This document shows, piece by piece, positions 1-59,295 of a stretch of DNA of 59,295 nucleotides. Source of the DNA: Thomasclavelia sp. (GTDB lineage Bacteria > Bacillota_I > Bacilli_A > Erysipelotrichales > Coprobacillaceae); NCBI GenBank assembly GCA_028749475.1, contig JAQVWN010000010.1:1-59295 (forward strand). The letters are read 5' to 3'. The notes under the pieces were generated by a model, which worked only from the letters and a program-made list of their open reading frames with translations, ran no database searches and was not told the origin of the DNA. Position numbers and translations under genes: made by a program. How positions within the stretch are numbered: the stretch's first letter is position 1; every line of letters starts with the position of its first letter.

Positions 1-32
1 AAGTATCTTGCATTTTGTGATATAGTATTCAT

Positions 33-91
33 GTGATTCATTTCCTTTCTTTGGTATGCAACTAAATTATAAAGGAATGAATCACTTTTTT
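33..91 (+). terminator. Intrinsic terminator of an upstream gene outside the window
   Basis: Left arm 33-48 pairs with right arm 71-85 (GTGATTCATT...AATGAATCAC, one bulge) and is followed by six T at 86-91. It ends a transcript entering from the left and insulates pfkA. Confidence 0.8.
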
Positions 92-133
92 AATACTTTT
101 GTTTCACATCAATTGTAAACCTACAGATTTTTT

Positions 134-149
134 ATGCAAACGGTTACAT
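134..149 (+). promoter_or_regulatory. cre box (CcpA site) upstream of pfkA
   Basis: TGCAAACGGTTACA at 135-148 matches the Gram-positive cre consensus TGWNANCGNTNNCA except for C at the W position. The site ends just upstream of the -35 box at 155 and its centre is 13.5 bp before the first -35 base. In known systems, cre sites placed upstream of -35 mediate activation by CcpA. A ccpA gene is present at 26172. Confidence 0.65.
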
Positions 150-154
150 TTATA

Positions 155-183
155 TTGTCATACGCATGAAAATTATCTATAAT
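155..183 (+). promoter_or_regulatory. pfkA promoter
   Basis: TTGTCA (155-160), a 17-bp spacer and a perfect TATAAT (178-183). The ribosome binding site GGAGGT (193-198) and ATG at 207 follow, giving a short leader of about 17 nt. Confidence 0.8.
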
Positions 184-206
184 TATATTTATGGAGGTAT
201 TTTATT

Positions 207-1325
207 ATGAGTAAAAAAGTAAAGAAAATAGCGCTTCTTTCAGGTGGCGGAGATTGTCCAGGCTTGAATGCAGTAATTAGAGCTGTTACTAAAGCAGCTA
301 TTTCTAAATATGGGTATGAAGTAATTGGCTTTGTCTATGGTTATCGTGGTCTATATAATAATGATTATGTGGAGTTAACTATTGATAAAGTTGAAGATAT
401 TTATAAAGAAGGAGGAACTATTTTATATAGTTCTAATAAAGATAATCTATTTGATTATTTAGTTGATGATGGTCATGGTGGCAAAGTCAAAAAAGATGTC
501 AGCTATGTTGGAGTAGAAAATCTTAAAAAAGATGATGTTGATGTTTTAGTAGTGCTTGGTGGGGATGGTACTCTTACTAGTGCGAGAGATTTTGCTAGAA
601 AAGGTGTCAATGTTATTGGTATTCCAAAAACAATGGATAATGATTTATCTAGTACTGATTTAACTTATGGATTTATAAGTGCTTTTAGTGAAGGGACTGA
701 CTTTATTGATCGTTTAAATACTACTGCTAAATCACATCATCGAGTAATTTGTTGTGAATTAATGGGGAGAAATGCTGGTTGGATAGCACTTTATGCTGGT
801 CTTGCTGGAAATGCTTCATGTATTTTAATCCCTGAGATTCCATTCTCAATTGATAATATTGTAAAACACGTAAAAGAGCGTGATGAACAAGGATTCCATC
901 ATACTGTAATTGCAGTTGCGGAAGGTGCTAAATATGCAGATGGGACAAAAGTTATAGGTAAAATAGTAAAAGACTCACCTGATCCAATTAGATATTCAGG
1001 ATTAGCTGCAAAAGTTGCTGATGATTTAGAACAAGCAATTAGTGACCATGAAGTTCGTTCAGTTAATCCAGGTCATATTATTCGTGGTGGAGATATTGAT
1101 CCTTATGATCGTATTCTATCTATTAGATTTGGTATCAAAGCTCTTGAACTTATTGATGAAGGTAAATTTGGTAATGTAGTAAGTTTAAGAGGAGAAGAGA
1201 TGACTTATACTTCATTAGAAGATGTTATTGGTGATGGTAAATTTGGTCAACAAAAAGTGGTAGATCCTGATGGTGAACTAGTAAGAGCTGCTAAAGCAAT
1301 TGGCGTATCATTCGGTGATGAATAA
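207..1325 (+). CDS. pfkA: 6-phosphofructokinase
   Basis: Phosphorylates fructose-6-phosphate to fructose-1,6-bisphosphate in glycolysis; cytosolic. The 372-aa protein has the N-terminal nucleotide loop SGGGDCPG (residues 12-19), the donor-site motif GGDGT (118-122) and the catalytic motif PKTMDND (140-146). Gly121 corresponds to E. coli Gly104, which marks ATP use, while Lys141 corresponds to position 124, where Lys is typical of pyrophosphate-dependent and group III enzymes. ATP is the likelier donor because Gly at 104 is the decisive position, but PPi is not excluded. The gene is monocistronic, with its own promoter, an upstream cre box and a terminator. Confidence 0.9.
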   Translation: MSKKVKKIALLSGGGDCPGLNAVIRAVTKAAISKYGYEVIGFVYGYRGLYNNDYVELTIDKVEDIYKEGGTILYSSNKDNLFDYLVDDGHGGKVKKDVSYVGVENLKKDDVDVLVVLGGDGTLTSARDFARKGVNVIGIPKTMDNDLSSTDLTYGFISAFSEGTDFIDRLNTTAKSHHRVICCELMGRNAGWIALYAGLAGNASCILIPEIPFSIDNIVKHVKERDEQGFHHTVIAVAEGAKYADGTKVIGKIVKDSPDPIRYSGLAAKVADDLEQAISDHEVRSVNPGHIIRGGDIDPYDRILSIRFGIKALELIDEGKFGNVVSLRGEEMTYTSLEDVIGDGKFGQQKVVDPDGELVRAAKAIGVSFGDE

Positions 1326-1360
1326 AAAATAAGGATAGTGGAAACACTATTCTTATTTTT
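1326..1360 (+). terminator. pfkA terminator
   Basis: A 15-bp stem, 1326-1340 with 1345-1359 (one G-U pair), a GAAA loop, and T-rich tails within and after the right arm. Confidence 0.8.
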
Positions 1361-1435
1361 GTTATTTTCACACACTTTAAACAAATTAAAATAATATTCT
1401 TTTAGTATCCTTAAGTCAGTAAAGGAGGAGACAAT

Positions 1436-2890
1436 ATGTTAAAAAATGCATTCTTGTCTTTAAAAAAGAATATTGGTAAAACCATCCTGTTATTTGTAAT
1501 AATGTTTGTTATTGCCAACCTAATCATTGCAGGAATATCCATAAATAATGCTTCTAATAAAGCTATGGATTCACTGCAATCATCAATGGGAAACGATGTT
1601 ACCCTAACTACTAACTTTAAAAAAAATATGGCTAGTAGAGAGCAAGGACAATCTGTTAGTGATGTAACATCATCGGTAACTATTGATATGGCTGATCAAT
1701 TGAACAGCTTAAAATATGTAGATTCATATAACTATACTATTTCTACAACATCTAGTTCTTCAGATATTACGGCTGTTGAATCTACTTCCAGTTCAACTGA
1801 AAGTGATTCTAATAAGCCAGCTATGTCGGAAGATTCATCTACTCAACAAAGTTCAGGTGATTTTAGTATTAGTGCTAACTCAACTATGAAATATTTAGAT
1901 GACTTTACTAATAAAAATTACAATTTAATCTCTGGTAGATTATTAACTACAAGTGATTCTGGAACTACAAATTGTGTAATTGAAACTAACCTAGCAAAGG
2001 AAAACAACCTATCAGTAGGAAGTACTTTCACAATTACATCAACCGTTGACTCTAACACTTATAGTTCAACTGTAACTGTAGTAGGAATATATGAAATTAG
2101 TAGTGATACTCAAGTTGGAGGAATGAATCGTAATAATCCGGTAAACACTATCTATACTGATTTATCAGTAGGACAAACGCTTACTAATAGTACAACTAAT
2201 CTTACATCAGCAACATATTATTTAAACGATCCAGAAAATGCCGATGCATTTACATCTCTTGCTAAAGAAAAAACTAACATTGATTTTGATAAATATACTT
2301 TAGATACCAATAATCAAATGTATGAACAAAATGCCAGTATGTTAGAAAGTGCATCAACATTCTCAAAAATCTTCTTAGCAGTAGTTATTATTGCGGGTAG
2401 TGCAATTCTAGCATTAATTCTTATTCTTACTATTAGAAATAGATATTATGAATTTGGAGTCTTTTTATCATTAGGTCAATCTAAGTTAAAAATTATTTTA
2501 CAACAATTAATCGAGATAGGAGTAATTGGATTAATTGCATTTACTATTTCACTTGGAACAGGTCAAATGATTTCAAATGTAGTAAGTGGAATGCTTGAAA
2601 GTAGTAGTACAACAAATGAATTTAAAATGGACATGAATGATTCATCAAACTCTTCTAGTAGTGATAGCAGTAGCTCAAGTAGTAAAAGTGATTCTGATTC
2701 AACTAAGCCAGATATATCTAATGCATTTAAATCACCAACAGATACAAGTTTAAATGTCTCAATGAATACAACTACAGCTATTGAGGTTGCTGGTATAACA
2801 ACGGCAATATGTGTTGTTTCAACCTTGATTCCATCAGTCTACATTTTAAGATTATCCCCAAGAGAAATCTTATCTAGAAAGGAAGGATAA
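1436..2890 (+). CDS. ABC transporter permease of MacB/FtsX type with serine-rich extracellular loops
   Basis: 484 aa with the MacB/FtsX topology: one N-terminal membrane segment (about 15-36), a large outside domain (about 37-305), then three membrane segments (about 311-333, 352-378, 448-470). It pairs with the ATPase that starts 2 nt downstream and ends with the usual cytoplasmic motif RLSPREIL. Two low-complexity Ser/Thr/Asp stretches lie outside the membrane, at about 104-146 in the outside domain and about 386-440 between segments 3 and 4. The second is an insertion relative to ordinary family members. Such permeases usually export peptides or lipids, or pass envelope signals to hydrolases; the substrate cannot be read here. 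The ribosome binding site AGGAGG precedes ATG 1436. Confidence 0.8.
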   Translation: MLKNAFLSLKKNIGKTILLFVIMFVIANLIIAGISINNASNKAMDSLQSSMGNDVTLTTNFKKNMASREQGQSVSDVTSSVTIDMADQLNSLKYVDSYNYTISTTSSSSDITAVESTSSSTESDSNKPAMSEDSSTQQSSGDFSISANSTMKYLDDFTNKNYNLISGRLLTTSDSGTTNCVIETNLAKENNLSVGSTFTITSTVDSNTYSSTVTVVGIYEISSDTQVGGMNRNNPVNTIYTDLSVGQTLTNSTTNLTSATYYLNDPENADAFTSLAKEKTNIDFDKYTLDTNNQMYEQNASMLESASTFSKIFLAVVIIAGSAILALILILTIRNRYYEFGVFLSLGQSKLKIILQQLIEIGVIGLIAFTISLGTGQMISNVVSGMLESSSTTNEFKMDMNDSSNSSSSDSSSSSSKSDSDSTKPDISNAFKSPTDTSLNVSMNTTTAIEVAGITTAICVVSTLIPSVYILRLSPREILSRKEG

Positions 2891-2891
2891 T

Positions 2892-3563
2892 ATGGAAAAT
2901 ATTTTAGAATTTCAAAATGTTACATATGCTTACAATACTAAGTCTCAAAAAGTAAATATTCTTGATAATACTTCTTATACTTTTAAAAAAGGAACAATCT
3001 ATGCAATTGTAGGGCCTAGTGGAACTGGTAAAACAACTACAATGGTTTTAGCTGGTGGTTTAGATAGTCCCAAAGATGGTAAAATCATTTTCAAAGATCA
3101 AGAATTGAAAAAGATTGGATATAATAATTATCGTTGTAATGATATTTCAATAGTTTTCCAATCATACAATCTAATTTATTATATGAATGCATTAGAAAAT
3201 GTTGAAAATGCCTTAAATATTGCTAAAAAGAAAATTCCTAATAAAAAGGAATATTGTATGAGTATTCTTGAGAAATTAGGATTATCAAAAGATGAATGTA
3301 AAAGAGATATTAGAAGATTATCAGGAGGACAACAACAACGTGTAGCTATTGCCCGCAGTATCGCTAAGGATGTTGATTTAATTCTTGCAGATGAACCAAC
3401 TGGTAATTTAGATGAAAAGAATTCGCAAGATATCTTAGATATATTCTTAGACTTGGCTCATAAGGAAGGAAAGTGTGTAATTATTGTTACTCATTCACCT
3501 GATCTTGCAAGGCAATGTGATGAACAATTAAAATTAAAAGATGGTAAAATCGTTAAGATTTAA
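2892..3563 (+). CDS. ABC transporter ATP-binding protein (MacB/LolD type)
   Basis: 223-aa ATPase partner of the preceding permease. Walker [10 protein letters not shown] lies at about 41-49, the signature [13 protein letters not shown] at about 143, Walker B with DEPTG at about 160-168, and the H-loop histidine in VTHSP near 200. Size and signature match the LolD/MacB/FtsE-like group that works with FtsX-type permeases by mechanotransmission rather than classic transport. It is translationally linked to the permease (one base between stop and ATG). Its stop codon overlaps the stop of the convergent rpiR-type gene. Confidence 0.85.
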
Positions 3564-3575
3564 CCATCTTTTTTA
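3537..3575. terminator. Bidirectional terminator shared by the ABC ATPase gene and the rpiR-type gene
   Basis: The stem AAAGATGGT/ACCATCTTT extends through an inner AAATC/GATTT pair with a GTTAA loop and is followed by T-runs on the plus strand. The hairpin includes the stop codons of both convergent genes. Confidence 0.7.
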
Positions 3576-4444
3576 TCTATTGGTGAATTATAAGGATGTC
3601 TTTTATCATATTCTTTATCGACAGACAGCTTATTTTCTAAATATTCATCATAATGTAATTTAAACAAACATGAGAATAGAAAATCTAAAATATAACTAAT
3701 TGATGTTTTAGAAGAGTAGGGAGCAATCTTATTAAAGATTTGTTCTCTAGAAGTAGTGTTAAAGATATAGTCACAGTATTTTGATAGTTCATTCTCACCA
3801 ACTGAAGTAATTCCAATTGTTGCGATATGTTGCTTTCTTAGATATTTTCCAATATTAACTATTTCATTAGTTTCTCCTGAGTAGGAAATTAAAATGGCAA
3901 CATCTTTTTTAGTACATCGATAGGCTTGAAACATTAATTCTCCAGCTAAAATACTTAACTCGACATTCTTGTTGATTCTTGACATTTTATGTTCAAATTC
4001 CATGGCCGATATTAATGAATTTCCATAACCAAATACGAATATTCGATCTGCTTTTTCTAAAACATTTATTGGTTGATTAATGTTTTTAAAATCAATTAAT
4101 GCTAAAGTGTCAGTAATAGTTTCTTTAGTTAAACTACCAATGTTACTGGCAATTTGGTAAAAAGTTGCATTCTTTTCAAAGGGATAATTAGGATTTGTTC
4201 TATTATCAATTTTGTTTTCAATTTGCAGTTCAGCTGATAGTTTAATTTTAAAATCACCAAAACCTTCTAAACCTAATTTGCGACATAACCGAACTATTGT
4301 TGCTGGAGAGGAGTAGGTTTTAGTAGCTAATTCTTTTATATTCATATTTAAAACATCATCAGCATTATTTAAAATATAACTTGCGATTGTCTTTTCGGAA
4401 TTAGAAAAATCAATTTGAAATTCTAGTTGTGTCATTATGGACAT
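3560..4444 (-). CDS. RpiR/MurR-family transcriptional regulator with SIS domain
   Basis: 294-aa regulator with the N-terminal RpiR helix-turn-helix (about 1-77, including the YSSPATIVRLCRKLG recognition region). A sugar-phosphate-binding SIS domain follows (about 110-240, with FGYGNSLISA and ISYSGETNEIVNIGKYL). Members sense phosphosugars. The gene is divergent from a 6-phospho-beta-glucosidase, so control of beta-glucoside use is the natural inference. The start ATG 4444 has the ribosome binding site GAGGTG a few bases upstream. A 17-bp perfect palindrome lies directly upstream and would fit autoregulation. Confidence 0.8.
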   Translation of the reverse strand: MSIMTQLEFQIDFSNSEKTIASYILNNADDVLNMNIKELATKTYSSPATIVRLCRKLGLEGFGDFKIKLSAELQIENKIDNRTNPNYPFEKNATFYQIASNIGSLTKETITDTLALIDFKNINQPINVLEKADRIFVFGYGNSLISAMEFEHKMSRINKNVELSILAGELMFQAYRCTKKDVAILISYSGETNEIVNIGKYLRKQHIATIGITSVGENELSKYCDYIFNTTSREQIFNKIAPYSSKTSISYILDFLFSCLFKLHYDEYLENKLSVDKEYDKRHPYNSPIDKKDG

Positions 4445-4455
4445 AATATCACCTC

Positions 4456-4497
4456 ATTAGTATTTTACCATGAAACATTGTTTCATGAAATACTAAT
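4456..4497. promoter_or_regulatory. Candidate operator of the RpiR-type regulator
   Basis: The perfect palindrome ATGAAACA-T-TGTTTCAT spans 4470-4486 and is nested in outer arms ATTAGTATTT (4456-4465) and AAATACTAAT (4488-4497). TGAAA/TTTCA half-sites are typical of RpiR-family operators. On the minus strand it fills the spacer before an extended -10, TGGTAAAAT (TAAAAT at 4467-4462), so binding would block the regulator's own promoter. Confidence 0.6.
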
Positions 4498-4542
4498 AAT
4501 TTATCCATTTTATGAAAACTGAGTATTATTATTTTTAAACAA

Positions 4543-4571
4543 TTTACTAATTAAAAATACTTTTGTAATAT
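4543..4571 (+). promoter_or_regulatory. Promoter of the 6-phospho-beta-glucosidase gene
   Basis: TTTACT (4543-4548), 17-bp spacer, TAATAT (4566-4571). The ribosome binding site GGAGG and ATG 4596 follow. Confidence 0.5.
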
Positions 4572-4595
4572 TAAAGTATAAACGGAGGAACTATA

Positions 4596-5978
4596 ATGGA
4601 AAAGAAATTATCTAAAGATTTTTATTGGGGTGGATCTGTATCTTCATTCCAAACTGAAGGAGCTTATAATGAAGGAGGAAAGGGTGTATCAATTTATGAT
4701 GTCAGACCTACTCCAGAAGGACATGCTGATTGGAAAGTAGCTATTGATGAATATCATCGTTATGATGAAGATATTGCTTTAATGAAAGAAATGGGATTTA
4801 ATTTTTATCGTTTTTCAATTTGTTGGAGTCGTATTATTCCTAATGGAGATGATGAAGTTAATGAAGAAGGAGTTAAATTCTATAATGATTTAATTGATAA
4901 ATTAATTGCTGCTGGAATAACACCTATGATTACTCTAGTTCATTTTGATATGCCTAATCATTTAGTAGAAAAATATAATGGATTTGCATCAAGAGAAGTA
5001 GTTGATCTATTTGATAGATACGCTAGAGTATGTATCGAAAGATTTGGTGATAGAGTTAAACACTGGATGAGTTTTAATGAACAAAATCTTCATTCATGTG
5101 CATTAATTTATTCAAACGCTGAAAAAATACCTGAAGGTAAATCTTTACCACAACATTTATATCAAGTAGCTCATAATGTTATGATTGCTCACTGTAAAGG
5201 AGTTAAGGCATTAAGAGAACTTCAACCTGATGCTAAATGGGGTGGAATGACTACAGTTACTAATTATTATCCTGCAACTGATACTCCAGAAAATAACTTA
5301 TTCTGTCAAAAAGCTTATAATCTTGTTAGTGCATGGGTAGCTGATGTTCATGCTAATGGAAAATATCCTTCATATTATGAAACATACTTAAAAAATAGAG
5401 GATGGTTCCCAAAATTTGAAGATGGTGATGAAGAACTATTAAAATACACTGTTGATTATGCTTGTTTCTCATACTATCGTTCAAATACTCTTACAACAGG
5501 AGAATTTGATTATGAAACTCCATTTAATGATATAGTTTCGAAACATGTAATTAAAAATCCTCATTTAGATGCCACTGATTGGGGATGGGAAAAAGATGCT
5601 ATTGGATTTAGATGGATCTTAAATGAAATGTACCAAAGAAATAAATTACCATTATTTGTTTTAGAAAATGGTATGGGTGCAAGAGAAACTGAAATGTATG
5701 ATGAAACTGGAGAAATTAATGATGATTATCGTATTGAATATCATCGTAATCATATCCAAGAAATGAAAAATGCTATCTTAGAAGATGGAGTAGATTGTAT
5801 GGGTTATGTTACATGGGGACCTATCGATATTCCTTCATCATCTTGTGAAATTGCTAAACGTTATGGTTTCGTATATGTAAATAGAACTGATGATGATTTA
5901 AGAGACTTAAAGAGAGTACCAAAGAAATCATTCTATTGGGTATCAAAAGCCTTTAAATCTAATGGTGAAGATTTATAA
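4596..5978 (+). CDS. Glycoside hydrolase family 1, probable 6-phospho-beta-glucosidase
   Basis: Hydrolyses phosphorylated beta-glucosides (cellobiose-6-P, salicin-6-P type) delivered by a PTS; cytosolic. The 460-aa length is normal for GH1. The N-terminal signature FYWGGSVSSFQTEGA is present, the acid/base Glu is E162 in SFNEQN (NEP is usual), and the nucleophile is E357 in VLENG. The C-terminal SSSCEIAKRYGFVYV (about 412-426) carries the Ser, Lys and Tyr that bind the 6-phosphate in this subfamily, which argues for a phosphorylated substrate. No PTS permease is adjacent, so the transporter must be encoded elsewhere. Probably controlled by the divergent RpiR-type regulator. Confidence 0.85.
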   Translation: MEKKLSKDFYWGGSVSSFQTEGAYNEGGKGVSIYDVRPTPEGHADWKVAIDEYHRYDEDIALMKEMGFNFYRFSICWSRIIPNGDDEVNEEGVKFYNDLIDKLIAAGITPMITLVHFDMPNHLVEKYNGFASREVVDLFDRYARVCIERFGDRVKHWMSFNEQNLHSCALIYSNAEKIPEGKSLPQHLYQVAHNVMIAHCKGVKALRELQPDAKWGGMTTVTNYYPATDTPENNLFCQKAYNLVSAWVADVHANGKYPSYYETYLKNRGWFPKFEDGDEELLKYTVDYACFSYYRSNTLTTGEFDYETPFNDIVSKHVIKNPHLDATDWGWEKDAIGFRWILNEMYQRNKLPLFVLENGMGARETEMYDETGEINDDYRIEYHRNHIQEMKNAILEDGVDCMGYVTWGPIDIPSSSCEIAKRYGFVYVNRTDDDLRDLKRVPKKSFYWVSKAFKSNGEDL

Positions 5979-6000
5979 TTTTCAAGTTTAAGAAAATGTA

Positions 6001-6031
6001 TTGTTATTTATTTCTTATTTGTTAATATAAT
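6001..6031 (+). promoter_or_regulatory. Promoter of a candidate small RNA
   Basis: Perfect TATAAT at 6026-6031 with TTGTTA at 6001-6006; the spacer of 19 bp is long. No open reading frame follows before the terminator at 6144. Confidence 0.5.
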
Positions 6032-6037
6032 AGTGAA

Positions 6038-6178
6038 AAAGGTAATACCTTATAAATACATTCCGTTTATTACTAATAGTAGACGTACTATTAGAGTAAT
6101 AAACACATGGCTTAATTGCTGGTTTGCCGGATGTGCAAACAAGAAATGCTATCTTAATTGATAGCATTTTCTTTTTTT
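6038..6178 (+). ncRNA. Unassigned structured small RNA between the beta-glucosidase gene and htpG
   Basis: A non-coding segment of about 140 nt bounded by its own promoter and an intrinsic terminator. It can form a short hairpin AAGGT/ACCTT (about 6039-6051), then a long hairpin at 6065-6104 (GTTTATTACT/AGTAATAAAC plus AATAGTA/TACTATT, loop GACG), then GTTTGC/GCAAAC at 6122-6140 with loop CGGATGT. That loop is complementary, with one bulge, to ACATTCCG at 6057-6064, which suggests a pseudoknot. It does not match the riboswitch, SRP, 6S or tmRNA cores I know. Its end lies before the htpG promoter, so it is not an htpG leader. Confidence 0.5.
6144..6178 (+). terminator. Terminator of the candidate small RNA
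   Basis: AAATGCTATC (6144-6153), loop TTAATT, GATAGCATTT (6160-6169), then TC and seven T. Confidence 0.85.
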
Positions 6179-6186
6179 AAATTTAT

Positions 6187-6213
6187 TTAGCACATAAGTA
6201 TTGACAGTGCTAA
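6187..6213. promoter_or_regulatory. CIRCE operator 1 (HrcA site)
   Basis: TTAGCACAT-N9-CAGTGCTAA matches the CIRCE consensus TTAGCACTC-N9-GAGTGCTAA in the seven outer bases of each arm. It contains the -35 box of htpG. Confidence 0.8.
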
Positions 6214-6229
6214 AATTAGGTATTATTAT
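6201..6229 (+). promoter_or_regulatory. htpG promoter
   Basis: Consensus TTGACA (6201-6206), 17-bp spacer, TATTAT (6224-6229). It lies between two CIRCE operators, the first covering the -35 and the second the likely transcription start. Confidence 0.85.
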
Positions 6230-6233
6230 ACTA

Positions 6234-6260
6234 TTAGCACTTGGAGATAAGTAGTGCTAA
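6234..6260. promoter_or_regulatory. CIRCE operator 2 (HrcA site)
   Basis: TTAGCACTT-N9-TAGTGCTAA differs from the CIRCE consensus only at the innermost base of each arm. It covers the predicted start of transcription and ends next to the htpG ribosome binding site at 6261. Confidence 0.85.
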
Positions 6261-6273
6261 AGGAGATATATTT

Positions 6274-8163
6274 ATGGCTAGAAAAAAACAATTTAAAACG
6301 GAATCAAAAAAGATATTAGATTTAATGATTAACTCTATTTATACTCATCGAGAAATCTTTTTAAGAGAGCTTGTTTCTAATGCATCTGATGCAATTGATA
6401 AATTATATTATAAAGCTTTAACTGAAAACATTTCTTCAATTAATAAAAAAGATTTTAAGATTGACCTTACATTAAATAAAGAAGATAGAACAATTACTAT
6501 CGAAGATAATGGGATTGGGATGGATAAAGATGAACTAGAAAAAAATCTAGGGACTATAGCTAATAGTGGATCATTAAACTTTAAACAAGAAAATGATCAT
6601 GATGATATTGATATTATTGGTCAATTTGGTGTTGGTTTCTACTCAGCTTTTATGGTTGCAAAACAAGTTGATGTTTATTCTAAAAAATATGGAGAAAATG
6701 AAGCTCATTTATGGACTAGTAAAGTAACTGATGGTTACGAAATTAAAGACTGTGACTTTAATCATAATGGAACAAAAATTGTTCTTCATTTAAAAGACAA
6801 TACCCCAGAAGAAAACTTTGATGATTATTTAAATCAATTTGAAATTAAATCACTAATTAAAAAATACAGTGATTATGTTCATTATCCAATTAAAATGGAT
6901 TTAACAACTTCTAAGAAAAAAGAAGATAGTGATGAATATGAAGAAGTTGTTGAAAATACAACTTTGAATTCTATGATTCCATTATGGAAAAGAAATAAAA
7001 GAAGTATCAAAAAAGAAGAATACAATGAATTCTATAAAGATAAATTTAATGACTATACTGATCCATTAAAAGTAATTCATACTAGTGTTGAAGGAACAGT
7101 TTCTTATGATGCATTATTATTCATTCCTTCTAAAACTCCAATGAATTATTATTCAAAAGATTATGAAAAAGGACTTCAATTATATTCTAGAGGAGTATTT
7201 ATTAAAGATAATGCTAGTGAACTAATTCCTGAACATTTTAGATTTGTTAAAGGATTAGTTGATTCTCAAGATTTATCATTGAATATTTCTCGTGAAATGC
7301 TTCAACATGATCGACAACTTCAAATTATTGCTGGAAAACTTGAAAAGAAAATTAAATCTGAATTAGTTAAAATGTTAGAAAAAGATCGTGAAACATATGA
7401 AAAATTCTTTGCTAATTTTGGTATCCAATTAAAAGCCGGAATTTATCAAAGTTATGGTTCTTTAAAAGATGAACTGCAAGATTTACTTTTATATTATTCT
7501 TCTAAAGAGGATAAAATGATTACTTTAAAAGAATATGTAAGTAATATGCCTGATAGTCAAAAAGAAATTTACTTTGCTTCTGGTGAAACAAGAGACAAAA
7601 TCTCATTATTACCTCAAGTAGAAGCAGTTAAAGATAAAGGATTTGATATTTTATACTTAACTGATAATATCGATGAATTCTGTTTCCAAATGATGAGAGA
7701 ATATGACAAAAAAGCCTTTAAGAATGTAGCTCAAGGTGATTTAGATATTGAATCTGAGGATGAAAAGAAAGCTACTGCTAAAAAAGAAGAAGATAACAAA
7801 GAAATGTTAGACTCTATTAATGAAGCTTTAAAAGGAAAAGTTGAAAGCGTCAAACTATCATCTAGATTAAAATCTCATCCTGTTTGTTTAGTTTCTAAAG
7901 AAGGTATTTCATTTGAAATGGAAAAAGTATATAACTCTATGCCAGATGGTCAAAGTGTTAAGGCTAGTAGAATACTTGAAATAAATCCTAATCATGATAT
8001 CTTTGAGGCAATTAAAAAAGTTTACAGTAAAGATAAAACAAAAATTAATGATTACGCTAATTTATTATATGATCAAGCCTTACTTATTGAAGGGTTCCAA
8101 TTAGAAAATCCAGTGGAATTTTCTAATCAAATCTGTCAGTTGATGATAGATGCTAATAAATAA
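6274..8163 (+). CDS. htpG: Molecular chaperone HtpG (Hsp90)
   Basis: Cytosolic ATP-dependent dimeric chaperone. The start is ATG 6274 (629 aa, MARKKQFKTESKK), with AGGAGA at 6261-6266. A TTG 33 bases earlier is in frame but lies inside the CIRCE operator and has no ribosome binding site. The GHKL ATPase domain shows ELVSNASDAIDKL, DNGIGM, and GQFGVGFYSAFMV. The middle domain has SRGVFI and SLNISREMLQ, and the C-terminal dimer domain is complete. Control by two CIRCE boxes makes it part of an HrcA regulon, unlike B. subtilis htpG, which is CIRCE-independent. Confidence 0.95.
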   Translation: MARKKQFKTESKKILDLMINSIYTHREIFLRELVSNASDAIDKLYYKALTENISSINKKDFKIDLTLNKEDRTITIEDNGIGMDKDELEKNLGTIANSGSLNFKQENDHDDIDIIGQFGVGFYSAFMVAKQVDVYSKKYGENEAHLWTSKVTDGYEIKDCDFNHNGTKIVLHLKDNTPEENFDDYLNQFEIKSLIKKYSDYVHYPIKMDLTTSKKKEDSDEYEEVVENTTLNSMIPLWKRNKRSIKKEEYNEFYKDKFNDYTDPLKVIHTSVEGTVSYDALLFIPSKTPMNYYSKDYEKGLQLYSRGVFIKDNASELIPEHFRFVKGLVDSQDLSLNISREMLQHDRQLQIIAGKLEKKIKSELVKMLEKDRETYEKFFANFGIQLKAGIYQSYGSLKDELQDLLLYYSSKEDKMITLKEYVSNMPDSQKEIYFASGETRDKISLLPQVEAVKDKGFDILYLTDNIDEFCFQMMREYDKKAFKNVAQGDLDIESEDEKKATAKKEEDNKEMLDSINEALKGKVESVKLSSRLKSHPVCLVSKEGISFEMEKVYNSMPDGQSVKASRILEINPNHDIFEAIKKVYSKDKTKINDYANLLYDQALLIEGFQLENPVEFSNQICQLMIDANK

Positions 8164-8168
8164 TGTTT

Positions 8169-8202
8169 AGGATAATAAGACTAGTCTTATTATCCTTTTT
8201 TT
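8169..8202 (+). terminator. htpG terminator
   Basis: AGGATAATAAGA (8169-8180) pairs with TCTTATTATCCT (8185-8196), loop CTAG, followed by six T. Confidence 0.85.
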
Positions 8203-8228
8203 ATTAAAATAGGGATGAGGTGATTAAA

Positions 8229-8762
8229 ATGGAATTAAATGAATGTATAAATACTAGGAGAAGTATTAGAAAATACCAAGATAAGTTAGTCCCAAGAAAA
8301 GATTTAGAAGATATTGTTGAAGCTGGAATAAATGGGCCAACGTGGAAAAACTCACAAACTTCACGTTATTTTGTTATTCAAGATGCTTCTAAGGCTGAAG
8401 ACTTCTGCAAAACATGTTTACCTGAAAGAAACGCAAACAACGCTAAAAACGCATCTATTATTGTTGTGGGGTTTATTAAAAATGTATCAGGACATAATAA
8501 TGAAAAACAACCCGACAATGAACTAGGTAATATGTGGGGAGCGTTTGATATGGGATTATGCGTTGAAAATATGTTGCTTAAAGCTCATGAATTAGGATTA
8601 GGAACTTTGGTTATGGGAATTAGAGATGGTGCTGCAATTAAAAAGTATTTCCATATTGATGACGATATAATCATTGGACCAGTAATATCAGTTGGATATC
8701 CTGATATTCATCCTACAAAACCTCCAAGAAAATCAATAAATGATGTTAGTAAATTCTATTAA
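8229..8762 (+). CDS. Nitroreductase-family FMN oxidoreductase
   Basis: 177-aa member of the nitroreductase fold, which uses FMN and NAD(P)H to reduce nitro, quinone or related substrates. The FMN-binding start INTRRSIRKYQD is followed by the helix region TWKNSQTSRYF, and the C-terminal half has GLGTLVMGI and a final GYPD..P motif before PPRKS. The start is ATG 8229, because AGGTGA (8217-8222) is spaced correctly for it; an in-frame GTG at 8220 is part of that ribosome binding site. The physiological substrate cannot be inferred. Confidence 0.85.
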   Translation: MELNECINTRRSIRKYQDKLVPRKDLEDIVEAGINGPTWKNSQTSRYFVIQDASKAEDFCKTCLPERNANNAKNASIIVVGFIKNVSGHNNEKQPDNELGNMWGAFDMGLCVENMLLKAHELGLGTLVMGIRDGAAIKKYFHIDDDIIIGPVISVGYPDIHPTKPPRKSINDVSKFY

Positions 8763-8792
8763 AAAAGAGTCCAATTATATTTGGACTCTTTT
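8763..8792. terminator. Bidirectional terminator between the nitroreductase gene and the minus-strand operon
   Basis: AAAAGAGTCCAA (8763-8774) pairs with TTGGACTCTTTT (8781-8792). A-runs on the left serve as the U-tract for the minus strand. The stop codon of the minus-strand gene lies in the loop. Confidence 0.8.
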
Positions 8793-9791
8793 AATTTTAT
8801 CTAATATTTTATTTTGATAATTAGAAATATCAAATGATGTTGTTAAATAGAATAATTTGTTATCTTGAATAGTAATTAAACCTGTTTGGATATTATTCTC
8901 AAATATTTGATAAGCGTTGTTTTCTATCTTTTTAGTTTTATACTCTTTTGTTATTTTTTTTAGATAAGTATTTAAATATGAGGTATTAGATGTTTTATAA
9001 ACTTCTAAATATAAAGTATCACTTTTATTAGTTTGGACTAAAAAGTATGTGTTATCAATTAAAATAGAATTTGTTTTAGTTAGTCGGTTACTAGTTGATG
9101 TTTTATTAAAATCTTTTAAAGTAATTAGACTGCTTTGGTAATTGTTAACTGATTGTGATGTACGTTGTTTATCATCAATTACAAATGAACAAAGGGAACC
9201 AACTATTAATAAGACAAGTAATACTTTAGTAGTGCTATTAATAATCTTATAAACTTTATAATTAATTTTCTTTTTAAATAATTGAATTAATAATTTTGTT
9301 AGAAAATAATAGGTAATTATAAAACAAATAATTAATGGAGTGAAATGTAAGAATGTAGATCCATCAGTGACATAATTACTAATTGATGAATTTGTGTTTG
9401 TTAGTTCGAATACAAATGTTGAAAGAACTAAACAAATTAAGAAAGCACATATTTTGTTTAATATAGTAGGACGATAAACTTTTTCTTCCTTAGGATCTTT
9501 AAGACTTTTAGAACTTCTAAAAACAAGCATTTTACGAAGCTTACCACAATAGTCGTAACCTAAGGCTGTATAATCATTGATTAAGGCATCCATTTGTTTC
9601 TTTCTAGTAAGTTTTGTAGCATTAGCTTTATAGTTAAGAACTTTATATTTGTGTTTACCTTTAGTTGGAACTAGCTTAGTAAATATGTCTATATTTTTGG
9701 GTTGGAGTTCTTTTTTATCAAGTTCATTTAAATATTCTTGGAAGTAATCTGTTTCATCATTAGAAAACCATAGAATTTTATATTTATTCAT
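8775..9791 (-). CDS. DUF2812-like membrane protein of unknown function
   Basis: 338 aa. The N-terminal 90 residues look like a DUF2812 domain (KYKILWF start, a KHKYKVLNY strand, GYDYCGKLRKMLVF). Two or three membrane segments follow (about 108-128, 145-170, 190-208) and then a Lys/Thr/Asn-rich soluble C-terminal part. DUF2812 proteins are usually encoded next to PadR regulators, but here the gene follows a Na/phosphate symporter with one shared base (TAATG), so the two are co-translated. I do not recognise the C-terminal domain, and a role in the phosphate system is only a contextual guess. Confidence 0.55.
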   Translation of the reverse strand: MNKYKILWFSNDETDYFQEYLNELDKKELQPKNIDIFTKLVPTKGKHKYKVLNYKANATKLTRKKQMDALINDYTALGYDYCGKLRKMLVFRSSKSLKDPKEEKVYRPTILNKICAFLICLVLSTFVFELTNTNSSISNYVTDGSTFLHFTPLIICFIITYYFLTKLLIQLFKKKINYKVYKIINSTTKVLLVLLIVGSLCSFVIDDKQRTSQSVNNYQSSLITLKDFNKTSTSNRLTKTNSILIDNTYFLVQTNKSDTLYLEVYKTSNTSYLNTYLKKITKEYKTKKIENNAYQIFENNIQTGLITIQDNKLFYLTTSFDISNYQNKILDKIKRVQI

Positions 9792-11461
9792 TATTTATTA
9801 AATGCACTTTCTACAACTTTATGTTGATAAGCATTATCATCTAAAACATATGCTTCGGAAATATTTTGACAGTGATCACCTATACGTTCTAAGTTAGATA
9901 AGATATCCACATATATAGAATTTACGATTGCTGATTCTTCAGCGTTTTTAGAAACTCGAGTAATATGACGAGCTTTAGCTTTACGATTAAAGTAATCTAA
10001 ATCACTTTCTTTTTCATCAACATAATCAATAGCATCTAAATCATGAGTATCAAAAGCGATAATAGCTTTGTCTAACATTTCAATAGACATATTAAGCATT
10101 GTATCAACATCTTCTCTAGCTTCTTTAGAGAAATCTTCTTTTTCATCAAAGACTTGTTGATAATAATTTGCAATGTTCATACATAAATCACCAATACGTT
10201 CAAAATCTTTAATAGCAGTCATATTTGCATAATATGAATTACTATCATGATCATTTAAGGTTTCATGAGATATTAAGACTAAATATTCACTAATTTTAGA
10301 ATCTAAAGTATTAATCGCATTTTCCATTTCTACTACACTATCATAGGCTTTAACACTTTTTACATCAAAGTAACTTTTATTGTTTTGAAGTGCTTCAATA
10401 GTAATTTGTCCCATTTCTAAAGTCTTTTTCTTAGCAATTTCTAAAGCGTGAGAAGGGAATAATTCAATGACGTTAGTATCTAATTCTGATAAATCCATTT
10501 CAATTTCTTTAGTATCGTTAGGAATAATCTTTTTAACTAAAACAACAATTTTTTTAATGAATGGGAAGAATAGAATAGTAGTTGTAATATTAAAGATACC
10601 ATGAGCAATAGCCAGTTGTAATTCTGGCGAAACATTAATAATCTTTGCAATCCAAAGTATCAACTCCTGGAATGGATATAATAGGAGCATAAATATTAAA
10701 GACCCTACTACGTTAAATAGCACATGGAAAAAGGCTGCTCTTTTAGCAGGTATAGAACCACCAATAGAAGCAAGTATTGCTGTAATAGTAGTACCAATGT
10801 TAGAACCAAATAAGAATGGAAGAGCAATAGATAAACCAATTGCACCACTACCATACATTTGTTGAACAATTGCAATAACAGCTGCTGATGATTGAATAGC
10901 AGTTGTAAGAATTGTTCCACCAAGTAATCCTAACCAAGGATTCTCAGATAATACTTTAGCTACTTGAGTAAATTCAGGAACATTAGCTATTTCCCCTAAA
11001 TTTGTACCCATTAAATCTAATCCATAGAATAAACATCCAAAACCAAATATAATTTGTCCTAAGTATTTAGTCTTCTTATTCTTAGAGAACATAAGGAAAC
11101 ATGCTCCTACAATGATAAAGTAAACAGCATATTTACTTACTTTAAGACCAACAAGGAAAGAAGTAATAACCGTACCAATATTGGCACCCATAATAATTCC
11201 TACAGCTTGATCTAATGTCATTAAACCTGAACGAATAAGTCCAATTGTTAAAGCAGTAGTACCAGAACTTGATTGAATCAAACATGTTACAAAAGCACCA
11301 ATTAATATACCTTTTAAAGGGTTAGAAGTATACTTATCAATTGCATTCTTAAGTTTATCACCAGAATAATTTTTAAGTCCTTCACCCATATAGTCTATTC
11401 CAAAAAGGAATAATCCTAGTCCCGCAAGTATTAACGGCCACTGAATATCAGCTAACGTCAT
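9791..11461 (-). CDS. Na+/phosphate symporter of NptA/YjbB type with C-terminal PhoU-like domain
   Basis: 556 aa. The membrane part has the two inverted repeats of the Na/Pi-cotransporter family, each with its QSSS signature: CLIQSSSGTTAL near 60-71 and TAIQSSAAVIAI near 186-197, plus GANIGT and GSNIGTT motifs. The last 210 residues form a PhoU-like helical bundle with DFERIGD and LERIGDHCQNI. Bacterial relatives import or, more often, export phosphate. The gene is first in a two-gene minus-strand operon, and TTAACA repeats resembling PhoP boxes lie upstream. Confidence 0.9.
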   Translation of the reverse strand: MTLADIQWPLILAGLGLFLFGIDYMGEGLKNYSGDKLKNAIDKYTSNPLKGILIGAFVTCLIQSSSGTTALTIGLIRSGLMTLDQAVGIIMGANIGTVITSFLVGLKVSKYAVYFIIVGACFLMFSKNKKTKYLGQIIFGFGCLFYGLDLMGTNLGEIANVPEFTQVAKVLSENPWLGLLGGTILTTAIQSSAAVIAIVQQMYGSGAIGLSIALPFLFGSNIGTTITAILASIGGSIPAKRAAFFHVLFNVVGSLIFMLLLYPFQELILWIAKIINVSPELQLAIAHGIFNITTTILFFPFIKKIVVLVKKIIPNDTKEIEMDLSELDTNVIELFPSHALEIAKKKTLEMGQITIEALQNNKSYFDVKSVKAYDSVVEMENAINTLDSKISEYLVLISHETLNDHDSNSYYANMTAIKDFERIGDLCMNIANYYQQVFDEKEDFSKEAREDVDTMLNMSIEMLDKAIIAFDTHDLDAIDYVDEKESDLDYFNRKAKARHITRVSKNAEESAIVNSIYVDILSNLERIGDHCQNISEAYVLDDNAYQHKVVESAFNK

Positions 11462-11494
11462 ATAATCACATCCTTACATAAATTTACAAGATAA

Positions 11495-11522
11495 ATTTTA
11501 CTAAAACTTAAGATATAGTAAA
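11495..11522 (-). promoter_or_regulatory. Possible promoter of the Na/phosphate symporter operon
   Basis: On the minus strand, TTTACT (11522-11517), 16-bp spacer, TAAAAT (11500-11495). A moderate match. Confidence 0.35.
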
Positions 11523-11527
11523 GTAAA

Positions 11528-11555
11528 TTAACAAAATCTTAACAAAATATTAATA
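11528..11555. promoter_or_regulatory. PhoP-box-like direct repeats
   Basis: TTAACA-N5-TTAACA-N5-TTAATA: three hexamers repeated every 11 bp in the divergent region between the Na/phosphate symporter and the ABC exporter. The B. subtilis PhoP consensus is TTAACA-like hexamers repeated with about 5-bp gaps. The A+T richness of the region makes chance repeats possible. Confidence 0.4.
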
Positions 11556-11604
11556 ATATATACGATTCATAATTCTTGTGTTATTATTGCAAAAGAGGGA
11601 AAAC

Positions 11605-13335
11605 ATGAATTCGAAAGCTAAAAAATTTTTATCTTACTATAAACCATATAAAAAACTATTCTTTTTAGATATGACTTGTGCAATTATTGCAGCAGGAGTT
11701 ACATTAGTTATTCCATTAATTACTCGTTATATAACTAGTGAGGCTCTAAGCTCTACTACAATAGATACTATTACTATCTATATATTGGCAGGAATTATGA
11801 TTGGGTTACTCATCATAGAGTATGCTTGTAACTATTTTATCGCATATCAAGGACATATTATGGGAACATATATGGAAAGAGATTTAAGGTATGAACTATT
11901 TCAACACTATCAAAAACTAAGTTTTACATTTTATGATGAACAAAAAACCGGTCAGTTGATGTCAAGACTTACAAATGATTTATTTTCATTAACTGAGTTA
12001 TACCATCATGGTCCTGAAGACTTAGTTATTTCTATTATTAAGTTTGTAGGAGCATTTATCATTCTTTTATTTATTGATGTTAAACTTACTTTAATCATCT
12101 TTTTACTATTACCAATTGTTTTAGTGTTTGCAATCTATTTTAATAAAAAAATGAAAAAAGCATTTAAGAGAAATAAAGAAAGAATTGGGGATATAAATGC
12201 TAAAATAGAAGATAATTTATCTGGTATCAGAGTTGTTAAAGGATTTGCAAACGAGGCTGAAGAATTAGATAAATTTAATATTGAAAATGAAAGATATGTT
12301 GAATCTAAAAGACAGTCATATCGTTATATGGGTAAATATAACGCTGGACTCACATTTTTAACATCACTTATAAGCGTAATAGTAATTGTTTTTGGAACAT
12401 TATTTATCTCAAGTGGTGATATTAATACTCCTGATTTAATTGCCTTTTTACTTTATATCACTAATTTAACTGATCCAATTAAAAAATTAATGAACTTTAC
12501 GGAACAGTTCCAAGAAGGAATAACTGGTTATGAAAGATTTAATGAAATGATGGAAATTGAACCAGATATTGTTAATAAAAAAGGTGCTAAAGATATTTTT
12601 AATGTGAAAGGCAATATTGAATTTAAAGATGTCTATTTTAAATATAATTCAAGTAATGATTATATATTAAAGGATGTTTCGTTAAAGATTGATGCAGGTG
12701 AATACTTAGCTATAGTAGGATCTAGTGGAGCCGGAAAAACCACATTTTGTAGCTTATTACCACGTTTTTATGAAATTACTAAAGGTAATATCTATATCGA
12801 TAATCATGATTTAAGTGATTTTACATTATTCTCATTACGTCAAAATATTGGAATAGTTCAACAAGATGTTTACTTATTCAATGGAACAATCATTGATAAT
12901 ATTCGTTATGGAAATCTCCAAGCAACGGATGAAGAATGTATTGAAGCTGCTAAAAAAGCCAATGCTAATGAATTTATAATGGAACTTGAAAATGGTTATT
13001 ATACTGATGTTGGTCAAAGAGGAGTTAAACTTTCTGGTGGACAAAAACAACGATTATCCATTGCAAGAGTATTTTTAAAGAATCCACCAATTTTAATCTT
13101 TGATGAAGCAACCTCAGCTTTGGATAATGAAAGTGAAAAGGTTGTCCAAGATTCTTTAGAAAGTTTAGCTAAAAATAGAACTACTCTAGTAATAGCACAT
13201 CGACTTTCAACGATTAAAAACGCTGATCGAATAGTAGTTTTAGATAATGAAGGAATAGTTGAAGAAGGATCTCATGAAAAATTAATTGCCAATAAAGGTG
13301 AATATGCAAAACTGTATCAATTACAATTTAAATAA
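11605..13335 (+). CDS. ABC exporter half-transporter (MsbA/BmrA type)
   Basis: 576 aa: six-helix membrane domain (about 1-310) fused to an ATPase with Walker A GSSGAGKTT, Q-loop IGIVQQDVYLF, signature LSGGQKQRLSIARV, Walker B ILIFDEATSALD and H-loop VIAHR. It probably works as a homodimer, since no partner half-transporter lies nearby. Family members export drugs, lipids or peptides; the substrate is not evident. Start ATG 11605 is chosen because AGAGGGA precedes it; an in-frame GTG at 11578 lacks a ribosome binding site. Confidence 0.85.
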   Translation: MNSKAKKFLSYYKPYKKLFFLDMTCAIIAAGVTLVIPLITRYITSEALSSTTIDTITIYILAGIMIGLLIIEYACNYFIAYQGHIMGTYMERDLRYELFQHYQKLSFTFYDEQKTGQLMSRLTNDLFSLTELYHHGPEDLVISIIKFVGAFIILLFIDVKLTLIIFLLLPIVLVFAIYFNKKMKKAFKRNKERIGDINAKIEDNLSGIRVVKGFANEAEELDKFNIENERYVESKRQSYRYMGKYNAGLTFLTSLISVIVIVFGTLFISSGDINTPDLIAFLLYITNLTDPIKKLMNFTEQFQEGITGYERFNEMMEIEPDIVNKKGAKDIFNVKGNIEFKDVYFKYNSSNDYILKDVSLKIDAGEYLAIVGSSGAGKTTFCSLLPRFYEITKGNIYIDNHDLSDFTLFSLRQNIGIVQQDVYLFNGTIIDNIRYGNLQATDEECIEAAKKANANEFIMELENGYYTDVGQRGVKLSGGQKQRLSIARVFLKNPPILIFDEATSALDNESEKVVQDSLESLAKNRTTLVIAHRLSTIKNADRIVVLDNEGIVEEGSHEKLIANKGEYAKLYQLQFK

Positions 13336-13355
13336 ATGTCTATTTTTGATATAAT
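13327..13355 (+). promoter_or_regulatory. Promoter of the small membrane protein gene
   Basis: TTTAAA (13327-13332, overlapping the end of the ABC exporter gene), 17-bp spacer, TATAAT (13350-13355). Confidence 0.5.
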
Positions 13356-13373
13356 AATTTTGGCGGTGATAAT

Positions 13374-13619
13374 ATGAATACCATTTATACAATACTATTT
13401 ATTATTTTAATATTACTTTTAGTCTATTTAGGTGTTAGAATGTTTTTAAAAACTGAAGATATGAGTAGAGAAGTTGAAAAGACTTTTAAAGAAAAGAATA
13501 ATAATTTAGATGACACAAATAAAACTTTAGATGATACTTATCAAAAAATGCAATCAGCAAATGGAATATTAGAAAAAGTAAATAAAATATTTACTAGTAT
13601 TAATAATAATATGAAATAA
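13374..13619 (+). CDS. Small single-pass membrane protein with coiled coil
   Basis: 81 aa. One membrane segment at about 4-24 (IYTILFIILILLLVYLGVRMF) is followed by a charged heptad-like helix to the end (EKTFKEKNNNLDDTNKTLDD). The layout resembles the DUF948/YtxG-like protein at 25395 but I see no specific family signature. It has its own promoter, the ribosome binding site GGCGGTGA and a terminator, so it is likely a real gene. Function unknown. Confidence 0.6.
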   Translation: MNTIYTILFIILILLLVYLGVRMFLKTEDMSREVEKTFKEKNNNLDDTNKTLDDTYQKMQSANGILEKVNKIFTSINNNMK

Positions 13620-13638
13620 ACTCGAAAGAGTTTATTTT
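13614..13638 (+). terminator. Terminator of the small membrane protein gene
   Basis: AAATAAACTC, GAAA tetraloop, GAGTTTATTT, then a short T-rich tail. Confidence 0.65.
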
Positions 13639-13669
13639 AATTCTAAGAAAGGGAATAATTAGATAAATT

Positions 13670-14779
13670 ATGAATTTAAAACATTTTGCGGTAGAAGCTT
13701 GGATGACTGAACATGAGAATACTTGTAAATATAATTTAGGTGATACTTGCACTAAGTGTTTAACGTTAGAAGAGTTATTAATTCTAGATGGTAGTAAAAA
13801 TGAAGTTATTAATAAACTTCTAAATACTACTTTGGACTATGGTCCAATAGTAGGCAGTGAAAGTCTTCTAAAGGAGATTATTAAATTATATAAAAAAGGT
13901 GATATTACCAACATCACGACAACTCATGGTTGTATTAATGCTAATGAACTTGTCTTAACTGAAGTATTAAATTCAAATGATCATATAGTTAGTATTACAC
14001 CAACTTATGAACAATTGTTTAATTTACCAGATAGTTATGGAGTAGAATGTAGTGTTATACCTCTAAATGAAAAAGATTGGTCATTAGATATGCTTGCAAT
14101 AAAAAATAGTATTAAAAGTAACACTAAAATGATTTGTCTTGATAATCCAAATAATCCCACTGGTAAAATTCTTTCACAACAAGAAGTTGATGAATTAATT
14201 AAAATTGCTAGTGAAAATAATCTTTATTTATTCTTTGATGAAGCTTATCGAGGGTTGAACAATGAATATTCAATTTCAGATTTATATGACAAGGGGATAT
14301 GCAGTGGTAGTCTGTCAAAGTTATATTCCTGCCCAGGAATTAGAATTGGGTGGATAAAAGGTCCACAAGATATAATTAAAAGAATAAATAATCGTCGTGA
14401 TTATACTATTATATCAAGTGGTTTTATAAATGATTATTTAGGAACAATAGTTCTTCGAAATAAAGATAAACTTATTAAAAGAAGTAAAGATATTACGAAA
14501 AAGAATAAAGAATTTTTACTTGAATGGTTAAAATCAAATCCACATTTTTCAATTGAATGTGAAAACTTAAGTAGTATTGGTTTCTTACATTATGATTTTA
14601 ATGTCAAATCAATTGATTTTTGTGACTGGTTACAAGAGAAAACTGGAGTTATGTTTGTTCCAGGAAGTTGCTTTAATAAAGAAGGCTACTTAAGATTTGG
14701 TTTTGGCAATGACAATGAAGTAGTCAAAACTGGATTAAATTTAGTAACCCAGTTTGTAAAAGATGAACTTAATCTTTAA
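13670..14779 (+). CDS. Class I/II PLP-dependent aminotransferase
   Basis: 369 aa, fold type I. Motifs are the substrate-arm NPNNPTG (about 162-168), DEAYRG, and SLSKLYSCPGIRIGW with the PLP lysine. The N-terminal part (NLGDTCTKCLTLEELL, then YGPIVGSESLLKEII) resembles the subgroup that includes capreomycidine synthase-like enzymes, but no biosynthetic neighbours support a specialised product, so the substrate stays open. The start is unusual: the best purine-rich site (GAAAGGG, about 13647-13653) is some 16 bases upstream of ATG, and an in-frame TAA just before ATG rules out an earlier start. Confidence 0.75.
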   Translation: MNLKHFAVEAWMTEHENTCKYNLGDTCTKCLTLEELLILDGSKNEVINKLLNTTLDYGPIVGSESLLKEIIKLYKKGDITNITTTHGCINANELVLTEVLNSNDHIVSITPTYEQLFNLPDSYGVECSVIPLNEKDWSLDMLAIKNSIKSNTKMICLDNPNNPTGKILSQQEVDELIKIASENNLYLFFDEAYRGLNNEYSISDLYDKGICSGSLSKLYSCPGIRIGWIKGPQDIIKRINNRRDYTIISSGFINDYLGTIVLRNKDKLIKRSKDITKKNKEFLLEWLKSNPHFSIECENLSSIGFLHYDFNVKSIDFCDWLQEKTGVMFVPGSCFNKEGYLRFGFGNDNEVVKTGLNLVTQFVKDELNL

Positions 14780-14803
14780 TTCTTAATAAAGTTAAACTAT
14801 AAT
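14775..14803 (+). promoter_or_regulatory. comN promoter
   Basis: TTTAAT (14775-14780, overlapping the aminotransferase stop), 17-bp spacer, TATAAT (14798-14803). Confidence 0.5.
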
Positions 14804-14821
14804 GTTGATAGGGTGGTTACA

Positions 14822-15112
14822 ATGATGAACGAGAGAGAAAGTGTGTTTGATAAAAACGATTTAAATAGATTAATTGACTTAAAAAGACATGAATTTAAAG
14901 TAAAAGAAGGACATAACATTACTAATGAATCAATAAAGAAGTTTTTGTTTACCATTAAATGGAAAAAGAAGACTACTTTACCTTTATGTGACTTAGTAGA
15001 TGATATAATGTCGTTAGAATTTTCTGAAGTGTTTGATTATTTATCAGTAGAAGTTATCAAAGAAGCTAATACGATGAATATAAATGCATTCAATGATTTA
15101 ATTTCAAAATAG
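14822..15112 (+). CDS. comN: ComN-like post-transcriptional regulator
   Basis: 96 aa. The pattern LKRHEFKVKEGHNITNESI, then KWKKKTTLPLCDLVDDIMSLEF, and a final DYLSVEVIKEA matches the short Post_transcr family (ComN/YrzD), which in B. subtilis controls comE mRNA and binds DivIVA. Position supports this: in B. subtilis comN lies just upstream of secDF-recJ-apt-relA, and here it is followed directly by recJ-apt-rel with secDF missing. The start is ATG 14822 with AGGGTGG at 14810-14816; the earlier GTG 14813 is inside that site. Confidence 0.65.
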   Translation: MMNERESVFDKNDLNRLIDLKRHEFKVKEGHNITNESIKKFLFTIKWKKKTTLPLCDLVDDIMSLEFSEVFDYLSVEVIKEANTMNINAFNDLISK

Positions 15113-15131
15113 TTGCGTTGCAACTATTTTT
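15106..15131 (+). terminator. comN terminator
   Basis: AAAATAGTTGC, loop GTT, GCAACTATTTT, with a short T-tail. The left arm includes the comN stop codon. Confidence 0.75.
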
Positions 15132-15146
15132 ATTTAAGGAGTAAAT

Positions 15147-16775
15147 ATGAGTTGGAAAATAATAAATACAGATAAATATTCAGAAATAATGAAAAAATAC
15201 AATGTTAGTAGTTTAAGCGCTAAAGTATTTTTAGCGAATAACACTAGTGATCAAGATATAAAAAATATTTTAAACCCACATTTAGTTTATAACGATTATG
15301 ATGAGTTTAAAGATGCTAATAAAATAGTAGCAAGAATTAATAAAGCAATTACGACAAATGAAAAAACATGTGTTTATGGTGACTATGACTGTGATGGAAT
15401 TCTAGCTACAAGTATTTTAGTTAAAGCTTTAAAAATGCGGGGATTAGATGCTAAGTTCCATATACCTAGTAGAACTGATGATGGTTATGGATTAAATGTA
15501 AAACGAGTAATTCAAATGTATGAAAAAGGATATACTTTAATTATTACAGTTGATAATGGAGTAAAAGCTTTTGAAGCTATTGATAAAGCTAATGAACTTG
15601 GAATGGATGTTATTGTAACTGATCACCATGATTTTGATAAGCTTCCTAATGCCTATGCAATATTACACGCTAAATTAAATCCCGATTATCCTTGTCAAAG
15701 TATTAGTGGGGGATTTACAGCTTATAAACTAGCTAGTAAATTACTTGGTAAACATGATAAATATCTTTATTCATTAGCTGCAATAACTACTATTTCAGAT
15801 ATGATGCCATTAATAGATGAAAACAGATCTCTTGTTTTAAATGGATTAAAATTTATGAATGAAAATCATTTTAGAACTATCGATTTAATTGCTGATACAA
15901 ATAGTTCATATAATACCACAACTATTGGGTTTAATATTGCTCCTAAAATTAATTCTTTTGGACGCTTATCTAATGAAGCAAGTCCCAATAAATTAGTATT
16001 GTTTTTTATGGGTGAAATGAATGAATCATATAATATCGAAGTTGGAGCTTTCGCAAAAAAGTTAAACGAAAAAAGGAAATACTTAACTACCAAAGCATAT
16101 GACCAAGCAATGGCTGATTATCATGAAGAAGACGATTTCTTATTTGTAGCTAACCAAAATATAGCAGAAGGCCTTGTTGGGCTTGTGGCTGGAAAATTTA
16201 CTTCAAGTTATAATCGTCCTAGTTTTGTTATGCTAAAAGATACTGATTCTAATACATATCATGGTAGTGCTCGAGGTGTTGATAACGCTCGAATACCCGA
16301 TATCTTTAACTACTGTAAGGATGATTTAATTCAATATGGTGGCCATTCATATGCTGGTGGGTTTTCTTTAGAAAGTGAAAAAATTGAAAGCTTTAAAAAT
16401 AATATTACTAGTTTTTTAGATTCTATTAATTTTAAAGTGGAAGAAAATATGTATCAGGGAATTTTAGTTGAGGACAAAGAGTTATCTTTAACTAATATAA
16501 AAGATTTATCTAAATTAGAGCCATTTGGTAATGGAAATGATGAACCATTATTTATTTTAAAAGATCAAATAATAGCTAATTTAACACCTTTATCTAATGG
16601 AAAACATTTAAAGATAATGACAAGAAGTAATCAAACTATTCTAATGTTCAATGTTAAAGAGCTAGATAAATATAAAATTAATAATAAAATAGATATTATA
16701 TTTAAAGTTAGTATTAATAATTTCATGAATAAAGAAAGTGTTAATCTAATTGGTGAAGAAGTAGAGTTTAATTAG
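15147..16775 (+). CDS. recJ: Single-strand-specific 5'-3' exonuclease RecJ
   Basis: 542 aa, near the short end for RecJ (B. subtilis RecJ is longer, with an extra C-terminal region). The DHH domain shows GDYDCDGILATSIL (metal Asp residues), VTDHHDFD and a conserved SGGFTAYKLA, and the DHHA1 domain has GGHSYAGGF near 407. A C-terminal OB-like part follows. Acts in recombination and mismatch repair. Ribosome binding site AGGAG precedes ATG 15147. Neighbours match the comN-recJ-apt-rel order of Bacilli. Confidence 0.9.
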   Translation: MSWKIINTDKYSEIMKKYNVSSLSAKVFLANNTSDQDIKNILNPHLVYNDYDEFKDANKIVARINKAITTNEKTCVYGDYDCDGILATSILVKALKMRGLDAKFHIPSRTDDGYGLNVKRVIQMYEKGYTLIITVDNGVKAFEAIDKANELGMDVIVTDHHDFDKLPNAYAILHAKLNPDYPCQSISGGFTAYKLASKLLGKHDKYLYSLAAITTISDMMPLIDENRSLVLNGLKFMNENHFRTIDLIADTNSSYNTTTIGFNIAPKINSFGRLSNEASPNKLVLFFMGEMNESYNIEVGAFAKKLNEKRKYLTTKAYDQAMADYHEEDDFLFVANQNIAEGLVGLVAGKFTSSYNRPSFVMLKDTDSNTYHGSARGVDNARIPDIFNYCKDDLIQYGGHSYAGGFSLESEKIESFKNNITSFLDSINFKVEENMYQGILVEDKELSLTNIKDLSKLEPFGNGNDEPLFILKDQIIANLTPLSNGKHLKIMTRSNQTILMFNVKELDKYKINNKIDIIFKVSINNFMNKESVNLIGEEVEFN

Positions 16776-16795
16776 ATTTAATTATTTGATATAAT
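16767..16795 (+). promoter_or_regulatory. apt promoter
   Basis: TTTAAT (16767-16772), 17-bp spacer, TATAAT (16790-16795). The -35 overlaps the recJ stop region. Confidence 0.5.
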
Positions 16796-16816
16796 GTTTT
16801 ACGTGGAGGAATTATA

Positions 16817-17335
16817 ATGGATTTAACAAAGTATATTGCAAGTATTCCAGACTATCCATCAAAAGGAATAATCTTTAGAGATATTACTCCTTTAATGGAA
16901 GATAGAGAAGCTTATAAAGAAGCAGTTGATCAGTTAGTAAAATGGGCTGGTGATTTAGACAGCGATATTGATGTTGTGGCTTCACCAGAAGCAAGAGGGT
17001 TCTTATTTGGGTGCCCAGTATCATATGCTATTAATAGTGGATTTGTACCAGTAAGAAAACCTGGTAAACTTCCAAGAGATGTTATTAGTGAAGAATATGA
17101 ATTAGAGTATGGTACTAATGAAGTTCAAATTCATAGCGATAGTATCAAAAAAGGCCAAAAAGTTATTATTGTTGATGACTTACTTGCTACAGGTGGAACT
17201 GTTGAAGCAGCAGTTAAACTAATTGAAGAACTAGGCGGTGAAGTAGTTGGACTTGGATTTGTAATTGAATTAGTTGATTTAAAAGGAAGAGATAAATTTA
17301 AAGATATTCCTGTCTTTTCTATGATAGAATACTAA
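16817..17335 (+). CDS. apt: Adenine phosphoribosyltransferase
   Basis: Salvages adenine with PRPP to AMP; cytosolic. 172 aa, the normal length. The N-terminal [17 protein letters not shown] motif and the PRPP-binding loop [17 protein letters not shown] (about 117-133) are intact, with the base-specificity region [15 protein letters not shown] ribosome binding site. It sits between recJ and rel, as in B. subtilis. Confidence 0.95.
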
Positions 17336-17356
17336 AAAGAGAATTTTCTCTTTTTT
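17334..17356 (+). terminator. Weak terminator or attenuator between apt and rel
   Basis: AAAAAGAGAA with TTCTCTTTTT, two-base loop, T-run in the right arm. No clear new promoter precedes rel, so partial read-through is likely. Confidence 0.55.
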
Positions 17357-17377
17357 GTTATAAGGAGGTGAAAGTAT

Positions 17378-19597
17378 ATGGAAAAAATTAAAGGTGCTGG
17401 AGATGTTGTAGTTTATCAAGATGTATTGGATGCTTGTAAACTATATATTCATAATCCAGATAGTTTAGAAATAATAAATAAAGCTTATGACTTTATTATG
17501 GTTAAACATAAAGATCAAAAAAGAAAAAGTGGAGAACCATATACTAATCACCTAATTTGGGTTGCTTATATTTTAGCAACACTACAAACTGGACCGGCAA
17601 CTATTGCCGCTGGTTTACTTCATGATGTTATGGAAGACTGTGATGTCTCTCATGAAGAGATGGTTGAACGTTTTGGTGAAGAAATTACATCCTTAGTTGA
17701 AGGTGTTACAAAGATTAATAAGATGCCTTTTAAAGATGTATCTGATTTTTATGCTGAAAATCATCGTAAAATATATATTGCAATGGCTAAAGATATTAGG
17801 GTCATTCTAATAAAATTTGCTGATAGACTTCATAATATGCGAACTCTAGAATTTATGCCGAAAGAAAAACAAAAACGCATATCTAGAGAAACTTTAGAAG
17901 TTTATACACCTATTGCTCATCGTTTAGGTTTGTCTGATATAAAAACAGAATTAGAAAACTTATCATTATTTTATTTAGATCCTATTGCTTATAAAGATAT
18001 TAGTAATTTACTAAAAGATAAGCAGGAACAAAGAAAAGAATCAGTTGATAAAATGATGAATGAAGTTAAAAGTCTCCTTGATGAGAATGGTTATAAATAT
18101 CGTATTACGGGTCGTGATAAATCAATTTATTCAATTTATAAAAAAATGTTTATCAAAAAGAAAAGATTTGATGAAATATATGACTTATATGCGATAAGAA
18201 TAATAGTTCAAACTAAAATGGAATGTTATAGTGTCTTGGGTTTAATTCATGATAATTATCGACCTATACCTGGTAGATTTAAAGATTATATTGCAATGCC
18301 AAAACCTAACATGTATCAATCATTGCATACATCTGTAATTGGTGATGATGGAAATACTTTTGAGGTTCAAATTAGAACTGAAGAAATGGATGAACTAGCT
18401 GAACTAGGGGTAGCAGCTCATTGGCGTTATAAAGAAGGAACTGATTATTCATCTAAAAAGGAACAAGAAGAAATTGGAGAGAAACTCCAATGGTTAAGAG
18501 AATTTATTTCTTTGAGTGATGATTTACAAGAAGATAGTGATGCTAAAGAATACTATGATTCTTTAAGAAGAGATATATTTGAAGCAAATGTATATGTTTT
18601 GACACCACAAGGAAAGATTGTTGAACTTCCAAATGGCTCAACTCCTGTCGATTTTGCTTATCGTATTCATACGCAAGTAGGTCACAGTTGTGTTGGGGCT
18701 ATTGTAAATAATGTTATGGTTCCAATTGATACTAAATTAAATACAGGTGATGTAGTTAAAATTAAAACTAGTAAAACTTCATCTGGTCCTAGTGAGGATT
18801 GGCTTAAGTTTGTAAGAACAGCTGGAGCTAGAAACAAAATTCGACAATTCGTAGCTAAAAAAGACGCTGAAGATAAAAAAGAGACAGTTGAACTTGGACG
18901 TAAAATGTTAAAGGATGAAATCAAAAAGAGAAATCTTGATGAAAAAGAATATCTTTCTCCAGAAACTTATAAGTCTTATCTAGGAGCTTTAGGTGCAAGA
19001 AAATTTGAAGATATCTTATTCTTTATCGGTAATAAAACATTACCTTTAAATACTTTATTTGAAAAAGTATCTCCAAGTAAAACCGGAATTTTTGATTCAA
19101 TCTCAAAAATAATAAATAAAAATAATCAAATTCAAAAGAAACAGAGAACTTCTGATTGTGGAGTTGCTGTTAAAGGAATTGATGGAATAAAAATCGAATT
19201 ATCAAAATGTTGTAATCCAATACCTGGTGATAAAATAATTGGTTATGTGGCCCAAGGACAAGGAATAAAAGTTCATCGTGCCGATTGTCCTAATATTTCT
19301 AAAGATAAAAATAATCATTTAATTGAAGTGTATTGGGACTATGCATCATTAAAAAATCAAAAATATGATGTTGATATCGAAATTACAGGTATTGATCGAA
19401 CTAACTTATTAAATGATATAATAAATTCTTTAGGTCAATCTGGGATTAATATTTTAAATATCAATGCCGCAGTACATGATCTTACGGCATCAATTAAACT
19501 TAAAATTGCTGTTGAAAATGCTGAGAATTTAGCTAATGCAATTTCTAATGTTGATAAAGTTGAAGGCGTATATGAAATAAAAAGAGTTATTCATTAA
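17378..19597 (+). CDS. rel: Bifunctional (p)ppGpp synthetase/hydrolase (Rel)
   Basis: Makes and degrades the stringent-response alarmone; ribosome-associated. 739 aa with all long-RSH domains: HD hydrolase (YTNHLIWVA, LLHDVMEDC near 84-92), synthetase (GRDKSIYSIYKKM and YQSLHTSV near 310-317), TGS (VYVLTPQGKIVELPNGSTPVDF), helical/zinc-finger region with CCNPIPGD, and C-terminal ACT (VDIEITGIDRTNLLNDII). The intact HD motif indicates hydrolase activity, as expected for the single Rel of Gram-positives. Strong AAGGAGGTG ribosome binding site. Confidence 0.95.
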   Translation: MEKIKGAGDVVVYQDVLDACKLYIHNPDSLEIINKAYDFIMVKHKDQKRKSGEPYTNHLIWVAYILATLQTGPATIAAGLLHDVMEDCDVSHEEMVERFGEEITSLVEGVTKINKMPFKDVSDFYAENHRKIYIAMAKDIRVILIKFADRLHNMRTLEFMPKEKQKRISRETLEVYTPIAHRLGLSDIKTELENLSLFYLDPIAYKDISNLLKDKQEQRKESVDKMMNEVKSLLDENGYKYRITGRDKSIYSIYKKMFIKKKRFDEIYDLYAIRIIVQTKMECYSVLGLIHDNYRPIPGRFKDYIAMPKPNMYQSLHTSVIGDDGNTFEVQIRTEEMDELAELGVAAHWRYKEGTDYSSKKEQEEIGEKLQWLREFISLSDDLQEDSDAKEYYDSLRRDIFEANVYVLTPQGKIVELPNGSTPVDFAYRIHTQVGHSCVGAIVNNVMVPIDTKLNTGDVVKIKTSKTSSGPSEDWLKFVRTAGARNKIRQFVAKKDAEDKKETVELGRKMLKDEIKKRNLDEKEYLSPETYKSYLGALGARKFEDILFFIGNKTLPLNTLFEKVSPSKTGIFDSISKIINKNNQIQKKQRTSDCGVAVKGIDGIKIELSKCCNPIPGDKIIGYVAQGQGIKVHRADCPNISKDKNNHLIEVYWDYASLKNQKYDVDIEITGIDRTNLLNDIINSLGQSGINILNINAAVHDLTASIKLKIAVENAENLANAISNVDKVEGVYEIKRVIH

Positions 19598-19600
19598 TCA

Positions 19601-19628
19601 TTGATTTTAATAAGCATTTTGTTATAAT
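19601..19628 (+). promoter_or_regulatory. hisS-aspS promoter
   Basis: TTGATT (19601-19606), 16-bp spacer, TATAAT (19623-19628) with an extended TGT immediately before. Transcription would begin about 19635, at the base of the T-box leader. Confidence 0.75.
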
Positions 19629-19634
19629 CTAGGT

Positions 19635-19845
19635 AATCTAATGATTGGGATTAAGTAATAATAACTGTTTAGAGAAGACATGTTTGGTGAAAATGTCTAG
19701 TTAAAATTATGGGACACCCATGAAGAGTTACTTTGAATTAAGTAGAAGTAAACGTTAATCGCGTTAAGATTTAAGTGCGTACAATATGTACGAATAAAGG
19801 TGGTACCGCGTATAAAACGTCCTTTAATTAGGGCGTTTTTTATAT
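19635..19845 (+). promoter_or_regulatory. T-box leader controlling hisS-aspS (His/Asp specifier)
   Basis: tRNA-sensing attenuator. The distal stem I loop region TTTGGTGAAA and the T-box AAAGGTGGTACCGCG (about 19797-19810) are conserved, and the terminator AAAACGTCCT/AGGGCGTTTT plus T-run ends the leader. Aligning stem I with the tyrS T-box in this window (where the specifier is TAC) places the specifier at CAC, His, 19715-19717. The codon overlapping it, GAC at 19713-19715, is Asp. The leader precedes hisS and aspS, so both tRNAs are relevant. Confidence 0.9.
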
Positions 19846-19861
19846 TTTAAGGAGGAAATTT

Positions 19862-21142
19862 ATGTACAAAGCACCAAGAGGAACAATTGATATTTTGCCA
19901 AATGAATCAGTTAAATGGCAAACATTAGAACAACTACTACACACAATTTGTTCGAATTATAACGTTAAAGAAGTAAGAACACCAATCTTTGAATCAACAG
20001 AATTATTTTCAAGATCAGTAGGAGAAACTACTGATGTTGTAAATAAAGAAATGTATACTTTTGAAGATAAAAAAGGACGTTCATTAACCCTTAGACCAGA
20101 AGGAACAGCTGGTATTGCTAGAGCATATGTTCAAAACAAGTTATATACAAATCCTGATAATATTACAAAAGTATATTATATGGGCCCAATGTTTAGATAT
20201 GAAAGACCTCAAAATGGTCGTCAAAGACAATTCCATCAATTTGGAGTAGAAATGTTAGGATATGAATCTCCATATTTAGATGTTGAATGTATGACAATGG
20301 CTGTAACCGTTGTTGAAGCTTTAGGATTAGAAGGCGTAAAACTTCATATTAATTCTCTTGGAGATGATGAATCTAGAGATAATTATCGTAAGGCTTTAAA
20401 GGATCACTTTAGACCTTATTTAAATGAGTTATGTGAAGATTGTAAAAATAGATTTGAAAAGAATCCCCTACGAATTTTAGATTGTAAAGTAGACAAAGAT
20501 AATGAAGCAATGAAAAATGCTCCTAAAGCTATTGATTACTTAAGTGAAAACGCTAAGGCTCACTTTGATAAAGTCTGTTCATTATTAGATGATTTAGAAG
20601 TTCCATATGAAATTGATTATAACCTTGTAAGAGGGTTAGACTATTATTGTCATACTGTATTTGAAATCATTAGTGATGATAAACGATTAGGTTCTGGTTC
20701 AACTGTTGGTGGCGGTGGACGCTATAATGGTTTAGTTAAAGAACTAGGTGGTCCAGATCATGGTGGTGTTGGCTTTGCATTTGGTCTTGAAAGGCTATTA
20801 ATTGCTATGAATGATGAGATGATGGAAGAAGAAGGTATTGATGCCTATATTATGCCTATTGGAAAAGAATCATTAGATATAGCTACCCAAATAGCTACTA
20901 TGTTAAGAGCTAATGGATATGCTACTGATATTGATTACCAAGCTCGTTCTTTAAAAGCTCAATTTAAAACAGTTGATCGAGTAAATGCTCATTTTTCAAT
21001 CATTATCGGAGAAGAAGAAATTAAAAAAGAAGTAGTAAATATAAGATGTAATCACACAAAAGTTCAAGATGAAGTTAAGTTTGAAAACATTTTGGAATAT
21101 TTAGATAATCATGAAGGAGAACATAGTCATGAACATGAATAG
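19862..21142 (+). CDS. hisS: Histidyl-tRNA synthetase
   Basis: Class II synthetase, 426 aa. Motif 2 region RYERPQNGRQRQFHQFGVE, histidine-specific HisA loop LVRGLDYYCHTVFE, GGGGRYNGLV, and motif 3 GFAFGLERLL are all present. A short His/Glu-rich tail (NHEGEHSHEHE) at the C-terminus overlaps the start of aspS by 14 bases. AAGGAGG ribosome binding site; controlled by the T-box leader upstream. Confidence 0.95.
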   Translation: MYKAPRGTIDILPNESVKWQTLEQLLHTICSNYNVKEVRTPIFESTELFSRSVGETTDVVNKEMYTFEDKKGRSLTLRPEGTAGIARAYVQNKLYTNPDNITKVYYMGPMFRYERPQNGRQRQFHQFGVEMLGYESPYLDVECMTMAVTVVEALGLEGVKLHINSLGDDESRDNYRKALKDHFRPYLNELCEDCKNRFEKNPLRILDCKVDKDNEAMKNAPKAIDYLSENAKAHFDKVCSLLDDLEVPYEIDYNLVRGLDYYCHTVFEIISDDKRLGSGSTVGGGGRYNGLVKELGGPDHGGVGFAFGLERLLIAMNDEMMEEEGIDAYIMPIGKESLDIATQIATMLRANGYATDIDYQARSLKAQFKTVDRVNAHFSIIIGEEEIKKEVVNIRCNHTKVQDEVKFENILEYLDNHEGEHSHEHE

Positions 21143-22886
21143 AACACATAATAATGGTGAACTTAGAATTGAAAATGTTAATGAAGAAGTTGAATTAGTG
21201 GGATGGGTAGCTAAGAAAAGAAATCTTGGTTCTTTAGTGTTTATTGATTTAAGAGATAGATATGGTATTACTCAAATAGTATTAAATGAGGATTTAGAAT
21301 CTATTTCTAAAGAACTTAAAAATGAATATGTTGTTCATGTATGTGGGAAAGTAATTGAAAGAAGTTCAAAAAACAAAAACATTCCAACTGGTGAAATAGA
21401 AATAGAAGTAAACAATGTTGAAATTATAAATAAAGCTAATCTTACACCAATGATTATTGCAGATGAAACTGATGCTTTAGAAGAAACTAGACTTCAATAT
21501 CGTTATTTAGATCTTAGAAGACCTATAATGCAAAATAAAATTATGACAAGAGCTAAGATTACTAGAAGTATTAGAAATTATTTAGATAGTCATGATTTTA
21601 TAGATATTGAAACTCCATATTTAAATAGATCAACTCCCGAAGGTGCAAGAGATTTTCTTGTTCCTTCAAGAGTTCATAATGGTGAGTTTTATGCTTTACC
21701 TCAATCACCTCAATTATTTAAACAATTATTAATGATTTCTGGATTTGAAAAGTATTATCAAATTGCTCGTTGTTTTAGAGATGAAGATTTAAGAGCTGAT
21801 CGTCAACCTGAATTTACCCAAGTAGACGTTGAAATGTCATTTATGACCACTGATCAAATTTTAAAATTTGGAGAAGAAATGGTCGCTAAAGTTATCAAAG
21901 AAGTTAAAGGGATAGACATAAAACTTCCTCTTGCTAGAATGACTTGGCATGATGCGATGGAAACATATGGTATTGATAAACCTGATATTCGTTTTGATAT
22001 GAAATTAGTGAATTTGAATGAAGTTGTTAATGATGTTGATTTCATGGTCTTTAAAAGTGCTTTAGATAACAATGGTTTTGTTAAAGGTATTAATGTTAAA
22101 GGACAAGCTGAAAACTATTCAAGAAAGAAAATTGATAAATTAACAGATCTTGCTAAAAAATATAAAGCTAAGGGTCTTGCTTGGATGAAAGTAAAAGACA
22201 ATAAAGCTGAAGGACCAATAGTAAAATTCTTTACTGATGAACAATTGACAAAACTTTTAACTGCGATGGATGCTAAAGATAATGACTTATTATTATTTGT
22301 AAGTGATACTAAGTATACTGTTGTTTGTGATTCTCTTGCAGCCATTAGAAATCATTTAGGTAAAGAATTAGAGTTATATGATAAAAACGAGTTAGCATTA
22401 TTATGGGTAACAGATTTCCCTATGTTTGAATATGATGAAGAAAATAAGCGTTATAAAGCAATGCATCATCCATTTACTAGACCTCTTGAAAAACATAAGG
22501 ATATTATTGATACTGATCAAGAACATTGTTTAGCAGATGCTTATGACATTGTTTTAAATGGTTTTGAACTTGGTGGTGGTTCTCAAAGAATATATGAACC
22601 TGAACTTCAAGAAAGAGCGTTTAAAGCAGTAGCCCTAACAGATGAACAAATAGAAGCAAAATTTGGATGGTTTGTGGACGCTTTCCAATATGGAACTCCT
22701 CCTCATGCTGGTTTTGCATTAGGACTTGATCGACTTGCAATGCTTCTTACAAACTCTGATTCCATTAGAGATGTAATTGCTTTCCCTAAAAATGCTAGTG
22801 CAAGTTGTCCTATGAGCAAGGCTCCAAACAAAGTTGATAATGAACAATTAAAAGAATTAGGAATCCAGGTGATTGATAATGAATAG
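21129..22886 (+). CDS. aspS: Aspartyl-tRNA synthetase
   Basis: Class II, bacterial type, 585 aa. An N-terminal OB domain (ELVGWVAKKRNLGSLVFIDLRD) binds the anticodon; motif 2 is FRDEDLRADRQPEFTQVD, the bacterial GAD insertion lies at about 290-400, and motif 3 GFALGLDRLAML is near the end. Start ATG 21129 has AAGGAG at 21114-21119; the in-frame ATG at 21111 is upstream of that site. Co-translated with hisS. Whether it also charges tRNA-Asn depends on GatCAB, which is not visible here. Confidence 0.95.
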   Translation: MNMNRTHNNGELRIENVNEEVELVGWVAKKRNLGSLVFIDLRDRYGITQIVLNEDLESISKELKNEYVVHVCGKVIERSSKNKNIPTGEIEIEVNNVEIINKANLTPMIIADETDALEETRLQYRYLDLRRPIMQNKIMTRAKITRSIRNYLDSHDFIDIETPYLNRSTPEGARDFLVPSRVHNGEFYALPQSPQLFKQLLMISGFEKYYQIARCFRDEDLRADRQPEFTQVDVEMSFMTTDQILKFGEEMVAKVIKEVKGIDIKLPLARMTWHDAMETYGIDKPDIRFDMKLVNLNEVVNDVDFMVFKSALDNNGFVKGINVKGQAENYSRKKIDKLTDLAKKYKAKGLAWMKVKDNKAEGPIVKFFTDEQLTKLLTAMDAKDNDLLLFVSDTKYTVVCDSLAAIRNHLGKELELYDKNELALLWVTDFPMFEYDEENKRYKAMHHPFTRPLEKHKDIIDTDQEHCLADAYDIVLNGFELGGGSQRIYEPELQERAFKAVALTDEQIEAKFGWFVDAFQYGTPPHAGFALGLDRLAMLLTNSDSIRDVIAFPKNASASCPMSKAPNKVDNEQLKELGIQVIDNE

Positions 22887-23952
22887 TGCAAGAATTGAAT
22901 TAGTTAAAGAAATGATGGAACAAGCTCGTTTGGATTACTTTATAATGTGTGATCCTCAATCTATCGATTATTGTTTAGATTATTATAACGAGCCTGGTGA
23001 AAGACTTTATGCATTAATTATTAGTAAAAATGATGATCATAAAATCATTTTGAATGATTTATTCTTTGTAGAAGATTATCTTGGCTTAGAAACTATTTAT
23101 TACAGTGATACTGATGATGGTGTTGATGTAATAGTTAATAGTTTAGATAAACCTCGAAGAATAGGGGTTGATAAAAACTTTCCTGCTAGATTCTTACTAC
23201 CATTAATGGCTCGAATTCCAAATGCTAAATTTATTAATGCTTCTCCTTGTGTCGATATGATTAGAATGAATAAAGATAAAAATGAACAAGTTCTAATGAT
23301 AGAAGCTAGTAGAATTAATGATAAAACTATGAGTGACATTGTTGATAAAATTAAAACTGGAGCTACCGAAGAAGAAGTTGCTGATGAAATTGAAAAAATG
23401 TATAAAGCAAATGGCGGTGAAGGAAATAGTTTTACTCCAATAGTGGCTTATGGTAAAAATGGTGCTAATCCTCATCATATGTGTGATGATTCCACTTTAA
23501 AACCAGGAGACTCAATTATCATTGATGTTGGTTGCCGTTATAAAGGATATTGTTCAGATATGACTAGAACTTTCTTCTATAAAGAAGCTTCTTTAAAAGC
23601 TAAAGAAGTATATGAATTAGTAAAAAAGGCTAATGCAACTGCTGAAGCATATATAAAACCCGGGGTTAGACTTTGTGACATTGATGCTAAAGCTAGAGAT
23701 TTAATCAGTGAAGCTGGATATGGACCTCAATTTAATCATCGTTTAGGTCATTTTATTGGAAGAGATGTTCATGAATACGGTGATGTTTCTGCTAATTTTG
23801 ATTTAGAAGTTGAAGAAGGAATGATCTTTTCTATTGAACCAGGAGTATATATTCCAGGTGAATTTGGAGTTAGAATTGAAGATTTAGTCCTAGTTACTGA
23901 AGATGGATGTAAAGTCTTAAATAGTTATACTAAAGATTTAACAATAATTTAG
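22879..23952 (+). CDS. M24-family Xaa-Pro aminopeptidase/dipeptidase
   Basis: 357 aa. An N-terminal creatinase-like domain (about 1-120) is followed by the pita-bread metallopeptidase domain with the metal ligands: Asp in IIIDVG, Asp in GYCSDMTRTFF, His in GHFIGRDVHEYG, Glu in SIEPGVYI and Glu in VRIEDL. It cleaves X-Pro bonds in peptides taken up by the cell. The start is ATG 22879 with AGGTGA six bases upstream, overlapping the end of aspS by 8 bases, so it belongs to the hisS-aspS T-box transcript. Confidence 0.9.
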   Translation: MNSARIELVKEMMEQARLDYFIMCDPQSIDYCLDYYNEPGERLYALIISKNDDHKIILNDLFFVEDYLGLETIYYSDTDDGVDVIVNSLDKPRRIGVDKNFPARFLLPLMARIPNAKFINASPCVDMIRMNKDKNEQVLMIEASRINDKTMSDIVDKIKTGATEEEVADEIEKMYKANGGEGNSFTPIVAYGKNGANPHHMCDDSTLKPGDSIIIDVGCRYKGYCSDMTRTFFYKEASLKAKEVYELVKKANATAEAYIKPGVRLCDIDAKARDLISEAGYGPQFNHRLGHFIGRDVHEYGDVSANFDLEVEEGMIFSIEPGVYIPGEFGVRIEDLVLVTEDGCKVLNSYTKDLTII

Positions 23953-23977
23953 TGAGTATAAAAATACTCACTTTTTT
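23951..23977 (+). terminator. Terminator of the hisS-aspS-peptidase operon
   Basis: AGTGAGTAT, loop AAAA, ATACTCACT, then six T. Confidence 0.85.
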
Positions 23978-24006
23978 ATGTTTTAATAATTATTTTGAAC
24001 TATTTG

Positions 24007-24015
24007 TGCTAAAAT
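24007..24015 (+). promoter_or_regulatory. Extended -10 of the murC promoter
   Basis: TGCTAAAAT; no good -35 box at the expected distance. Confidence 0.4.
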
Positions 24016-24033
24016 GTTTTGTGAGGTGAAATT

Positions 24034-25353
24034 ATGTACTATTTTATAGGAATTAAAGGTTCAGGAATGGGACCACTTGCAACCATTCTTAAAGAATTAG
24101 GAAATGAAGTTGCAGGTAGTGATATTGATAAATATATATTTATAGAAGATATGTTGAAAGAACAAAACATTCCAATATATTCATTTAATCCAGAAAACAT
24201 TAAAGATGGATATACTGTAATTATTGGAAACGCTTTTGATGAAAGTAATTGTGAAGTTAAAGCAGCAATCAACAATCCTAATGTTAAAACAATTAGATAT
24301 TATGAATTCTTAGCAAAATTTATGCAGGATTATACTAGTGTTGCTATATGCGGAACTCATGGTAAAACTACTACTACTGGAATGGCTTATCACTTATTTG
24401 AAAAATTTGATAAAACTTCAGTATTAATTGGTGATGGAACTGGGGTAGGAACTAAAGATTCAAAATATTTCTTATTTGAAGCTTGTGAATTCCAAGACCA
24501 TTTTTTGAATTATTATCCTAATTATGCAATCATTAATAATATTGAATTAGACCATGTTGATTATTTTGGTAATTTAGAAAATGAAATTAAATCTTTTGAA
24601 AAATTTGCTAATCAAGTAAAAGATACGGTTATTGTTTGGGGAGATGATCCAAACATTAAAAAGATTAACTTTAAAAATAGAGTAATGCGCTTTGGTTTAA
24701 AAGAAGGAAATGATGTAAGAGCTACAAATATTATCGAAAATGAAAAAGGAATGTCTTTTGATGTCTATGTTCATGATGAATTATTTGGACACTTTAATAT
24801 TCCAATGTTTGGAAATCATATGTTATATAACTCTCTTGCAATCATTACTTTAGGATATTTAGAGAATATGGACCATGATTATATTTTAGAAAGACTACAA
24901 ACATTTAAAGGTACAAAACGTCGTTATGCAATTAAAACTGATGAAAACAATGTTTATGTAGATGATTATGCTCATCATCCTACAGCAATTAAATATGTTA
25001 TTGAAGCTACTAGAGTAAGATACCCTGGTAAAAAAATAGTTGCAGTATTTAAACCTGATAGATTTTCTAGAGGAGCAAAATTTGCAGCGGAATTTGCTAG
25101 AGAAATGGATAAAGCAGATTATCCTTATTTCTGTCCATTCCCAGAAAATGCTGCTCATGAAGATGGTATAGATATTGATATCTATGACATTGCCAAACTT
25201 AATCCTCGTAGTAAAGTCATTAATGATAATAGTGAAGAAGCAGTTGAAGAATTAGCTAAATATGATAATTGTGTCTTCCTATTCATGTCTAGTAAAGATA
25301 TTTATAAACTTGAAGATAAGGTTATTGAAAGAAAAAGTTTAGAACATAAATAA
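24034..25353 (+). CDS. murC: UDP-N-acetylmuramate-L-alanine ligase
   Basis: Adds L-Ala to UDP-MurNAc in peptidoglycan synthesis; cytosolic. 439 aa with the N-terminal Rossmann loop GIKGSGMGPLA, ATP loop GTHGKTTTTGMAYH (about 109-122), ELDHVDYFG in the central domain and DDYAHHPTAI in the C-terminal domain. The presence of MurC shows the organism makes a cell wall. The order murC-ytxG-ytxH-ccpA follows the B. subtilis arrangement. Confidence 0.9.
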   Translation: MYYFIGIKGSGMGPLATILKELGNEVAGSDIDKYIFIEDMLKEQNIPIYSFNPENIKDGYTVIIGNAFDESNCEVKAAINNPNVKTIRYYEFLAKFMQDYTSVAICGTHGKTTTTGMAYHLFEKFDKTSVLIGDGTGVGTKDSKYFLFEACEFQDHFLNYYPNYAIINNIELDHVDYFGNLENEIKSFEKFANQVKDTVIVWGDDPNIKKINFKNRVMRFGLKEGNDVRATNIIENEKGMSFDVYVHDELFGHFNIPMFGNHMLYNSLAIITLGYLENMDHDYILERLQTFKGTKRRYAIKTDENNVYVDDYAHHPTAIKYVIEATRVRYPGKKIVAVFKPDRFSRGAKFAAEFAREMDKADYPYFCPFPENAAHEDGIDIDIYDIAKLNPRSKVINDNSEEAVEELAKYDNCVFLFMSSKDIYKLEDKVIERKSLEHK

Positions 25354-25366
25354 ATTATGATATAAT
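25338..25366 (+). promoter_or_regulatory. Internal promoter before ytxG-ytxH-ccpA
   Basis: TTTAGA (25338-25343), 17-bp spacer, TATAAT (25361-25366). It would allow expression of ccpA separately from murC. Confidence 0.5.
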
Positions 25367-25394
25367 TATTTATATTGAAAGAAGAGGTGTTAGA

Positions 25395-25694
25395 ATGGAA
25401 GCAATGGATATATGTTTTTGTGTCTTAATCCTATCAGGAGCCTTTTGTTTGGTAAGTTTAGGAGTATTATTACTTAGAACTTCTACAACTGTTAAACTAA
25501 CTGGTAAATTAGTTGATAGACTACAAGTCACAATAGACAAGGTCGATAAAATTATCGATGATGTAAATTATAAAATGGATTTATTAAATGCACCAGTAGA
25601 GACAATCTCAAGATTCTTTGATCCAAGTCGTCCTAAATTCAATCCTCTTGGAACAATTCTAGGGATTCTAAAGAATAAGAAAGGAAGTAAATAA
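25395..25694 (+). CDS. ytxG: YtxG-like DUF948 membrane protein
   Basis: 99 aa: one membrane segment (about 5-26), then an amphipathic helix of V-D-K repeats (VDRLQVTIDKVDKIIDDVN), the DUF948 layout. Function is poorly known; B. subtilis ytxG and ytxH are general-stress genes located between murC and ccpA, the same position as here. Two bases separate it from ytxH. Confidence 0.7.
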   Translation: MEAMDICFCVLILSGAFCLVSLGVLLLRTSTTVKLTGKLVDRLQVTIDKVDKIIDDVNYKMDLLNAPVETISRFFDPSRPKFNPLGTILGILKNKKGSK

Positions 25695-25695
25695 A

Positions 25696-26172
25696 ATGAA
25701 ATTTGCTAAATTTGTTACAACACTTGGAGTTGGAGCTTTAATTGGAATGTTGTTTGCTCCTAAAAAAGGTGAAGAATTAAGAGAAGATATCAAAGTAAAA
25801 GGACAAAAAGCTATTGATGATTTATCTAATATGGATAAAGAAGATTATAAAGCTTTAATAGAAAAGACTATTGATGATGTTAAAAAAGCGATTGATGAAT
25901 TCGATGCTGATGAATTCAAAGATAGTACTTTAAAGAAATTAAATGAAACAAAAGAAAAGCTAGAAGATTTAGCTGACAAAGTTAACGATAATGAAACTTA
26001 TGGAAATATTAAAGAAAAAGTAATTTCTACTAGCAAAGATGTATCTGATAAAATTGCAGATATTAAAACAAAGGTACAAGATCAAGATTTTAAGAACTTA
26101 GAAGATATTGACGATGATATCGATGACGTTGAGGATGAATTAGACGTTATCTTAGATGATTTAAAAGATTAA
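25696..26172 (+). CDS. ytxH: YtxH-like general stress protein
   Basis: 158 aa. The N-terminal hydrophobic Gly-rich segment (TLGVGALIGMLFAPKKGEE) is the YtxH hallmark, followed by a long, acidic, helical Lys/Asp/Glu-rich tail with a DDDIDDVEDELD stretch. Expected to be membrane-anchored with the charged tail in the cytoplasm; function unknown. It ends with TAATG, sharing a base with the ccpA start. Confidence 0.75.
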   Translation: MKFAKFVTTLGVGALIGMLFAPKKGEELREDIKVKGQKAIDDLSNMDKEDYKALIEKTIDDVKKAIDEFDADEFKDSTLKKLNETKEKLEDLADKVNDNETYGNIKEKVISTSKDVSDKIADIKTKVQDQDFKNLEDIDDDIDDVEDELDVILDDLKD

Positions 26173-27176
26173 TGTCTAAAAATACAACTATCTATGATGT
26201 AGCAAGAGAAGCAGGAGTTTCTCTTGCTACTGTTTCTAGAGTAGTAAATGGTTCTTCAGTTGTTAAAGAAGAAACTAAACAAAAAGTTCTTAAGGTTATT
26301 CAGCAGTTAGATTTTAAACCAAATGAAATTGCTAGGGGACTTGCTACTAGTAAAACAACTTCAATTGCAATTGTTTTTCCTAGTAATTTGTTTTCTGGTA
26401 TAAGGTATATGGTTGCTGGTATGGGAGATGTTGCTAGACATCTTGAATATAATATTAATATGTATACTAGTGATGATCTTGGTGATGGTAATTCTGAAAG
26501 CGATGTAGCTGAAAGAATAATTAAAACAAGAGTTGATGGAGTAATCTTATTTAATAATGATCGAATTGATAAACAAATAGCCTTACTAGAAAAATATAAT
26601 GTACCTATTGTCGTTGTAGGTAAAAAGTATTCATCTAACAAGATTGGTAGTGTTTATGTTGATGCAAAGAGCGCTATTGGTGAACTTGTTGATACTTTTA
26701 TTGCTAATAAGAAGAATGATATTTTATTTGTTAAATCAGAAGATACTTTAATTAATAAAGATGATTTTATTGAGGGAGCAAAAGAATCTTATAAGAAACT
26801 TAATATACCATTTGATATTTCTAAAGTATATGAAAGTTTTCCTTCTTATGAAACAACATATAATAAAATGGTCGATTACTTTAAATATAATAAGCCACAA
26901 GTAGTAATTTGTGGTGACGATAAAGATGGAGTTGCAGTTATTAATGCAGCTAGAACAAATCATATTCACATACCTTCTCAAATGGAAGTTGTTGGGATGT
27001 TAAATGCTGAATATTCTATGATGACAAGACCATCATTATCAACGATTGATATTCATATTTATGATATGGGTGCCATGGCGGTAAGACTTCTTACTAAGTT
27101 TTTAAATGATGAAAAAATCGAAGAAAAAGCTATTGCGGTTAAACATCAATTTATAAAACGTAATTCAACTTTGTAA
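26172..27176 (+). CDS. ccpA: Catabolite control protein A (LacI family)
   Basis: 334 aa. The LacI helix-turn-helix is TIYDVAREAGVSLATVSRVV and the hinge helix PNEIARGLA follows, then a periplasmic-binding-protein-like core. The C-terminus YDMGAMAVRLLTKFLNDEKIEE closely follows the CcpA ending, and the gene follows murC-ytxG-ytxH as in B. subtilis, which separates it from sugar-specific LacI proteins. With HPr-Ser-P it would bind cre sites; two such sites occur in this window (pfkA and ackA). Translation is coupled to ytxH. Confidence 0.85.
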   Translation: MSKNTTIYDVAREAGVSLATVSRVVNGSSVVKEETKQKVLKVIQQLDFKPNEIARGLATSKTTSIAIVFPSNLFSGIRYMVAGMGDVARHLEYNINMYTSDDLGDGNSESDVAERIIKTRVDGVILFNNDRIDKQIALLEKYNVPIVVVGKKYSSNKIGSVYVDAKSAIGELVDTFIANKKNDILFVKSEDTLINKDDFIEGAKESYKKLNIPFDISKVYESFPSYETTYNKMVDYFKYNKPQVVICGDDKDGVAVINAARTNHIHIPSQMEVVGMLNAEYSMMTRPSLSTIDIHIYDMGAMAVRLLTKFLNDEKIEEKAIAVKHQFIKRNSTL

Positions 27177-27202
27177 ACAACTCTAAAGAGTTGTTTTCTT
27201 TT
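27175..27202 (+). terminator. ccpA terminator
   Basis: AAACAACTCT, loop AAA, GAGTTGTTT with a T-rich tail. The left arm overlaps the ccpA stop codon. Confidence 0.8.
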
Positions 27203-27240
27203 GGAAAAAGTTATATCTTGTATGTATTGGAGAGGGAATA

Positions 27241-28794
27241 ATGATTAGTAATATTAAAAAGAAAGTAGATGCATCTAAGTCTTTACATTTACGACTACTA
27301 TTTGAAGGTTGTGTTGTCGGAGGACTTGCAGGGTGTGTAAGTATTGTATATAGATTATGTCTTACATATGGAGAAAAAATTTGTGATTCATTAATTGTTT
27401 TTGCAAAAGAAAACTATATTAATTTCTTTATTTGGATCCTAGTTTTAATAGGAATTGTATTTATTGTCGCTTTTTGCTTAAAAAAACAAAAATACATTAG
27501 TGGTTCTGGAATACCACAAGTCGAAGCAGAAGTAAAAGGTAAAATTGATCAACCATGGTTTTCCACAATCTTTTATAAAATTATCGGCGGAACCGCAAGT
27601 ATCGTTGCTGGATTATCTTTAGGAAGAGAAGGACCAAGTATTCAACTTGGGGCAATGGCTGGAAAAGGATTTTCTAAATTCTTTAAAATAATTGATTTTG
27701 AAGAAAGATACTTATTAACTTGTGGGGCTGCAGCGGGACTAGCAGCAGCGTTTAATGCTCCACTTGCTGGAATTATGTTTGCTTTAGAAGAAATTCATAA
27801 AAATTTTTCAGCCTCAACCATAATTTCGGTTATGTGCGCTTCTTTAACGGGTAGTTTTGTATCATCGCAAGTATTTGGACTTCAACCAATATTTCATTTT
27901 GACATTACTCAAACACTTCCTTTAAATACATATTTATGGATATTAATTTTAGGTATTATTACAGGTATTCTTGGAGTGTTTTATAATTATTTTACTGAAT
28001 TTGTTCAAAATCTATTTTCTAAAATCAAAATTATAGATAGTAATTATTTCGTGATTATTCCTATAGTAATGGCTGGGATTCTAGCTATGACTTTTCCATA
28101 TGTCCTTGGAGGAGGACATAAGGTAGTTGCTTTGATTGAATCAAATCCTGGCATTTGGATGTTGATGATAGCTCTAGTTATTAAATTCTTATTTTCTATT
28201 ATATCTTTTGCTTCTGGAGCACCTGGAGGTATATTCTTTCCATTACTAATAATAGGAAGTTTAATCGGAAATATCTCTGCTTTAATAGCTGTAAATGTTT
28301 TTGGGTTAAATCCAGAATATATTAATAATTTTATAATTTTAGGTATGACTGGATATTTTGCTGCAATTGTTAGAGCCCCTTTAACAGGCATAATTCTATT
28401 AGTTGAAATGAGCGGAACACTTACTAATTTGATGCCAGTATCTATAGTTGCATTTGCATCTTATATTGTAGCCAGTGTATGTAATAGTACTCCTATTTAT
28501 GAGTCTCTTTTAGATAGACTTTTAAAGAAAGAAGGAGTTAAGATTTATCCTCGGATTAATGACAAAGAAACTAGAAGTTTTACAGTTGATATTGGAAGTC
28601 TAGCTGATGGCTGTAAAATTAAAGACATATCTTGGCCTAAACAAACTCTACTTGTTTCAATTGTTAGAGGAGAAGAAGAAATTCTGCCAAGTGGGGAAGC
28701 ACCTTTGTATCAAGGAGATATTGTTGTAATAATGTATGATAAATCTGATGAAGTTAATTCTATAGCTTCTTTAAATAAAATATTTTCTAAATAA
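27241..28794 (+). CDS. ClC-family Cl-/H+ antiporter with C-terminal RCK-type domain
   Basis: 517 aa. ClC selectivity signatures GSGIPQVE, GREGPSIQLGAM and FNAPLAGIMFALEE are intact. The gating Glu in GREGP and the internal proton Glu in LEEI are both present, which marks an antiporter rather than a channel and excludes the F-type (fluoride) clade motifs. The last 75 residues (SLADGCKIKDISWPK, then GEAPLYQGDIVVIM) form a TrkA-C/RCK-C domain, a common regulatory addition. Probably functions in acid resistance or ion homeostasis; monocistronic. Confidence 0.85.
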   Translation: MISNIKKKVDASKSLHLRLLFEGCVVGGLAGCVSIVYRLCLTYGEKICDSLIVFAKENYINFFIWILVLIGIVFIVAFCLKKQKYISGSGIPQVEAEVKGKIDQPWFSTIFYKIIGGTASIVAGLSLGREGPSIQLGAMAGKGFSKFFKIIDFEERYLLTCGAAAGLAAAFNAPLAGIMFALEEIHKNFSASTIISVMCASLTGSFVSSQVFGLQPIFHFDITQTLPLNTYLWILILGIITGILGVFYNYFTEFVQNLFSKIKIIDSNYFVIIPIVMAGILAMTFPYVLGGGHKVVALIESNPGIWMLMIALVIKFLFSIISFASGAPGGIFFPLLIIGSLIGNISALIAVNVFGLNPEYINNFIILGMTGYFAAIVRAPLTGIILLVEMSGTLTNLMPVSIVAFASYIVASVCNSTPIYESLLDRLLKKEGVKIYPRINDKETRSFTVDIGSLADGCKIKDISWPKQTLLVSIVRGEEEILPSGEAPLYQGDIVVIMYDKSDEVNSIASLNKIFSK

Positions 28795-28799
28795 TAATA

Positions 28800-28828
28800 T
28801 TGACTATAAGATTTACATAATTTATAAT
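28800..28828 (+). promoter_or_regulatory. tyrS promoter
   Basis: TTGACT (28800-28805), 17-bp spacer, perfect TATAAT (28823-28828). Confidence 0.85.
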
Positions 28829-28834
28829 TTTGTC

Positions 28835-29045
28835 AACGACTTTGAAGGAACATAGTAACTAGTAGTAATGTTTAGAGAACTTATGGTTGGTGAAAATAAG
28901 TCATTTAAACTAGTGAATACAGTCTGGAGTTTCTATATTAAAAGTATAGACGTTAATTGCGTTAAAATAGAGAGCGTATATAAATATACGAATAAAGGTG
29001 GTACCGCGAGACTTCGTCCTTTGGATGGAGTCTCTTTTTATTTTA
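28835..29045 (+). promoter_or_regulatory. T-box leader controlling tyrS (Tyr specifier)
   Basis: Stem I carries GGTTGGTGAAAATAAG and the specifier TAC (Tyr) at 28918-28920 in the context GTGAA-TAC-A. The T-box AAAGGTGGTACCGCG lies at 28995-29008, and the terminator GAGACT...AGTCTC with a T-run ends the leader. Uncharged tRNA-Tyr would stabilise the antiterminator and allow tyrS transcription. Confidence 0.93.
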
Positions 29046-29057
29046 AAGGAGAAAAAT

Positions 29058-30287
29058 ATGAAGATTTATGATGAATTAGTATGGCGTGGATTAATTAAAG
29101 ATGTAAGTTCACCCGAGTTAGAAGAAAAATTAAATAATGGGGGAATGACATTTTATATTGGAACTGATCCAACTGGTGATAGTATGCATATTGGTCACTT
29201 TTCCTCATTTCTTATTTCTAAGAGATTAAAAGATGCCGGACATCATCCTATTCTTTTAGTTGGTGGAGCAACAGGATTAATTGGTGATCCTAAACCTGAT
29301 ACAGAAAGACCAATGATTACAAGAGAAGAAGTTCAACATAACTTTGATTGTTTATCTAAACAAGCTAAGGAAATATTTGGATTTGAAGTAGTAAATAACT
29401 ATGACTGGTCTAAAGATTTAAATTTTATTGATTTTCTTAGAGACTACGGTAAATATTTTAATATTAATTATATGTTATCTAAGGATATTATAAAAAGAAG
29501 ATTAGATGCTGGTATTACATTTACTGAATTTGCATATATGATAATGCAAGCAATGGACTTTTACTATTTATACGAAAATAAAAATTGTGTCATGCAAGTA
29601 GCGGGTCAAGATCAATGGGGAAACATTACTGCTGGAATTGAATTGATTAGAAGGAAAACAGGTAAAGAAGCATTTGGATTTACAATGCCTTTACTTACAA
29701 AAAGTGATGGAACTAAATTTGGAAAAACTAATGGTAAAGCAATTTGGTTAGATAAAGATAAAACTTCTCCATATGAAATGTATCAATTCTTTATAAATAG
29801 TGAAGACGATAAAGTAATTGATTATTTAAAATTCTTAACATTTTTAACTCCAGAAGAAATTATGGAATTAGAAAAGAAAAATAAAGAACAACCTCATCTT
29901 AGAGAAGCTCATAAAGCTTTAGCTAGAGAAGTTATTACTTTCTTACATGGTAAAGAAGCTTACGATGAAGCAGTGGAAGTATCAAATACATTGTTCTCAG
30001 GACAAATCCAAAATCTTTCATTAAAACAAATAAATGAAGCATTTGATGGTGTTCCAACTGTTGTTAGTGAAGAAGATGAAATAAATATTATTGATGCCTT
30101 AATTCTTTCAAAAGCTGCAAGCTCAAGAAGAGAAGCTCGAGAATTTATCAATGGTGGGTCTGTTTTAATCAATGGTACAAAAATCACTGATTTAGAATTT
30201 GTGGTGAAAAAAGCTGATGCATTTGGCCAAGAAGCTACTGTTGTAAGACGTGGTAAAAAGAAATATTTTATTATTAAATATAAATAA
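29058..30287 (+). CDS. tyrS: Tyrosyl-tRNA synthetase
   Basis: Class I, 409 aa. HIGH motif appears as MHIGHFSS, the KMSKS equivalent as KFGKTNGKAIW (about 220-230), and the specificity region as QVAGQDQWGNI. A C-terminal S4-like RNA-binding domain (SSRREAREFINGGSVLINGTK) completes it. Start is ATG 29058 behind AAAGGAG; an open frame extending upstream to 28998 runs through the T-box terminator and is not coding. Confidence 0.95.
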   Translation: MKIYDELVWRGLIKDVSSPELEEKLNNGGMTFYIGTDPTGDSMHIGHFSSFLISKRLKDAGHHPILLVGGATGLIGDPKPDTERPMITREEVQHNFDCLSKQAKEIFGFEVVNNYDWSKDLNFIDFLRDYGKYFNINYMLSKDIIKRRLDAGITFTEFAYMIMQAMDFYYLYENKNCVMQVAGQDQWGNITAGIELIRRKTGKEAFGFTMPLLTKSDGTKFGKTNGKAIWLDKDKTSPYEMYQFFINSEDDKVIDYLKFLTFLTPEEIMELEKKNKEQPHLREAHKALAREVITFLHGKEAYDEAVEVSNTLFSGQIQNLSLKQINEAFDGVPTVVSEEDEINIIDALILSKAASSRREAREFINGGSVLINGTKITDLEFVVKKADAFGQEATVVRRGKKKYFIIKYK

Positions 30288-30316
30288 AGACGAAGATTAT
30301 TCTTCGTCTTTTTTTG
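30286..30316. terminator. Bidirectional terminator between tyrS and the TtcA-like gene
   Basis: AAAGACGAAG and CTTCGTCTTT with a long T-run on the plus strand and A-rich sequence on the other side. The minus-strand stop codon lies in the loop. Confidence 0.8.
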
Positions 30317-31031
30317 GATGCCATAGCGTTGTATTCTTTTCGTTAGAAAGAGAAGTTAGTAAGTTCTTTTTAGCCATAGGATATTCTTTATATAGATTAT
30401 TTAATAAGTTTTTAAATTCTTCTCGTTTAGTATGTTTGTCAGCTGGACAAGTTGATATTACAATTGGAAGTTTGGCATTTTTACACGCTAATATAATATC
30501 TGTCTCACTTGCATAGATTAATGGTCGAATAAAATTAGTATCGGTTCTATCGAGATACATTGTTGGGGTAAAAGAAGCAATCTTACCACCATATATCATA
30601 TTCATAAGTAAAGTTTCAACTGCATCATCACTATGATGAGCAAAAGCTACTTTGGTACAATTATATTTTTTTGCAGCACTAATCACATGAGCTTTTTTAA
30701 ATTTAGAACATAGACTACATGGCAATTTACCATCATTGGTTAGATGGAGTTTTAAGATCTCATAAATTTCACTATCTTCATGATATAATTTTATATCATT
30801 TTTTTGACAAAAATCGTCAGTTTCGCTAAAGTCCATATTTGGAAACCCCATTTTAATATGGATTCCAATAACTTCAAAGTTAACTCTAGCCATTCTTTTA
30901 TAAAGATTTAATCCATATAACAAGGCAATCGAATCTTTACCACCAGATACACCGACAGCTATTATGTCACCTTCTTCAATCATTTTATAATCATTATCTG
31001 CTTTTTTAATACATCCAATTAGTTTTTTCAT
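30297..31031 (-). CDS. TtcA-family tRNA 2-thiolation-type PP-loop ATPase
   Basis: 244 aa. The PP-loop SGGKDS is at 29-34, preceded by the TtcA-like MIEEGDIIAVGV. PCSLCS (about 105-110) gives the CxxC pair and CPADKHTKR the third Cys, together the pattern that ligates the Fe-S cluster in TtcA/TtuA-type enzymes. AHHSDDAVETLLMN is the conserved adenylation helix. It likely thiolates a tRNA base, but the target (cytidine 32 or other) is not certain in a Gram-positive. Start ATG 31031 is chosen on homology; a TTG 39 bases earlier adds a hydrophobic stretch not seen in the family. Confidence 0.75.
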   Translation of the reverse strand: MKKLIGCIKKADNDYKMIEEGDIIAVGVSGGKDSIALLYGLNLYKRMARVNFEVIGIHIKMGFPNMDFSETDDFCQKNDIKLYHEDSEIYEILKLHLTNDGKLPCSLCSKFKKAHVISAAKKYNCTKVAFAHHSDDAVETLLMNMIYGGKIASFTPTMYLDRTDTNFIRPLIYASETDIILACKNAKLPIVISTCPADKHTKREEFKNLLNNLYKEYPMAKKNLLTSLSNEKNTTLWHPKKDEE

Positions 31032-31075
31032 AATTTTAATCTTACAAATAAAGATTAATATATGCAACAATTTTT

Positions 31076-31104
31076 TTGATAATATAACTATTATTTGATA
31101 TTAT
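31076..31104 (+). promoter_or_regulatory. truB promoter (likely leaderless transcript)
   Basis: TTGATA (31076-31081), 17-bp spacer, TATTAT (31099-31104). The start codon is at 31112, so the predicted transcription start coincides with the ATG. Confidence 0.65.
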
Positions 31105-31111
31105 AGAAAAG

Positions 31112-31960
31112 ATGAAAAATACTGATGGAATACTACTAATAAATAAAGAAAAAGGACTTACATCACATGATGTTGTTTCTAAACTTAGAAGAATACTTAA
31201 CACCAAAAAAATTGGACATTGTGGTACTTTAGATCCTGATGCAACTGGACTACTTGTTTGTTGTATTGGAAAAGCTACTAAAGTTGTACAATTTTTAACA
31301 ACTAATGAAAAAAGATATCAAGCCACATTAGTGCTTGGGAAAGCTACTGATACATTTGATGCCAGTGGGAATATTACAAAGGAAAAAGAGTATCAAGGAA
31401 TAACACAAGATTTGAATACTACACTTCAATCATTTGTTGGTAAACAAATTCAAACACCACCAATTTATTCTGCAATTAAAGTCAATGGTAAAAAACTATA
31501 TGAATATGCTAGAAATAATGAAACTGTTAAAATTGAGCCTCGAGAAATAGAAATATATTCTATTACTTTATTAAGTCATAAAGAAAACAAAATAGTCTTT
31601 GATGTTCATTGCTCTAAGGGGACTTATATTCGTTCTTTATGTGTTGATATTGCAAGTAAACTGGGATATCCAGGCCATATGAAAAGTCTTTTAAGAGAGA
31701 CTTCCGGTCCTTTTAGTTTAAAAGATGCTTACACTTTAGACCAAATAGAAGATGGTGATTTTCAAATGCGTACCATTGATGAAGCTTTAAAAGAGTTTGA
31801 TAAATTAATAGTTGATGATGAAAATATAGTATTTCATGGTAAGAAGATTCCTTCTAATAAACAAGGGAAAGTGGCCATATGTAATAAAGAAGGTCACATA
31901 TTAGCTATCTATGAAAGTGATGGTACTGGTTTCTTGAAAAATGTTCGAGGTTTATGGTAA
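31112..31960 (+). CDS. truB: tRNA pseudouridine-55 synthase
   Basis: 282 aa. The catalytic Asp sits in GHCGTLDPDATGLLV, and the TruB signature NKEKGLTSHDVVSKLR begins the protein. GTYIRSLCVDIA and a C-terminal PUA-like extension are present. It makes pseudouridine 55 in the T-loop of tRNA. There is no Shine-Dalgarno sequence before ATG 31112, and the promoter places the transcript start at or within 2 bases of the ATG. It overlaps ribF by one base, as truB-ribF pairs often do in Bacilli. Confidence 0.92.
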   Translation: MKNTDGILLINKEKGLTSHDVVSKLRRILNTKKIGHCGTLDPDATGLLVCCIGKATKVVQFLTTNEKRYQATLVLGKATDTFDASGNITKEKEYQGITQDLNTTLQSFVGKQIQTPPIYSAIKVNGKKLYEYARNNETVKIEPREIEIYSITLLSHKENKIVFDVHCSKGTYIRSLCVDIASKLGYPGHMKSLLRETSGPFSLKDAYTLDQIEDGDFQMRTIDEALKEFDKLIVDDENIVFHGKKIPSNKQGKVAICNKEGHILAIYESDGTGFLKNVRGLW

Positions 31961-32871
31961 TGGAAGTAATAAAGATTAAATATAATGAAGTACTTAAACT
32001 AGATCCATGTGTTATGGCTATTGGTTTTTTTGATGGCTTTCATATTGGTCATCAAAAACTAATTGAAGAAACCATAAAAATTGCTTCAACTAAAAATATT
32101 AAAAAGGGAATTATTACTTTTTCAAATCAAGCTAATTCTATTATAAGCAAAAAGAGTCCTAAATTTCTTATGTCATTAGATGAAAAAATTAATTATATCA
32201 ATAATTATGATTTTGATTATTTTGTGATTTTAGAATTTGATGAAATGTTTTCAAAAATGGAGTATAACCATTTTATTGATAAATACATTATTGATTCTAA
32301 TATTAAAGAAGTTGTTTGTGGTTTTGACTTTCGATTTGGCTATAAAGGAAAAGGTAATGTGAGTCTTTTACAAAACTATTCATCTGCTTATACTGTTTCA
32401 GTGATTCAAAAACAAACTATATATAATAAAAGAGTTTCAAGCACATTAATTAGAGAATTAATTACTTTAGGGAAATTGGAAGATGTAAAAAACATGCTTA
32501 AACGTAATTATTCTATTAGTGGGATTGTAATTCATGGTAAAAAGTTAGGTAGGAAGATGGGGTTCCCAACGGCGAATGTTGACTATACTAATCACGTGAT
32601 TCCAAAAAAAGGTGTTTATGGGGGTTATGCTTATTATCAAGGGACAAAATATGTTTGCATGATTAATGTTGGATATAATCCAACAGTATCTAATTTAAAT
32701 AAGCCATCTTTAGAAGTAAGTATTTTTGATTTTGATAAAGATATTTACGATGAAATATTAAATGTTGAGTTTGTCTATTATGTAAGAGAAGAACAGAAGT
32801 TTAATGGAATTGATGAGTTAAAGGACCAACTAAAACGTGATCGGTTATCAATTAGTAATCACATAAAATAA
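31960..32871 (+). CDS. ribF: Bifunctional riboflavin kinase/FAD synthetase
   Basis: 303 aa. The N-terminal nucleotidyltransferase domain has GFFDGFHIGHQ (about 22-32) and FDFRFGYKGKGN, and the C-terminal flavokinase has GRKMGFPTANV, KKGVYGGYA and INVGYNPT. Converts riboflavin to FMN and FAD. The ATG at 31960 overlaps the truB stop (TAATG). An ATG six bases earlier is possible but less well spaced from CGAGGT. The stop TAA is followed immediately by TGA. Confidence 0.92.
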   Translation: MEVIKIKYNEVLKLDPCVMAIGFFDGFHIGHQKLIEETIKIASTKNIKKGIITFSNQANSIISKKSPKFLMSLDEKINYINNYDFDYFVILEFDEMFSKMEYNHFIDKYIIDSNIKEVVCGFDFRFGYKGKGNVSLLQNYSSAYTVSVIQKQTIYNKRVSSTLIRELITLGKLEDVKNMLKRNYSISGIVIHGKKLGRKMGFPTANVDYTNHVIPKKGVYGGYAYYQGTKYVCMINVGYNPTVSNLNKPSLEVSIFDFDKDIYDEILNVEFVYYVREEQKFNGIDELKDQLKRDRLSISNHIK

Positions 32872-32914
32872 TGAAATTTAAACATATATAACTTTAGACT
32901 TAGAATAGGGTGTA

Positions 32915-32923
32915 TGGTATACT
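32915..32923 (+). promoter_or_regulatory. Extended -10 of the ezrA promoter
   Basis: TGGTATACT with a weak TTAGAC-like -35 (32894-32899) at 18 bp. Confidence 0.5.
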
Positions 32924-32949
32924 TTTCTAAGTAAGAGTGAGGTTAAAAA

Positions 32950-34728
32950 ATGACATTTATTAATAATTTAATTAATACAATTGGTAAATATAATATAATT
33001 ATTATTGCGCTTGTGATTTTAGTAATAATTTTTGGTTTCATTATCTATAAATCGGTTAGACTTAGAAAATATCGTAAAGAAATAATTGAACTAGAAAATA
33101 GAATGAATGCAACTAAGACTTTACCTATTCAATATCGTTTAGGTCGTATTAAGGGTATTGCTCGGAATATGCCAGAAGTTAAAGAAAAGTATGAAGAATA
33201 TACTAAAGAATATCAAACATTAGTTGATGAGCAATTAAACAGTATTACTAATGAAATTAACGATATTGATGAAAAACTTTTTTCTAAAAAAGTTGGAGGA
33301 GTTAAAAGTGCTTTACTAAAACTTGATGAAGATATCCAAAATTATGAAAAAGAATGTAAAGAATTATTAGATAAGATTGAAGTTATTACTGAAATTGAAA
33401 ATGTTCAAAGAATTGAAATAATAAAAATTAAAGAAAAATATCGTAATACTAATGATACTTATGACTCAGTTCGATTTAAGGTTGAAAATTATGTTCCAAA
33501 TATTAAACGTAAACTTGATGAGGTAGAAACAGAGTTTGTAGAGTTAGAAGATTTAATGAATTCTCAAAAATATGAAGAAGCAAAATCTTTAACAAATGAA
33601 ATTAGTAATCAAATAACTTTATTAGATGATAATCTTCGTGATTTACCTACGTACATTTCTATTGTCAGAAAATATATTCCTGAAAGAATTAATGAATTAA
33701 ATGAAACTATTAAAGAAATGAAGGAAAATGATTTTGCATTAGAAAGAATGAATACTTCAGTTCGTTTTAATAAAATTAATAGTGATTTAGAAAGTGCTAT
33801 TAGAAATATTAAAGATCTTCAATTAGAAAATGTTGGTCAAACAATTGAAGTGGTTACTCAAGAAATTAAACAATTATCTTCCGACTTTGATAATGAGCAA
33901 GCTGCATTTAAAAAGTATAAAAAAGCGCATGATAATTGTTTTGACACAATTAATGATATTGATAAAGGATATAAACAAGCTATTGAATCATATTCTAAGA
34001 TTCAAAAGAATTATATCGTTAGTGAATATAACATTACTTTAGAAGAAGATAAGAAAAAATTTGAAGATATTAAGCAAGAATTAGAAGAACTTAATGTGAT
34101 TATTAAATCAAAGGATTTCTCATATTCTTCAATGATTGAATCATTTGATGATTTAGTTGCCAAGGCGAGAATTTCATCTAAAGATTTAGCTAGATATAAT
34201 GAGTTAGAAGCAACTTTAATTTTAGAAGAAAAAAGGGCTTTAGATGAATTGGATAATATAAATATTGTCTTATTAGAAATCAAATCAGAAATTAAAAATA
34301 AGCATTTACCGATGATTAATGATTCCTATAAAGATTATATTAAAGATTCTTATGAAAAAGCCGATGCAATATTAAGCTTTATTAAGCAAAGGCCTATTGA
34401 TTTAGATCAATTATCTAATCAAGTTGATGCTGCTAGAGATGTTATTTATAAACTATATGATAATGTCCACAACTTAATAGTTACTGCTGAAATGGTTGAA
34501 GATGCCATTGTTTATGGAAATAGATATCGCTCTGACTTCTTAGAAGTTAACACTGAACTTACAAAAGCCGAACTATTATTTAGAAATGGAGAGTATACAA
34601 AAGCTCTAACTACGGCAGTTGATATTATAGAAAAGATTAAACCTGGTTCTTATGAGATGCTAGTTAATAAATCTAAAAACGGACGACCAGATACAAATAA
34701 TGAAAATAAGCTAAATAAGAATAGCTAA
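32950..34728 (+). CDS. ezrA: Septation ring formation regulator EzrA
   Basis: 592 aa. One N-terminal membrane helix (about 13-33) is followed by RLRKYRKEIIELENRMNATK, the typical EzrA juxtamembrane segment, and then about 540 residues of spectrin-like coiled-coil helices. EzrA tethers and modulates FtsZ at the membrane. The neighbourhood ezrA-cysteine desulfurase-thiI is the same as in B. subtilis, which supports the name despite low sequence complexity. Slightly longer than the B. subtilis protein. Confidence 0.88.
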   Translation: MTFINNLINTIGKYNIIIIALVILVIIFGFIIYKSVRLRKYRKEIIELENRMNATKTLPIQYRLGRIKGIARNMPEVKEKYEEYTKEYQTLVDEQLNSITNEINDIDEKLFSKKVGGVKSALLKLDEDIQNYEKECKELLDKIEVITEIENVQRIEIIKIKEKYRNTNDTYDSVRFKVENYVPNIKRKLDEVETEFVELEDLMNSQKYEEAKSLTNEISNQITLLDDNLRDLPTYISIVRKYIPERINELNETIKEMKENDFALERMNTSVRFNKINSDLESAIRNIKDLQLENVGQTIEVVTQEIKQLSSDFDNEQAAFKKYKKAHDNCFDTINDIDKGYKQAIESYSKIQKNYIVSEYNITLEEDKKKFEDIKQELEELNVIIKSKDFSYSSMIESFDDLVAKARISSKDLARYNELEATLILEEKRALDELDNINIVLLEIKSEIKNKHLPMINDSYKDYIKDSYEKADAILSFIKQRPIDLDQLSNQVDAARDVIYKLYDNVHNLIVTAEMVEDAIVYGNRYRSDFLEVNTELTKAELLFRNGEYTKALTTAVDIIEKIKPGSYEMLVNKSKNGRPDTNNENKLNKNS

Positions 34729-34743
34729 GCTATTCTTATTTTT
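34714..34743 (+). terminator. ezrA terminator
   Basis: AATAAGAATAGC, loop TAA, GCTATTCTTATT and T-tail. The left arm includes the last ezrA codons. Confidence 0.75.
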
Positions 34744-34761
34744 ATGATTAGAGGGAATAAA

Positions 34762-35895
34762 ATGATTTATTTAGATTACGCAGCAACAACACCATTAAAT
34801 GAGGATGTTAAAAATACATATTTTAAGTTATTAGAAAAATATTTCTATAATTCTGATTCTATTTATAAGCAAGGTCTGGAAGTTGATGCCTTACAAGAAA
34901 AATCACGTCAAAACTTGTCAGATATGTTAGGATGTAAAAATAATGAATTAATATTTACTAGTTGTGGTAGTGAAGCAAATAATCTAGCTATTAAAGGAAT
35001 TGCTTTTAGATATAGAAATAGGGGGAATCATATAATTACTACTTGCAATGAACATTCCTCAATATTTGAAGCTTGTAAAGAGTTAGAGAGAGTTTTCAAT
35101 TATGAAGTTACTTATTTACCCGTAGATCATAATGGCTGTGTAAACATTGAAGATCTAAAGAATAGTATAAAAGAAAACACTATTTTAGTAAGTGTTATGC
35201 AAGTTAATAATGAAATAGGATCAATTAATAATATTAATGAAATAGGAAAGTATTTAAAACAATTTCCTACTATTATTTTTCATTCAGATATGGTTCAAGC
35301 CTTAGGAAAACTAAATATCGATTTAAAATATGTTGATCTGGCTTCTTTTTCAGCTCATAAAATAAATGGATTAAAAGGATCTGGATTGCTTTATAAAAGT
35401 AGTCATATTGATATTGTTCCCTTAATCAGTGGGGGACAACAAGAATTTAACCTTCGGGCTGGAACTAGCAATGCATGTAATAATATTGTCTTTTCAAAGA
35501 CTATGCGTCTTGCTTTACAAGACCTTGATAAAAAGTACCAAAAACTAACTGAAATTAATGATTACTTACGTTTAAAACTTAACGATTTAAGTGTAGTAGT
35601 TAACTCAGACAAAGATAAATGTATTGCCAGTATTATTAATGTCTCATTACCTGGTTATAAACCAGAAGTAATATTGCATTATTTGGAAAGTAAAGATATA
35701 TTAATATCTACAAGGAGTGCATGTAGTTCTAAAACAACTAGTGTATCAAGAGTCCTTGCAAATATGGATTTAAAAGATGAAGTAGCTAGTAGTGCTATTA
35801 GAATCTCACTTAGTTATCAAACTTCTAAAGAAGATATTGATACTTTAATTAAATATTTAAAAAAAGCTATGGAAGATTTGAAGAGGGTTGATTAA
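34762..35895 (+). CDS. Cysteine desulfurase (NifS/IscS class, thiI partner)
   Basis: 377 aa PLP enzyme that takes sulfur from cysteine. It begins with MIYLDYAATTPLN, the family start. The PLP lysine is in SFSAHKINGLKG and the persulfide Cys in STRSACSSK. It overlaps thiI by one base (TAATG), and in B. subtilis the equivalent nifZ feeds ThiI for 4-thiouridine in tRNA and thiamine sulfur. Start ATG 34762 follows AGAGGG; the ATG at 34744 precedes that site. Confidence 0.9.
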   Translation: MIYLDYAATTPLNEDVKNTYFKLLEKYFYNSDSIYKQGLEVDALQEKSRQNLSDMLGCKNNELIFTSCGSEANNLAIKGIAFRYRNRGNHIITTCNEHSSIFEACKELERVFNYEVTYLPVDHNGCVNIEDLKNSIKENTILVSVMQVNNEIGSINNINEIGKYLKQFPTIIFHSDMVQALGKLNIDLKYVDLASFSAHKINGLKGSGLLYKSSHIDIVPLISGGQQEFNLRAGTSNACNNIVFSKTMRLALQDLDKKYQKLTEINDYLRLKLNDLSVVVNSDKDKCIASIINVSLPGYKPEVILHYLESKDILISTRSACSSKTTSVSRVLANMDLKDEVASSAIRISLSYQTSKEDIDTLIKYLKKAMEDLKRVD

Positions 35896-37091
35896 TGAAA
35901 GCAGATTATGTTTTAGTCCGTTTTGGTGAACTTACGACTAAAGGGAAAAATAGAAAATTATTTACAAGACGATTGTTAGATAACTTAAAAGAGGTTTTAG
36001 CAGATTATCCACAAATAGAGTATCGTTTAACGCATGATCGTTTATATATGCATTTAAACGATGCCAATCAAGAAGATGTCTGTGAAAAAATAAAATTAGT
36101 CTTTGGTATTTATAGTTTTAGTTGTTGCTACAAACTTGATACAGATATTAATGAAGTTAAAAAAGTTGCAAGCTATTTAGTTAATACTGCTAAAAAGACT
36201 ACTTTTAAAATTATGACAAAACGTTCGGATAAAACTTATCCTGCAACTTCCCTTGAAATAAGTAAAGATGTGGCAGGATATGTATTGACTCATACTGATC
36301 ATGAATTGAAAGTTGATGTGAGAAATCCCGAAGTACTGATTACAGTTGAAATAAGAAATGATGCTTACTATGTAATGGATAATACCATTAAAGGAGCTGG
36401 TGGCTATCCTGTTGGAGTTGGCGGTAAAGCACTTTTAATGCTTTCTGGCGGAATAGATTCCCCTGTAGCGGGTTATCTTACAATGAAAAGGGGAGTTAAT
36501 ATTGAATGTATTCATTTTGCAGCTCCACCTTATACAAATGAACAAGCTCGTCAAAAAGTATTTGATTTAGTTGACAAGATAAGAAAATATGGCCATGGAA
36601 AAATTAAAGTTCATGTTGTAAATTTCACAGAATTACAATTAGCTGTATATAAATATACTGATGAACCATACGCTATGACTGTTATGAGAAGAATGATGTA
36701 TCGTATTGCTGAAAGGGTAGCTAATGAAAATAAATGTTTAGCTATTGTTAATGGAGAAAGCATTGGTCAAGTTGCAAGTCAAACTCTAAATAGTATGAAT
36801 ACTATTAATTCAGTAATTACTATGCCAGTAATTAGACCAGTTGTATGCTTAGATAAACTAGAAATTATTGATATTGCTAACCAAATAGATACTTATGATA
36901 TTTCTATTAAACCATTTGAAGACTGTTGTACTATCTTCACGCCTAAAAATCCAGCAACAAAACCTACTGCTCATAAAGCAGCAATGTATGAAGAAAAGTT
37001 TGATTATCAACCATTAATTGATGAATGCGTAAATACAGTTGAAACTATTACAATAAACGATAATTATAATAAAAATGAGGATATATTTTAG
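35895..37091 (+). CDS. thiI: tRNA 4-thiouridine synthase ThiI
   Basis: 398 aa. The N-terminal ferredoxin-like/THUMP region (about 1-165) is followed by the PP-loop ATPase domain MLSGGIDSPVAGYL (about 180-193). No rhodanese domain follows, as usual in Gram-positives, where the adjacent desulfurase supplies sulfur directly. Functions in s4U8 formation and possibly thiamine synthesis. Co-translated with the desulfurase gene. Confidence 0.92.
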   Translation: MKADYVLVRFGELTTKGKNRKLFTRRLLDNLKEVLADYPQIEYRLTHDRLYMHLNDANQEDVCEKIKLVFGIYSFSCCYKLDTDINEVKKVASYLVNTAKKTTFKIMTKRSDKTYPATSLEISKDVAGYVLTHTDHELKVDVRNPEVLITVEIRNDAYYVMDNTIKGAGGYPVGVGGKALLMLSGGIDSPVAGYLTMKRGVNIECIHFAAPPYTNEQARQKVFDLVDKIRKYGHGKIKVHVVNFTELQLAVYKYTDEPYAMTVMRRMMYRIAERVANENKCLAIVNGESIGQVASQTLNSMNTINSVITMPVIRPVVCLDKLEIIDIANQIDTYDISIKPFEDCCTIFTPKNPATKPTAHKAAMYEEKFDYQPLIDECVNTVETITINDNYNKNEDIF

Positions 37092-37103
37092 TAAACGCTT
37101 ACA
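37090..37103 (+). promoter_or_regulatory. cre box (CcpA site) upstream of ackA
   Basis: GTAAACGCTTACA at 37091-37103 fits the cre consensus with near-perfect dyad symmetry (GTAA/TTAC); only the leading T is replaced by A. Its centre lies 13.5 bp upstream of the -35 box, the same spacing as at pfkA. ackA is a classic CcpA-activated gene in B. subtilis. Confidence 0.75.
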
Positions 37104-37109
37104 TTTTAA

Positions 37110-37138
37110 TTGCTAAAACCTTCTAAATCTAATAAACT
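37110..37138 (+). promoter_or_regulatory. ackA promoter embedded in a terminator hairpin
   Basis: TTGCTA (37110-37115), 17-bp spacer, TAAACT (37133-37138), a moderate match that is supported by its exact distance from the cre box. A transcript from here would begin near 37145, inside the right arm of the hairpin, and so could not form it. Confidence 0.5.
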
Positions 37139-37157
37139 ATTAGTTAGGAGGTTTTTT
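37115..37157 (+). terminator. thiI terminator that also holds the ackA ribosome binding site
   Basis: AAAACCTTCTAA (37115-37126) pairs with TTAGGAGGTTTT (37144-37155), extended by CTAATA/TATTAG with an AAC loop, for a stem of about 18 bp ending in six T. The right arm contains the AGGAGG Shine-Dalgarno of ackA. Confidence 0.8.
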
Positions 37158-37159
37158 AT

Positions 37160-38356
37160 ATGACTAAAGTTATGGCAGTTAATGCTGGAAGTTCTTCTTT
37201 AAAGTTTCAATTATTTGAAATGCCAGCAGAAAAAGTAATTGCATCTGGACTAGTTGAAAGAATTGGTCAAGATCAAGGAAATTTTACAATAAAGTATAAT
37301 GGAGAAAAAGTAGAAATCACAGCACCTATTAAAGATCATGAAGTTGCAGTTAAAATGTTATTAGATGCTTTAATAGAACATAAAATAGTAAAGCGTTTAG
37401 ATGAAATAGACGCAGTAGGACATCGTATAGTACAAGGAGGATCCTATTTTGATGATTCAGTAAAAGTAGATAATTCAGTGGTAGATAGAGTAAGAGAACT
37501 AGCAGAACTTGCACCTCTTCATAATCTAGCACATATTGTAGGTTATGAAGCATTTAAAGAAGAATTACCAGATGTTGAACACGTTTTTGTATTTGATACT
37601 GCATTCCATCAAACATTGGATGAAGAGAGATTCTTATATCCACTACCATATGAATATTACACAGATTATAAAGTAAGAAAATATGGTGCTCATGGAACAA
37701 GTCATAAATATGTTTCTCAAAAAGCAATTGAAATGTTAGGAAACCCTACAGATAGTAGAATAATTGTTTGTCACTTAGGAAATGGTGCCAGCATTTCAGC
37801 TGTCTTAAATGGAAAATGTATAGATACATCGATGGGATTCACACCACTTGCTGGAGTAATGATGGGAACTCGATGTGGAGATGTCGATCCTTCTATCATG
37901 CCTTATTTATGTAAAAAATTAAATAAGACACCTGATGAAATGTTAGATATCTATAATAAAAAATCTGGAATGCTTGGAGTTTCAGGTATATCATCTGATT
38001 CTAGAGACATTGAAAATGCCTTATTTAAAGATGGAGATGAAAGGGCCTTATTAACTGGTCTTTTATATGCTAGAATCGTATCTAAGTATATTGGTTCATA
38101 CTATGCTGAACTTGGTGGATGTGACGCTATTTGTTTCACAGCAGGAGTTGGAGAAAATGCTAGTTATCTTCGTAGAATCATCATCGATAATATTTCAAAA
38201 GCTTTTGGAGTATTCTTAGATGAACAATTAAACAATGTTCGAAGTAGTAAACCTAGAGTTATTTCACATCAATATTCTCAAATTAAAGTTATGGTTATAC
38301 CAACTAATGAAGAATTAATGATAGCACGTGATACAATTAGAATATTAGGATTATAA
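37160..38356 (+). CDS. ackA: Acetate kinase
   Basis: 398 aa, the usual length. N-terminal VMAVNAGSSSLKFQLF, CHLGNGASISAV, the phosphate-binding TPLAGVMMGTRCGDVDP and FTAGVGENA are all intact. It makes ATP and acetate from acetyl phosphate in overflow metabolism. There is no pta next to it. Upstream lie a cre box and a promoter nested in the thiI terminator. Confidence 0.96.
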   Translation: MTKVMAVNAGSSSLKFQLFEMPAEKVIASGLVERIGQDQGNFTIKYNGEKVEITAPIKDHEVAVKMLLDALIEHKIVKRLDEIDAVGHRIVQGGSYFDDSVKVDNSVVDRVRELAELAPLHNLAHIVGYEAFKEELPDVEHVFVFDTAFHQTLDEERFLYPLPYEYYTDYKVRKYGAHGTSHKYVSQKAIEMLGNPTDSRIIVCHLGNGASISAVLNGKCIDTSMGFTPLAGVMMGTRCGDVDPSIMPYLCKKLNKTPDEMLDIYNKKSGMLGVSGISSDSRDIENALFKDGDERALLTGLLYARIVSKYIGSYYAELGGCDAICFTAGVGENASYLRRIIIDNISKAFGVFLDEQLNNVRSSKPRVISHQYSQIKVMVIPTNEELMIARDTIRILGL

Positions 38357-38379
38357 GCCATTTTAAATGGCTTTTTTTT
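38356..38379 (+). terminator. ackA terminator
   Basis: AGCCATTT, one-base loop in a near-palindrome, AAATGGCT, then eight T. Confidence 0.8.
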
Positions 38380-38410
38380 GTAGATATGATACTATGGTTT
38401 AGGTGATAAA

Positions 38411-39337
38411 ATGAATGAAATAATAGAAAAAATAAAATCATATAATAATATCGTAATCTTTAGGCATCAAAGTCCTGATTATGACGCTTTTGGTAGTTCT
38501 TTTGGCTTTTATGAAATTCTTAAAGCAACTTATCCAAATAAAAAGATTTATCTAGCAGGTGAATTTACAAGTGATTTAATTGAAAAATTTGATATAAATT
38601 TAGATACTTCTTTAAAGTATGATAGTAATACTTTAGGAATTGTTTTAGATACGGCCAATAGTGACAGAATAGATGGTGAGTATAGTAAATGTAAAGAATT
38701 TATTAAAATAGATCATCATCCAATAGTTGAAAACTACGCAGATATCCAAATTGTTGATGACACCGCTAGTTCAACCTGTCAATTAGTTACCCATTTTTAT
38801 AATGATTATAAAGATGAATTAAAAATAACTTTAAGTGCTGCAAACAATTTATATATGGGAATCATTGGTGATTCTAGTAGATTTTTGTTTAAATCTACTG
38901 ATGCTAGAACTTTTAAAGCAGCTGGTATTTTAGTTGATTTAGGAGTAGATATTACAACTATCTATAATAAAATGTATTTATCTAATGAAAAAGATATGTT
39001 AATAAAAAAACATATTCTAAATGCTTATAGAGTTAATGGCCATGTTGCTTATTATGTTTTAGAAGATAAAGATTTAAAAGAACTTGATATTCCTCGTGAA
39101 AGAGGTAGTGATTTTGTAAATATGCTGTCACAAGTTAAAGAATACTATGTCTGGGTGGCGGTTACTCAAAACACTGTAGATAACAATTATCGTGTTTCAA
39201 TTAGAAGCAGAGATTATTGTGTCAATAAAGTGGCTAATAAATATAATGGTGGTGGACATGCGCTAGCTAGTGGATGCCGATTAGACAGTATCGATCAACT
39301 GCCTAATCTATTAAAAGATTTAAATGATTTATTTTAA
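38411..39337 (+). CDS. nrnA: DHH/DHHA1 phosphoesterase, NrnA-like
   Basis: 308 aa. The N-terminal metal motif is HQSPDYDAFGSS (DxD), then VLDTANSDR and DHHP near 97-100, and the C-terminal GGGHALASGC motif of DHHA1. B. subtilis NrnA degrades nano-RNAs and dephosphorylates pAp; related members act on c-di-AMP or pApA, and the sequence alone does not separate these. AGGTGAT ribosome binding site; 9 bases separate it from pncA. Confidence 0.85.
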   Translation: MNEIIEKIKSYNNIVIFRHQSPDYDAFGSSFGFYEILKATYPNKKIYLAGEFTSDLIEKFDINLDTSLKYDSNTLGIVLDTANSDRIDGEYSKCKEFIKIDHHPIVENYADIQIVDDTASSTCQLVTHFYNDYKDELKITLSAANNLYMGIIGDSSRFLFKSTDARTFKAAGILVDLGVDITTIYNKMYLSNEKDMLIKKHILNAYRVNGHVAYYVLEDKDLKELDIPRERGSDFVNMLSQVKEYYVWVAVTQNTVDNNYRVSIRSRDYCVNKVANKYNGGGHALASGCRLDSIDQLPNLLKDLNDLF

Positions 39338-39346
39338 GGAGAAAAT

Positions 39347-39865
39347 ATGAAAGTTTTAATTGTAGTTGATATGCAAAATGATTTTGTAGATGGTGCTTTA
39401 GGTAGTAATGAGGCAGTTAAAATAGTTGATAGAGTAGTCGCCAAAGTAAAGAACTTTGATGGAAAAGTAATATTTACTAGAGATACTCATTATGATAATT
39501 ATTTAGAGACTAGTGAAGGTAAAAAATTACCTGTCAAACATTGTATTGAAAATACTCATGGTTGGGAAATAATTGATTCTTTAAAACCTTTTGTTAAACA
39601 AGTAATTAATAAACCTACTTTTGGTAGTATTGAATTATCAAAATTGATGACTACTTTAAACAACCAAGAGTCAATAGATAGTATTGAATTAATAGGCTTA
39701 TGTACAGATATTTGTGTAATCTCAAATGCTGAAATATTAAAAGCAACATTATATGAGACACCGATAATAGTTGATGCTGCTTGTTGTGCTGGAGTAACAG
39801 TTGAAAGTCACAACAATGCTTTAAATGCCATGGAAGCAACTCAAATTAATGTTATAAATAGATAG
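39347..39865 (+). CDS. pncA: Nicotinamidase (isochorismatase family)
   Basis: 172 aa. The catalytic triad is Asp8 (VVDMQNDF), Lys near 89 (NKPTFGS) and Cys123 (CTDICV). The metal-binding DTHYDNYLETSEGKKLPVKHC region separates nicotinamidases from other family members. It converts nicotinamide to nicotinate for NAD salvage. AAGGAG ribosome binding site, co-transcribed with nrnA. Confidence 0.88.
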   Translation: MKVLIVVDMQNDFVDGALGSNEAVKIVDRVVAKVKNFDGKVIFTRDTHYDNYLETSEGKKLPVKHCIENTHGWEIIDSLKPFVKQVINKPTFGSIELSKLMTTLNNQESIDSIELIGLCTDICVISNAEILKATLYETPIIVDAACCAGVTVESHNNALNAMEATQINVINR

Positions 39866-39892
39866 AAATCATTGTTGATTTCTTTTCTTTTA
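39865..39892 (+). terminator. pncA terminator
   Basis: GAAATCA, loop TTGT, TGATTTC, then a T-rich run interrupted by one C. Short stem. Confidence 0.6.
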
Positions 39893-39918
39893 CTAGAATA
39901 TAAATTAATTAATAGATA

Positions 39919-39927
39919 TGTTATAAT
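39919..39927 (+). promoter_or_regulatory. Extended -10 of the two-component operon promoter
   Basis: TGTTATAAT; no recognisable -35. The ribosome binding site CGAGGTG and ATG 39949 follow. Confidence 0.5.
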
Positions 39928-39948
39928 TTATGAAGTCGAGGTGTAAAT

Positions 39949-40620
39949 ATGAAATCTAAAGTGTTAATCGTTGATGATGAAGTAGATATAAGAGAATTGT
40001 TGAAATTCTATTTAGAAAAAGAAGGTTATGATGTATTAGAAGCTGGAAATGGTAATGATGCATTGGATATAGTTGAATCTAGTTATATTGATTTAGCTAT
40101 TATAGATGTAATGATGCCTGAAATGGATGGCTTTGAACTTGTAGAAAATATTAAGGAATACCGTGATTTGCCTTGTATTATGTTAACAGCTAAAGGTGAA
40201 AACAAAGATAAACTTAGAGGCTTTTCTACTGGAGTAGATGATTACGTTACTAAACCCTTCGATCCTGCTGAATTAATGGCTCGTGTTAAAGCAATATTTA
40301 AAAGATATAATCTTAATACCAGTAATATAATTAAAATTGGGGAAGTCGAGTTTGATGGTGATAAATATGAAATCAGATATAAGGATGAGGTGATTAAACT
40401 TCCTTTAAAACAATTTGAATTATTATTTGAATTAGTTAAAAATCCAGATCAAATTTACTCTCGTGAACAATTAATTGAGAAGATTTGGGGGATGGATTAC
40501 GATGGTTTTGATCGGACTGTCGATGTTCATATTAAAAGAATTAGAGAAAATGTAGGACATTTACCAGGATTTAAAGTTGTTACTGTAAGAGGACTAGGAT
40601 ATAAAGTAGAGGTAGAATAA
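39949..40620 (+). CDS. OmpR/PhoB-family response regulator
   Basis: 223 aa. The receiver domain has the acidic pair DD (9-10), phosphoacceptor Asp53 (AIIDVMMPEMDG), the switch Thr in MLTAKG and Lys in VTKPFDP. A C-terminal winged-helix domain (TVDVHIKRIRENVG, VRGLGYKVE) follows. It forms an operon with the sensor kinase, sharing one base (TAATG). It could be the PhoP of this genome given the PhoP-like boxes at 11528, but nothing in the sequence proves this. Confidence 0.9.
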   Translation: MKSKVLIVDDEVDIRELLKFYLEKEGYDVLEAGNGNDALDIVESSYIDLAIIDVMMPEMDGFELVENIKEYRDLPCIMLTAKGENKDKLRGFSTGVDDYVTKPFDPAELMARVKAIFKRYNLNTSNIIKIGEVEFDGDKYEIRYKDEVIKLPLKQFELLFELVKNPDQIYSREQLIEKIWGMDYDGFDRTVDVHIKRIRENVGHLPGFKVVTVRGLGYKVEVE

Positions 40621-41978
40621 TGAAATCAGTATATTCAAAGTTAATATTGGCTTTCCTTTCTACTATTTTAATTAGTTTTACTATTGCAGCGTTTATTGGT
40701 ATTAAATCTAATTACCAACAAATTGAAGATCAAGGTGAAACTGAGCTAGCTTCAGCTAATGAATATGTATCTAAACTAGTAAATGTAAATGATAATTATG
40801 ATTATTTAATTAATAAGTATGCTAAAAACTCATCATATGTTGTTTATATATTTAAAGATGGAAGCTTAACCAAATATAATTCTATTCAAGATGAACCTAG
40901 TTATTCTCAAATAAATAAAGAATATATCAAGAAAACTAATGGTTTTATTTATGCTAACCATAATCTTCAAGGATATGCTGATAAATATAAAATAGATGGA
41001 AAAGAATATTCTATTTTTGTGTATAAAGATTATACTAATCAAAAAGGAATATTTACTTATTCTTCAGTCTTAATTCTAGGTTGTATATTTTTAGTTGGAA
41101 GTATCATCTTTTTAATTGTGGCTGATTATATCATTAAACCAATTACTAGACTAAATAAAGCAACGAAAGAGTTATCTAATGGTAATTATGATGTTAGGGT
41201 TACTTGTACTGGTGATGATGAAATATCTAATCTTACAGAAAACTTCAACAAAATGGCCCAACAATTATCTAAGAATGATGAAACTCGTCAAAAGTTCATT
41301 TCTGATGTATCTCATGAGTTTCAAACACCACTTACTTCTATTCAAGGTTTCGCAAATATTTTAAAAGATGAAGAACTGACAAAAGAACAAAAGGATAAGT
41401 ATTTAAATATAATCATTTATAATAGTAAAAGATTATCAGGATTAGCTAAAAATATGTTACAATTAACGCTGTTAGAGACTGGTGATGGAGCTTTAGAAAT
41501 CACAGAGTATTCTTTAGTTAACCAACTTGAAAGAATTATTACTTCTTTAGAATCACAAGCTAGCTCTAAAGCAATAGAAATTCAATTTAATCATTCAAAA
41601 GATATTTTAATAAATGCTGATGAGGGTAAATTGGAACAAGTGTGGACTAATTTAATTAGCAATGCAATTAAGTATACAAATCGAAAAGGTTTAGTGATAG
41701 TTGGAGCTAAACAAAACAACAAGGCTATCATAGTAACAGTTGAAGATACAGGAATGGGAATGTCTCAAAATGCTATTAGTCATATTTATGAAAGATTCTA
41801 TCGTGAAGAAAAAGCGCGTTCAGAAGCAGGAAATGGACTAGGTCTTTCAATAGTAAAAACTATTCTGGATCAACACGATGCTACTATTGATGTTAGTTCG
41901 GAGATAGACGTTGGAACAAAATTCACTATTACTTTTCCAGATAAGAGAAGTATTAAAGATATAATTAAGAAAGGTTAA
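40620..41978 (+). CDS. Sensor histidine kinase
   Basis: 452 aa. Membrane segments at about 7-28 and 143-168 enclose an outside sensor domain of about 115 residues with no recognised fold. A HAMP domain follows (about 169-220), then the phosphoacceptor His232 in SDVSHEFQTPLTS, and the ATPase boxes NLISNAIKYT, DTGMGM and GNGLGLSIVK. The ligand is unknown. It is co-translated with the response regulator and followed 6 bases later by smc, where Bacillus has rnc. Confidence 0.9.
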   Translation: MKSVYSKLILAFLSTILISFTIAAFIGIKSNYQQIEDQGETELASANEYVSKLVNVNDNYDYLINKYAKNSSYVVYIFKDGSLTKYNSIQDEPSYSQINKEYIKKTNGFIYANHNLQGYADKYKIDGKEYSIFVYKDYTNQKGIFTYSSVLILGCIFLVGSIIFLIVADYIIKPITRLNKATKELSNGNYDVRVTCTGDDEISNLTENFNKMAQQLSKNDETRQKFISDVSHEFQTPLTSIQGFANILKDEELTKEQKDKYLNIIIYNSKRLSGLAKNMLQLTLLETGDGALEITEYSLVNQLERIITSLESQASSKAIEIQFNHSKDILINADEGKLEQVWTNLISNAIKYTNRKGLVIVGAKQNNKAIIVTVEDTGMGMSQNAISHIYERFYREEKARSEAGNGLGLSIVKTILDQHDATIDVSSEIDVGTKFTITFPDKRSIKDIIKKG

Positions 41979-41984
41979 GAGAAT

Positions 41985-44942
41985 ATGTATTTAAAAAGAA
42001 TTGAATTACATGGCTTTAAATCATTTGCTGATAAATCAATTATTGAATTCAATCCTGGAATTACCGGAATTGTCGGACCAAATGGTTGTGGAAAATCAAA
42101 TATTACTGATGCTATTAGATGGGTAATGGGCGAAACATCAGTTAAATCTCTTAGAGGTAGTAGTATGTCTCAACTTATCTTTAATGGTAGTGAAGATCGT
42201 AAACCTCAAAACCTTGCTGAAGTTACTTTAGTATTTGATAATACCGATAAATATATTGAGAGTGAATATAATGAAATTGAAATCACTAGAAGACTATATC
42301 GACAAGATAATGAAGCTGAATACTTATTAAATAGAGAAGAATGTCGTTTAAAAGATATTCAAGATTTAATTATGGATACTGGACTTGGTAAAAATTCTTT
42401 ATCAATTATTTCTCAAGGTAATATTAATACTTTTGCAGAATGTCGTCCTGAAGAAAGAAGAGGAATTTTTGAAGAAGCTGCTGGAGTATCTAAATACAAA
42501 AAAAGAAAACTGGAATCTATTCGTAAATTAGAAAGAACTGGAGAAAATCTAGAACGTATTGGGGATATTGTATTTGAACTTGAAAAACAGATTAATCCTC
42601 TTAAACGTCAAAAAGAAAAAGCAGAAACTTATTTAGAATTAAAAGAAGAATTAACTGGTATAGAAGTAAATGTATTGGTTAAAGAAATAAATGAAGATAA
42701 GGAATTTTTAGATAAAGCTAGTAAAACATTAAAAGATTTAAATGAAAAACAAGCTACTATTGATGCTGATATTATTTTAAATGAAGCAGCCAATGATGAA
42801 GTAAAACTAAAAATGAATTCTTTAGATAAAGAAGTAAATGATCTTCAAGCAAAATTAATACAAGCGGTTAATGATGCCAGTACTTTAGAAAAAACAAAAG
42901 TCGAAATTGATCAAAAAAGAAAACATGTTTTGAATTCCCAATCTAAAGATGATTTAGAATCAAAAATACAAAGTTCAAAGGCTTTACTTGCTGATTTAGT
43001 TGACGAATATAATGACCGAGTTGAAAGGCTAACTGCATCTAAAGAAGAATTAGAAAATGAAAAAAAGAAACAATCACTTTTAGAAAATGATATTGCTAAA
43101 ACAAGGACCGAGATAGATCATTTAGTAATCAGTATTAATAATTCAAAATCAAGAAAAGAATATTTGGTTGATGCTATCGAAAATAAATCAGGGTATCACC
43201 ATGGAGTTAAGACAATTCTTAATTCATTTAAAAATAATCCTTCTGTACTTGGAACTTTAGGAGATTTATTAACAAATGATGAAAAATATGATACTGCAAT
43301 TGCAGTATCCCTTGGAAGCGCTGTTCAATTTGTTGTAACTAAAGATGATACATCTGCTAAAAACTGTATTAAGTTTTTAAGAGATAATAAGGCTGGTAGA
43401 GCCACATTCCTTCCAATTAGTACAATGGAGCCAAGAAGTATTAGGAATGAACACAAAGTTGTTTTAGACACTCTAGATGGATATTTAGGTGTTGGTAGTG
43501 ACTTTGTTGAGTTTGATGATAAAATTGCTGATGTTGTTTATAATCAATTAGGAAACATAATAATTTGTGACAATTTAGACAACGCTACTAGTATCTCTAA
43601 GGCTACTTTTAAACGTTATAAAGTTGTTACACTAAATGGTGACTATATTAACGTAGGTGGATCATTAACTGGTGGTTCTAACAATCAAAAGGGCAATACC
43701 TTATTAATGAAAAGGGAACTAGAAAATCTTAAAGAAAAGGTTGCCTCAGAAGAAAAGCACTATAATGAAGCAAGAGCCTTATTCAATAAATTAGATAATC
43801 AAGCAAAAGAACATTCCCAATTTTATCTTCAAAAACAAATTTCTTATACAAAATTAGAAGTTGAAGTTCAAAATAAAAAAGATGAATTATTAATGGCTAA
43901 ATCTGAATATGAATCTTTATCCAACCAAAATATAGAATTAAATGATTTAGCATCTGGTAAAACTGAGAATAAGATGGTATCTGAACTTAATGAAGCGTAT
44001 AAGTACCGTGATTCTTTAAATGAAGAAATTCGTACTAAACGTGAAAACAGAATGAGTTTACTAAATAAGAATGAAGAACTTGAAATTAAACTTCGTGACC
44101 TAAGAAAAGAAAACAATTCTGTTAAAGATTCTATTAAAATTAATTCAATTGATATAACTAAAAAAGAAACTCAAATGAATAACTTTTTAGAAAGATTAAA
44201 TGAAGATTATCAAATGACATACGAATATGCTATAACACTTGAACACGATTCAATTGATATTGATAAGGCTAAACAAGATGTTGCTTTACTCAGAAATAAA
44301 ATATCAAGTTTAGGTAATGTGAATATTGATTCAATCGAGGAATATAAAGATGTATCAACTAGATATGATACTATGAATACTCAACGTTTAGATTTAATTG
44401 CTGCTCAAGATAGTATTTTAGAAGCTATTAAAGAAATGGATGAAATTATGATAGATAAATTCTCATCAACTTTTGAAGCAGTTAATGTTGAATTTGATAA
44501 AGTATTTAAAACACTATTTGGTGGAGGGCATGCTCGAATTAAATATACTGATCCAGAGAATATCTTAGAAACAGGTATTGATATTGATGTTGAACCACCA
44601 GGTAAATCTATCCAAAATATCACTTTATATTCTGGTGGAGAAAAGGCATTAATTGCTTTATCTTGTCTATTTTCAATATTAAAGGTAAGACCTGTACCTT
44701 TATGTATTCTAGATGAAGTAGAAGCGCCACTAGATGTTGCAAATGTGGAAAGATTTGCTAAATACTTAAGAGAATTTTCAAAAGATACTCAATTTATTGT
44801 TGTTACTCATAGAGAAGGAACAATGGCTGAATGTGATGTGCTATATGGAGCTACAATGCAACAAAAAGGAGTTACTAAACTTGTTAGTGTTAAACTTCAA
44901 GAAGCTAAAGATTTCACGTCTGAAGAAGGAGTAAGTGCATAG
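41985..44942 (+). CDS. smc: Chromosome segregation protein SMC (short-arm form)
   Basis: Core of the bacterial condensin with ScpA/ScpB. 985 aa against about 1190 in B. subtilis. The head has Walker A GPNGCGKSN (32-40), signature LYSGGEKALIAL (about 881-892) and Walker B LCILDEVEAPLD (about 907-918). The hinge spans about 400-560 (VLGTLGDLL ... GGSLTGGSNN). The two coiled-coil arms, about 170-395 and 570-790, are each roughly 95-100 residues shorter than in Bacillus, matched on both sides, so this is not a truncation. First gene of the smc-ftsY-ylxM-ffh series. Confidence 0.93.
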   Translation: MYLKRIELHGFKSFADKSIIEFNPGITGIVGPNGCGKSNITDAIRWVMGETSVKSLRGSSMSQLIFNGSEDRKPQNLAEVTLVFDNTDKYIESEYNEIEITRRLYRQDNEAEYLLNREECRLKDIQDLIMDTGLGKNSLSIISQGNINTFAECRPEERRGIFEEAAGVSKYKKRKLESIRKLERTGENLERIGDIVFELEKQINPLKRQKEKAETYLELKEELTGIEVNVLVKEINEDKEFLDKASKTLKDLNEKQATIDADIILNEAANDEVKLKMNSLDKEVNDLQAKLIQAVNDASTLEKTKVEIDQKRKHVLNSQSKDDLESKIQSSKALLADLVDEYNDRVERLTASKEELENEKKKQSLLENDIAKTRTEIDHLVISINNSKSRKEYLVDAIENKSGYHHGVKTILNSFKNNPSVLGTLGDLLTNDEKYDTAIAVSLGSAVQFVVTKDDTSAKNCIKFLRDNKAGRATFLPISTMEPRSIRNEHKVVLDTLDGYLGVGSDFVEFDDKIADVVYNQLGNIIICDNLDNATSISKATFKRYKVVTLNGDYINVGGSLTGGSNNQKGNTLLMKRELENLKEKVASEEKHYNEARALFNKLDNQAKEHSQFYLQKQISYTKLEVEVQNKKDELLMAKSEYESLSNQNIELNDLASGKTENKMVSELNEAYKYRDSLNEEIRTKRENRMSLLNKNEELEIKLRDLRKENNSVKDSIKINSIDITKKETQMNNFLERLNEDYQMTYEYAITLEHDSIDIDKAKQDVALLRNKISSLGNVNIDSIEEYKDVSTRYDTMNTQRLDLIAAQDSILEAIKEMDEIMIDKFSSTFEAVNVEFDKVFKTLFGGGHARIKYTDPENILETGIDIDVEPPGKSIQNITLYSGGEKALIALSCLFSILKVRPVPLCILDEVEAPLDVANVERFAKYLREFSKDTQFIVVTHREGTMAECDVLYGATMQQKGVTKLVSVKLQEAKDFTSEEGVSA

Positions 44943-44943
44943 T

Positions 44944-45927
44944 ATGGGATTTTTTAGTCAAGTAAAGGAAAAGTTTGTTGGTAAAACTGCTAAACAAAAT
45001 GAAAAATATGTAGCGGGATTAGATAAGTCAAATAATAATTTTTCTAATCGTTTAAATGAACTCGCTGCTAGATACAGAGATGTCGATGACGAATACTTTG
45101 AAGAATTAGAAAATATTCTAATTATGAGTGACGTTGGTGTTTCAATGGTTATGAAAATTGTTGAAGAAATTAAAAATGAAGTTCGTATTCAAAACATTAC
45201 TGATCCTAAAGAAATAAATGAAATTATAATTGATAAAATGTTTGTAATTTATGCTAATGATTCATTTATGACAACTAAAATTAATTATAATGACAATGGT
45301 TTAACTGTTATTTTAATGGTTGGAGTAAATGGGGCTGGTAAAACAACTACAATTGGTAAATTAGCTAATAAAATAATGAATGAGGAACATAAATCAGTTA
45401 TGGTTGCTGCGGGTGATACATTTAGAGCAGGTGCTATTGATCAACTAGCTGTTTGGGCTGATAGAGTTGGAATTGAATGCATTAAAGGTATTGAAGGAGG
45501 AGATCCTTCTGCCGTGGTATTTGATGCTTTAAAAACTGCTAAAGAAAAAAAAGTTGATGTCTTAATTTGTGATACAGCTGGTAGACTTCAAAATAAAGTC
45601 AATCTTATGAAAGAACTTGAAAAAATGAATAAGATTATTCAAAAAGAAGTACCTGATGGTCCTCAAGAAACATTACTAGTTGTTGATGCAACCACTGGAC
45701 AAAATGGAGTAAGCCAGGCTGTTGAATTTTCAAAGATTACGGATATTACTGGAATTGTTCTTACTAAGATGGATGGAACTGCTAAAGGTGGAATTGTCTT
45801 ATCTATTAAAGATCAATTAAATATTCCAGTAAAATTTATTGGTTTAGGTGAACAAATTGATGATTTACAAGAATTTGATTTAGAGCAATATATTTATGGT
45901 TTATGTAAAGGTGTAGTAGAGGAATAA
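44944..45927 (+). CDS. ftsY: Signal recognition particle receptor FtsY
   Basis: 327 aa, mostly the NG GTPase domain; the acidic A domain of larger FtsY proteins is absent. P-loop GVNGAGKTTTIGKLA, DTAGRLQNK, and TKMDGTAKGG motifs are present. It docks SRP-ribosome complexes to the membrane. ATG 44944, which gives the usual MGFFSQVKEKF start, lies one base after the smc stop; the GTG at 44935 is an alternative. Confidence 0.94.
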   Translation: MGFFSQVKEKFVGKTAKQNEKYVAGLDKSNNNFSNRLNELAARYRDVDDEYFEELENILIMSDVGVSMVMKIVEEIKNEVRIQNITDPKEINEIIIDKMFVIYANDSFMTTKINYNDNGLTVILMVGVNGAGKTTTIGKLANKIMNEEHKSVMVAAGDTFRAGAIDQLAVWADRVGIECIKGIEGGDPSAVVFDALKTAKEKKVDVLICDTAGRLQNKVNLMKELEKMNKIIQKEVPDGPQETLLVVDATTGQNGVSQAVEFSKITDITGIVLTKMDGTAKGGIVLSIKDQLNIPVKFIGLGEQIDDLQEFDLEQYIYGLCKGVVEE

Positions 45928-45928
45928 T

Positions 45929-46258
45929 ATGGAATCAATGTTAGAGAAAAAACAAAGAGTTAATTTACTAATGGATTTATATGAGAATTTACTTACGGAT
46001 AAACAAAGAGAGTATTTAAATTTGTATTATCAAGATGATTTATCATTATCTGAAATTGCTTTAATTAAAGATGTTACTAGAAATGCTGTTTTTGATAATT
46101 TGAAGAAGGCTGTTCATTCTTTAGAAAAATATGAAGATAAACTTCAATTATTAAAAAAGCATCAAGAAAGACTCAAAATTATTGAAGAAATAGAAAGTGA
46201 TAAAAACGAATCACATGAGGAATTACATAAGCATCTAAAGATGCTTAAGGATATATAG
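45929..46258 (+). CDS. ylxM: YlxM-family SRP-associated HTH protein
   Basis: 109 aa. LLTDKQREYLNLYYQDDLSLSEIA with the following RNAVFDNLKKA is the sigma-70 region 4-like helix-turn-helix of the UPF0122/YlxM family. Members stimulate SRP-FtsY GTPase assembly in streptococci and are encoded between ftsY and ffh, as here. Confidence 0.9.
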   Translation: MESMLEKKQRVNLLMDLYENLLTDKQREYLNLYYQDDLSLSEIALIKDVTRNAVFDNLKKAVHSLEKYEDKLQLLKKHQERLKIIEEIESDKNESHEELHKHLKMLKDI

Positions 46259-46267
46259 GAGGTAATT

Positions 46268-47653
46268 ATGGCTTTTGATTCACTATCAGAAAGACTGCAA
46301 AGTACTTTAAAAAAAGTATCTGGACAAGGTCAATTAACTGAAAAAAATATGGATGAAATGCTAACTGAAATTAGGTTAGCTTTACTAGAAGCGGATGTTA
46401 ACTTTGAAGTTGTTAAAGAGTTTATCGCTAATACCAAAGAAAAAGCTTTAGGTGTTGATGTTTTAGGTTCTTTAAAACCAGGACAAGTTGTTGTTAAAAT
46501 AGTACATGATGAATTAGTAGAGTTACTTGGTACTAGTGTATCTGAAATAGATTTTTCTAAAAAACCTACAATTTTAATGATGGTAGGGCTACAAGGTTCA
46601 GGTAAGACTACAACTGCTGCGAAGATTTCTAAGTTAATAAGTAAAAAATATGGTAAAAGACCATTATTAGTTGCAGCTGATATTTATCGTCCTGCAGCCG
46701 TTGATCAATTAGTTACTTTAGGTAATCAATTAAATGTTCCAGTTTATCAAAAAGGTACAACTGAAACGGCTGAAAACATTGTTAAAGGGGCATTACAATA
46801 TGCCACTGATAATAATAATGATGTCATTTTAATTGATACGGCTGGTCGTCTACAAATCGATGAACCATTAATGCAAGAACTTGCAAATATCAAACAAATT
46901 GCTAATCCAGATGAAATACTACTTGTCGTTGATTCTTTAACTGGACAAGATATCGTTAATGTTGCTAAAACATTTAATGAAAAGATTGGTATCACTGGAG
47001 CTGTTTTAACTAAATTAGATGGTGATGCTCGTGGTGGTGGTGCTCTTTCTATTAGACATATCACTAATGTCCCAATTAAATTTATTGGAACTGGTGAAAA
47101 ACTAGATGCTATTGATTTATTCTATCCTGATAGAATGGCTGATAGAATTCTTGGAATGGGTGATGTTGTATCTTTAGTTGAAAAAGTTCAAGATATTTAT
47201 GATGAAAAAGAAGCTAATAAAGCCATGTATCGTCTTCAAAATGGTACTTTTGGTTTAGATGATATGTTGAATCAAATGCAATCATTGCGTAAATTAGGAC
47301 CACTTTCAGGTGTTTTAAAAATGATTCCTGGAATGCCTAAGATGCCTAAGTTAGATGATGATGATTCTGAAGCTAAACTTCATATGACTGAATCAATTAT
47401 CTTTTCGATGACAGCTGCTGAAAGAAGAGATCCTAGTATTATTAACCTTTCTAGAAAAGAAAGAATAGCTAAAGGATGTGGACTTGATTTAGCTGCTATA
47501 AATAGATTATTAAAACAATTTGATCAATCCAAACAAATGATGAAACAAATGACTGGAATGGCTGCCAATCCTGGTGGAATGGCTACTAAAAGTAATCATT
47601 ATGTTGGTACTGCTAATCGAAAAAAAGTTAGACATAAAAAGAAAAAGAAATAG
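46268..47653 (+). CDS. ffh: Signal recognition particle protein Ffh
   Basis: 461 aa. The NG GTPase domain has GLQGSGKTTTAAKI, DTAGRLQID and TKLDGDARGG. The Met-rich M domain (about 300-450) carries the RNA-binding SMTAAERRDPSII region and the final KQMMKQMTGMAANPGGM with a basic tail. It binds 4.5S/SRP RNA and signal sequences. AGGAGG ribosome binding site. Confidence 0.96.
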   Translation: MAFDSLSERLQSTLKKVSGQGQLTEKNMDEMLTEIRLALLEADVNFEVVKEFIANTKEKALGVDVLGSLKPGQVVVKIVHDELVELLGTSVSEIDFSKKPTILMMVGLQGSGKTTTAAKISKLISKKYGKRPLLVAADIYRPAAVDQLVTLGNQLNVPVYQKGTTETAENIVKGALQYATDNNNDVILIDTAGRLQIDEPLMQELANIKQIANPDEILLVVDSLTGQDIVNVAKTFNEKIGITGAVLTKLDGDARGGGALSIRHITNVPIKFIGTGEKLDAIDLFYPDRMADRILGMGDVVSLVEKVQDIYDEKEANKAMYRLQNGTFGLDDMLNQMQSLRKLGPLSGVLKMIPGMPKMPKLDDDDSEAKLHMTESIIFSMTAAERRDPSIINLSRKERIAKGCGLDLAAINRLLKQFDQSKQMMKQMTGMAANPGGMATKSNHYVGTANRKKVRHKKKKK

Positions 47654-47685
47654 TGTCAAGCAAAAGTGCTTGACACTTCTTTTTT
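47652..47685 (+). terminator. ffh terminator
   Basis: AGTGTCAAGCA (47652-47662), loop AAAG, TGCTTGACACT, then TC and six T. The right arm contains the -35 box of rpsP. Confidence 0.88.
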
Positions 47686-47698
47686 CCTATGTTATCTT
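47670..47698 (+). promoter_or_regulatory. rpsP promoter embedded in the ffh terminator
   Basis: Consensus TTGACA (47670-47675) in the terminator right arm, 17-bp spacer covering the U-tract, TATCTT (47693-47698). Confidence 0.75.
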
Positions 47699-47731
47699 AC
47701 AGAAGTAAAAACAAATTAGGAGGAATATATT

Positions 47732-48004
47732 ATGGCAGTAAAATTAAGAATGGTAAGAATGGGTGCTAAGAAAGCTCCTTTCTATAGAATAGTTGCAGCA
47801 GATTCTAGATATCCTAGAAATGGTAGATTTATTGAAATGGTTGGAACATATGATCCAAATACTAATCCTGCTTCTGTAAAGATTAATGAAGAATTAGTTA
47901 TGAAATGGTTAAACAATGGAGCTCAACCATCTGACACAGTTAAAAACTTATTATCTAAACAAGGTATTGTTAAGAAATTCGCCGATTCTAAAGCTGGTAA
48001 ATAA
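47732..48004 (+). CDS. rpsP: 30S ribosomal protein S16
   Basis: 90 aa, complete: [22 protein letters not shown] start and the conserved [20 protein letters not shown] ribosome binding site. It starts the rpsP-khpA-rimM-trmD operon typical of Firmicutes. Confidence 0.97.
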
Positions 48005-48006
48005 TT

Positions 48007-48255
48007 ATGGATTATGCAAAATTGTTAAAAGATATTGCAGTAGAATTAGTTAATGATAAAGATCACTTAGAAGTAAGAGAATTGCCATCATTAGAAGAAA
48101 ATACAATTGTATTACATGTTTTCTGCGATAAAGATGATATTGCAAAGCTAATTGGGCGTAAGGGTTCAATGGCAAATTCAATTCGTCAATTAATGTCTGT
48201 TGCTGGACATTTAAATGACAAAAGATTAGATATTAAGTTCGAATCTTATGAATAA
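48007..48255 (+). CDS. khpA: KH-domain RNA-binding protein KhpA
   Basis: 82 aa, a single type II KH domain with the GxxG loop in LIGRKGSMANSIRQLM. It works with KhpB/Jag in RNA binding and cell elongation control in streptococci. There is no Shine-Dalgarno sequence; the ATG comes two bases after the rpsP stop, so translation is probably coupled to rpsP. Confidence 0.9.
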   Translation: MDYAKLLKDIAVELVNDKDHLEVRELPSLEENTIVLHVFCDKDDIAKLIGRKGSMANSIRQLMSVAGHLNDKRLDIKFESYE

Positions 48256-48283
48256 TAGATGGCTTCCATCTATTATTTTTTTT
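48251..48283 (+). terminator. Strong terminator-like hairpin between khpA and rimM
   Basis: AATAATAGATGG, loop CTT, CCATCTATTATT and eight or more T. It would reduce read-through into rimM; I see no separate rimM promoter, so it may act as an attenuator. Confidence 0.75.
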
Positions 48284-48294
48284 AGGAGGTAAAT

Positions 48295-48792
48295 ATGAAA
48301 CTTATTGTAGTTGGTAAAATAATTGGAACACATGCATTAAAAGGGGAAGTAGTTGTTCGTTCTTTTAGTGATTTTGCAGATGATAGATTTCAAAAAGGGA
48401 AAATAGTATATTTAAGTAAAACTGATTCTAAAGATATAGAAATGAAAATAGAAAATGTTAGAGTCCATAAAGGAAACTACTTAGTGTTATTTGAAGGGTA
48501 TAATAACATTAATGATGTTGAACAATATAAAGGCTTCAATGTTCTTGCTAATCAAGATGATGTTCAACTTGAAGAGGGAAAACATTTTTATCGTGATCTA
48601 ATTGGTTTAAATGTCTATGAAAATGATAATCTAATAGGTGTTGTAAATGACATATATGATAACGGAGCTCAAAGTGTATTAATAGTTACTAATGGTAATG
48701 ACAAAAAAATGATTCCTTATGTTAAACAATTTATAAAAGAAGTCGATATCGATAATAAAAGAATAAATGTTGAATTGATAGAAGGTATGTAA
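48295..48792 (+). CDS. rimM: Ribosome maturation factor RimM
   Basis: 165 aa. Two domains: N-terminal VGKIIGTHALKGEVVV barrel and C-terminal PRC barrel (HFYRDLIGLNVY, MIPYVKQFIKEVD). It helps assemble the 30S head through S19. TAGGAGGT ribosome binding site directly follows the U-tract of the upstream hairpin. Confidence 0.94.
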   Translation: MKLIVVGKIIGTHALKGEVVVRSFSDFADDRFQKGKIVYLSKTDSKDIEMKIENVRVHKGNYLVLFEGYNNINDVEQYKGFNVLANQDDVQLEEGKHFYRDLIGLNVYENDNLIGVVNDIYDNGAQSVLIVTNGNDKKMIPYVKQFIKEVDIDNKRINVELIEGM

Positions 48793-48793
48793 T

Positions 48794-49519
48794 ATGAAAA
48801 TTGATATTTTAACTTTATTCCCTGAAATGTTTGAAGGCTTTTTAGGTACTTCAATTATTAAAAGGGCTATTGAAAATAATTTAGTAGATGTTCAATTACA
48901 TGATTTTAGAGAGTTCTCTTTTGATAAACATCATCACGTTGATGATTATCCTTATGGTGGTGGACAAGGAATGGTTTTATCTGTTCAACCAATTATTGAT
49001 TGTTTAAAAACAATTGTTACTAAAGATAGTATAGTTGTTTTAATGTCACCTCAGGGTAAAACATTTGAAGATAAATTAGCTAGAGAAATGACTAGCATAA
49101 AACATTTAATAATCATATGTGGACACTATGAAGGTTTTGATGAAAGAATTAGGGACTATGTTGATATGGAAATATCTATTGGAGATTACGTGTTAACAGG
49201 CGGAGAACTTTCTAGTATGGTTGTTTGTGATGCAATAATTAGATTGTTAAAAGGGGCAATTAATGAAGAGTCAAGTAGTGACGATAGTTTTGCAAATGGT
49301 CTATTAGAATACCCTCAATATACTCGTCCTATTGAATATGATGGTAGTTGTGTCCCAGATGTATTAACTAGTGGTCATCATGAAAATATTCGTAAATGGC
49401 GAAAAAAAGAGTCCTTAAGAAGGACTTACAATAAACGACCTGATTTATTAAAAAATTATCAATTTGATGAGGAAGAATTACTATTTTTAAAAGAAATAGA
49501 AAATGAAAAAAAGTATTGA
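48794..49519 (+). CDS. trmD: tRNA (guanine-37-N1)-methyltransferase
   Basis: 241 aa SPOUT enzyme. LTLFPEMFEGF start, YGGGQGMVL, and the knot region HYEGFDERI with YVLTGGELSSM and PQYTRP. It methylates G37 next to the anticodon. It ends with TGA, one of only two TGA stops in the window, and that TGA lies in the -35 box of rplS. Confidence 0.95.
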   Translation: MKIDILTLFPEMFEGFLGTSIIKRAIENNLVDVQLHDFREFSFDKHHHVDDYPYGGGQGMVLSVQPIIDCLKTIVTKDSIVVLMSPQGKTFEDKLAREMTSIKHLIIICGHYEGFDERIRDYVDMEISIGDYVLTGGELSSMVVCDAIIRLLKGAINEESSSDDSFANGLLEYPQYTRPIEYDGSCVPDVLTSGHHENIRKWRKKESLRRTYNKRPDLLKNYQFDEEELLFLKEIENEKKY

Positions 49520-49543
49520 AAATAATAAATAATATGTTATTAT
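49516..49543 (+). promoter_or_regulatory. rplS promoter
   Basis: TTGAAA (49516-49521, containing the trmD stop), 16-bp spacer, TATTAT (49538-49543) preceded by TGT as extended -10. Confidence 0.7.
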
Positions 49544-49549
49544 TGTTAA

Positions 49550-49612
49550 GTCTTATGACTGCAAGAGTTCCGCTGGTTAATCGAATGAACTTCCAAGATA
49601 CTATTTAGAGGA
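49550..49612 (+). promoter_or_regulatory. Candidate ribosomal protein L19 leader
   Basis: A GC-richer structured segment between the rplS promoter and its ribosome binding site. It contains the hairpin AGTC/GACT (loop TTAT) and the pairing GTTC/GAAC around a CGCTGGTTAATCGAAT loop. A structured L19 leader is known at this position in low-GC Gram-positives; I assign it mainly by position and structure. Confidence 0.5.
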
Positions 49613-49620
49613 GAAATATT

Positions 49621-49971
49621 ATGAATTTAACATTAGTAGAAGAAATTACTAAAAAACAAATGAAAAATGATATTCCTGATTTTAAAGCTGGAGATACTGT
49701 AAAAGTATACGTAAAGATTAAAGAAGGAAACAAGTATCGTAACCAATTATTTGAAGGGGTATGTATTGCTCGTCAAGGTAAAGGTATTTCAGAAACATTT
49801 ACTGTAAGAAAGATTTCTTATCAAGTTGGTGTTGAAAGAACTTTCCCAATTCATTCACCAATTATTGATAGAATTGAAGTTGCTAAAGTTGGTAAAGTTA
49901 GAAGAGCTAAACTTGGATACTTAAGAACTAGATCTGGTAAAGCTGCTAGAATTAAAGAAATTAGAAAATAG
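49621..49971 (+). CDS. rplS: 50S ribosomal protein L19
   Basis: 116 aa, complete, with [30 protein letters not shown] and the C-terminal [24 protein letters not shown] ribosome binding site. Located after trmD as in almost all Firmicutes, but here with its own promoter. Confidence 0.97.
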
Positions 49972-49998
49972 AAATGGTTATTCCATTTCTTTTTTTTC
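49970..49998 (+). terminator. rplS terminator
   Basis: AGAAATGG pairs with CCATTTCT, followed by a long T-run. The left arm begins at the rplS stop. Confidence 0.8.
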
Positions 49999-50006
49999 TT
50001 TAAAGT

Positions 50007-50015
50007 TGTTATAAT
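50007..50015 (+). promoter_or_regulatory. Extended -10 of the lepB-rbgA-rnhB promoter
   Basis: TGTTATAAT; the -35 region is only T-rich. Confidence 0.5.
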
Positions 50016-50035
50016 ATATTTATCAGAGGTGTTTT

Positions 50036-50575
50036 ATGAAAAAAGAAGCGATTAAATTTATAATAGAATTATTATGTATTGCCTTGTTTTCTTTCATTGT
50101 ATTTAATACTGTTATTATGCCAATAAAAGTAGATGGAAATTCCATGTATCCTACTCTTCATGACGATGATATAGGAATTATGAGTTCTACTGGTTTAAAT
50201 GAGAAGAATATAAAGAGATTTGATATTGTTGTACTTGATTGTGATGCTATTGATAAGAAAATTATCAAAAGAGTAATTGGATTACCGGGTGAACATATAA
50301 TCTATAAAGATGACAAATTATATGTTAATGGGGTAAGATACAAAGAAGACTTTTTAGATAAACAATATATCAAAGAAGCTAAAGAAAAATATTCATCAAC
50401 AAAATTTACCAATGATTTTAGTGTAACTGTATCTAAAGGTAAAATATTTGTATTAGGTGATAATCGTTTAGGCTCTGCTGATTCAAGAGTTTTCGGAGAG
50501 TTTTCGTATTCTAAAATAGAAGGGAAAAGAGGAATACTACTATTTCCATTTTCTCATATGAAGTGGGTAGACTAA
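50036..50575 (+). CDS. lepB: Signal peptidase I
   Basis: 179 aa. One N-terminal membrane helix (about 8-28), catalytic Ser36 in DGNSMYPTL and Lys78 in KKIIKRVIGLPGE, plus the GDNRLGSADSR box. It cleaves signal peptides outside the membrane. Encoded between rplS and rbgA, an arrangement known from clostridia and some Bacilli. Confidence 0.94.
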   Translation: MKKEAIKFIIELLCIALFSFIVFNTVIMPIKVDGNSMYPTLHDDDIGIMSSTGLNEKNIKRFDIVVLDCDAIDKKIIKRVIGLPGEHIIYKDDKLYVNGVRYKEDFLDKQYIKEAKEKYSSTKFTNDFSVTVSKGKIFVLGDNRLGSADSRVFGEFSYSKIEGKRGILLFPFSHMKWVD

Positions 50576-50576
50576 T

Positions 50577-51434
50577 ATGGCACAAATTCAATGGTTTCCT
50601 GGGCACATGGCTAAAGCCCGTAGGGAAATAGAAGAAAAAGTTAAAATAGTAGATATTGTTATTGAAGTAGTTGATGCTAGAGCACCAATTTCTTCTAAAA
50701 ATCCTATTTTGAATGAAATTATAAAAAATAAACCAACTTTAATTGTAATGAGTAAAATCGATTTGGCTGATAAAAATATAACAAACAAATGGGTTGAGTA
50801 TTATAAAAGTATTAACCAACCAGTTATAGCCTTAAATCTTAAAGATTTCAATTCAACTGAATTGATAATAAAAGAATGTTCAAGTATTTTAAAAGAAAAA
50901 ATGGATAAAGAATTAAGCCGTGGTTTAAAACCTAGAGCTATTAGAGCAATGATTGTCGGCATTCCAAATGTTGGCAAATCTACTTTTATTAATCGTTTAG
51001 CAAAAAAGAAAGTAACTATAACTGGGAATAAACCAGGTGTTACTAAAGCTCAACAAATAATTAAAGTAAGTAAAGATTTTGAATTATTTGATACACCAGG
51101 TGTTTTATGGCCAAAAATAGATGATGAAAAAGCTGCAATTAATATTGCCTTAATCGGCTCTATTAAACAACAAATATTGCCATTAGATGATTTAATGATT
51201 TATGCAGTTAAATATTTAGTTAAAAATTACCCTAATGTTGTAGAAAATAGATACAAAATATCTATTAATCTTGATGATGATTGGATTGAAAAATGTTTTG
51301 ATGATATTGCAGCCAACAATAAACTAAAACAAGTTCGAGGATCTACTGATTATGATCGTGTAATAGAAATATTTTTTAATGATTTATATAGTGGAAAACT
51401 AGGACAAATTAGTTGGGAGCAACCTAATGCTTAG
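50577..51434 (+). CDS. rbgA: Ribosome biogenesis GTPase RbgA (YlqF)
   Basis: 285 aa, circularly permuted GTPase: the G4-like motif MSKIDLAD (about 58-65) precedes G1 GIPNVGKSTFINRL (about 128-141) and G3 DTPG. The start AQIQWFPGHMAKARRE is diagnostic. It completes 50S assembly. It starts one base after the lepB stop. Confidence 0.95.
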   Translation: MAQIQWFPGHMAKARREIEEKVKIVDIVIEVVDARAPISSKNPILNEIIKNKPTLIVMSKIDLADKNITNKWVEYYKSINQPVIALNLKDFNSTELIIKECSSILKEKMDKELSRGLKPRAIRAMIVGIPNVGKSTFINRLAKKKVTITGNKPGVTKAQQIIKVSKDFELFDTPGVLWPKIDDEKAAINIALIGSIKQQILPLDDLMIYAVKYLVKNYPNVVENRYKISINLDDDWIEKCFDDIAANNKLKQVRGSTDYDRVIEIFFNDLYSGKLGQISWEQPNA

Positions 51435-52041
51435 ATATGAATATGAACAAAAATATTATGATTTAGGATATAAATATATTTTAGGAACTGATGAAGCTGG
51501 TAGGGGACCAATGGCTGGTGAATTAGTCGTTGCTGGTGTTGTATTTCCTAAGAACTTCTATGATGAAAGAATAAATGATTCTAAACAATTGACTGAGAAA
51601 AAAAGAAAAGATTTATATCAAATTATAATTGATAATGCTTTATATTATAATATTGAAGTCATTAGTGTAGAAGATGTTGATAAATTGAATGTTTATAAAG
51701 CAAGCAAATTAGGAATGGAAAACTGTGTTAAAAAATGTAGTTTAGATAACTTATTTGTGTTAACTGATGCAATGAAAATTTCTTTCAACCATCATGAGGC
51801 TATTATAAAAGGTGATGCAAAAAGCATTAGTATCGCTGCGGCAAGTATACTAGCCAAGGTAACTCGTGATGAATTAATGAAGAAGCATGCTTTAGAATAT
51901 CCAATGTATCAATTTGATAAACATAAAGGTTATGTAACTAAACTTCATAAGGAATTGTTACATAAGTATGGACCATGTCCTCTTCATCGAAAGAGTTTTA
52001 AACCTGTTCAAGAATGTATGGAAATAAAATTGCCTTTGTAG
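51427..52041 (+). CDS. rnhB: Ribonuclease HII
   Basis: 204 aa. Catalytic TDEAGRGPMAG (Asp, Glu), the third Asp in LTDAM and AAASILAKVTRD are present, as is the C-terminal HKGYVTKLH. Removes ribonucleotides from RNA/DNA hybrids. It overlaps the rbgA end by 8 bases, and the order rbgA-rnhB matches Bacillus. Confidence 0.94.
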   Translation: MLRYEYEQKYYDLGYKYILGTDEAGRGPMAGELVVAGVVFPKNFYDERINDSKQLTEKKRKDLYQIIIDNALYYNIEVISVEDVDKLNVYKASKLGMENCVKKCSLDNLFVLTDAMKISFNHHEAIIKGDAKSISIAAASILAKVTRDELMKKHALEYPMYQFDKHKGYVTKLHKELLHKYGPCPLHRKSFKPVQECMEIKLPL

Positions 52042-52061
52042 CAAATTTATTTCTTTTTTTT
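52021..52061 (+). terminator. rnhB terminator
   Basis: GAAATAAAATTGC (52021-52033, within the rnhB coding end) pairs with GCAAATTTATTTC (52041-52053) with one mismatch, followed by eight T. Confidence 0.8.
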
Positions 52062-52107
52062 AAAGTAATTATTCTATTGTACATGTATATATTGTGAGGA
52101 GAAAAAT

Positions 52108-52863
52108 ATGGAAGATATACTATTATTCTTTGCACTTAAATACGAAGGAAATTTTCAAAAGATCTATGATGCAATAGACAAAAAGGAAAAAGTTAATCAA
52201 GATGAGGTACTAGCATTAAAGAAAACATTACAGTGTAAATATTCAACTATAATTAGTGATGACTATCCAGAAAGATTGAAGCATATTCCCTGTCCACCTT
52301 TTGTAGTATTTTATTATGGAGATTTAAGTATTCTAAGTAACAAAGCTATCGGAGTAATTGGAAAAAGAGTTCCGAGTGAGTACGGAGAAGGGGTTACTGA
52401 TAAATTAGTTAATGATTTAGTTAAGAATGATTTTACAATCGTTTCTGGGATGGCTTTAGGAATAGATACCATAGCACATCGTAGTGCTTTAAAAAATAAT
52501 GGTAAAACAGTAGCAATCTTGGCTAGTGGTATTGAATACTGTTATCCTAAAAGGAATTTAAGCATTTATCAATTAATGAAAAATAATCATTTAGTTATTA
52601 GTGAAAAAGGAGGTAGTCAAGTTCCTTATCCTGAAGATTTTAGAACTAGAAATAGATTAATATCAGGATTATCTGATGGAGTCTTAGTCACTGAATCTGA
52701 TAAAAAAAGTGGAACAATGATTACTGTGGGATATGCTCTTGAACAAGGAAAAGATGTTTATGCAATTCCAAGTAGAATTAATGATGCAATTGGATGTAAT
52801 TGCCTTATTCAACAAGGAGCAAAATTAACAATGAGTGTTGATGATATAATTCATGATGGTTGA
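52108..52863 (+). CDS. dprA: DNA processing protein DprA
   Basis: 251 aa, short for DprA because the C-terminal winged helix is missing. The Rossmann core has VIGKRVPSEYGEG, VSGMALGIDTIAHRSAL, LASGIEYCYPKRN and GTMITVGYALEQGKDVYAIP. It loads RecA on incoming single-stranded DNA in transformation. With the ComN-like gene at 14822 it suggests, but does not prove, competence. It ends with TGA inside the -35 of topA. Confidence 0.92.
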   Translation: MEDILLFFALKYEGNFQKIYDAIDKKEKVNQDEVLALKKTLQCKYSTIISDDYPERLKHIPCPPFVVFYYGDLSILSNKAIGVIGKRVPSEYGEGVTDKLVNDLVKNDFTIVSGMALGIDTIAHRSALKNNGKTVAILASGIEYCYPKRNLSIYQLMKNNHLVISEKGGSQVPYPEDFRTRNRLISGLSDGVLVTESDKKSGTMITVGYALEQGKDVYAIPSRINDAIGCNCLIQQGAKLTMSVDDIIHDG

Positions 52864-52887
52864 CAAAGTATTTAAAATTTATAGAAT
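52860..52887 (+). promoter_or_regulatory. topA promoter
   Basis: Perfect TTGACA (52860-52865, containing the dprA stop), 16-bp spacer, TAGAAT (52882-52887). Confidence 0.7.
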
Positions 52888-52913
52888 AGAATTTATCAAC
52901 AAGGAGAAAATCT

Positions 52914-54986
52914 ATGGGTAAAAAACTTGTCGTGGTGGAATCACCATCAAAATCAAAGACAATTGAAAAATATTTAGGAAGTGATTATCATGTTACTTCT
53001 TCAAAAGGTCATATAAGAGATTTAGCAACATCAGGTAAAGAAGGTTTAGGTATTGATGAAAATGATAAATACAAACCTAAATACGTAATTTCTAAAGGAA
53101 AAAGAGATGTTGTAAAAGAATTAAAGAAAGATGTTAAAGAGGCTGATGAAGTCTATCTTGCAACTGACCCTGATAGAGAAGGAGAAGCTATTTCATGGCA
53201 TCTTGCCGAAGTATTAGGTATTCCAGAAGATAAAAATAATAGAGTTGTGTTTAATGAGGTTACAAAGGATGCAGTAGTTGATGCTTTAAACCATCCTCGT
53301 AAGATTGATTTAAACCTTGTTCATTCACAAGAAACAAGAAGAGTATTGGATCGTATTATTGGTTTTAAATTATCAAAATTATTACAAAGAAAAATCAAAT
53401 CAAAATCTGCAGGGCGTGTTCAATCAGTTGCTTTAAGACTTATTGTTGAAAGAGAAAAAGAAATAGAAGCTTTTAAACCTGTCGAATATTGGAAAGTGAA
53501 TGCTAGTTTTGAAAAAGACAATATTGAATTTAATGCTGAACTTACTAAACATAATAATAAGAAATTAGAAATCGGTAATGAAAAAGAAGCTTTAGAAGTC
53601 TATAACGCATTAGATAAAACATTTGAAATAAGTAATGTCAAAAAGACTAAAAAATCTCGTAATTCTAGGCCACCATTCATTACCTCAACTTTACAACAAG
53701 AAGCTTCTTCTAAGTTGAATTTTAAGGCTCGTAGAACAATGTCTATTGCCCAAAAGCTTTATGAAGGTATTGAACTTGAAGATGAAACTGTCGGTTTAAT
53801 TACATATATGCGTACAGATTCTATAAGATTAGCAGATGTTTTTGTTGAAAGTGCTAAAGACTATATTGAAAAGAAATATGGTAAAGAATACTTAGGAAAA
53901 GTAAAAGTATCTAAAAAAACTGAAAATGTTCAAGATGCCCATGAAGCAATCCGTCCTACTAGTGCTATGCGAACACCAGAAAGTATTAAAGAGTATTTAA
54001 GTGCTGATGAGTTTAAACTTTATTCAATTATTTATGCTCGAGCTATGGCTTCTTTAATGGCTCCTGCTAAGTTTGATTCAACTTCTATTACTTTAGATAA
54101 CAATGGTTATAACTTTAATGCTAGTGGATCAGTAATCAACTTTGATGGTTATTTAAGAGTATATTCTCAGTATGAAAAACAAAAAGATGAATTATTACCT
54201 GAATTAAAAGTTAATGAAAAAATCGATAGTACTGATATTGAGAAAACTCAACATTTCACTAAACCCCCAGCTCGTTATTCTGAAGCTAAACTAATTAAAG
54301 AAATGGAAGAACTTGGAATAGGTCGTCCTAGTACCTATGCTACAATCATTGATACAATTCAAACAAGAAATTATGTTGAAATGGTTGATAAGGCTTTTAA
54401 ACCAACTGAATCTGGTGTTATCACTAGTGAAAAATTAACAGAATATTTCAATGATATTATCAATGTAGAATATACTGCTAAAATGGAAAAAGAATTAGAT
54501 GACATCGCAGATGGTGATGACAACTACTATGAATCAATACAATCTTTCTTAGAGAAATTTCAACCATTATTAGATAATGCCTATGATAAAATGGAAACTA
54601 TTGCTCCTAAAAAGACTGGAGAAAAATGTCCTGAATGTGGTGGCGACTTAGTTGAACGTAATGGACGTTACGGCAAATTTGTAGCATGTGAAAACTATCC
54701 AGAATGTAAATATATTAAAAAAGAAAAAGTAGAAATTGAATATACTGGAGAAGTTTGCCCTAAATGTGGAAGTAAAATGGTGTACAAAAATGGGCGTTAT
54801 GGTAGATTTGAAGCTTGTTCAAATTACCCTAAATGTAAATATATTAAGAATTCTAAAAAAGCTGAACCAGTTGAAACAGGAGAGAAATGTCCTAATTGTG
54901 GTTCACCAATTGTAATAAAAAAAGGAAGATTTGGAGAATTTAAAGCTTGTTCAAATTATCCTAAATGTAAAACAATTATAAAGTAG
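52914..54986 (+). CDS. topA: DNA topoisomerase I
   Basis: 690 aa, type IA. The TOPRIM domain begins VVESPSKSKTIEKYLG and includes ATDPDREGEAISWHL. The active-site Tyr is in GLITYMRTDS (about 298). Three C-terminal four-cysteine zinc ribbons (CPECGG ... CENYPECKY, CPKCGS ... CSNYPKCKY, CPNCGS ... CSNYPKCK) bind DNA. It relaxes negative supercoils. Order dprA-topA-trmFO-xerC as in Bacillus. Confidence 0.96.
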   Translation: MGKKLVVVESPSKSKTIEKYLGSDYHVTSSKGHIRDLATSGKEGLGIDENDKYKPKYVISKGKRDVVKELKKDVKEADEVYLATDPDREGEAISWHLAEVLGIPEDKNNRVVFNEVTKDAVVDALNHPRKIDLNLVHSQETRRVLDRIIGFKLSKLLQRKIKSKSAGRVQSVALRLIVEREKEIEAFKPVEYWKVNASFEKDNIEFNAELTKHNNKKLEIGNEKEALEVYNALDKTFEISNVKKTKKSRNSRPPFITSTLQQEASSKLNFKARRTMSIAQKLYEGIELEDETVGLITYMRTDSIRLADVFVESAKDYIEKKYGKEYLGKVKVSKKTENVQDAHEAIRPTSAMRTPESIKEYLSADEFKLYSIIYARAMASLMAPAKFDSTSITLDNNGYNFNASGSVINFDGYLRVYSQYEKQKDELLPELKVNEKIDSTDIEKTQHFTKPPARYSEAKLIKEMEELGIGRPSTYATIIDTIQTRNYVEMVDKAFKPTESGVITSEKLTEYFNDIINVEYTAKMEKELDDIADGDDNYYESIQSFLEKFQPLLDNAYDKMETIAPKKTGEKCPECGGDLVERNGRYGKFVACENYPECKYIKKEKVEIEYTGEVCPKCGSKMVYKNGRYGRFEACSNYPKCKYIKNSKKAEPVETGEKCPNCGSPIVIKKGRFGEFKACSNYPKCKTIIK

Positions 54987-55006
54987 ACTTGTCTACTTTA
55001 TTTTTG
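54978..55006 (+). terminator. topA terminator
   Basis: ATAAAGTAGAC, loop TT, GTCTACTTTAT and T-run. The extended -10 TGTTAAAAT of trmFO follows at 55007-55015. Confidence 0.8.
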
Positions 55007-55032
55007 TGTTAAAATACTTATGAGGAAAAATA

Positions 55033-56337
55033 ATGAAAATAAATGTAATTGGTGCTGGATTAGCTGGAGTAGAAGCTAGTCATCAGCTAAGTAAACGAGG
55101 ATTTAAAGTAAAATTATATGAAATGCGTCCTACTAAAATGACGCCAGCTCATCATACTAGTGATTTTGCCGAATTAGTTTGTTCTAATTCACTTAGAGCA
55201 GATGGATTGGGTAATGCTGTCGGTGTTTTAAAAAATGAAATGGAAATGCTAGATAGTGTCATAATAAAATTTGCAAGAAAGCATTCAGTGCCTGCTGGAG
55301 GCGCTTTAGCTGTTGATCGAGATTCTTTTTCTAAGGATATTACAGAATATATTAAAAATGATCCTAATATAGAAGTTATTAATGAAGAAGTAACTAGTAT
55401 CCCAGATGGTCCAACAATTATTGCAACAGGGCCTTTGAGTTCTAGTGCAATAAGTAATTCAATAAAAGAACTACTTGGCGATGAATATTTTTATTTCTTT
55501 GATGCAGCTGCCCCTATAATAAAAAAAGAAAGTATTGATTTAAACATTGCTTATTATAAATCTAGATACGATAAAGGTGATAATGAGTATATAAATTGTC
55601 CTATGAACAAAGAAGAATTTGAGACATTCTACAATGAACTTATTAATGCGGAGGTTGTAAAACCAAAAGATTTTGAAGAAAAGTTCTTTGAGGGATGTAT
55701 GCCTTTTGAAGAAATTGCTAGAAGAGGAGAACAAACTTTATTATTTGGACCTATGAAACCAGTAGGACTCACTAAACCTGATGGTTCTAGGCCTTATGCT
55801 GTTGTTCAACTAAGACAAGATAACGCTAAAGCTTCTTTATATAATATTGTCGGATTTCAAACTCATCTAACATGGCCTGAACAAAAAAGAATTATTCAAA
55901 TGATTCCTGGATTACAAAATGCTGAATTTGTAAGATACGGAGTCATGCATCGAAATTGTTTTATTTGTTCGCCTGAACATTTAAAGCCAACTTATCAGTT
56001 TAATAAAAGAGATGATTTATTCTTTGCGGGGCAAATGACTGGTGTAGAAGGATATGTCGAATCCGCTCAAAGTGGTATTGTGGCAGGAATAAATATGGCT
56101 AGATTATTAAATAATGAGGAGCTAATAGTTTTCCCAGATACTACGGTAATGGGAGCACTAGCAAAATATATTACTAATGCTAGCAGTAATGATTTTCAAC
56201 CGATGAAAGCCAACTTCGGAATACTTAAAGACTTTGAGGTTAGAATTAAGAAAAAAGAAAGAAAAGCTGCTTATGCAAGTAGAGCAATTGAAGATATGGA
56301 GTGTTATATCGATGAAAAAGGAATTACTAAGGGATAA
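55033..56337 (+). CDS. trmFO: Folate-dependent tRNA (uracil-54-C5)-methyltransferase TrmFO
   Basis: 434 aa flavoprotein. FAD-binding [15 protein letters not shown] at the start, [23 protein letters not shown] and the conserved [16 protein letters not shown] near 336-351. It makes ribothymidine 54 in tRNA with methylene-tetrahydrofolate. GAGG ribosome binding site and probably its own promoter after the topA terminator. Confidence 0.95.
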
Positions 56338-57211
56338 ATATATAGATTATATTGAAAATGAAAAAAAGTATTCTGATAAGACTGTAGATTCATATTTGAG
56401 AGAAATTAATAGTTTTATTGATTATTTAAATAAGGAAAATATAAACAAATTTAGTGATGTAAAGTATTCTTTGCTTAGAGGTTATATGGCTTATCTTGCA
56501 TCTAGTAACTTATCAAAAAATTCAATTAATCATAAAATTACATCGCTTAGATCATTTTATAAGTATTTAATTAAAAATGACTACGTTAATGACAATCCTT
56601 TTGTTTTATTAGAAAACATAAAAACTCCTAAAAGAAATCCTGAATTTCTATTTGCTGATGAAATGATTGCGTTATTAGATAGTATAGATGTGAGTGATAA
56701 CTTAGGAATAAGAAATAAGGCGATGTTTGAGTTAATGTACGCTTCAGGACTAAGATGTTCAGAAATTGTTAATTTGGAATTGAATGATATTGATTTTTCG
56801 AGACAATTACTCCTTATTCATGGTAAAGGTTCTAAAGATCGTTATGTTCCTTTTCATGATTATGCTAAGACCCAACTATTAAATTACATACAAAATGCCC
56901 GACAAGAATTAACATCTCAAACATCATCAACCTATGTGTTTGTAAATAAATTTGGGAATCAACTTACAAATAGGGGAGTTGAAAAAGTTTTAGATAAAAT
57001 ATGCATGAATTATGATTCAACTAAAAGAATCCATCCCCATGTTATCCGCCATTCTTTTGCAACACATCTATTAAATAATGGTGCAGACATTAGAACAGTT
57101 CAAGAATTACTGGGACATGAAAATTTGAGCACAACTCAAATATATACCCATATAACAAAAGAACATTTAAAAGAAGTTTATCAAAAAGCCCATCCAAGAA
57201 ATAAAGGTTAA
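56312..57211 (+). CDS. xerC: Tyrosine recombinase XerC/XerD
   Basis: 300 aa. The N-terminal SAM-like DNA-binding domain ([19 protein letters not shown]) precedes the catalytic domain with Arg (SGLRCSEI), Lys (GKGSKDR), [12 protein letters not shown] and [14 protein letters not shown], with nucleophile Tyr278. It resolves chromosome dimers at dif. Start is ATG 56312 ([11 protein letters not shown]) behind GGAG; it overlaps the trmFO end by 26 bases. Position after trmFO matches B. subtilis codV (xerC), but hslVU and codY do not follow. Confidence 0.92.
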
Positions 57212-57240
57212 TATTTCCTTGTTAAAATGGGCTTTTTATG
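57183..57240 (+). terminator. xerC terminator
   Basis: AAAAAGCCCAT (57183-57193) pairs with ATGGGCTTTTT (57227-57237), with an inner CAAGAAATA/TATTTCCTTG pairing. The left arm is in the xerC coding end and the right arm lies within the rpsB promoter. Confidence 0.7.
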
Positions 57241-57247
57241 ATATTAT
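57219..57247 (+). promoter_or_regulatory. rpsB-tsf promoter embedded in the xerC terminator
   Basis: TTGTTA (57219-57224), 17-bp spacer containing the terminator right arm, TATTAT (57242-57247). Confidence 0.65.
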
Positions 57248-57253
57248 CTCAAG

Positions 57254-57336
57254 GTATTAAAAAAATACACACATTGTGGATTCATTTATCGAGTGCCTAT
57301 ATGGTGATAATTGTTAGAAACAATGGAGGAAAAAAC
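57254..57336 (+). promoter_or_regulatory. rpsB leader
   Basis: About 100 nt without a gene between the promoter and rpsB. It contains an ATTGTT/AACAAT hairpin (about 57309-57323) just before a GGAGG, and a possible GGTATT/AATACA pairing. A translational operator for S2 is possible, but I cannot match it to a known leader. Confidence 0.35.
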
Positions 57337-57355
57337 AAAGGAGGAAGAAGTTACT

Positions 57356-58201
57356 ATGTCTGTAATTTCAATGAAAAAATTATTAGAAGTTGGTGTTCAT
57401 TTTGGACATCAAACAAAGAGATGGAATCCAAAAATGGCTCCATATATCTTTACATCAAGAAATGGTATTTACATTATTGATCTTCAAAAATCTTCAAAGA
57501 AGATTGATGAAGCTTACAAAGCAATGAAAGAAATTGCTGAAAAAGGTGGAAAAGTATTATTTGTTGGTACTAAAAAACAAGCACAAGAAGCTGTTAAAGA
57601 AGAAGCTGAACGTTCAGGAAGTTATTTTGTTAACTCTCGTTGGTTAGGTGGAACTCTTACAAACTTTAAAACAATTCAAAAGAGAATCAGAAGATTAATC
57701 GAACTTGAAAAGATGGAAGCTGATGGAACTTTTGATGTATTACCTAAAAAAGAAGTAATCTTACTTAAAAAAGAAGCTGCTAAGTTACAAAAGAACTTAG
57801 GTGGTATCAAAGAAATGAGAAGATTACCTAATGCATTATTTGTAGTAGATCCTAAAGCTGAACATAATGCTGTTGCTGAAGCTAAGATCTTAAATATCCC
57901 AGTATTTGGTATCGTTGATACTAACTGTGATCCTGATGAAGTTGATTATGTTATTCCTGCAAATGATGATGCAATCAGATCTGTTAAATTAATTGTTGCT
58001 GCTATGGCAGATGCAATTTGTGAAGCTAAGAATGAACCTTTAGAAGTAGCATATGTTAAAGATGAAGAAGAAGAAGTTAACATGGAAGATGCTGCTAATT
58101 CTGTAAAAGATAATTCTGAAAGAAAAAGAACACCTAGAAACAGAAATTATAACGATAGAAAAGCTCCAGCAAACAAAAAACCTGAAGCAAAAGCTCAATA
58201 A
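57356..58201 (+). CDS. rpsB: 30S ribosomal protein S2 with charged C-terminal tail
   Basis: 281 aa. The S2 core ([63 protein letters not shown]) ends near residue 235. About 45 further residues form a tail that is first acidic ([11 protein letters not shown]) and then basic and Asn/Pro-rich ([20 protein letters not shown]). Start ATG 57356 follows AAGGAGG at 57338-57344. The frame is open further upstream but lacks a start supported by a ribosome binding site. Confidence 0.95.
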
Positions 58202-58227
58202 TATTAAGCTCAAAAATATAAACAATT

Positions 58228-58250
58228 AATGAGAGCTTAGGCTCTCATTT
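58228..58250 (+). terminator. Attenuator-like hairpin between rpsB and tsf
   Basis: AATGAGAGC/GCTCTCATT with a short loop and only a weak T-tail. Probably tunes the ratio of tsf to rpsB or marks an mRNA processing site. Confidence 0.5.
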
Positions 58251-58269
58251 ATTATCGGAGGAAAATAAT

Positions 58270-59151
58270 ATGGCAATTACTGCTAGTTTAGTAAAAGAAT
58301 TACGTGAAAAAACTGCAGCTGGTATGATGGACTGCAAAAAAGCTCTTGAAGCTTGCGATGGTGATTTAGATAAAGCTATTGACTGGTTAAGAGAAAAAGG
58401 AATTATGAAAGCAGCTAAAAAAGCTGATCGTGTAGCTGCTGAAGGTTTAACTGCATTTGTTACAGAAGGTAACACATGTGCAATGGTTGAAGTCAACTCT
58501 GAAACTGACTTCGTTGCTAAAAATGCTGAATTCCAAGAATTAGTAAAAACTGTTGCTAAAGAAATCTTAAAAGCTAATCCAAGTGATTTAGATGAAGCTT
58601 TAAAAATTAATGTAGGTGATAAAGACTTAGCTACATTAGTTGCTGAAGCATCTGGAAAAATTGGAGAAAAATTAGATGTTAGAAGATTTGTTGTTTTAAC
58701 TAAAAATGATGATGAAGTATTTGGTGCTTATTCTCATATGGGTGGAAAAATGTCTGCTATCGTTAAAGCATCTGGATTAGAAGAAGAAAAAGCCAGAGAC
58801 GTTGCTATGCAAGTTGCTGCTTGTTCTCCATCATATATTTCAGAAGATGATATTCCTGCTGCTGATATGGAACATGAAACTAGTGTTCAAAGACAAATTA
58901 TGGCTAGTGATGAAAAAATGGCTAGTAAACCTGAAAAGATTCTTGAAGGTATTCTTAAAGGTAAAATCAAAAAACATTTCGCAGAACTTTGCTTAATGGA
59001 TCAAGAATTTATCAAAACACCTAAAGAAACTGTAAAACAATATGTTGGAACTGGTAAAATCTTAGAAATGGCTCGTTTTGAAGTTGGTGAAGGAATTGAA
59101 AAGAAAGAAGAAAACTTTGCCGAAGAAGTAGCTGCTCAAATGGGTAAATAA
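58270..59151 (+). CDS. tsf: Elongation factor Ts
   Basis: 293 aa. The N-terminal UBA-like segment VKELREKTAAGMMDCKKAL is intact, followed by VNSETDFVAKNAEF and the C-terminal core. It recycles EF-Tu-GDP. CGGAGG ribosome binding site. In most Firmicutes pyrH and frr follow; here an IS3-like element follows. Confidence 0.97.
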   Translation: MAITASLVKELREKTAAGMMDCKKALEACDGDLDKAIDWLREKGIMKAAKKADRVAAEGLTAFVTEGNTCAMVEVNSETDFVAKNAEFQELVKTVAKEILKANPSDLDEALKINVGDKDLATLVAEASGKIGEKLDVRRFVVLTKNDDEVFGAYSHMGGKMSAIVKASGLEEEKARDVAMQVAACSPSYISEDDIPAADMEHETSVQRQIMASDEKMASKPEKILEGILKGKIKKHFAELCLMDQEFIKTPKETVKQYVGTGKILEMARFEVGEGIEKKEENFAEEVAAQMGK

Positions 59152-59170
59152 TTATTAAAGAAGTGATTAA

Positions 59171-59295
59171 TGATACAATCCCACTGAAGTAGACAAATGA
59201 AATAAATAAAATTTCATTAATCTATGGAGGAGGGATTTTATTATGTCCAGAAAGGCAAAATATACAGTAAGACAAAAAGTACAAGCATGTGAAGA
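59171..59295 (+). mobile_element. Left end of an IS3-family-like insertion sequence (cut by window end)
   Basis: The element probably starts at TGATACAATCCCACTGAAGT (59171), whose TG start and AC..CCC..AGT.GACA pattern resembles IS3/IS150 terminal repeats. A hairpin AATGAAAT/ATTTCATT (59196-59218) lies before the first transposase gene. The right end and any target duplication are outside the window. Confidence 0.55.
59243..59295 (+). CDS. IS3-family transposase OrfA, N-terminal fragment
   Basis: Only 17 codons are visible: MSRKAKYTVRQKVQACE. This matches the start of IS150-type OrfA helix-turn-helix proteins (K-Y-T-x-x-x-K). A very strong ribosome binding site GGAGGAGGGA precedes ATG 59243. 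The gene runs off the window. Confidence 0.6.
   Translation, partial: MSRKAKYTVRQKVQACE

Follow-up and report, generated by a model that had tools for sequence, protein, structure and literature searches.

Between a GH1 gene and htpG, the analysed DNA may encode a lineage-restricted, non-coding structured RNA of ~140 nt, a reading to which we give a probability of about one half. The RNA would end at the intrinsic terminator at 6143-6178 and would be made either from a weak promoter or as the terminal part of the GH1 mRNA. We favour it because the region has the potential to fold, carries a strong terminator, is absent from relatives with the same gene order and belongs to no known RNA family. 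The present evidence reveals no new RNA class. If transcribed, it would represent a small RNA that a single lineage acquired recently within a known gene neighbourhood, and would be useful for studying the origin of RNA genes. All positions are those of the window, that is, the whole stretch of 59,295 nt that was analysed.

Table 1. Features in and around the gap between the GH1 gene and htpG.
Feature	Position	Strand	Basis or remark
GH1 6-phospho-beta-glucosidase-like gene	4596..5978	+	upstream neighbour; Pfam PF00232, E 1.6e-129
Open frame, 60 codons, overlaps the RNA; 42 aa from GTG 6033	5979..6161	+	probably not a gene
TATAAT, -10-like hexamer, possible weak promoter	6026..6031	+	sequence; best -35 TTGTTA at 6001-6006, spacer 19
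5' hairpin, weak	6039..6051	+	fold; pair probabilities 0.55-0.84
ACATTCCG, candidate strand of a pseudoknot with 6128-6134, one U bulged	6058..6065	+	pattern position; duplex -5.3 kcal/mol
17-bp hairpin, 4-nt loop, 2-nt bulge	6065..6104	+	fold; pair probabilities mostly 0.8-1.0, lower near the bulge
Small GGC/GCU hairpin	6109..6120	+	fold; probabilities 0.80-0.95
6-bp hairpin GUUUGC/GCAAAC, 7-nt loop CGGAUGU (6128-6134)	6122..6140	+	fold; probabilities ~0.92
Intrinsic terminator, strong	6143..6178	+	terminator scan, 0.0 expected in shuffles; core pairs 0.99-1.0
htpG promoter TTGACA-17-TATTAT (6201-6229) and two CIRCE-like operators	6187..6260	+	promoter scan; operators read from the sequence
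htpG	6274..8163	+	NCBIfam NF003555, E 1.3e-208

Predicted fold of the RNA

The segment 6035-6178 (144 nt) folds at -40.6 kcal/mol in RNAfold (z -5.66), a value that none of 200 shuffles reached. The terminator is the only one that the terminator scan places on the + strand of the gap. Fold and terminator together support what the sequence-only reading had proposed, namely a structured RNA closed by a terminator. The three hairpins described there are likewise present in the predicted fold, where the 17-bp hairpin has a 2-nt bulge and a weak 5' hairpin joins them. With the terminator left out (6035-6144), the fold energy is -26.9 kcal/mol (z -3.23), which 1 of 200 and 2 of 1000 shuffles matched. 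Ranked by fold energy among all 1185 segments of 110 nt on the + strand, the RNA body comes about 15th. Its fold energy is notable, and by itself not exceptional or unique in the window.

The gap itself is a separate argument that some RNA or DNA content is under selection here. At 295 nt (5979-6273), it is the longest intergenic gap of the whole window. Its best 90-nt stretch has a GC content of 35.6%, compared with 37.8 and 34.4% in the two gaps that hold T-box leaders and at most 31.1% in the other gaps measured; only these three gaps in the window exceed 34%. GC-rich islands in long gaps are the criterion of the DIMPL pipeline (PMC8723152), and it is by this combination of length and GC peak that the gap stands out. 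The two T-box leaders (RF00230, 117 and 134 bits) are located on the + strand at 19632-19827 and 28833-29024. They resemble the RNA before htpG in their long, GC-peaked gaps and strong folds. Unlike them, this RNA has no T-box match, and the downstream gene is served by a separate promoter that lies beyond the terminator.

The loop CGGAUGU could pair with an upstream strand to form a pseudoknot around the 17-bp hairpin. The sequence-only reading had placed this strand at 6057-6064. Loop and pairing potential hold, but the strand lies one position further downstream, one U has to bulge out of the pairing and the duplex energy is modest. The last G of ACATTCCG (G6065) also closes the 17-bp stem, so that two pairings compete for it, and a loop-to-strand match as good as ACATTCCG/CGGAUGU was found in 14 of 1000 shuffles. 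Keeping both strands unpaired in the nested fold costs just 0.6 kcal/mol. The possible pseudoknot is therefore compatible with the other helices.

If the RNA is made, it may act in trans as a base-pairing small RNA, or it may stabilise an mRNA as a 3' UTR. Contact sites would be the single-stranded segment 6052-6064 and the CGGAUGU loop, which may be exposed or paired with each other. A far bolder version would see in it a novel class of structured small RNA that is confined to the genus. Here ACAUUCCG and CGGAUGU would form a pseudoknotted core enclosing the 17-bp hairpin, and this core would bind a protein, a metabolite or an mRNA and so link sugar use to the neighbouring heat-shock gene. 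We consider this version highly doubtful.

Possible promoter, reading frame and origin of the predicted transcript

The start of the RNA could be set by a weak promoter near 6026. The TATAAT hexamer that had been taken for its promoter is indeed present, but its -35 box matches at 4 of 6 positions, the spacer is 19 nt long and the hexamer is absent from the output of the promoter scan. TATAAT also occurs 82 times on the + strand of the window (1.4 per kb). Alternatively, the RNA could form the 3'-terminal part of the GH1 mRNA, for which there is no terminator besides this one: the terminator scan found none within the first ~165 nt past the GH1 stop. The GH1 protein matches NCBIfam 6-phospho-beta-glucosidase subfamilies below their cut-offs. 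An inverted repeat with 22-nt arms and a 1-nt spacer lies at 4456-4500, between the GH1 gene and the minus-strand gene of an RpiR-family regulator, and is likely the operator of that regulator.

Since an independent promoter is only weakly indicated, the RNA could equally well come from the 3' UTR of the GH1 mRNA. The earlier suggestion of an independent small RNA thus stands as regards structure, terminator and the lack of an Rfam match, but not as regards a convincing promoter of its own. This raises the question whether the region is anything beyond a GH1 3' UTR with its terminator, in which the hairpins occur by chance or protect the mRNA end and no separate RNA function exists. We regard this as a serious possibility, at less than even odds. 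The missing second terminator and the weak TATAAT promoter speak for it, as does the fact that several other segments of the window fold equally well. On the other hand, both the length and the GC peak of the gap are unusual in this genome, and several separate hairpins exceed what a terminator needs.

The sequence-only reading had held that the gap contains no reading frame. This is incorrect, as 5979-6161 is open for 60 codons and includes a GTG at 6033. The uninterrupted frame could point to a gene for a small protein of 42 aa or the relic of one. Yet no Shine-Dalgarno sequence precedes it, and the GTG lies 1-2 nt past the -10 box. Searches against Pfam, NCBIfam and phage proteins gave no match, and 316 genomes yielded only very weak matches, the best of which are interrupted by stop codons. 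It would also be unusual for coding DNA to contain a 17-bp hairpin halfway along. Lacking a Shine-Dalgarno sequence and a convincing relative, the frame is probably not a gene, and a small protein or its relic is an unlikely explanation of the region. Nonetheless, the frame counts against the lineage-restricted RNA that we prefer, together with the absence of homologues or conservation, the weak promoter and the rank of the fold.

Homologues and gene neighbourhood

We searched for related sequences in the family (43 genomes), the order (316 genomes), a sample of the class (395 genomes), phages, plasmids and the GTDB genome collection. The genome that contains the window is the sole representative of its genus among the genomes compared. 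Judging from the best HtpG matches, it belongs to a family in which GTDB names, among others, Thomasclavelia and Erysipelatoclostridium. An Rfam 15 scan of 5900-6300 at gathering and permissive thresholds returned no family (best score 21.7 bits, where the threshold is 80), in agreement with the earlier impression that the RNA matches no known family. In BLASTN searches of 60 relatives, the matches besides the window itself were short, the best ones falling on the terminator. BLASTN against phages and plasmids gave a single match, weak and incomplete, which covers the terminator.

In the family, order and class sets, a covariance model gave weak matches only (E 0.2-2.2) and no homologue. The model was built from a single sequence and is therefore weak at long range, so diverged homologues could escape it. 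The weak matches that we inspected fall within protein-coding regions or next to a tRNA gene, with many pairs broken or the pseudoknot strands missing, which is consistent with chance. A strict pattern found nothing in the GTDB genomes. The pseudoknot pattern gave many matches in the 316 genomes, mostly in GC-rich sequence and, as judged by eye, with the hairpins missing. Inspected matches from viral pattern scans had no fitting RNA context and seemed to be chance matches. We also rejected a mobile repeat, since the 17-bp hairpin is single copy, with no convincing second copy in the genome.

Intergenic regions upstream of htpG, which the sequence-only reading had suggested collecting, lack the RNA in the relatives examined. 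The GH1 gene lies directly upstream of htpG in five relatives from three genera (L043, L046, L048, L051, L058), and all five keep this neighbourhood without the RNA, which was not found upstream of htpG in relatives. Their spacers hold a short terminator directly after GH1 in four of five cases and otherwise nothing, an arrangement that fits a plain GH1 3' UTR. The RNA would thus have arisen in this lineage, unless the others have lost it or altered it past recognition. With no relative in the bacteria searched, it is best regarded as specific to the strain or species, be it a small RNA or an mRNA tail. Within the family, the order GH1-htpG is conserved in three or more further genera.

Control of htpG

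Beyond the terminator, htpG carries two CIRCE-like operators around its -35 and start region, at 6187-6213 and 6234-6260. These operators we take to belong to the CIRCE (HrcA) family. A double CIRCE-like arrangement upstream of htpG is also present in many members of the family. Judging from the operator type, htpG is probably under HrcA control. With its own promoter and two CIRCE-like sites past the terminator, htpG would not need the RNA. The terminator had been proposed to set the RNA apart from htpG, and these sites lie past it.

A structured RNA and a terminator ahead of a gene, together with a possible pseudoknot, also recall a riboswitch, here a cis-acting, ligand-sensing leader that attenuates htpG. 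Besides the separate promoter and operators of htpG, the terminator itself speaks against such a leader. Its helix has a pairing probability of ~1, and leaving out its 3' arm makes the best fold 11.9 kcal/mol less favourable. No antiterminator is predicted to compete with it in the fold, which is evidence against a riboswitch. Riboswitches are normally conserved, and no conserved aptamer was found upstream of htpG in relatives or in the genomes searched. An orphan ligand-sensing RNA, as had been considered, is thus disfavoured, and we judge the riboswitch very improbable.

Comparison with known RNAs

The closest counterparts of the lineage-restricted RNA proposed here are the trans-acting small RNAs of Firmicutes, either derived from 3' UTRs or intergenic, which form a functional class and not a sequence family. 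Shared traits are a length of ~140 nt, several stem-loops, exposed single-stranded patches, an intrinsic terminator at the end and an adjoining metabolic gene. Unlike them, the predicted RNA before htpG has no homologue in the genomes searched and no known target.

The genome carries cas9, and a small hairpin RNA with a terminator resembles the tracrRNA of type II CRISPR systems. A detached tracrRNA or other CRISPR-associated RNA was nevertheless rejected, its probability being close to nil. The type II CRISPR-Cas locus (L156, contig C23, 5902-14001) comprises cas9, an array of more than 30 repeats and its own anti-repeat just upstream of cas9. The repeat on C23, GTTATGTTATTTTGAATGGTATTAAAAC, does not occur in the RNA before htpG, nor does an anti-repeat to it. 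The two genes directly upstream of the CRISPR-Cas locus resemble, as read from their sequence, a McrB/McrC-type restriction pair.
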